From Gemmatimonadaceae bacterium (lineage in GTDB: Bacteria; Gemmatimonadota; Gemmatimonadetes; Gemmatimonadales; Gemmatimonadaceae), in NCBI GenBank assembly GCA_025453855.1, contig JALOPO010000002.1, positions 1 through 33,311 of the forward strand: a DNA stretch of 33,311 nt, written 5' to 3'. The notes under the pieces were generated by a model. It did no database searches. It was not told where the DNA came from and was given only the letters and a program-made list of their open reading frames with translations. This document shows positions 1 to 33,311 of this stretch, piece by piece. The translations under genes were made by a program, and so were the position numbers. Each line of letters begins with the position of its first letter. Within the stretch, counting starts at the first letter, position 1.

Positions 1-926
1 AAGCGGAGGAGCGCGTCGGCGAGGTCGAGGCCGCGCTGGTAGCGGTCGCCGGCGCTCTTCTGCAGGCACTTCATGGTGATCAGCGCGAGCGCGGGCGGGA
101 TCGCGGGGGCGGCCACGTCGATCGGGACGGGCTGCTCGTGCACGTGCTTGTAGCCCACGGCGTACGAGTCGTCGCCATCGAACGGCGGCGTACCGGCGAT
201 CATCTCGTAGAGCATCACGCCGCAGGCGTAGACGTCGCTGCGCCCATCGACCGCCTTCCCCATCGCCTGCTCGGGCGACATGTAGTGCGGCGTCCCCATC
301 GCGCGCCCCTCGCCGGTGAGGCGCTGGTGGAAGCCCGCGGTGGCGATGCCGAAGTCGGTGATGCAGGCGGCGCCGTCGGCGTCGAAGAGGACGTTGTCGG
401 GCTTCACGTCGCGGTGCACGATCCCGTGCCGGTGCGCGTGGTCGAGCCCCGCCGCCACCTGCGCCACGATCGCCGCGCTCTCCACCGGGTTCACGGTGCG
501 ATGCCGCGCGAGGCGATCGGCGAGCGAGCCGCCGGCGAGGAACGGGAGCACGACGAAGGTGCTGTCGGTCGTCGTGCCCGCGTCGAGGATCGCGCAGACG
601 TGCGGGTGCGTGAGCCGGCTCGCCGCCTCGGCCTCGCGGCGGAAGCGCTCGCGCATCTCCGGGTCGCGCGCGAGATGGCTGTAGAGGACCTTGATCACCA
701 CCCGCCGGCCGAGCGCGACGTGGCGCGCCTCGTAGACGTGCGCCATCCCGCCCGAGGCCAGCCGCCGCACGATCGCGTAGCGGCCACCGGTGGCGCGCCG
801 GAGCGCGCCGATCTCGCTGTCGGGGACATCGGCCGGGGGCGCGGCGACGTCGGGGAGCGCGACGCCGCAGCGCACGCAGCGCGGCGCGGCGGCGCGGTTC
901 CAGGTGCCGCAGTCGGGACAGAACAT
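1..926 (-). CDS. Serine/threonine protein kinase with N-terminal zinc ribbon (3' end truncated by window edge)
   Basis: Own reverse-strand translation from ATG at 926: MFCPDCGTWNRAAAPRCVRCGVALPD... (CxxC...CxxC ribbon), then GGMAHVYEARH, VVIKVL, HRDVKPDNVLFD, DFGIA, GTPHYMSPEQ. Absent from the ORF track because it runs off the edge. Confidence 0.93.
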   Translation of the reverse strand, partial: MFCPDCGTWNRAAAPRCVRCGVALPDVAAPPADVPDSEIGALRRATGGRYAIVRRLASGGMAHVYEARHVALGRRVVIKVLYSHLARDPEMRERFRREAEAASRLTHPHVCAILDAGTTTDSTFVVLPFLAGGSLADRLARHRTVNPVESAAIVAQVAAGLDHAHRHGIVHRDVKPDNVLFDADGAACITDFGIATAGFHQRLTGEGRAMGTPHYMSPEQAMGKAVDGRSDVYACGVMLYEMIAGTPPFDGDDSYAVGYKHVHEQPVPIDVAAPAIPPALALITMKCLQKSAGDRYQRGLDLADALLR

Positions 927-937
927 GCCGGGTGGGG

Positions 938-1603
938 TCAGGCGGTGAACTGCAGCTTCACGAAATCATAGGGGGGCCAGGGGCCGGTGAGGCGGAGGAC
1001 CAGGCCGGGGGACCGCTCGTCCTCGGCGGCCACCTCGGCCGCGAAGGCGTCCCACCGACCCCGCTCCACGAGAAAGGCCTCGGTGGCGATGGTGGTGCCG
1101 TCGCCGACCGCGCCCCCCGTGATCGGGACCGCCGCCACAGCATGACGACGGAGGATGCGGAACGATTCGGCCGCGGCCGCCGACGGGGGGAGGACGGCCG
1201 GATCGGAGCTCGCCCCGGCCAGGTCGCGACGGGCCGTCACGCGGGCCATGGTGCGCCCGTCGACGTGGGCGAGCGCCTCGGCGAGGGCGCTGGCGTGGAG
1301 CTCGAGCCACTGGGAGAGCGCCCCCGCCGACCGGAACTGGGTGCAGGGGGGCGCCGGCACGACCGAACCCGCCGCGGCCAGCGCCGCCACGTCCTCGTGA
1401 TGCTGCAGGTAGGTGGCGTCGTCGGCACCCGGACGACTGGTGGACGGCCGCGCCACGACCGCGATCTCACGGAAGGTGATCAGGTGCAGCGCGGGGCGCT
1501 CGACGGCGATCCGCTCGGCGTCGCGCGCGTGGACGATCCCCACGAGCCGGAGGGCGGCGCGCACCGGGGCGCTGCCGACGGGCGTCGGCGCCGACGGGGT
1601 CAC
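938..1603 (-). CDS. GvpL/GvpF-family (gas vesicle protein-like) protein
   Basis: C-terminus GLVLRLTGPWPPYDFVKLQF matches the LTGPWPPYsFV signature of GvpF/L; N-terminal part ...RLVGIVHARD. Start set to the GTG at 1603, which overlaps the corA stop (GTGA). Confidence 0.75.
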   Translation of the reverse strand: MTPSAPTPVGSAPVRAALRLVGIVHARDAERIAVERPALHLITFREIAVVARPSTSRPGADDATYLQHHEDVAALAAAGSVVPAPPCTQFRSAGALSQWLELHASALAEALAHVDGRTMARVTARRDLAGASSDPAVLPPSAAAAESFRILRRHAVAAVPITGGAVGDGTTIATEAFLVERGRWDAFAAEVAAEDERSPGLVLRLTGPWPPYDFVKLQFTA

Positions 1604-2763
1604 AGGAGCTCCCAGCGCCGCAGGAGCCAGACGAGGCCGGCGCCGAGGCCGAGCTGCAGTGCGAGCATGATCCAGAAGCCGTAGGGCGAGTGCGAGAGCG
1701 GGATCCGCTCGAAGTTCATCCCCCACATCCCGCTCACCACCACGAACGGGACGCTGAGCGTCGCGATCACGCTCAGCCCCTTCGTCACCTGGCCCAGGCG
1801 GTTGGAGACCTGCGACAGGTACGAGTCCATGACGTTGCTCAGGAGCTCGCGGTACATGTCGATGCCGTCGTTGATGCGGAGGACGTGGTCGTAGACGTCG
1901 CGGTAGTAGAGCTGCGTCTCGGGGGTGAGCCAGGGCGTGGGGCGCGACGACAGCGCGTTGAAGACGTCGCGCTGCGGCGCGAGGTGGCGGCGCATGGCGA
2001 GCACGAGGCGCTTGACGGCGAAGACGTCGGCCAGCGAGTCCTGGTCGAAGCGCTGGTAGATGCGCTCCTCGATCCCGTCGAGGAAGTCGTCGAGCCGCTC
2101 GAGCACGGGGAAGTACGCGTCGACCGCCTGGTCGAGCATCTCGTGCATGAGGCGCTCGACGCCGCGGTCGAGGAGCTCGGGATTGGCCTGCACGCGCGCC
2201 GCCACCTCGTCGATCACCTCGGTGGGGCCGTAATGCGTGGTGACGAGGAGCGTGCGCGAGAGCCAGCAGGCGAGGTTGAAGGTCTCGACGTCGTACGGAT
2301 CGTCGGTGTCGTCGCAGAAGCGCAGCCCGCGCACGATCACGAAGAGCCCCGACTTGTACTCGTCGATCTTCACGCGGCTCTGCGGGTTGAGGCAGTCCTC
2401 GACGGCCAGCGGGTGCATGTCGAAGACCTTCTCGAGGAGCGCGACCTGGTGCCGGCTCGACGTGTCGATGTCGACCCAGAGGCGCGCGTCACCCGGGTCG
2501 CGCACGACCGCGCGAAGGTCGGACGGGTGCATCGTGCACTCGAGCCCCTGGCCCGGTCGGTGCAGGAAGATCCGCGGGACGCTCGACGGCACGGGACGCG
2601 GCCGCGGCTCGACGGCCTCCTGTCCCGGCGTCGACGTGCCATCCGCCGACGCACCGTTGGGAGGGGCCGACGCCGCAGCACGCTCGCGGCGCCCCTCGCC
2701 GCGTCGCGCGCGCGGCACGCCGAAGCGCAGGCGCGGTCGCCCCTTGGGGCCGCGTGGACTCAT
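1600..2763 (-). CDS. corA: CorA-family magnesium/cobalt transporter
   Basis: 387 aa; C-terminal two-helix region with GMWGMNF (GMN motif) and a terminal hydrophobic helix; long alpha-helical N-terminal domain. Confidence 0.93.
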   Translation of the reverse strand: MSPRGPKGRPRLRFGVPRARRGEGRRERAAASAPPNGASADGTSTPGQEAVEPRPRPVPSSVPRIFLHRPGQGLECTMHPSDLRAVVRDPGDARLWVDIDTSSRHQVALLEKVFDMHPLAVEDCLNPQSRVKIDEYKSGLFVIVRGLRFCDDTDDPYDVETFNLACWLSRTLLVTTHYGPTEVIDEVAARVQANPELLDRGVERLMHEMLDQAVDAYFPVLERLDDFLDGIEERIYQRFDQDSLADVFAVKRLVLAMRRHLAPQRDVFNALSSRPTPWLTPETQLYYRDVYDHVLRINDGIDMYRELLSNVMDSYLSQVSNRLGQVTKGLSVIATLSVPFVVVSGMWGMNFERIPLSHSPYGFWIMLALQLGLGAGLVWLLRRWELL

Positions 2764-2822
2764 GCGGGGCGTCCCTCGTCGCGTGACGGCATGTCGGACA
2801 AGTTAGCGCGGCCGGTGCACAC

Positions 2823-3749
2823 TCACCGCAGCGCGCGCAGGTGCGTCACGCACGCCTCGCCCAGGCGCACCGGGTCGTAGCCACCCTCGAGGGAGCTCAC
2901 CACGCGACCACCACACCAGCGCTCCGCGCCATCGACGAGCAGCCGTGTCATCGTCGTCACGTCGTCGAGTTCGAGCGTGAAGGCGCCGAGCGGATCGCCG
3001 GCCAGGCAGTCGAAGCCGGCCGAGATGAGCACGAGCTCCGGCGTCCAGCCGTCGGTGGCGGCGTGCACGGCGGCGGCGAGCGCGTCGAGGTAGCGGGCGC
3101 GGGGGAGGTTCGGTCCCATGGGGACGTTCCACACGGTGCCGTGCGGCCCGCGATCGTCGGCCGCCCCGGTGCCCGGATACCAGGGCCACTGGTGCATGCT
3201 CACGAAGCGCACCCCCGCATCGTGCTCCACGAGCGCCTGCGTCCCGTTGCCATGGTGCACGTCCCAGTCGACGACGAGCACGCGCCCGAGCCCGTGCCGC
3301 TGCCGCGCGTAGAGCGCCCCGATGCCGACGTGGCCGAAGAGGCAGAAGCCCATCCCCGCATCGCGCAGCGCATGATGGCCGGGCGGGCGCACCGCGCAGA
3401 AGCTGCGCGTCGCCTCGCCGCTCAGCGCGAGGTCGATGCCGTCGAGCACCGCGCCGGTGGCGGCGGTCGCGGCATCCCACGACCCCTCGCTCACGCGCGT
3501 GTCGGGATCGAGCTCGCCGCCGCCAGCCGCCGCCAGGTCGCGCACGCGCGCCACGTACGCCGCATCGTGCGCGAGCGCGAGCTCGTCGACGGTCGCGTGC
3601 CGGCTCTCGCGATGCTGGATGGCATCGAAGAGCTCGAAGTCGTGCCGCAGCGCGCGCGGGATGGCACGCAGCCGCCCGACATGCTCGGCATGGTTCCAGC
3701 CGGTGTCGTGCCGACCGCAGTCGGAATGCGAGAGATAGGCGAGGCTCAT
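2823..3749 (-). CDS. Histone deacetylase-family protein (class II HDAC / acetoin utilization-like)
   Basis: RPPGHHA, VDWDVHHGNGTQ, ISAGFDCLAGDPLG and SLEGGYD motifs. Confidence 0.95.
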   Translation of the reverse strand: MSLAYLSHSDCGRHDTGWNHAEHVGRLRAIPRALRHDFELFDAIQHRESRHATVDELALAHDAAYVARVRDLAAAGGGELDPDTRVSEGSWDAATAATGAVLDGIDLALSGEATRSFCAVRPPGHHALRDAGMGFCLFGHVGIGALYARQRHGLGRVLVVDWDVHHGNGTQALVEHDAGVRFVSMHQWPWYPGTGAADDRGPHGTVWNVPMGPNLPRARYLDALAAAVHAATDGWTPELVLISAGFDCLAGDPLGAFTLELDDVTTMTRLLVDGAERWCGGRVVSSLEGGYDPVRLGEACVTHLRALR

Positions 3750-3837
3750 GGCGTGGCTGGCGCGGATGCCGGGAACGATATGCGGCGCACGGACATCGCA
3801 CGAATCGCGGTGGGCGGTCGCGACGATGCCGCGCGCA

Positions 3838-5184
3838 TCAGGCGACGCCCGCGAGCCGACGGAGCACCCACGCCCCCGCGAGCGACAGGAGCGCGATCAC
3901 GGCGAGGAGGCGCGGCTCGGGGCGCCACGGTGCGCGCGCGGGTGCGACGGGGGCAGCGACCACGCGCGGCAGGCCGATGGTCGCGGCGAGCGTCGCCACG
4001 GGTGCCGCGTCGAGCGAGTCATGCAGCACGTCACGCACCGTGTGGGCGAGCGGCGGCGTGCGCGCCACGCCCGCGACGAGCGCCGACCACCAGCGACGGT
4101 GCGCGGCCGGTGCATCGTCGGCGCCGGCCATCCGCCAGCGCCACGAGTCCTCGTACCCCACCTGCACCACCCGTCCCGCGACATGTCGGGCGGCAGCGAT
4201 CGCGATGGCGCCATCGCGCGACTCGATCGGCACGGCGCGCGCACCCGTCACCACCGGCACCAGGTCGAGCCCGTGGCGTGGCTCGTCCTCGCTCGCCTCG
4301 GCGCCGGCCTCGCCACGCACGCGCGCACCGGGCGCACCCGCCCTAACCCCAAGCAGCGCGCCGCTCGCGGCGGCCGAGCCGACGAGCACCGCGCCGCCAC
4401 CGCCGCGCACGAAGTCGGGGATCGCCCGCAGCACCGCGGGCGCGGCCCCGTCGAGCGCGATCACCGCCGCGTGACGCGCACTGTCGAGCTGCGTGCTCCC
4501 CTGCCGCACCGCGACGGTGGGGGCGACGTCGAGCAGCGCATCGACCTGCCACCCCGCCTCCTCGAGCGCGGCGATCACGAAGCGCGACTCCCACCCGGCG
4601 CGACCGGCGACGAGGACGCGTGTGCCGGGGGTGATGGTGTGCACCGGCGCCGTCGCCCGCACGCCGTGCGCGCGCGCCACGACCAGCGACGCGAGCGAGG
4701 CCGCGCGCAGCAGCGTCGGCGCGCGCAGGCTGTCGAGCGCACCGGCGGCATCGGCGATGGCGACGATCGTGCCCGTGTCGCCCGCGACCACGAGCGATGC
4801 CGATGCGGCGGGCCCCTCCACGCGTCGCGCGGCGACGGCGATCGCCGGGAGCGGCGCCGCCGTGCGCAGCGCGAGCGGATGGCCCGCGCCGGCGAGCGCG
4901 CGGAGCGTCATCGTCGCGCGCAGCGCGGGCGCGCCGTCGAGCGTCACCTGCAGCGTCTCGCCCGGTGCGGCGGCGACCAGCGTCGCGAGTGCATCGCGCA
5001 TGCGGCCGAGCGGCGCGTCGAGCACCAGCGAGTCGCCGCGCACGCGCACGGCGGGCACCGGCGACGACGCGGGCGTGGCGAGCGCCCATGCGCACACGGC
5101 CGCCGCGGTCACGCCGATCGCCTGCAACGCGGTGGCGATGGTGGGCAGCGTGCGCCGCGGCGCGGCGTCAGCGCGTGAGGGCAT
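3838..5184 (-). CDS. Membrane-anchored protein with glutamine amidotransferase-like domain (aerotolerance-operon type)
   Basis: N-terminal TM, GRAGWESRFVIAALEEAGWQVDAL...VIALDGAAPAVLRAIPDFVRGGGGAVLVGS, C-terminal TM; position after DUF4159 in a MoxR/DUF58 cluster. Confidence 0.6.
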   Translation of the reverse strand: MPSRADAAPRRTLPTIATALQAIGVTAAAVCAWALATPASSPVPAVRVRGDSLVLDAPLGRMRDALATLVAAAPGETLQVTLDGAPALRATMTLRALAGAGHPLALRTAAPLPAIAVAARRVEGPAASASLVVAGDTGTIVAIADAAGALDSLRAPTLLRAASLASLVVARAHGVRATAPVHTITPGTRVLVAGRAGWESRFVIAALEEAGWQVDALLDVAPTVAVRQGSTQLDSARHAAVIALDGAAPAVLRAIPDFVRGGGGAVLVGSAAASGALLGVRAGAPGARVRGEAGAEASEDEPRHGLDLVPVVTGARAVPIESRDGAIAIAAARHVAGRVVQVGYEDSWRWRMAGADDAPAAHRRWWSALVAGVARTPPLAHTVRDVLHDSLDAAPVATLAATIGLPRVVAAPVAPARAPWRPEPRLLAVIALLSLAGAWVLRRLAGVA

Positions 5185-5818
5185 AGACGACGAGGTTCAC
5201 GCCGAACCGCACGTTGTCGACGCTCAGGAACTTCCGGTTCTCGGGGTGGAAGCTCCACTCCGAGCTGTAGTCCTTGTTGCTGTAGATCACGCGCAGGCGC
5301 CCGTCACGCTCCGCGCCGAGGAGCTGCTCGTGCACGAGGTTGTCGCCCCAGCCATTGAGCTCGTGCGAGGTGTTCGGCGGGCCGTTCTCGAAGCGGAAGA
5401 AGCTGCGGTAGAGCGCGTGCGTGTTCGGGATCGGGCGCAGCGCGCCGGTCACGCGCGCCAGCTCCTCGGTGCAGGTGCGATGGAAGGGGCCATCGACGTC
5501 GTGGTTGTGATCGTCCACGAAGAGGAGCCCGCCGCGATCGAGGTAGCGCCCGAGCATGGTGCGCTCGGCCGCCGTGAAGCGCACCGGCAGGTGCCCGGTG
5601 AGGAAGGCGAGCGGATGCCGCAGCAGCGCCTCGGAGGCGAGCGGCACCACCGTGCCCGACGGCGCGACATCGATGCGCGTGAACCGCGCGACGGCGTCGA
5701 TCACGTTGGCCGCCACGAGCGGCGCCGAGTCCCAGTCGCCCGACTCGTACTGCACCGTGGCGAAGGTGAAGCGGTCTCCCGTGGCGAGCGGCGACCCGCC
5801 GTGCGCGCGCGCGGTCAT
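5168..5818 (-). CDS. DUF4159 domain-containing protein
   Basis: FATVQYESGDWDSAPLVAANVIDAV, RYLDRGGLLFVDDHNHD, YSNKDYSSEWSFHPENRKFLSVDNVRFGVNLVVYALTR, typical of DUF4159. Confidence 0.85.
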   Translation of the reverse strand: MTARAHGGSPLATGDRFTFATVQYESGDWDSAPLVAANVIDAVARFTRIDVAPSGTVVPLASEALLRHPLAFLTGHLPVRFTAAERTMLGRYLDRGGLLFVDDHNHDVDGPFHRTCTEELARVTGALRPIPNTHALYRSFFRFENGPPNTSHELNGWGDNLVHEQLLGAERDGRLRVIYSNKDYSSEWSFHPENRKFLSVDNVRFGVNLVVYALTR

Positions 5819-8019
5819 GGCGCTCCCGTGCTCCAGAGCGGCGTGGCATCACCCCGCACCGGCACCAGTGCCGCGGCACGGCGTGCCCGCTGCAGCGCGG
5901 TCGTCGCATCGGCGCCGGTGGCGAGTGCGCCCAGCGCATCGTCGAGTGCGCGGGCGAGCACCGGGCGCGCCGCGAGCGCATCGAGGCGGAGGAGGCGCAG
6001 CGAGTCGGTGCCGGCGCGCGGCACACGCGCCAGGAGGACGAGCGCGCGATCGAGACGCGTGGCGAGCGCCGCGCCGGCGTCGGGGCGCGCCGGGAGCGGG
6101 GTGCGCGCATCGGCGCGTGCGCTGTCGGTGCCGGTGAGGCGGATCTTCGCGATGTCGACGAGCACCGCCGGCGGTGCGCCGCGCAGGTAGAGCCGCTCGG
6201 CCGCGCGCGCGCGCTGGATCGCGGCCACCGCGCGGCGCATCGGCGCGATGGCCGACGCCGGCTCGGCGCCGTCGAGCGCACGCGACGCGTCCCACATCGC
6301 GTTGTACGCCTCGAGCAGCGGGCGATTCACCGCCACCACCGGCGTCTCGTCACCGTGATCGTCGAGCGTGGCGTTGATCGCGGTGGCCCGTTCGGCCGCC
6401 TTGAGCACCGCCTCGGGGGTGCGCGGCTGCTGGAGCTGCGCGAGCTCGCTGGCGGTGTGGTCGTGGCCGTCGCCGGCGAAGTGCGCATGCTCGCCGCCGG
6501 GCGTGTCGCCGGTGCGCATGAAGATCACCGCCCCGACCTGTCGGCGCAGCCGCCCCTGCTGTGCACCGATCCGCCGCGACTCCGCCACGACCGCGTCGCG
6601 CGCGAGCGTGCGCTGTCGCGCGACCAGCCTTTCGGTGAGCAGGAGGAGCATGCGCTGGCTGATCACGCTCGTGTCGACCGGCGACGGCGGGAGCTGCTCG
6701 ACGGCCACCGAGTCGCCCTCGTCGCTGCGCGGGATGCGGATCACGCGCGTGTCGCTGGTGCCGAGCTGCGCGCCGCGCACCGCGTTGCCGTCGCGCGCGG
6801 CGAGGCGCACGTGGAGCACGTCGCCCGGCTTCACGCCCAGCGCGCCCAGGTCGAGTGTTCCCTGCACCGCGACGTCGCGGTCGAGCGCGCCGGTTCGCGC
6901 GCCGAGGACGCCGGTGCGCGCGGCGAACTGCTCGCCGCCGCCGGTGGTGAGGATCCACTCGAGGCGTGCGTCGGCGATGCCGATGTCGTCGTGCGCGCGG
7001 CCGCGGAGCGCGATGGTGGCGGTGGTGTCGCGCGTGACCACGTCGGTGGCCGGGAGGTCGAGCGAGGCCTCGGGGACGCTGTCCGGCCGCGCGGCGATGG
7101 TGAGCGAGCGTTCGGTGATGCCGTCGGCAAGGAGGACGGCGACGGGCTGCGCGCCGACGCGGACGACGGCGCGCCACGCCTCGTCGCTCCGCTCGAGCGT
7201 CACCGCACGTGCGCCCGCGGTGTCGCCGGCTTCGCGCACGCGCAGCACGACGCGCGCCGCACCGGCCGCGCCCTCGATCTCGAGGCGCGTCCCCTCGATC
7301 GCCTCGACCACGCCGCCGTCGAGCGCGACCGGTCGATCCGGGGCACGCGTGTACGCGGGCGGGACGAGGCGCGCCGTGATCGCGACCGCGCCCGGCGGGA
7401 GCGTGGCGATCGCCGACGGCGGCACGGGTGCACCGCGCATGATCGCCGCGCCGGCATCGGAGCGTTCGCGCCAGGGCCAGAGCGCGAGCGCGAAGCCGGC
7501 CACGGCCGCGCCGAGCATGGTGAGCGACTGGCGGAGTCGCGCACGCGCGATCGTGGCGGCGGGCGCATGCCAGGGCACCGCGCGCACGAACGGCTCGAGG
7601 CGGGCGCGCTCGGCGGGCGACGCGTCGGCGAGGGTGACGAGCGCATAGCGGAGCCGCGGCTCGGCGCGTTCGACCCAGAGCGCGGCATCGGTGGCGGTGA
7701 CGCGCTGGCGCGCGCCGCGACGGATCGGCGTCACGATCCCGATCGCGCCGGTGACGATCGCGACGATCGCCACGCCGGTGCGCGAGGGGACGCCGAGCAC
7801 GATGTGCGAGAGCGCGAGCACGAGCACCGGGAGCAGCGCCCAGGCGAGCGCGATGGCGACGAGGCGCAGCGCGCGCGCGCGGCCGAGGAGGCGTGCGAGC
7901 GCGGCGAGCTGCACGTGCGGATCGGACGCATCGTCGCGCAGCGTCCCGCGTGGCGACGGGCGCGGCGACGCGCTGCTCGCGGTGGCGAGCGGCGATGGCT
8001 CGAAGGGCGTGGCGGTCAT
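5815..8019 (-). CDS. DUF4175-like large membrane protein
   Basis: ATG at 8019 (MTATPFEPSPL...) overlaps the upstream stop as ATGA; two to three N-terminal TMs, Ig-like central region, long charged C-terminal part; next to DUF4159. Confidence 0.6.
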   Translation of the reverse strand: MTATPFEPSPLATASSASPRPSPRGTLRDDASDPHVQLAALARLLGRARALRLVAIALAWALLPVLVLALSHIVLGVPSRTGVAIVAIVTGAIGIVTPIRRGARQRVTATDAALWVERAEPRLRYALVTLADASPAERARLEPFVRAVPWHAPAATIARARLRQSLTMLGAAVAGFALALWPWRERSDAGAAIMRGAPVPPSAIATLPPGAVAITARLVPPAYTRAPDRPVALDGGVVEAIEGTRLEIEGAAGAARVVLRVREAGDTAGARAVTLERSDEAWRAVVRVGAQPVAVLLADGITERSLTIAARPDSVPEASLDLPATDVVTRDTTATIALRGRAHDDIGIADARLEWILTTGGGEQFAARTGVLGARTGALDRDVAVQGTLDLGALGVKPGDVLHVRLAARDGNAVRGAQLGTSDTRVIRIPRSDEGDSVAVEQLPPSPVDTSVISQRMLLLLTERLVARQRTLARDAVVAESRRIGAQQGRLRRQVGAVIFMRTGDTPGGEHAHFAGDGHDHTASELAQLQQPRTPEAVLKAAERATAINATLDDHGDETPVVAVNRPLLEAYNAMWDASRALDGAEPASAIAPMRRAVAAIQRARAAERLYLRGAPPAVLVDIAKIRLTGTDSARADARTPLPARPDAGAALATRLDRALVLLARVPRAGTDSLRLLRLDALAARPVLARALDDALGALATGADATTALQRARRAAALVPVRGDATPLWSTGAP

Positions 8020-9411
8020 CGCGTCAGCGCCTCGTCGCCGGGCGACGCGTCGGTCGCGGCCACCTCGCGACGACCGGTGAGGCGGCGGCGCAGCAGCGGC
8101 TCGACAGCCGCGAGGAGCGCGGCTGCACCGACGAGCCACGGCGCCCACACGGCGCGTTGCGTGGTGACGAGCGTGGCGCGTGTCACGGGGGTGAGTGCGC
8201 CGGGCGCGGCGGCGAGCGCCGCGAGCGCGCGATCGTCCAGCACGGGGACCGGCGCGTCGCACGGGCGCGCCAGCCGCGCGATGGCGTGACGCGCCTCCGG
8301 CGTGATGGCGGCGTCGCCGCGCGAGGGAAGGCCGATCTCCACGAAGCGAGTGCAGCCGCCATGCGGTCCGCGGAGCTCGACCGCAGCAGGGGATCCGTCG
8401 CGCCACCACGCGATCACGTTCGTCCACTGAAAGAGCGGCGGCTCGACTCGACGCCCGCGCGCGAGCGGCGCGACCCAGACGGTTCCGTCATCGAGGCGAA
8501 CGGCATCGAGATCGGCGCGGACGGAATCCGGAGCTGGCATCCACAGGATCCGCGTGGCCGTCGAGTCGCGACCGTCTTCGAACGTGGTGCGGCCCAGCGT
8601 CACGCGCGCGCCGCCCGGCACGCGCGGCACAATGCCCGCAGCCACCGGGTCGTCCGGTAGGGCTGGCGCCATGTACAGCATGGTGATCGAGCCAGGTGTC
8701 GTGTCGCCCGCCGGCGCCGCACTCGCGACGCGCACCATTGCGAGTCGCTCCGGTAGCAGTGCGCGCAACTGCCGGGTGGCGGCGGTCACCGCATCGGCGT
8801 GGAACGGCGAGACGACGGTGAACGCGAGCGTGTCGGCATCACGCGCGAGCGAATCGCGAATGCGGGCGAGCACCGCGAGCGCGACATCGAGCCGCGAAGG
8901 CAGGAACCGGCGCGGTAGACGAACGGGTGGGTGCGGTGGGAAGACGAACCGCTTGCCCACGGCGCTGGCCGGGCGTGCCTGCGAGACGGAATCCCGCCAT
9001 GCGCGCGCCAGCGAATCCGCATCCGGCGGATCGCGCCGCGCCATGCTGTCCGCGCGCCATGCCGCCACCGACTGCACCCGCGCCGCCGTGTCGAAGTCGA
9101 TCACCGCATCGCGCGCATCGAGCCCGCGCACCGCCGCCATCCGCGCCCCCTCGCTCGCTCGCGCATCGAGCAGCACCACGCGCCGCACGCGCACCGACTC
9201 GCCCGCCGGGACGCACTGCGCCGCCCCGAGGCCGAGCAGCGCCAGCACGAGCACCCGCAGCACGAGGAGCCAGGGATCGCGCGGCCGGCGCACGAGCGCC
9301 CGCGCATCGAGGTCGCCGGCGGGGAGGAAGCGCGCCGAGCAGGTGCGCGAGCACCGTCGCCAGCGCCGCCACACCGGCGACCCCGAGCAGCAGCGGCGCG
9401 AGCCACGTCAT
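8016..9411 (-). pseudogene. BatA-like (N-terminal BatA domain) membrane protein, apparently frameshifted near its N-terminus
   Basis: The 9411 start (MTWLAPLLLGVAGVAALATVLAHLL) overlaps the DUF58 stop as ATGA, but the continuation (ARFLPAGDLDARALVRRPRDPWLLVLRVLVLALLGLG...) is in another frame (ORF 8016..9374). Confidence 0.65.
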
Positions 9412-10391
9412 GCGCGTCCCACGGTCACCGGCGTGCCCGCCGCACGCGCGGGCGCCGCACCGTCCGGCGACGCCGGCTCGCGTCCCGTCGCATCGCGCGC
9501 CGCCGCCAGCCGCCGCACCCACGTGGCCGCCGGGAGCGCATCGTCGACCTCGAGGTAGCGCGCGCCGATCCGCTGCCACGCCGCGCGCTCCTCGGCGCGC
9601 CACGCGGCGAAGGTCGCGTCGTGCGCGAGTGCCGCCGTGCGCGCGAGCGGCCGCCGCAGCCCATCATCCTCGGGATCGACGGCGATCGCCCCCGCCATCG
9701 CGAGTGCGCGCTCGCCGGCAGCCACCACGTGCGCCACGTGCAGCTCGGTCCCGTGCGCCACCAGCGTCGCCGCCGCCGCGCGCATCGCGTCGGCATCGCC
9801 GAGCAGGTCGCTCACGATCACCACGCGCGCGACCGCACGCTGCGGGGCGAGGAGCGGCGCGCACGCGGCGTCGCCGGCGGGTGCGGTCGCATCGAGCACG
9901 CGCATCAGCTCGCGCACCACGTCGCCGCGGCCGCGCGGGGCGAGGCGCAGCGACGCGTCGGCGTGCGCGATCGCGAGCCCCACCGGGTCGCCGGCCGCGC
10001 GCGCGATCGCCGCCACGCCGATCGTCACGTGCCGCGCGACGCGCCACTTGCCCGCACCGCCCGGCGGCGCCGCCATCGACGCGCTCGCGTCGACCACCAG
10101 CAGCGTCGGCGCGATGCTCGACGAGGGGGCGAGGCGGATGTACGCGCGCTCGGTGCGCGCCAGCAGCTTCCAGTCGAGGCGGCGCGGATCGTCGCCCTGC
10201 CGGTACGGCCGATGCGCCATCACCTCCATGCTCGGCGCGGTGCGTCGCGCCTCGTGCGCGCCGGTGACGGCGTGCGGCGGCCGGCGATCGGCGCGCCAGC
10301 GGATCCCGCGCACGGCGTCGAGGAGCGCGCCGTACTCGTGCGCGGCGCGCGTCGCCTCGTTCGTCGCGCTCTCGCCACGCCGCGCCGTCAT
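9408..10391 (-). CDS. DUF58 domain-containing protein
   Basis: MEVMAHRPYRQGDDPRRLDWKLLARTERAYIRLAPSSS...LLVVDASASM; directly after MoxR. Confidence 0.9.
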   Translation of the reverse strand: MTARRGESATNEATRAAHEYGALLDAVRGIRWRADRRPPHAVTGAHEARRTAPSMEVMAHRPYRQGDDPRRLDWKLLARTERAYIRLAPSSSIAPTLLVVDASASMAAPPGGAGKWRVARHVTIGVAAIARAAGDPVGLAIAHADASLRLAPRGRGDVVRELMRVLDATAPAGDAACAPLLAPQRAVARVVIVSDLLGDADAMRAAAATLVAHGTELHVAHVVAAGERALAMAGAIAVDPEDDGLRRPLARTAALAHDATFAAWRAEERAAWQRIGARYLEVDDALPAATWVRRLAAARDATGREPASPDGAAPARAAGTPVTVGRA

Positions 10392-10395
10392 GCGC

Positions 10396-11424
10396 TCAGT
10401 CGGCGATCGCGCCCCGCGGCGGCGGCACCGCGTCGAGCAGCGCGCGCACGATCGCGTCGGCATCCACGCCGTCGGCCTCGGCCGCGTAGTTCGGGAGCAC
10501 GCGATGGCGCAGCACCGGGAGCGCGACACGACGCACGTCGTCGGGCGTGGGCACCGGGCGCCCGTCGAGCAGCGCGTGCGCCTTGGCGCCGAGCACCAGC
10601 GCCTGCCCCGCGCGCGGCCCGGCCCCCCAGCGCACGTAGCGCTGCACGAGCGACGGCGTGCGCGCGTCGCCCGGGCGCGAGGCGCGCACGAGCTGCGCCG
10701 CGTAGCGCAGCACCGGTTCGGCGGCGGGGAGCTCGCGCACCGCGAGCTGCAGCGCGCGGACCTCGTGCGCGCCCAGCACCGGCTCGAGCGCGGCCGTCGC
10801 GCGGCCCGTCGTCTGGCGCAGGATCGCCACCTCGTCGTCCTCGCCCGGATAGCCGACGCGCACCTGGAAGAGGAAGCGGTCGAGCTGCGCCTCGGGGAGC
10901 GGGTAGGTCCCCTCCTGCTCGATCGGGTTCTGCGTGGCGAGCACGAAGAACGGGTTGGGCAGCGGCATCGACTCGCCGGCGGCGGTCACGCGACGCTCCT
11001 GCATCGCCTCGAGCAGCGCGGCCTGCGTGCGCGGCGGCGCGCGATTGATCTCGTCGGCCAGGACGATGTTGGCGAAGACGGGGCCGCGCACGAAGCGGAA
11101 GCTGCGGTGCCCCGTCGCGGTGTCCTCCTCCAGCAGCTCGGTGCCGGTGATGTCGCTCGGCACCAGGTCCGGCGTGAACTGGATGCGGCGGAACTCGAGC
11201 GACATGGCATCGGCGACGCTCTGCACCATGAGCGTCTTCGCGAGCCCCGGCACGCCGACGAGGAGCGCATGGCCACCCGCGAGGATCGCCAGCAGGAGCT
11301 CGTCGAGCGCCTCGCCCTGCCCCACCACGCGCGTCGCCACCTGCGCGCGCAGCCGCTGCGCCCCCTGGACGAGCGCGGCGAGGTCGCTCGCGGGCGCGAC
11401 CTGTGTGCGGGGTGGCGCCGTCAT
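10396..11424 (-). CDS. MoxR-family AAA+ ATPase
   Basis: GHALLVGVPGLAKTLMVQSVA (Walker A), IVLADEINRAPPRTQAALLEAMQER (Walker B), NPFFVLATQNPIEQEGTYPLPEAQLDRF. Confidence 0.97.
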   Translation of the reverse strand: MTAPPRTQVAPASDLAALVQGAQRLRAQVATRVVGQGEALDELLLAILAGGHALLVGVPGLAKTLMVQSVADAMSLEFRRIQFTPDLVPSDITGTELLEEDTATGHRSFRFVRGPVFANIVLADEINRAPPRTQAALLEAMQERRVTAAGESMPLPNPFFVLATQNPIEQEGTYPLPEAQLDRFLFQVRVGYPGEDDEVAILRQTTGRATAALEPVLGAHEVRALQLAVRELPAAEPVLRYAAQLVRASRPGDARTPSLVQRYVRWGAGPRAGQALVLGAKAHALLDGRPVPTPDDVRRVALPVLRHRVLPNYAAEADGVDADAIVRALLDAVPPPRGAIAD

Positions 11425-11446
11425 GGCGTGCGACGCGACGTGCGGC

Positions 11447-11797
11447 TCACTTGAGCGGACGACGCTTGCGGAAGTGCAGGAGCAGCGTGGAGCCGTCGAG
11501 CACGCCCGCGTCGGCGAGCGCACGGCGCTCGTCGCGCACCTCGTGGCCGCGCAGCTTCACGAGCACGTCGTCCGGGTACTGCACGTCGGGGGCGAGCACG
11601 GCCAGCGCGCGCGCCTTCACCGTCGCCACCGACTCGCGCGGCGAGGCGACGACCGCGATCGCGTCCCACGCGTCGAGGAACTGCACGCGGAAGGCGATGG
11701 TCGCCTCGCCCTCGCCCGCGAGGACGAGCGGCGCGCCGGGTGTGCGGAGCTGGTTCACGAACGGCGTCGTGCCGGCGGGAACGGACGAGTGGGCCAT
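11447..11797 (-). CDS. Small protein with probable ubiquitin-like (beta-grasp) domain
   Basis: 116 aa; SPRESVATVKARALAVL...PDDVLVKLRGHEVRDERRALADAGVLDGSTLLLHFRKRRP aligns by eye with ubiquitin EPSDTIENVKAKIQD...[37 protein letters not shown]. Confidence 0.65.
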   Translation of the reverse strand: MAHSSVPAGTTPFVNQLRTPGAPLVLAGEGEATIAFRVQFLDAWDAIAVVASPRESVATVKARALAVLAPDVQYPDDVLVKLRGHEVRDERRALADAGVLDGSTLLLHFRKRRPLK

Positions 11798-11896
11798 GGC
11801 TCGGTGCGGGTGGCGTGGGCGCGGGCGCTCACGCGGTGGGTACGTCGCGGGCCGGCCGAAGGTTGCAGCCGGCGCCGGTCGCTCGCCGCGCGGCGA

Positions 11897-12229
11897 TCAG
11901 GGCGCGGCCGTGCTCGCGTCGCCCTCGGCGAGCGCGGGCGGCTCGGGGGGCGCCACGTACGGCGGGAGCGTGGAGAGGAAGCGGGCGATCTGCTGGTCGA
12001 ACAGGTAGGAGCTCCCGGTGACGCGCGTCCCCTCGGGGAGCGGTGCCACGCCGATGATGAGCTCCTCGTTCCCCTGCCCGCGCAGCGCCACGAAGGTCGG
12101 GCCTTCCTTCTCGGGGAAGGCGGCGTAGATGCCGTTCTGGCTGGCGAAGAAGTCGACGGCGCGGGCGAGCACCGCGGCGCCATCGAGTGCGGTGGCGGCT
12201 TCCTGGAGCGTGCGGACGGGGGCGGTCAT
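11897..12229 (-). CDS. Hypothetical protein (110 aa)
   Basis: Open frame collinear with the cluster; no recognised family. Confidence 0.6.
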   Translation of the reverse strand: MTAPVRTLQEAATALDGAAVLARAVDFFASQNGIYAAFPEKEGPTFVALRGQGNEELIIGVAPLPEGTRVTGSSYLFDQQIARFLSTLPPYVAPPEPPALAEGDASTAAP

Positions 12230-12280
12230 GGCCGGAAGATAGCCACGCCCGCCCCCGTCGCCCCGCGCCCGCCGCGCCGG

Positions 12281-12946
12281 TCAGCCGAGCGCGAGCGAGA
12301 CGAGCGGTGTGCTGAGCGGCTGCTCGCTCCCGGTGCTGTCGAGCGCCGCGAAGCGCGCCGCGGCGATCGCGTGCGGGCCCGGGTCGCCCATGCCGCCGTT
12401 CATCGTGTCCATGAGCGTGCAGGTCGCGCCGACGACGATGCTCTCGGCGGTGCCGAAGAGGACGTCCTGCACGAGGCGCAGGAGCCCCTCGGCGACGAGG
12501 CGATCCTCGAAGAAGACGTTGGGCTGCGTGATGAACGCATCCCAGGCGGTGGCCGCGGCCGGCCCGGTGAGCGACGAGACGGTGCCGCCGACGTAGGTCG
12601 CGCGCGTGATCGGCGCCCGGTTGCGCGTGTCGACCATGGTGCTCATCTGGAAGGCGATCTGCGCCATCGCCGAGACGGTCACGCCGTCGGCGGCGTAGTA
12701 GGCGATGCCGAGGACGCTCACGAAGCGCGGCACCTCCATGCTGCCGACGTTCTTCGCGACGACGCCCGCGACCAGCAGGCGCGGGATGATCTCGCGCGGC
12801 GTGGGATTGCGCACGTCGCCGGTGGGCGGCTTGACCGGCGGTGGGGCGGCCGATCCGTCGCGGATCGACCCGGGGAGCTTCTTCACGGGCGGCGGGGCGG
12901 CGCCGCGGCGCACGGCGGGAGTGGCGGCCTTCTTCTTCGCGGGCAT
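12281..12946 (-). CDS. Hypothetical protein (221 aa) with Lys/Pro-rich N-terminal tail
   Basis: MPAKKKAATPAVRRGAAPPPVKKLPG... then a compact domain (REIIPRLLVAGVVAKNVGSMEVPRFVSVLGIAYYAADG...); no recognised family. Confidence 0.6.
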   Translation of the reverse strand: MPAKKKAATPAVRRGAAPPPVKKLPGSIRDGSAAPPPVKPPTGDVRNPTPREIIPRLLVAGVVAKNVGSMEVPRFVSVLGIAYYAADGVTVSAMAQIAFQMSTMVDTRNRAPITRATYVGGTVSSLTGPAAATAWDAFITQPNVFFEDRLVAEGLLRLVQDVLFGTAESIVVGATCTLMDTMNGGMGDPGPHAIAAARFAALDSTGSEQPLSTPLVSLALG

Positions 12947-13042
12947 CGGCTCTCGTGGGCGGGGGAGTGGAAGATGCGAGGCGACGCGCGCCTCAGGGCG
13001 CGAGCGCGCCGGTCGTGCGGGACGAACACCGCGTCACTCGCC

Positions 13043-15757
13043 TCACTGCGCGAGTGCCCGCAGGCAGAGGTGCATGGGGAGCTGCGTGACGGCGGTGCGC
13101 GGACGGAGCGCGACCTCGCGCAGGAGGGTGCGCGCCCGTGCGCTGTCGCCGATCACGCGAAGCTGCTGCACCGCCGCGGCCACCGCCACGGCATCGATGG
13201 GGCGATCGCCGCCGGTGTCGTCGGTCGGGTCGCCGCGACGCGCGATCGCGACCAGCGTGTCGGCATACGCGGTCGGCGTGAGCGACGGTGCGACGCGCGC
13301 CGCCGCCGCCAGCGCCGGTGCCAGCCCCGCGCGTCGGCGATCGGCGCCCGCGAGCGCGGCCACCGCGTCACCCTGCACCGCGTTGACGCGCGCATCGCTC
13401 CCGAGGAGCGTGCTCGCGAAGCGATGGACCGCGAGCGTGGTGTCGATCGTGACGGCGAGTCGCGTCCGTGCCTGCGGGGCGATCGCGTCGAGCACGAGGC
13501 GCTGCTGCACGAACCAGCGGCGGAGCGTGCGGCTGTAGCCGGTGTCGGCCGCGGCACGGGCGAGGATCGAGTCGGCGCGCGTGAGTTCCCCCATCGCGCA
13601 CGCCCCGCCGGCGCGCGCGGCGGTCACCAGCGGGCCGACGTAGAGCTGCGTGGGCGAGACGCGTCCGCTCTCCGCCAGCTCGTCGGCCACGCGGCGCACC
13701 AGCGCGCCGTCACGTCGTGCGAGCGCCTCGCCGATGAGCGCGAACGGCTGCTGCTCGGCCGTGAAGCGCGGGCGCAATGCGGCGATCGAGTCGGGGCGAC
13801 CGAGCGCGGCGAGCGCGATCACCTGGTTGAAGAGCGCGGTCCACCCGGTCTCCTTGCGGATCGGGTTGAAGCGCCAGGCCGCGGCGAAGTCGTCGAGCGC
13901 GCCGGCGTAGTCGCCGAGGTAGAGGCGCGCGTTGCCGCGGTTGTTGCGCGCCGAGAGCGCGGTGCTGTCGACCGCCAGCACCTCGTCGTAGATGCGCACC
14001 GCGCGCGCCGGGTCGGCATCGACCTTGAGCGCCACTTCCGCATCGAGGCGCAGCCGCTGCAGGTCGGTGAGGCGCTGCGGGAAGGCGCGGGCGCGCTGCA
14101 GCATGGCGACCGTCGAGTCGCGCACCCCGAGGTTGCCGTAGTTGGTCGCGAGCGCCGCCCATGCGGCCGCGAAGGCGGTGTCGCGCGCCACGGCACGGCG
14201 CAGCAGCGCGGTCCCCTCCTCGATGCGGCCGGCGCGGCTCAGCTCCACACCGCGCACGTACTCGTCGAAGGCATCGAGCGCCGGCGTGGCGACGTCGTAG
14301 AGCGGGCGCGCGCCGCGCAGCTCCTCGGCGCGCGCCCCCACCGCCTGCTGCAGCCTGCGGCCGAGGCGATCGACGAGCGAGACGATCGAGTCGCGCGGCC
14401 CGCGCTCGGCGAGCGTCACGAGCGAGCGGCCGTCACTGCTGGCGAGGACGTCGAGCGAGATGCTGATCGCCGGGCCGAGGTTGCCGACGGTGCCGGTGAT
14501 CGCGGCGGGGACGCCGTAGCGCTTCGCCGCCTCGACCGCGCGCACGGGGGTGATGCGTGCGGTGTCGGGCCACCCCGCGGCGCGCGCGACGCGCCGCATG
14601 TCGAGCGCGCTCAGGCCGCGCGCCACGCGCGACTCCTCGAGGCTCGCGCGCACCAGCTCGCGCACCGCGCGGGCGAGCGCGGTGTCGGCGGTGCCGGCGT
14701 CGAAGTCGCCCACCACCACCCATCCGCGCGACGGCGCATCGACGGCCGCGAGATCCACCGCCATCGGCTCGACCGTCTCGGCGGCGGCACGGCGCGAGCG
14801 CCACGTCTCGACGCCCACGATCGTCGCCGCCACGGCGAGCGTCGCCCCGAAGGCCGCCATGGCCCACGAGCGGCGGGCGGCGACGGGGCGCGGGCGCGCG
14901 GGGGCGACCGCCACGCTCCCGCTCCGCGAGAAGGCGCGCAGGTCGTCGAGTTCGTGGGCGGCGTCGGCGGCGGTGGGGCGGCGGAGCGGATTCTTGTCGA
15001 GCATCCGCTGCACGAGCGCGTCGATCCCGGCCGGGATCCCGGTGCGCTGCAGGAGCGACGGGGGCGGATCGTTCACGTGGCGCAGGAGGACGAGGGCGTG
15101 CGGGCCGCGCCCGAACGGCGGGGCGCCCGCCAGCATCTCGTACAGCACGCACCCCAACGCGTACACGTCGCTCGCTCCCGTGACCTCGTGCTCCCCCGTG
15201 CCCTGCTCGGGGCTCATGTAGGCCGGCGTCCCCACGACGTGGCCCGTCTTCGTCCACGAGCTCTTGCGGATTCCATCGACGAGGCGCGCCACGCCGAAGT
15301 CGCCGAGCACGGCGTGCCCCTCCTCAAGGAGGATGTTCTCGGGCTTCACGTCGCGGTGCACGACGGCGTGCGCGTGGGCGAAGGCGAGCGCCTCGGCCAC
15401 CTCCTGCGCGATGCGCAGCGCCTCGTGGGTGGCCAGCGCGCCGTCGTCGAGGCGGGCGCGGAGCGAGGCGCCGCGGATGAGCGGCATCACGTACCAGCGG
15501 AGCTGCTCGTGCGCCCCCGAGTCGTGGACGGGGAGGATGTGGGGATGGGTGAGCCGCGCGGCGAGCTCGATCTCGCGCCGGAAACGATCGGCGGCGTGCG
15601 GGCTCGTGTCGTCGTCCTTGAGCACCTTGACCGCCACGTCGCGCGCGTGGCGCCGGTCGGTGGCGCGGTAGACGACGGCCATGCCGCCCTGCCCGATGGA
15701 CTCGTGCAGGACGTACCGCTCCCCCAGCGCCGCTGCCAGCGCCTCAGTGCTTCGCAT
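13043..15757 (-). CDS. Serine/threonine protein kinase with TM segment and C-terminal TPR-like region
   Basis: ATG at 15757 (MRSTEALAAALGERYVLHESIGQGGMAVVYRATD); HRDVKPENILL, DFGVARL, GTPAYMSPEQG; TM at WAMAAFGATLAVAATIVGV; helical repeats in the C-terminal half. Confidence 0.96.
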   Translation of the reverse strand: MRSTEALAAALGERYVLHESIGQGGMAVVYRATDRRHARDVAVKVLKDDDTSPHAADRFRREIELAARLTHPHILPVHDSGAHEQLRWYVMPLIRGASLRARLDDGALATHEALRIAQEVAEALAFAHAHAVVHRDVKPENILLEEGHAVLGDFGVARLVDGIRKSSWTKTGHVVGTPAYMSPEQGTGEHEVTGASDVYALGCVLYEMLAGAPPFGRGPHALVLLRHVNDPPPSLLQRTGIPAGIDALVQRMLDKNPLRRPTAADAAHELDDLRAFSRSGSVAVAPARPRPVAARRSWAMAAFGATLAVAATIVGVETWRSRRAAAETVEPMAVDLAAVDAPSRGWVVVGDFDAGTADTALARAVRELVRASLEESRVARGLSALDMRRVARAAGWPDTARITPVRAVEAAKRYGVPAAITGTVGNLGPAISISLDVLASSDGRSLVTLAERGPRDSIVSLVDRLGRRLQQAVGARAEELRGARPLYDVATPALDAFDEYVRGVELSRAGRIEEGTALLRRAVARDTAFAAAWAALATNYGNLGVRDSTVAMLQRARAFPQRLTDLQRLRLDAEVALKVDADPARAVRIYDEVLAVDSTALSARNNRGNARLYLGDYAGALDDFAAAWRFNPIRKETGWTALFNQVIALAALGRPDSIAALRPRFTAEQQPFALIGEALARRDGALVRRVADELAESGRVSPTQLYVGPLVTAARAGGACAMGELTRADSILARAAADTGYSRTLRRWFVQQRLVLDAIAPQARTRLAVTIDTTLAVHRFASTLLGSDARVNAVQGDAVAALAGADRRRAGLAPALAAAARVAPSLTPTAYADTLVAIARRGDPTDDTGGDRPIDAVAVAAAVQQLRVIGDSARARTLLREVALRPRTAVTQLPMHLCLRALAQ

Positions 15758-15889
15758 GCATCCCCGTGTGGCGGACGCGGCCAAGAATGGTCGAAAGATT
15801 AAGCCACTGACAGGGGTGCGCCCCGATGGAGGTGGCGCGCCGGCCACCCGAGTGCGCAGCGGCGTCGCGCACAAGCGATCTCGGGCGCA

Positions 15890-15922
15890 CCGCGCCCCCG
15901 GTGCCAGGCACCGGGGGCGCGG
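15890..15922. repeat. Perfect palindromic hairpin (16-bp arms, 1-nt centre) containing GGTGCCAGGCACC
   Basis: ccgcgcccccggtgcc-a-ggcaccgggggcgcgg, between the kinase start and the SDR stop. Confidence 0.9.
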
Positions 15923-15946
15923 GGGGCGCGGGTGGCGCGGTGCGCG

Positions 15947-16654
15947 TCAGCGCGCGCTGCCGTCGCGACGGCGCTTCGGCGTGAGCGGGCGCACCTCCAC
16001 CGAGTACTGGAGCAGGTGCGGCGGCGTGTCGACCTGGTGCCGCACCGCGAGCGCCACGTCCTCGGGCGTGATCATCCAGCTGGTGTCGGTGCCGGCCGGG
16101 AAGAGCTCCGTGGCCACCGAGCCGGGGTTGATCATGCTCACCTTGACGCCGCTGTCGCGCACCTCGAGCATCAGGCACTCGCAGAAGCCGCGCACGAAGT
16201 GCTTGGTCCCCACGTAGCACGACCCGTTCACGAAGGTGTTGCGCGCCGCGGTCGACGAGATCGTGATCACGTGCCCGCGCCCGCGCTCGACCATCCCCGG
16301 GAGCACCGCGCGCGTCACGTGGTAGAGCGCGTTCACGTTCACGTCGACCATCCGGTGCCACTCGTCGGGCGTGAGCTGCAGGAAGGGCTTGAGCACCGCC
16401 ACGCCGGCGTTGTTCACCAGCACGTCGCAGTCCACGGCGTCGAGCTCGCGATCGACGGCCGCCGGATCGGTGATGTCGCACTCGATCGGCGTGACCTGCG
16501 CGCCGCGGCGCGTGGCCTCGTCGGCGAGCGTCCAGAGGTCGCGGGCGGTGCGGGCGACGACGACGAGGTCGTGCGTGGACGCGAGCTCGAGGGCGATCGC
16601 ACGGCCGATGCCGCGCGAGGCGCCGGTCACGAGCGCGGTGGGACGGGTGGGCAT
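15947..16654 (-). CDS. Short-chain dehydrogenase/reductase (SDR)
   Basis: MPTRPTALVTGASRGIGRAIALELA, NNAGVAV, ISSTAARNTF, YVGTKHFVRGF. Confidence 0.95.
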   Translation of the reverse strand: MPTRPTALVTGASRGIGRAIALELASTHDLVVVARTARDLWTLADEATRRGAQVTPIECDITDPAAVDRELDAVDCDVLVNNAGVAVLKPFLQLTPDEWHRMVDVNVNALYHVTRAVLPGMVERGRGHVITISSTAARNTFVNGSCYVGTKHFVRGFCECLMLEVRDSGVKVSMINPGSVATELFPAGTDTSWMITPEDVALAVRHQVDTPPHLLQYSVEVRPLTPKRRRDGSAR

Positions 16655-16745
16655 GCAACGGGCTCCGGATGGCGGGGAACGACCGAAATCGGGCATCGCG
16701 CGTCGGTCGCAGGGGATCGACCGCGCACGCGCCGAGCGACGCGGA

Positions 16746-16958
16746 TCAATCGGCGCGGAAGCCGATCACATGATGCGTGCCGTCGCAGAACGGGAGCTCG
16801 CGGCTCGCGCCGCAGCGGCAGAGCGCGCGCGCCGTGCCGGCGAAGACCACGCGTCCCTCGGCGTCGACGAGGCGGAACGGCCCGCGCACGAGCAGCGGGC
16901 CGTTCGCGCGACAGGCGATGGTGCAGCGGGCGTCGGCCGCCGCCTCGTCGGCCGCCAT
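16746..16958 (-). CDS. CDGSH iron-sulfur domain-containing small protein
   Basis: 70 aa from ATG at 16958: MAADEAAADARCTIACRANGPLLVRGPFRLVDAEGRVVFAGTARALCRCGASRELPFCDGTHHVIGFRAD (CxCx...PFCDGTH motif). Confidence 0.88.
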   Translation of the reverse strand: MAADEAAADARCTIACRANGPLLVRGPFRLVDAEGRVVFAGTARALCRCGASRELPFCDGTHHVIGFRAD

Positions 16959-16960
16959 GC

Positions 16961-18313
16961 TCAGCCGTGCAGCCGCTCGAGCAGCCACCCCTTCACCTGC
17001 CCCGCCGCGACACGCACCTGCTGCAGCGTGTCGCGGTCGCGGATCGTCACCGTCTGGTCGGTGGTCGACTGTCCGTCGACGGTGATGCACCACGGCGTCC
17101 CGACCTCGTCCTGGCGACGGTAGCGCTTGCCGATGCTCCCCGACTCGTCGACGTCCACCGGGAAGGCGGCGCGCAGCTCCCGCGCGAGGGCATGCGCCAT
17201 CTCCGGCTGCCCGTCCTTCTTGGTGAGCGGGAAGACCCCCGCCTTCACCGGCGCCAATGACGGGTGCAGCCCGAGCACCACGCGCCCCTCGTCCTCGCCC
17301 GGCACCGCCTCCTCGCGATAGCCGTTCACGAGCACCGCGAGCGTGGTGCGATCGGCCCCCACCGACGTCTCGATCACGTAGGGGACGTAGCGCTTGTTCC
17401 CCACCGCATCGAAGTACTCGAGCTTCTTGCCGCTGAACTGCTGGTGCTGCGTGAGGTCGAAGTCGCTCCGGTTGTGGATCCCCTCGATCTCCTGGAAGCC
17501 GAGCGAGCCACCGAAGTCGAAGGTCACGTCGTAGGCGGCGCGCGCGTAGTGCGCGAGCTCGCCGGCCTCGTGCTGGTGCCAGCGCAGCCGGTCCTCGCGC
17601 AGCCCGAGCGAGAGGTGCCACGCCCAGCGCGCGGCGCGCCACTGCTCGAACCACTCCATGTCGGTGCCCGGCTCGACGAAGAACTGCATCTCCATCTGCT
17701 CGAACTCGCGCGTGCGGAAGATGAAGTTCCCCGGCGTGATCTCGTTCCGGAACGCCTTGCCGATCTGCGCGATGCCGAACGGGACCTTCTGCCGGCTCGA
17801 CTGCTGCACGTTCAGGAAGTTCACGAAGATCCCCTGCGCCGTCTCGGGGCGCAGGTAGACCGTGGCCGCGCTCTCCTCCACGGGCCCCATGAACGTCTTG
17901 AACATCAGGTTGAAGAGCCGCGGCTCGGTGAGCTGACACGTCTCGTGCTGGCCCGGCTGCTTGCTCGGCTTCTGCGGGCAGCGCGCATCCTCGAGCTTGT
18001 CGGCGCGGAAGCGCCCCTTGCACGCCTTGCAGTCCACCAGCGGATCGGTGAAGCCGGCGACGTGCCCGCTCGCCTCCCACGTGCGCGGGTGCATGAGGAT
18101 CGCCGCGTCGAGCCCCTCGATGTCGTCGCGCTGGCGCACCATCGCGCGCCACCAGAGGTCCTTGAGGTTCTTCTTGAGCTCGACGCCGAGCGGACCGTAG
18201 TCCCACACCGAGCCGGCGCCGCCGTAGATCTCGGAGCTCTGGAAGATGAAGCCGCGTCGCTTGGCGAGCGACACGAGCTTGTCCATCACCTCGGGGTGCG
18301 TGCTGGCGGGCAT
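16961..18313 (-). CDS. glyS: Glycyl-tRNA synthetase (homodimeric, class II)
   Basis: [100 protein letters not shown]. Confidence 0.98.
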
Positions 18314-18434
18314 GAGCGGACTGGCTGGGCGCACGCCTGGATGCCGCGGCGTCGTCCGCGACTGGATGGCGTGCGTCGTGTCCCGCCAATCTATCGCCGC
18401 CCGCCAGCGGCAGCGCCGTCCGCGTGTCCGCGCG

Positions 18435-19502
18435 CTACGCCCGCCGGCGTCGGCGTTCGGCGCCCAGCACCTCGGCGATGCGCACGGCGATCAGGTCGCC
18501 GTGGAAGCGCCCGGTCTCGATGAAGGTGCGATTGGCCGCGTACCCCGACGCGAGCACGCCGGCCATGAAGAGCCCGGGGCGCGTCGTCTCCATCGTGCGC
18601 GGATCGTGGTCGGGGACGCCGCTGTCGCGATCGATCCCCACCCCCGCCTGCTCGAGGAGGCCGCACTCGGGCTGGTAGCCGGTCATGAGGTACACCTGCG
18701 TCGCACGCACCGCCGGCCCACCGTCGTCGAGGTCGACGTGCGCCGGATGGATGCGCGTGATGCGCGCCCCGAAGCGGGCACGGATGTCGCCGCGCCGCAA
18801 CCGCCCCTGGATCTCGGGCTTCACCCACGGCTTCACGCCATCGTCGATGTCGTCGCCGAAGTGGACGATCGTGACGCGCGCCCCCGCCCGCTGCAGCTCC
18901 AGCGCGGCGTCGACGGCGCTGTTCCCGCCGCCGACCACCACCACGTCGTTGTCCCACCCCACGTGCCCCTCGATGAAGCGGTGCGTCACGTGCGGGAGCG
19001 TGTCGCCCGGCACGCCAAGCCGGTTGGGGCGCCCGAAGTAGCCGGTCGCCACCACCACGGCGGCGCTGTCGATCACGCGCGGCTCGCCATCCGGCGCGCG
19101 CGAGTGCACGCGCCACGCCCAGTCGTCGAGCTGCTCCACGTGCTCCACCGGCTCGAAGGTGCGCACCACCAGGCGATGATGATCGGCGACGGTGCGGTAG
19201 TAGGCGAGCGCCTCGCGGCGCGTCGGCTTGGGTCCGGGGATGGCGAACGGCACGCCGCCGATGCTGATGCGGTCGGCGCTGCTGAAGAAGGCCATGTCGA
19301 CCGGATAGCTCGCGATCCCGGCCACGATGCAGCCGCGATCGTAGACGCGCACGCTGTGCCCCGTCTCCTGCACGGCGATGGCGGCGGAGAGGCCGCAGGG
19401 CCCGGCGCCGACGACGACCACGTCGACGTCGCGCGGCGGCAGGGCGCGCGGCATGCGCCGCTCGGGGATGATGCGCGGGGCGGCGGGCAACGGCTTGGGC
19501 AT
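18435..19502 (-). CDS. YpdA-family FAD/NAD(P)-binding oxidoreductase (putative bacillithiol disulfide reductase type), copy 1
   Basis: [79 protein letters not shown]. Confidence 0.92.
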
Positions 19503-19587
19503 GGCGGACGGCGACGGCGCGTGACGGAAGGCCGCGGCGTGCACCGCGGACGATGCCCTCGCACGGTGCAACCGTCGCGCCGTGCGA

Positions 19588-20580
19588 TCAGCGCGCTGCG
19601 GTGCGTGTGGTGATCGCCGCCGCGATCAGCTCGCCGTGATGGCGCCCGTTCTCGATGAACGTCCGGTTGGCGTCGAAGCCGCTCGCCAGCACCCCTGCGA
19701 GAAAGAGCCCGGGAACCGGCGTCGCCATCGTCGCCGGATCGTGGGCCGGCACCCCCGTGTCGGCGTCGATCGGCACGCCGGCCTGCGCCAGCAGCCCGCT
19801 CTCGGGGAGATAGCCGAGCATCGTGTGGACCTGCGTCGCGGCGATGCGCTCGCTGCCGCGCGGCGTCGTCACCGTCACGTGATCGGGGGCGATCGCCGTC
19901 ACGCGCGCCTCGAAGACGCCGCGGATCGCCCCCTCGCGCAGCCGGGCCTCGATGTCGGGGCGCACCCACGGCTTCACCTTGGGGTCGAGCGTCGCCTCGA
20001 AATGGACGAGCGTCACGCGCGCGCCGGCCCGATGCAGTTCGAGCGCCGCATCGACCGCGCTGTTCGCCCCGCCGACCACCACCACGTCCTGGTCGAAGCC
20101 GGCATGCCCCTCGGTGAAGCGGTGCGACACGTGCGGGAGCGTCTCGCCCGGCACGCCCAGGCGGTTCGGACGGCCGAAGTAGCCGGTCGCGACGATCACG
20201 TGCGCCGCGTCGATCGGCTGGCTGCCGTGCGCACGCGACTCGGCGTGCAGTCGCCAGCCGCGCTCGCCGCGCACGAGGTCGTGCACGGTGGTGAACTGCC
20301 GCACGTCGAGCGCGAAGTGGCGTGTGACGGCGCGGTAGTACGCGAGCGCATCGCGCCGGGTCGGCTTGGCCGACGACACCACGAACGGCACGTCGCCGAT
20401 CGACAGCCGCTCGGCGGTGCTGAAGAAGGTCATGTCCACGGGATAGCTCGCGATCCCGCTCACCAGGCAGTCGCGCTCCAGCACCACCGTGCGCAGCCCC
20501 TGCCGCCCGCAGGCGATCGCCGCCGCCAGCCCGCACGGCCCGGCGCCGACGATCGCCACGTCGACCCGCTCGACGGTCAC
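19588..20580 (-). CDS. YpdA-family FAD/NAD(P)-binding oxidoreductase, copy 2
   Basis: GTG at 20580 overlaps the purA stop (GTGA); [62 protein letters not shown]. Confidence 0.9.
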   Translation of the reverse strand: MTVERVDVAIVGAGPCGLAAAIACGRQGLRTVVLERDCLVSGIASYPVDMTFFSTAERLSIGDVPFVVSSAKPTRRDALAYYRAVTRHFALDVRQFTTVHDLVRGERGWRLHAESRAHGSQPIDAAHVIVATGYFGRPNRLGVPGETLPHVSHRFTEGHAGFDQDVVVVGGANSAVDAALELHRAGARVTLVHFEATLDPKVKPWVRPDIEARLREGAIRGVFEARVTAIAPDHVTVTTPRGSERIAATQVHTMLGYLPESGLLAQAGVPIDADTGVPAHDPATMATPVPGLFLAGVLASGFDANRTFIENGRHHGELIAAAITTRTAAR

Positions 20581-21875
20581 GCCGCCACTGCCTCCTCGAG
20601 ACCGATGATCTGGTCGCGGCGCGTGCCGACGCTCACGTAGGTGATCGGCGTCTCCACGAGCGCCTCGATGCGGTCGAGGTAGACGCGCGCCTCGCGCGGG
20701 AGCCCGTCGAGCGTGCGCACGTCGCCGGTGGGGCGCTTCCAGCCGTCGAACCACTCGTAGCGCGGCGTCGCATGCTCGAGCAGCGAGAGGTCGCCCGGGA
20801 ACTCGGTGTGCAGCGTGCCGTCGACCTCGTAGCCGGTGCAGATCGCGAGGCGATCGAGCGTGTCGAGCACGTCGAGCTTGGTCACCGCGAGATCGGTGAG
20901 CCCGTTCACGCGCGCCGCGAAGCGCACCACCACGCCGTCGAACCAGCCGCAGCGCCGCGCGCGCCCGGTGGTCGCGCCGAACTCGTTGCCGAGCGTGCGC
21001 ATCTCGGTCTGCATCGGCTCGGGGAACTCGGTCGGGAGCGGTCCGTTGCCGACGCGCGTGGTGTACGCCTTCACCACGCCGAGGATGCCGTGCAGCGCCG
21101 TGGGGGCGATGCCGGCGCCGATCGCCGCGCCGCCGGCCGTGGTGTTGCTGCTGGTGACGAACGGATAGGTGCCGTGATCGATGTCGAGCAGCGAGCCCTG
21201 CGCCCCCTCGAGCAGCACCGCGGCGCCGCTCTTCAGTGCGCGATGCACCACCAGCCCGGTGTCCTCGGCCAGCGCGAGGAGTCGCGGCGCGAGCGCCTCG
21301 AGGCGGGCGAGCGTGTCGTCGACGGTGACCCGCTTGTCGCTCCCGCTGGCGGCGAGACGCCCGTTGGCATGGGCGACGCCGGCCTCGACGAGCGTGCGCA
21401 GCCGCGCCGGGTTGCGCAGGTCGAGCACGCGCACGCCGCGGCGCCCCGCCTTGTCCTCGTACGTGGGGCCGATGCCGCGCCCGGTCGTGCCGATCGCCTT
21501 GCTGCTCGCGCTCTCGCCGTCGACGAGCTTGTGGTACGGGAGCACCATGTGCGCGCGCTCGCTCACGTAGAGCCGCCCGCTCACGTCCACGCCATCGGCG
21601 ACCAGCGTGTCGATCTCGCGGAAGAGCGTCTCGGGGTCGAGCACGACGCCGTTGCCGATCGCGCAGCGCACACCGGGATGCAGGATCCCGCTCGGGATCT
21701 GGTGCAGGACGTACTTCTTCTCGCCCACGTAGACGGTGTGGCCGGCGTTGGCGCCGCCCTGGTAGCGGACGACCCAGTCGGCGCGCTCGGCGAGCACGTC
21801 GACCAGCTTCCCCTTCCCTTCGTCGCCCCACTGGGCGCCGACCACCACCACGGTGCGTCGGGTCGAATCGAACAT
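20577..21875 (-). CDS. purA: Adenylosuccinate synthetase
   Basis: MFDSTRRTVVVVGAQWGDEGKGKLVDVLAERADWVVRYQGGANAGHTV; GTTGRGIGPTYEDKAGRRGVR; EGAQGSLLDIDHGTYPFVTSSNTTAGGA. Confidence 0.98.
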   Translation of the reverse strand: MFDSTRRTVVVVGAQWGDEGKGKLVDVLAERADWVVRYQGGANAGHTVYVGEKKYVLHQIPSGILHPGVRCAIGNGVVLDPETLFREIDTLVADGVDVSGRLYVSERAHMVLPYHKLVDGESASSKAIGTTGRGIGPTYEDKAGRRGVRVLDLRNPARLRTLVEAGVAHANGRLAASGSDKRVTVDDTLARLEALAPRLLALAEDTGLVVHRALKSGAAVLLEGAQGSLLDIDHGTYPFVTSSNTTAGGAAIGAGIAPTALHGILGVVKAYTTRVGNGPLPTEFPEPMQTEMRTLGNEFGATTGRARRCGWFDGVVVRFAARVNGLTDLAVTKLDVLDTLDRLAICTGYEVDGTLHTEFPGDLSLLEHATPRYEWFDGWKRPTGDVRTLDGLPREARVYLDRIEALVETPITYVSVGTRRDQIIGLEEAVAA

Positions 21876-21989
21876 CAGCGCGCTCGCTCCGGCACGGGGC
21901 TCCGGGGGGAGGAAGTGCCGGCGAATGGATCTCGGGACCGGGATCGCGCCGGGTCGCCGACCGGAGCCCGAGGCCCGGCGCGCCCGCGA

Positions 21990-22024
21990 ACGCGAAACGC
22001 CCCGGGCGGGGTGCCCGAGGCGTT
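21990..22024 (-). terminator. Rho-independent-like terminator downstream of the DUF456 gene
   Basis: Minus-strand 5' AACGCCTCGGGC-ACCCC-GCCCGGGGCGTT TCGCG: 12-bp stem with one U.G wobble on the minus-strand RNA only, followed by a weak T-containing tail. Confidence 0.6.
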
Positions 22025-22079
22025 GGTGGAATCTACGCGGGGCGGTGCGCCGGGGCGACCGGCGATGCCCCACACGGCG

Positions 22080-22577
22080 TCAGGCCCACGCCGCGGCCAC
22101 GAGCCAGACGCCGACCACGAGCCCCAGCATCGCCTTCTGCGCGGTGGCGACGGCGCGGCCGATCATCGCCCCCATCGCCACCTGGCGCGCCTTGAGGGCG
22201 TCCTTCTCGAGCGTGTACTCGGCCACCAGCGCGCCGGCGAAGGCCCCCGCGAAGGCGCCGATCACGGAGCCGATCACCGGCACCGGGACGCCGAGCATCG
22301 CCCCGGCGAGCCCGCCCGCGATCGCCCCCCACGACGCACGCCGCGACCCGCCGTAGCGGCGCGCGTAGCCGGCGGAGGTGCGGAACTCGACGACCTCGGC
22401 CACCGCCGCGATGGCGGCACAGAGGGCGAGCGTCCCCCACGAGAGCGTGGGCGGCGAGACCAGCAGCCGGTGGCCGACGCCGGCGAAGATCATGAGCCAG
22501 AGCCCGGGCAGGCCGAGGGCGACGAGGGCGAGCCCGGCGAGCACGGCGGCGACGAGCAGGAGGGTGGCGACGGTCAT
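22080..22577 (-). CDS. DUF456 domain-containing membrane protein
   Basis: 165 aa; LGLPGLWLMIFAGVGHRL, VVEFRTSAGYARRYGGSRRASWGAIAGGLAGAMLG.PVPVIGSVIGAFAGAFAGALVAEY. Confidence 0.88.
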   Translation of the reverse strand: MTVATLLLVAAVLAGLALVALGLPGLWLMIFAGVGHRLLVSPPTLSWGTLALCAAIAAVAEVVEFRTSAGYARRYGGSRRASWGAIAGGLAGAMLGVPVPVIGSVIGAFAGAFAGALVAEYTLEKDALKARQVAMGAMIGRAVATAQKAMLGLVVGVWLVAAAWA

Positions 22578-22645
22578 GCGAAAACGTACGCGGCACCCGC
22601 GGGACGAGTGTCAGCCCATGCGGCAGGCCAACGTACACCACATGC

Positions 22646-22744
22646 CTCCGTGCTCCGGTCGTCCCCGTTTCTCCGTTTTTCGAGGCAGTTCAGGGCCAGC
22701 AACGGCACGGAAAGCGGAGGAACGGGGACGACCGGAGCACGGAG
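22646..22744. repeat. Long inverted repeat: 30-bp arms (one mismatch), 39-nt spacer
   Basis: ctccgtgctccggtcgtccccgtttctccg (22646-22675) versus cggaggaacggggacgaccggagcacggag (22715-22744). Confidence 0.93.
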
Positions 22745-22917
22745 AAGTGCGGGTCGCGATGTTGCGATGGGACGCGAGGAGTCGCGAGGAACGGCAACTG
22801 AATGTCGTGGCGAACGGCGCGATCGGGCGGGTCCGAGCGTGCCGCGACCAACGCAACGGCGGTGCGCCGTTCTTCGCGTCACCTCGCGGCGCCTTCGCAT
22901 CATCGCGGCCCGCCGTT

Positions 22918-22957
22918 GCCCCCCGCGGTGCCAGGCACCTCTGGCACCGCGGGGGGC
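22918..22957. repeat. Perfect hairpin: 16-bp arms, 8-nt loop, with ggtgccaggcacc core
   Basis: gccccccgcggtgcca-ggcacctc-tggcaccgcggggggc. Confidence 0.9.
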
Positions 22958-23037
22958 ACCAGACGGCTCCCGTACCCTCCGCCTCCGCGGCGCTCACCAT
23001 TGGCGCGCCATCGGAGCGCCGTGCGACATTGGCGATC

Positions 23038-23694
23038 ATGCCTCGCATCGGCCTCCTCGTCACGACTGGCACCGGCCCCGGAGTCCTGCACGAACTCACC
23101 GGGGTGATCGCCCGCCGCCGCGGCGACATCGCGTCGGTGGACATCGTGGGGCAACAGGGCGACGCGTCGCGCACCTACTTCGAGCTCGAACTTCCGGACG
23201 ATGACGCCACGCCGCTTGTCGCCGAGCTGCGGGCACTCGCCAGCGTGCGCGCGGTGACGCTCGTGAACACGATGGGCGTCATCTACGGCAAGCGGATCAT
23301 CATCATGGGCGGTGGGGCGCAGGTCGGGCAGGTCGCGATCGGCGCGATCTCCGAGGCCGACCGCCACAACATCCGCGGCGAGCGCATCTCGGTCGACACG
23401 ATCCCGCTCGTTGGCGAGCAACCCCTGGCCGACGCCGTGCGCGCGGTGGCGCGCCTGCCGCGCGCGAGCGCGCTGGTGCTCGCGGGGTCGCTCATGGGCG
23501 GCGAGATCGAGCAGGCGGTGCGCGACGTGCGCGCGCAGGGGCTCCTCGTCGTCTCGCTCAACATGGCCGGCTCGGTCCCCGACGCGGCCGATCTCGTCGT
23601 CACCGATCCGGTGCAGGCGGGGGTGATGACGGTCATGGCCGTCGCCGACACGGCGCGCTTCACCGTGGCGCGGCTGCAACGGCGCGTCTTCTGA
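23038..23694 (+). CDS. ACT domain-containing DUF5612-type protein
   Basis: 218 aa; YGKRIIIMGGGAQVGQVAIGAISEADRHNIRGERISVDTIPLVGE... LVLAGSLMGGEIEQAV... NMAGSVPDAADLVVTDPVQAGVMTVMAVADTA; N-terminal ACT-like GPGVLHELTGVIARRRGDIASVDI. Confidence 0.8.
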   Translation: MPRIGLLVTTGTGPGVLHELTGVIARRRGDIASVDIVGQQGDASRTYFELELPDDDATPLVAELRALASVRAVTLVNTMGVIYGKRIIIMGGGAQVGQVAIGAISEADRHNIRGERISVDTIPLVGEQPLADAVRAVARLPRASALVLAGSLMGGEIEQAVRDVRAQGLLVVSLNMAGSVPDAADLVVTDPVQAGVMTVMAVADTARFTVARLQRRVF

Positions 23695-23704
23695 CCCGCC
23701 GCGC

Positions 23705-24943
23705 ATGACCACCGCCGCGCGTCGCCCCGCCGTCGGCTTCATCCTCGTGACCGTGCTGATCGACATGATCGGCTTCGGGCTCGCGTTCCCCGTCCTCCCG
23801 CTCCTCGTCGGCGACTTCACTCCCGATCGTGCACAGCAGTCGATCTGGACGGGGGTGCTGGCGGGCGCGTACGGACTGATGCAGTGGCTCGCCGCGCCGC
23901 TCCTCGGCGCGCTCAGCGATCGCGTCGGCCGCCGACCGGTGCTGGTGGTCGCGATCCTCGGCCTCGGCGCGCACCACCTGCTCATGGCGCTCGCCCCCTC
24001 GCTCTGGTTCATGCTCGCCGCGCGGCTCATCGGCGGCGCGGCCGGCGCGACCTTCTCGGTGGCGGGCGCCTACGTCTCCGACATCACCGCCCCCGCCGAT
24101 CGCGCGAAGGCGTTCGGCATGCTCGGCGCCACCTTCGGCCTCGGCTTCATCCTCGGGCCGGTGATCGGCGGCCTCCTCGGCGACCTCGACCCGCGCATGC
24201 CGTTCATCGTCGCGGCCGGCGCGTCGCTCGTGAACGCCTGCTACGGCGCGCTCGTCGTCCCCGAGTCGCTGGCGCCCGAGCATCGGGCGCCCTTCTCGTT
24301 CGCGCGCGCGAACCCGTTCGGCGCGCTGCACGCCCTCGTCGCGCAGCGCGCCACCGGGCCGCTGGTGCGCGTCTTCGTCCTCTACTCGCTCGCCCACGCC
24401 ATGATGGTCGAGACGTGGGTGCTCTACACGCGCTTCCGCTTCGGCTGGGGGCCGCGCGAGAACGGCATCTCGCTCTTCATCGTCGGTGTGGTGGCGACGA
24501 TCGTGGGCGCGTGGGGGCTCGGGAAGATGATCGCCGCCTGGGGCGACGTCCGCGTCGCGCTCCTCGCCCTCGCCAGCGGCGTGGTCGCCTACCTGGGCTA
24601 CGCACTGAGCGTGACGCCATGGATGATCTACGCGGTGACGATCCTCGTCTTCCCGCTCCACGCCACGACTCCCGCGCTCAAGGGGATCGTCTCGCGCACC
24701 ACGCCCCCGGATGCACAGGGCGTGACGATGGGCGCCCTCGACGGCATCTACGCGCTCATGGCGGTGATCGGCCCCCTCCTCGGCACGAACCTCCTCGCGC
24801 TGGTGAGCGACGCACCGGCCGCCTCGCCGCAGCTCGGCATCGTCTTCTTCACCTGCGCAGCCCTGCAGGCCGCCGCGTTCAAGCTCGCCCGCCGCCACCT
24901 CGCTGCCGTCCCCATTGCCGATGTCTCCGCCGCGTCGGCCTGA
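23705..24943 (+). CDS. MFS transporter, TetA/TCR-like
   Basis: 12-TM pattern; [82 protein letters not shown]. Confidence 0.93.
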
Positions 24944-24986
24944 GCGTGCGTGCGAGCTCGCTGCTTCGTTCCGGATGCGTGCTGGT

Positions 24987-25252
24987 GAACAGCCGGAACT
25001 GCCAGGAAGAGCAGGGACGGACAGGGAACGGCAGCGACTGCGTGGACGGCCGTGAGCACAGCACGTTCAGCGCGAGGGCTGCATGCCGATGCGGGAACTG
25101 CGTGGACGCATGGCAATCAACAGTCCGCGCCGTGAGAAGCCATCGAGTGCCGTTTCCACGTGCGTCAGATCGGGTCTGCCCAGCTTCGGACGTCCTCACC
25201 GTCCCTGCCATTCCCTGTCCGTCCCTGCTCTTCCTGGCAGTTCCGGCTGTTC
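24987..25252. repeat. Very long inverted repeat: 48-bp arms (one mismatch), 170-nt spacer, in a convergent intergenic region
   Basis: gaacagccggaactgccaggaagagcagggacggacagggaacggcag (24987-25034) versus ctgccattccctgtccgtccctgctcttcctggcagttccggctgttc (25205-25252). Confidence 0.93.
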
Positions 25253-25276
25253 GACAGCACGGAGCAGGACCCGACG

Positions 25277-26173
25277 TCAGGCCGACGCGAGCACGTCCCG
25301 CGTGACCTGCACGACCTGCTCGCGCGCGGCATCGGAAAGCGGGAGCAACGGCGCCCTTGGCGCCCCCCCGACGCGCCCCGCCGCATCGACCGCCGCCTTC
25401 AGCCCCGGCACGCCGAACGTCACCGCCACCTCGGTCGCGAGCCGCGTCAGCGCCTGCTGCAGCGCGCGCCCACGCGCCTCGTCGCCGCCGTGCACCGCCT
25501 CGGCGATCGCCAGGCAGAGCGCCGGCGCGATGCAGCCGGTCGCGAGGATCGCCCCCTCGCACCCGGTCGCGAGTGCGATCCGCAGGCTCGGCGCGTGGCC
25601 GGTGAACACCGCGAAGGGCGCGGGCGCGAGCGTCTGGTAGCTGTCGCGCACCACCGCGTCGGCGCCGGAATCCTTGATCCCGATGACGTTCGGGTGCGAC
25701 GCGAGCCGGCCCACCACCTCGGCGTCGAGCGCGAAGTGCATGTACTGCGGAATGCTGTAGAGCAGCACCGGCACCGGGCTCGCATCGGCCACGGCGCGGT
25801 AGTGCGCCTCCTGCGCGGCGGGCGTCATCGCGTTCGTGTAGTAGTGCGGCGCGACGACGAGCACCGCGTCGGCGCCACCGGCACCGGCCCGCTGCGCACG
25901 CGCGATCGTCTGCCGCGTGCTCTCGGCGCCGATCCCCATGAGGAGCCAGCGATCGGTGGGGACGTGCGGACGCACCGCGGCCAGGAGCGCGTCGCGCTCG
26001 CCGTCGTCGAGGAGCGGCGCCTCACCCGTGGAGCCGCAGAGGACGAGCCCCTGCAGCCCGGCGTCGATCAGCGCCGCCGCGTTGGTCGCGGCAGCCGCGG
26101 CGTCGAGCGCGCCGTCGGCGCCGAAGGGCGTGGTGGCGGCGGCGAGGATTCCACCCAGCGGTCGCGTCGGCAT
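25277..26173 (-). CDS. DapA/dihydrodipicolinate synthase-family lyase/aldolase
   Basis: ATTPFGADGALD, GLVLCGSTGEAPLLDDGERDALL, VAPHYYTNAMTPAAQEAHYRAVADASPVPVLLYSIPQY, VIGIKDSGAD. Confidence 0.92.
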   Translation of the reverse strand: MPTRPLGGILAAATTPFGADGALDAAAAATNAAALIDAGLQGLVLCGSTGEAPLLDDGERDALLAAVRPHVPTDRWLLMGIGAESTRQTIARAQRAGAGGADAVLVVAPHYYTNAMTPAAQEAHYRAVADASPVPVLLYSIPQYMHFALDAEVVGRLASHPNVIGIKDSGADAVVRDSYQTLAPAPFAVFTGHAPSLRIALATGCEGAILATGCIAPALCLAIAEAVHGGDEARGRALQQALTRLATEVAVTFGVPGLKAAVDAAGRVGGAPRAPLLPLSDAAREQVVQVTRDVLASA

Positions 26174-27162
26174 CAGTGCGCGAGCCCCATCATGTCGTAC
26201 ACCTCCCCGATCGTGCGCTCGGCCACCGCGCGCGCGCGCTCGGCCCCCTGCACCATGATCTCGCGCACCGTCCCCGGCTTCTCCTGCAGCTGCGCGGCAC
26301 GCGTGCGGATCGGCACCAGCGTCTCCTCCATGTGCGTGAAGAGCGTCTTCTTGCAGTCGATGCACCCCCACTTCGCGCCGCTGCAGTTCTCGCGCACCTC
26401 CGCCTGCACCGGCTCGGGGCTGAACGCCTTGTGCATGCTGTAGATGTTGCAGACGTCCGGGTTGCCGGGATCGGTCTTCCGCACGCGCGCCGGGTCGGTG
26501 ACCGCCGGGCGCAGCTTGGCCCAGATGTCGTCCGGCGCCTCGAGCAGCCCGATGGTGTTGCCGAGCGACTTGGACATCTTCGCCTGCCCGTCGAGCCCCA
26601 TCAGCCGGCGCACCGGCGTCAGGAGCGCCTGCGGCTCCGGGAAGTACGGGGAATCTTCCGGGCGGAACTTCGCGTTCCACTTGCGGGCGATGTCGCGCGA
26701 CAGCTCGAGGTGCTGCACCTGGTCCTCGCCCACCGGCACCCGGTCGGCACGGTAGAGGAGGATGTCGGCGGCCTGCAGCACCGGGTAGGTGAGCAGCCCC
26801 GTGATCACGCTCTCCTGCCGTGCGCTCTTGTCCTTGAACTGCACCTGCCGTTCCAGGTCACCGAGCGGGGTGACCGTGTTGAAGACCCACCCGAGCTCCG
26901 CGTGCGCGCGCACGGCGCTCTGGAAGAAGAGCGTGCAGCGGTCGGGATCGAGCCCGGCGGCGAGCAGCGTGAGCGCCATGTCGTGGCGGCGCTGGCGCAG
27001 GTCAGCCGGGTCGTAGTTTCCGGTGAGTGCATGGAGGTCCACGACGCAGAAGAACGACCGGTCGGGCCCCTCCTGCAGCCGCACCCAGTTCTGCACCGCC
27101 CCGAGGTAGTTGCCGATGTGCAGCTCGCCGGAGGGCTGGATTCCGCTGAAGATCCGAGACAT
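26173..27162 (-). CDS. trpS: Tryptophanyl-tRNA synthetase
   Basis: MSRIFSGIQPSGELHIGNYLGAVQNWV; GLLTYPVLQAADILLYRADRVPVGEDQVQHLELSRDIARKWN; AKMSKSLGNTI. Confidence 0.98.
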   Translation of the reverse strand: MSRIFSGIQPSGELHIGNYLGAVQNWVRLQEGPDRSFFCVVDLHALTGNYDPADLRQRRHDMALTLLAAGLDPDRCTLFFQSAVRAHAELGWVFNTVTPLGDLERQVQFKDKSARQESVITGLLTYPVLQAADILLYRADRVPVGEDQVQHLELSRDIARKWNAKFRPEDSPYFPEPQALLTPVRRLMGLDGQAKMSKSLGNTIGLLEAPDDIWAKLRPAVTDPARVRKTDPGNPDVCNIYSMHKAFSPEPVQAEVRENCSGAKWGCIDCKKTLFTHMEETLVPIRTRAAQLQEKPGTVREIMVQGAERARAVAERTIGEVYDMMGLAH

Positions 27163-27173
27163 TGCCGCAAGCT

Positions 27174-28007
27174 ATGGACGCTGACGCCCTCATCCAATCG
27201 CACCCGCACGCCGCGCCCGCCGACCGCGTGCTCCTCGCCGCCCTCGTGGAGGCCGCGGCCGAGGCGGCCGCCTTCATCCGGTCGCACGAGGAGGCGCGTG
27301 GTGCGATCCGCTGGGAGGTGAAGGACGCCAGCGACTTCGTCTCGCTCGTCGATCGCGGCGCCGAGGAGCTCATCCGCCGCGCCCTCGCGCCGCTCGGGGC
27401 GGCGACCTTCATCGGCGAGGAGGGGTCGCCCGATGCGCGCGCCGGCGCCGGGCTCACGATCGTCTGCGACCCGCTCGACGGCACGACCAACTTCCTGCAC
27501 GGCTTCCCGGCCTACGCCGTCTCCATCGCCGCACTCGTCGACGGGAGTCTTGCTGCGGGCGTGATCCACGATGTCGCGCGCGACGAGGTCTTCACCTGCG
27601 TGCGCGGCGGCGGGAGCGCGAAGGACGGGCGCCCGATCCACGTCTCGCCGATCGACGATCCCGCGCGCGCCCTCGTCGGCACCGGCGCGCCGTTCCGCAA
27701 GCCGGACCAGCTCGCGACCTACCTCGACCAGCTCCCGCGCATCCTCGCCGTCACCAGCGGCATCCGCCGCGCCGGCTCGGCCGCGCTCGACCTCGCACAC
27801 GTCGCCGCGGGGCGCTTCGAGTGCTTCTGGGAGCTGCGCCTCGCGCCGTGGGACATCGCCGCCGGCCTCCTGCTGGTGCGCGAGGCGGGCGGCCGCGTGA
27901 CCGACTTCACGGGACGCGACGCGGAGGTGGCGCACACCGGGATCGTCGCCGGCAATCCCGCGATGCACGCCTGGCTGCTGCGGACGCTCGACGGGACGGT
28001 GCCGTGA
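27174..28007 (+). CDS. Inositol monophosphatase-family protein
   Basis: FIGEEGSP, CDPLDGTTNFLHGFPAYAVSIAAL, IRRAGSAALDLAHVAAGRFECFWELRLAPWDIAAGLLLVREAGG. Confidence 0.95.
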   Translation: MDADALIQSHPHAAPADRVLLAALVEAAAEAAAFIRSHEEARGAIRWEVKDASDFVSLVDRGAEELIRRALAPLGAATFIGEEGSPDARAGAGLTIVCDPLDGTTNFLHGFPAYAVSIAALVDGSLAAGVIHDVARDEVFTCVRGGGSAKDGRPIHVSPIDDPARALVGTGAPFRKPDQLATYLDQLPRILAVTSGIRRAGSAALDLAHVAAGRFECFWELRLAPWDIAAGLLLVREAGGRVTDFTGRDAEVAHTGIVAGNPAMHAWLLRTLDGTVP

Positions 28008-29524
28008 GCCGCGCCGCGCTCGTGGAGTGCGTCCCCAACTTCAGCGAGGGGCGCGATCCGGCCGTCATCGAGGCGATCGTGCGCGCGATCGGCGAGGCGG
28101 GCGGGCGCGTGCTCGACCACTCGCTCGACGCGTGGCACAACCGCGCGGTGGTGACCTTCGTCGCCGAGCGTGACGCGATGGTCGATGCCGCGTTCGCCGC
28201 CATCCGCACCGCGCGCGACCGCATCGACCTGCGCGCGCATCGCGGCGTGCACCCGCGCATCGGCGCCGCCGACGTGGTGCCCTTCATCCCGCTCGATGGC
28301 GCCACGATGGACGAGTGCGTCGCCATCGCGCGCGCGCTGGCGACGCGCGTCGGCGACGAGCTGGCGATCCCCGTCTACCTCTACGAGTGGGCCGCGCAGC
28401 GCGAGGAACGACGCGACCTCGCGCACGTGCGCGCCGGCGGGCTCGAGGCGCTCGCGGCGTCGATCGCGAGCGATCCCGCGCGCACACCCGACGCGGGACC
28501 GGCGGCGTTGCATCCCACCGCCGGCGCCGTCGCGATCGGCGCACGCCCCTTCCTCGGCGCCTTCAACGTCTACATCGGCGATGCGAGCAAGGTGCCGGCG
28601 GCGCGAGCGATCGCCCGCGCGATCCGCGCGCGGCATGGGGGCCTGCCGGGCGTGAAGGCGCTCGGCCTCGAGGTCGGGGGACGCGCGCAGGTGAGCATGA
28701 ACCTCACCGATCTCGCCGCCGTGCCGCTGCACGTCGCGTTCGACGCGGTGGCGCGCGAGGCGGCGCTGCACGGTGCGCGCGCCGAGGCGAGTGAACTCAT
28801 CGGCCTCGCGCCGCAGGCGGCGATCGAGGCGGCGTTCCGTGATCGCATCGCGCTGGTCGATGCGCGCGACACCGTCTCGCTCGACCTGCGCGTCGCCGAC
28901 CACGCGCCCACCGCCGACGTGCGACCGGCCACGGAGGCGATCGCCGACCTCGATGCCCACGAGGCGAGCGGGACGGCGGCCGCGCTGGCGGCGATGCTGG
29001 CCAGCGCCACGACGCGCCTCGCGGCGAACGTGCACGTGCGGCGCGGGGGCACGGTGGCCGCCGAGCCGCTGCGCCTGGTGGTCGCGAGCTGCGAGACGAT
29101 CGAGCGCCACCTGCATCGTGGCGCGCAGGACGATGCGCGCGCATGGCAGGGCGTCGTGCAGGCGCGTCGACGCCCGCAGCGCACGCCGGCCGAGGCGGCC
29201 GAGCGTGCGCGCGCCGTGGATGCGGCGCTCGTGGCGGCCGCCGCGGTGCCGCTGCGCATCGCGCAGCTGGCGACGGATCTCGTCGCGCTGGCGGCCGAGG
29301 CGGCGCGCGAGGGCGATCATGTCACGGCACCCGACGCGTGGGCCGGAGCGACGATCGCGCACGGGTGCGCCCACGCGGCACTCGGGCTCGCGCGCGGCAA
29401 CCTGGCGATGCTCGGCGATGCATCGCTGGGTGACGAGTCGCGCGGCGAGGCGGGTCGGATCGCACGGCTCGCCGACGAGCTGCGCGAGCGGGCGCGGGCG
29501 GCGGTCGGGCAGGTGGGCGGGTGA
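28004..29524 (+). CDS. ftcD: Glutamate formimidoyltransferase / formimidoyltetrahydrofolate cyclodeaminase (bifunctional)
   Basis: GTG start overlapping the previous stop (GTGA); VECVPNFSEGRDPAVIEAI, HRGVHPRIGAADVVPFIP, VQVSMNLTD-like RAQVSMNLTDL; C-terminal helical cyclodeaminase-like domain. Confidence 0.9.
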   Translation: MSRAALVECVPNFSEGRDPAVIEAIVRAIGEAGGRVLDHSLDAWHNRAVVTFVAERDAMVDAAFAAIRTARDRIDLRAHRGVHPRIGAADVVPFIPLDGATMDECVAIARALATRVGDELAIPVYLYEWAAQREERRDLAHVRAGGLEALAASIASDPARTPDAGPAALHPTAGAVAIGARPFLGAFNVYIGDASKVPAARAIARAIRARHGGLPGVKALGLEVGGRAQVSMNLTDLAAVPLHVAFDAVAREAALHGARAEASELIGLAPQAAIEAAFRDRIALVDARDTVSLDLRVADHAPTADVRPATEAIADLDAHEASGTAAALAAMLASATTRLAANVHVRRGGTVAAEPLRLVVASCETIERHLHRGAQDDARAWQGVVQARRRPQRTPAEAAERARAVDAALVAAAAVPLRIAQLATDLVALAAEAAREGDHVTAPDAWAGATIAHGCAHAALGLARGNLAMLGDASLGDESRGEAGRIARLADELRERARAAVGQVGG

Positions 29525-29573
29525 CGCGGCGAGCAGGCCGCTGCGGCGGTCGGACATGTGGGCGGGTGATGCG
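29498..29573 (+). repeat. Imperfect 31-bp direct repeat, 45-bp period, overlapping the ftcD stop
   Basis: gcggcggtcgggcaggtgggcgggtgacgcg (29498-29528) and gcggcggtcggacatgtgggcgggtgatgcg (29543-29573). Confidence 0.85.
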
Positions 29574-29716
29574 CGCGAGGTGACCCGCCGTCGGGTCCGC
29601 GCGGTCGGGATGCTGCGGCCGCTGCAGCGGGTCATGCAGCCGGCGGGGGTGAACGGGTCGCACCGGGCGCGCGCGGCGCGTGCGTCAGCGCGTTCGTGAC
29701 GCGCCGGGCCTATCTC

Positions 29717-29782
29717 CTAAAGCTCTAGTTGACACCGCCGCCCGGCGCCCCTAGCGTGGGGAGCGAGCACCTAACGCTTTAG
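29717..29782 (+). promoter_or_regulatory. Sigma70-like promoter bracketed by two BlaI/MecI-type operator palindromes
   Basis: CTAAAGCTCTAG (29717-29728), TTGACA (29729-29734), 17-nt spacer, TAGCGT (29752-29757), CTAACGCTTTAG (29771-29782) touching the RBS aggaga; ATG at 29793. Confidence 0.8.
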
Positions 29783-29792
29783 GAGACCGCCC

Positions 29793-32700
29793 ATGCCGAC
29801 ATTCACCGAGCGCGAGCTCGACGTGATGACCGTCCTCTGGCAGCTCGGCGACGCAACCGCCGGTGAGGTCCGTGACGCACTCGCCGCCGACGGCCTCGAC
29901 CTCGCGTACAACAGCGTGCTCACGATGCTGCGGATCCTCCAGGAGAAGGGGCACGTCGCGCACGAGGTCGAGGGGCGCGCGCATCGCTTCCGCCCGCTGG
30001 TGCGGCGCGAGGAGGCGGGGCGGAGCGCGGTGCGGCGGCTGGTCGACGGGCTGTTCGATCGGTCGCCGGAGCTGCTGCTCACGCACCTGGTCCGTGACGA
30101 GCGCGTCGATCGCGCCACACTGGAGCGGTTGCGGGCGCTCGTGGAGCACGAGCTGGCCGAGGACGACGCGGGGGCACGCGGCGTCGTGGCGAAGCGGATC
30201 GGGTGGCCGACGCGCTGGGTCTGGCTGGCGGCGATGGTGGCGATGCTCGTGGCGCCGGTGGTGCCGCGCCCCGTTCCGGGACGCCTCGCCTTCACGGCGA
30301 CCACGTTCGCTGCCGTCGACGAACGTGCGGTCGCGCGGACGCGCGAGCGCATCCGTGGTGATGCGCGTGCAGGCGCTGGCGATGAATCCTCGGGTGTTCC
30401 GGGTACCATCGGCAACACGCGCGCGCTGCAGCGCAGGTCGGGCATCGGGACACCGCTCCCACCGGATGCACGCGTGGAGATCACGATGGGGCGTGTCACC
30501 GGCAACGCCGTCGTGTTAGCAGCGAACGACCGCCTGGCATGGGCGGGGCGCGTCGCAGCGGTGGCGTGGTGCGCACTTACCGTGGTCGCGCTGGCGCTGG
30601 TGGGGCTCGCCATCGGGCGGCTCGCGCGCGCGCGGCGTGAGTGGACGCGTGCCGACGAGGCCACGCACGCCGTGATCGCCGAGGCAGCGGGCAGGTCGGT
30701 GCCGGTCTCGATGTCGCGCGCGACTGGACCGGCCGCGTTCGGGCTCGGCGAACTGCAGGTGGTCCTTCCGGCTTGGGTAGGCGAACTGCCCGACGGCGAA
30801 CGCACGCTCCTGCTCGCCCATGAGGCGGCGCACATCCGCGCACATGACCCACGTCTGCTCGCCGCCGCGCTGCTGCCTGTCGCCCTTGCACCATGGCACG
30901 TGCCGCTGCTCGTCGCCTACCGGCGGCTCTGCCGCGCGGTGGAGCACGATTGCGATGCCCGTGTGCTCGCGCGTCACGGCGATGCTCGTGCGTACGGGCG
31001 ACTTCTCGTGCACACGGCCGAGTGGCTGCTCGCCGGACGTGGGGCGTGGCGCGGTGGCCTTGCCGCGCGCTGGATCCTTGCTCCCGTCCCGGCCTTCGCG
31101 GCGTCGCCGACGGAGCTTGAAGGGCGACTGCGCGCCCTCGTGCGCCGTCCCGCGAGCTGGGGCACGCGACTCGGGACGCTGTGCGTGGGGGCGATCGGCG
31201 TGGTGGCGCTGCTCGCAGCCTGCGCGGCACCGTCGCCGACGACGGGATCGTCGCGCATCACGTACGGGGTGTCATCGCTGCCACGGACGTTGCGCGACTC
31301 CATGCGACTGTACGACCGGGTGAATGACCTGCGCATGCGGAGCCGTCTCGAGGCGGTGAGGGATTCGCTCATCGACGCTGCGGCCCTGCAGGCGATTCCG
31401 GCACTCGACACGCTCGCCGGTGTCGATTCACTCAGCATCTGGGTGCTGCTCGACGACGACCTCCGCGCGGTCGCGACACGCGTCGCGCCACGTCACCAGT
31501 TCCTGTGGGCGATGGAGCGCGTCGTCCCGGGCTTCGGCCGGGACACGTACACGGTGGCCACACGCGGTACGCCGGACGCGGCACTCGCCGCGAACGTCAA
31601 CTCGTGGTCCCGCGCCTTTCCGCTGCTCGACCCCGACCGCGTCAACCAGCACGGGGCACGCGAGCTGCGCCTCCCGCAGGGGACGCTCACGGTGCAGTGG
31701 GCGCGCCTGTACGCGGGCGACAGCACATCCACGATGCGGCTCCGCGCGGCTGGCGAGCCACCGCGCGTCCCCGCGTGGTACCGCACGGTGGTCGAAGCGG
31801 TGAGCCGCGACGGCGCGGTCGCCCGGCGCGACTTCGCGGCGGCACTGGACCGGGGCCTGCGCGCGAGCCTCGCATCGCGCTACCCCGAGGCGCTCGACAC
31901 GATTGCCACGCGTGGGGAGTCGTTCGTCTGGCTCGTGCTCGGCCCGACCGGCAATGCCGTCGCGCACGCCACGGGCCGCGCCGGCATGGGCGTGAAGCGC
32001 CCGCGGACCAGCGACGCCACGCCGCTTGCGCGCGCCGTGCCCACCACACCCGAGTCGCAGCTCACCATCGATGACGCCGCGTGGCGCACGAAGTTCCCCA
32101 CGCTCAACCTCACACCCGCGAGCTTCGGCTGGACGTCGTTCCTCGTCGGCACTCGCACCGTGAACGTGCTCTGGGTGCTCACCGATGTCTCCCTCGCCGG
32201 CGGCTCCCGTACCGCGCCGGCCGCCGGCGCGCCAGGCGCTACGCCGGCTCTCGTCGCCGACACGGTGCTCGCGATGGCGCAAGCACTCCCCACCGCACCA
32301 GCGCTCGCAGCGACGCCGGCACTCGCCACGACACCAGCGCGCGCCGCAACGCCGGCACTCCCCGCAGCGCACGCCCCCGCGGCAGCACAGGCAGTCGACG
32401 CACGCCGCGCCGACTCGCTCATCGCCGATGCCTACGTCGACGCCCATGCCGCGCAATCCGCGCGCGTCGAGCGGCTCCGTCGCTCGGTGCGACGCGCGCT
32501 GTCGGCCCGTGAGGCCGCGAACATGGACCGCCTCCTGCGCAGCACCATCGTCACCGCGCGCCCCGAGCTCCTGCGTGGCCGCCGCACCGACGCCGACTTC
32601 GTCTGGCTCGTCTTCGACTCCACCGGACAGGTCGTCGCCAGCGACACCGGGCGCGCCGGTCTCGGTGTCAAGGTCGACGGCTGGCGCGGCGAACTTCTCC

Positions 32701-32873
32701 CGTTGCCGCGCGCCACCGACGTCACCGCACGTGACTCGCTGGTGCTCGACCCGCGGGCGTTCCGCACCAAGTTCGCCGGACGCGTGCATCGCGGGAGCGG
32801 CTACACCTGGCAAGGGCTCACCCTCCCCAACGGACAGATCAACGTCCTCTGGACCGTCGCGGCACGCGACTGA
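29793..32873 (+). CDS. BlaI/MecI-type wHTH repressor fused to M56 (BlaR1-like) membrane metalloprotease with repeated extracytoplasmic C-terminal domains
   Basis: N-terminus MPTFTERELDVMTVLWQLGDATAGEVRDALAADGLDLAYNSVLTMLRILQEKGHVAHEVEGRAHRFRPLV (BlaI); continues in frame into GWPTRWVWLAAMVAMLVAP, LLLAHEAAHIRAHDPRLLAAALLPVALAPWH, CRAVEHDCDARVLAR (M56), TM, then repeats ending VNVLWVLTD / INVLWTVAARD. Confidence 0.92.
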   Translation: MPTFTERELDVMTVLWQLGDATAGEVRDALAADGLDLAYNSVLTMLRILQEKGHVAHEVEGRAHRFRPLVRREEAGRSAVRRLVDGLFDRSPELLLTHLVRDERVDRATLERLRALVEHELAEDDAGARGVVAKRIGWPTRWVWLAAMVAMLVAPVVPRPVPGRLAFTATTFAAVDERAVARTRERIRGDARAGAGDESSGVPGTIGNTRALQRRSGIGTPLPPDARVEITMGRVTGNAVVLAANDRLAWAGRVAAVAWCALTVVALALVGLAIGRLARARREWTRADEATHAVIAEAAGRSVPVSMSRATGPAAFGLGELQVVLPAWVGELPDGERTLLLAHEAAHIRAHDPRLLAAALLPVALAPWHVPLLVAYRRLCRAVEHDCDARVLARHGDARAYGRLLVHTAEWLLAGRGAWRGGLAARWILAPVPAFAASPTELEGRLRALVRRPASWGTRLGTLCVGAIGVVALLAACAAPSPTTGSSRITYGVSSLPRTLRDSMRLYDRVNDLRMRSRLEAVRDSLIDAAALQAIPALDTLAGVDSLSIWVLLDDDLRAVATRVAPRHQFLWAMERVVPGFGRDTYTVATRGTPDAALAANVNSWSRAFPLLDPDRVNQHGARELRLPQGTLTVQWARLYAGDSTSTMRLRAAGEPPRVPAWYRTVVEAVSRDGAVARRDFAAALDRGLRASLASRYPEALDTIATRGESFVWLVLGPTGNAVAHATGRAGMGVKRPRTSDATPLARAVPTTPESQLTIDDAAWRTKFPTLNLTPASFGWTSFLVGTRTVNVLWVLTDVSLAGGSRTAPAAGAPGATPALVADTVLAMAQALPTAPALAATPALATTPARAATPALPAAHAPAAAQAVDARRADSLIADAYVDAHAAQSARVERLRRSVRRALSAREAANMDRLLRSTIVTARPELLRGRRTDADFVWLVFDSTGQVVASDTGRAGLGVKVDGWRGELLPLPRATDVTARDSLVLDPRAFRTKFAGRVHRGSGYTWQGLTLPNGQINVLWTVAARD
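32278..32400 (+). repeat. Low-complexity Ala/Pro/Thr coding repeat (linker between extracytoplasmic repeats)
   Basis: APALAATPALATTPARAATPALPAAHAPAAAQ encoded by degenerate gc(a/g)acgccggcactc units. Confidence 0.75.
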
Positions 32874-32892
32874 CCCCATCCCCGGGCACAAC

Positions 32893-33311
32893 ATGCGCAC
32901 TCTCCTCGCCGCCGCGGCGCTCGTCGCCGCGGCCATCGCCCCCGGCGCGCTCGCCGCCCAGCAGCCTTCCGTACCTGCCACCCCCGCACGCCCCGACACG
33001 CTCGTCGGCCGCGTCGCCGCCGACAGCGGTGCCGCGCCCGACTCCATCGACGTAATCGTCACGCGCGGCCCCGATCGCGCCACTTTCCGCACGCGCACCG
33101 ACGCCCAGGGCCGCTGGCGCCTCGTCGTCGACCCGGGCACCGGCGACTACCTCGTCTACGTCACCGCACCGGGCTTCGTCGCACAGCGTCGCCGGATCAC
33201 GCGCGCCGCCACCGAGCAGCGCTTCACCATCGACATCGTGCTCACGCGCACCGCCGTGCAGCAGCTCGCACGCGTCGAGGTCAAGGCGAGCAAGCGCAAG
33301 GCGCCCGATCG
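32893..33311 (+). CDS. Secreted carboxypeptidase-regulatory-like domain protein, probably N-terminus of a TonB-dependent receptor (truncated by window edge)
   Basis: MRTLLAAAALVAAAIAPGALAAQQP signal peptide, then LVGRVAADSGAAPDSIDVIVTRGPDRATFRTRTDAQGRWRLVVDPGTGDYLVYVTAPGFVAQRRRITR...ARVEVKASKRKAPD. Confidence 0.75.
   Translation, partial: MRTLLAAAALVAAAIAPGALAAQQPSVPATPARPDTLVGRVAADSGAAPDSIDVIVTRGPDRATFRTRTDAQGRWRLVVDPGTGDYLVYVTAPGFVAQRRRITRAATEQRFTIDIVLTRTAVQQLARVEVKASKRKAPD

Follow-up and report, generated by a model that had tools for sequence, protein, structure and literature searches.

The question raised by this locus is whether a BlaI-type repressor and a BlaR1-type membrane protease are encoded here as one polypeptide and, if so, how the fusion arose and whether it could work. 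The DNA analysed (the window) is 33,311 nt long and makes up the entire contig C303 of a Gemmatimonadaceae MAG, an assembly with 561 contigs, a total of 3.19 Mb and a completeness of 74%; its named relatives belong to the Gemmatimonadota. An earlier note, made from the sequence alone, had read positions 29793 to 32873 as a single 1026-aa polypeptide with BlaI followed by M56, and this reading stands: by ORF listing and translation the forward-strand frame runs for 1026 codons from an ATG start with zero internal stops, and it carries Pfam matches to both families that exceed the curated Pfam cut-offs. In a GC-rich window, where 129 ORFs of ≥100 aa were listed, the length of a frame says little; this one is meaningful because two homologous domains share it. 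The main features of the frame are as follows.

29793..32873 (+), fused BlaI-M56 ORF, 1026 aa (ORF list, translation, Pfam)
29805..30146 (+), BlaI/MecI domain, aa 5-118, winged helix and dimerisation helices (Pfam, model, fold search)
30561..31019 (+), M56 peptidase domain, aa 257-409 (Pfam, motifs, fold search)
30819-30833 (+), HEAAH, aa 343-347, zinc motif in the M56 domain
30942-30956 (+), EHDCD (E384xxxD388), aa 384-388, zinc motif in the M56 domain

The match to BlaI/MecI (Penicillinase_R, PF03965; aa 5-118, E 9.6e-27) spans profile positions 2-114 of 115 and scores 94.1 bits against a cut-off of 22.6, which places this part in the BlaI/MecI family and agrees with the claim that the domain is complete. 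The protease motif is likewise intact: the match to M56 (PF05569; aa 257-409, E 1.2e-12) contains HEXXH and a downstream EXXXD, and both sit between the membrane helices at aa 253-275 and 459-478, as expected of the M56 family. Three-frame translation showed that BlaI and M56 continue across the junction in a single frame only, and GC3 (0.85-1.0) is unchanged through it, so the fused frame is the coding frame throughout. The locus thus encodes BlaI solely at the N-terminal end of a predicted membrane protein, and not as the free, soluble dimeric repressor typical of its family.

The nearest relative of both halves is an operon in genome G018 (MAG CoA8N_M4, L004/L033), with BlaI 78% and M56 55% identical. 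There the two are separate genes in different frames with an ATGA overlap, and the M56 protein starts with MIAAWMIASTLTGGALLLLAFAVEYVAASF, a membrane helix (TM1), followed by RRPRRWVWALVM, the part that matches the window. Separate blaI and M56 genes, usually overlapping by ATGA and with TM1 present, are the plan of nearly all pairs read in the phylum, and contig C8 of the same MAG carries a second, unfused canonical blaI-M56 pair with the ATGA overlap. As a general feature of these operons, all 28 measured Gemmatimonadota pairs (L004-L053) have the M56 gene in one relative frame (2 mod 3) after blaI, mostly through a 4-nt ATGA overlap; so constant a coupling of translation suggests that selection acts on a set repressor/protease ratio.

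In the window, the segment that separates the two genes elsewhere is missing at the following position.

30156..30206 (+), junction and linker, aa 122-138 (AEDDAGARGVVAKRIGW), the site from which the stop of BlaI, the start of M56 and TM1 are absent (relatives' loci, hydropathy, distances, model)

The junction peptide is LAEDDAGARGVVAKRIGWPTRW. The proposal that the M56 part starts at AKRIGWPTRWVW, corresponding to the end of TM1, was borne out, as the R-x-x-W start of TM2 is recognisable in 28 relatives with TM1 before it. The 28 Gemmatimonadota pairs have 122-194 nt (median 131) between the BlaI domain end and the TM2 tryptophan, and the window has 66 nt, so about 56-107 nt, with the BlaI stop, the M56 start and TM1, have been lost in frame (the minimum is 56 nt, comparison with the median gives 65 nt, and the two closest orthologs give 80 and 107 nt). 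The distance was 2 mod 3 in 28/28 pairs, and each estimate of the lost length is a number that brings the BlaI and M56 frames into register. On balance we favour the explanation that an ordinary Gemmatimonadota blaI-M56 operon suffered a deletion of about 56-107 nt (2 mod 3) that took the stop, the start and TM1, and that the in-frame product works as proposed below. This explanation draws on the sequence and its domains, on the missing segment, on the orthology of the halves, on the intact promoter and operators and on the lack of decay, and it supposes that the organism itself carries the deletion.

The deletion may instead be absent from the organism or confined to a minority strain, an assembly error or one path of a mixed population having dropped the 56-107 nt and left the frame open by chance. 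A random deletion is in frame with a 1-in-3 chance, and the fusion comes from one fragmented MAG only, with no further example in the family and phylum scans described below. However, the junction contains no direct repeat of 14 nt or more of the kind that could explain an assembler collapse; GC3 and frame run smoothly over it; one orthologous operon stands behind both halves; and the deletion ends close to functional boundaries, leaving both the BlaI domain and TM2 whole. We consider this account unlikely, though weighty enough to keep in mind. The earlier note had named a stop codon and an intact TM1 in reads or close relatives as evidence of an assembly or strain deletion. Both are seen in the nearest relatives, but these belong to other genera (BlaI 78%, M56 55%) and are not strains, so they indicate a derived deletion and do not prove an artefact.

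A further possibility is that the fusion frame is formal only, a TM1-less M56 protein being made also from an internal start, or a housekeeping protease freeing the repressor, with two proteins acting as in the relatives. A GTG codon does stand directly before GCGAAGCGGATCGGG, the AKRIG codons; by eye, however, no convincing ribosome-binding site lies at the right distance before it, and the ancestral start codon has been lost together with its ATGA overlap. This seems very improbable.

Trees of the two halves agree on their origin. The window BlaI groups with G018 and G003 (support 100/99) and the window M56 pairs with G018 (support 100/99); because both halves are nearest to one and the same orthologous operon, a chimeric misassembly of two unrelated loci was ruled out. 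The window's end branch measures 0.085 for BlaI, against 0.15 in both sisters, and 0.27 for M56, against 0.21 in its sister, so neither half is unusually fast and decay is not indicated, although a very recent event would look alike. By these comparisons the fusion looks like a recent, still-intact deletion product. The same data bear on the view that the deletion is real, recent and damaging, in which M56 is misfolded or inactive, or tethered BlaI fails to repress, and the operon, stuck on or off, will decay. Nearly all other copies read have TM1, which suggests a need for it, its loss could destabilise the protease, and the fusion does not recur in the phylum sample. Against this, the frame, catalytic motifs, operators and C-terminal domain are intact and the branch lengths normal, with the same reservation about a very recent event, and we regard damage as distinctly unlikely.

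The membrane topology was predicted from hydropathy and an AlphaFold model, which place the following segments.

30207..30275 (+), TM2-equivalent helix, aa 139-161, which here becomes the first membrane helix (hydropathy, model)
30276..30548 (+), predicted extracytoplasmic loop, aa 162-252, modelled with low confidence (hydropathy, model)
30549..30617 (+), TM3-equivalent helix, aa 253-275 (hydropathy, model)
31167..31226 (+), TM4-equivalent helix, aa 459-478 (hydropathy, model)

By hydropathy the G018 M56 protein has helices at 5-23, 40-58, 139-157 and 344-362, and the window protein has counterparts of the last three only; TM2-TM4 are kept, and the N-terminal helix of the M56 family is missing in both hydropathy and model. 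In the model of aa 1-480 (mean pLDDT 74, mostly >90 in the protease part and low in the BlaI dimer region) a winged helix comes first, then dimerisation helices that reach aa 126, a linker up to aa 138 and a membrane helix. The model's best matches among solved structures were BlaR1 (8exp, E 5e-5), then MecI and BlaI, and MecI, BlaI and Rv1846c are among the solved relatives of the BlaI part. In S. aureus BlaR1 the N-terminus and C-terminus are both outside (PMC9834060); removal of TM1 from this topology would put the N-terminus inside and leave the sides of the protease and the C-terminal domain unchanged. The earlier argument that loss of TM1 gives a cytoplasmic N-terminus thus agrees with hydropathy, with the model and with the S. 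aureus topology minus one helix, and the prediction that the BlaI part lies in the cytoplasm is well supported. With a DNA-binding domain and at least one TM region in one chain, the protein falls under the definition of transmembrane transcription regulators given in PMC10269533.

Beyond the last helix the protein carries a domain of another kind.

31227..32870 (+), C-terminal region, aa 479-1026, predicted extracytoplasmic, a repeated orphan domain (Pfam, homolog and fold searches)

The repeat (WLV...FP.L...VLW) of aa 479-1026 occurs elsewhere in the family only in G018. No Pfam match was found in aa 410-1026, and no search found a penicillin-binding fold in the C-terminal region; a fold search with a weak model (pLDDT 60) gave no meaningful match at all. 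By these searches the fused protein lacks the class-D beta-lactamase-like sensor domain that characterises BlaR1/MecR1, and the identification as a BlaR1-type sensor found no support on this point, as the domain matches no penicillin sensor by Pfam, among family homologs or in the fold search of the low-confidence model. Since no relation between the sensor domain and penicillin sensors was seen, 'BlaR1' is a name by ancestry and not by function, and a link of the fused protein to beta-lactams is not supported. In another M56 protein of the set (L077; G229 C80), the C-terminal part resembles a TonB-receptor plug segment (IYLDGVRM...AIERVEVLKGPAAAALYG).

Upstream of the start codon, comparison with relatives revealed a candidate control region with these elements.

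29714..29731 (+), operator-like dyad 1, CTCCTA-N6-TAGTTG, overlapping the -35 box (upstream comparison, genome search)
29729..29734 (+), -35 box TTGACA (sequence)
29752-29757 (+), -10-like box TAGCGT, 17 nt after TTGACA (sequence)
29768..29785 (+), operator-like dyad 2, CACCTA-N6-TAGGAG, overlapping the ribosome-binding AGGAG (upstream comparison, genome search)

TTGACA was found in 49 of the 62 upstream regions compared, and the candidate operator dyads flank the promoter as they do upstream of many relatives' blaI genes, in keeping with the operators of the family. Across the phylum, BlaI operators come as two conserved copies of CTACTA-N6-TAGTAG, the first over the -35 box (TAGTTGACA) and the second following the -10 box; the CTCC variant occurs in the window, its nearest ortholog and a few others. 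A search of the 74%-complete genome, a quarter of which is missing, for other sites with both the CTA and TAG cores (≤2 mismatches) gave none, so to that extent the fused regulator may control only its own operon. A further gene follows at a distance of 19 nt.

32893..33311 (+), next gene, with a signal-peptide-like start and a CarboxypepD_reg domain, cut by the contig end (19 nt downstream)

This gene is a candidate for co-transcription and may belong to the operon of the fused gene; its product, probably secreted, is likely to be a partner or target of the fused protein.

Whether the fusion recurs was addressed in several collections, none of which yielded a second case. A Pfam scan of 181 family genomes left the window BlaI as the only one with an open frame of >300 aa among the best ~150 matches listed, and the 79 BlaI-bearing frames of the fetched loci included no second frame with BlaI and M56 except the window's own copies. 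A query across the junction gave no stop-free match spanning it elsewhere in a 400-genome phylum sample (four candidates scored per genome). The plasmid BlaI matches listed, from several phyla, carry the annotation BlaI regulator, M56 being a gene of its own in every match that extends to it, and none was a fusion; the literature searched contained no report of a BlaI-M56 fusion. Within the family genomes, the phylum sample and the plasmid matches searched, this is the sole instance of the fusion. Several candidates were inspected and rejected: long open frames with BlaI matches (G026 C3, G031 C5, G005 C62, G015 C7, G010, G011) have no in-frame M56; one alignment over both domains with three TGA codons (G229 C80) resolved into two separate frames; and BlaI-TAG cases with long frames (G222, G232) are separate ORFs.

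In the mechanism that we propose under the deletion reading, the fused protein would insert into the membrane and keep BlaI on the cytoplasmic side, joined to the first membrane helix by about 12 linker residues; it would dimerise via its BlaI and M56 parts; and the membrane-bound BlaI part would bind both operators of its own promoter. A signal at the extracytoplasmic domain would switch the protease on, which would then cut the BlaI dimerisation region at aa ~96-100, in cis or in a neighbouring molecule, and end repression. By eye, LTHLV at this position lies near the counterpart of the S. aureus BlaI site N101-F102. In S. aureus, BlaR1 undergoes self-cleavage in cis and directly cleaves BlaI at N101-F102, and cleavage inactivates the repressor (PMC9834060); by analogy, a cut in the fused BlaI would be more likely to lift repression than to set free a functional repressor, in contrast to the release in cis that the earlier note had proposed. 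A tethered repressor on operators beside its own gene is plausible, since membrane-bound transcription regulators are described as common (PMC10269533). That the fusion forms a working one-protein BlaI-BlaR1 circuit, an anchored repressor that senses the outside, cuts itself and derepresses its own operon, having arisen by a one-step deletion, is a tentative idea that we doubt somewhat more than we believe. The fusion is a correct reading of the sequence with a sensible topological argument, yet it is one event in one draft genome.

The BlaI-BlaR1 and MecI-MecR1 systems of staphylococci and bacilli (8exp, PMC9834060) share with the fusion the repressor family PF03965, the M56 gluzincin PF05569 with HEXXH and EXXXD, operators at the promoter and a C-terminal domain outside the membrane. 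They consist of two proteins, with the protease N-terminus outside and a class-D beta-lactamase-like sensor, whereas the fusion is one polypeptide with one helix fewer, an N-terminus predicted inside and an unrelated C-terminal domain. PetR-PetP of Synechocystis (a BlaI-type regulator and a BlaR1-type protease, responding to copper; PMC7896320) shows a BlaI-M56 pair at work beyond beta-lactam resistance and, unlike the fusion, comprises two separate proteins. CadC, ToxR and TcpP resemble the fusion in having a DNA-binding domain tethered to membrane helices, and the gonococcal PilS-PilR chimera Rsp in being made from a sensor-regulator pair; as described in PMC10269533, these four differ in having no protease domain in the same chain, and the passages that describe them mention neither BlaI nor peptidase domains.

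If real and active, the fusion would be a natural minimal route from two-protein regulated proteolysis to a one-component membrane regulator. TM1 is what sets the M56 N-terminus on the outer side, and so a single deletion both removes the stop and puts the DNA-binding domain on the right side of the membrane. It would also offer a test object for BlaI recognition by BlaR1-type proteases, with enzyme and substrate fixed at 1:1. As an artefact or dead end it would hold little interest.

Elsewhere in the window, positions 13043-15874 (-) hold a 942-aa frame for a PknB-type Ser/Thr kinase with a long C-terminal extension.
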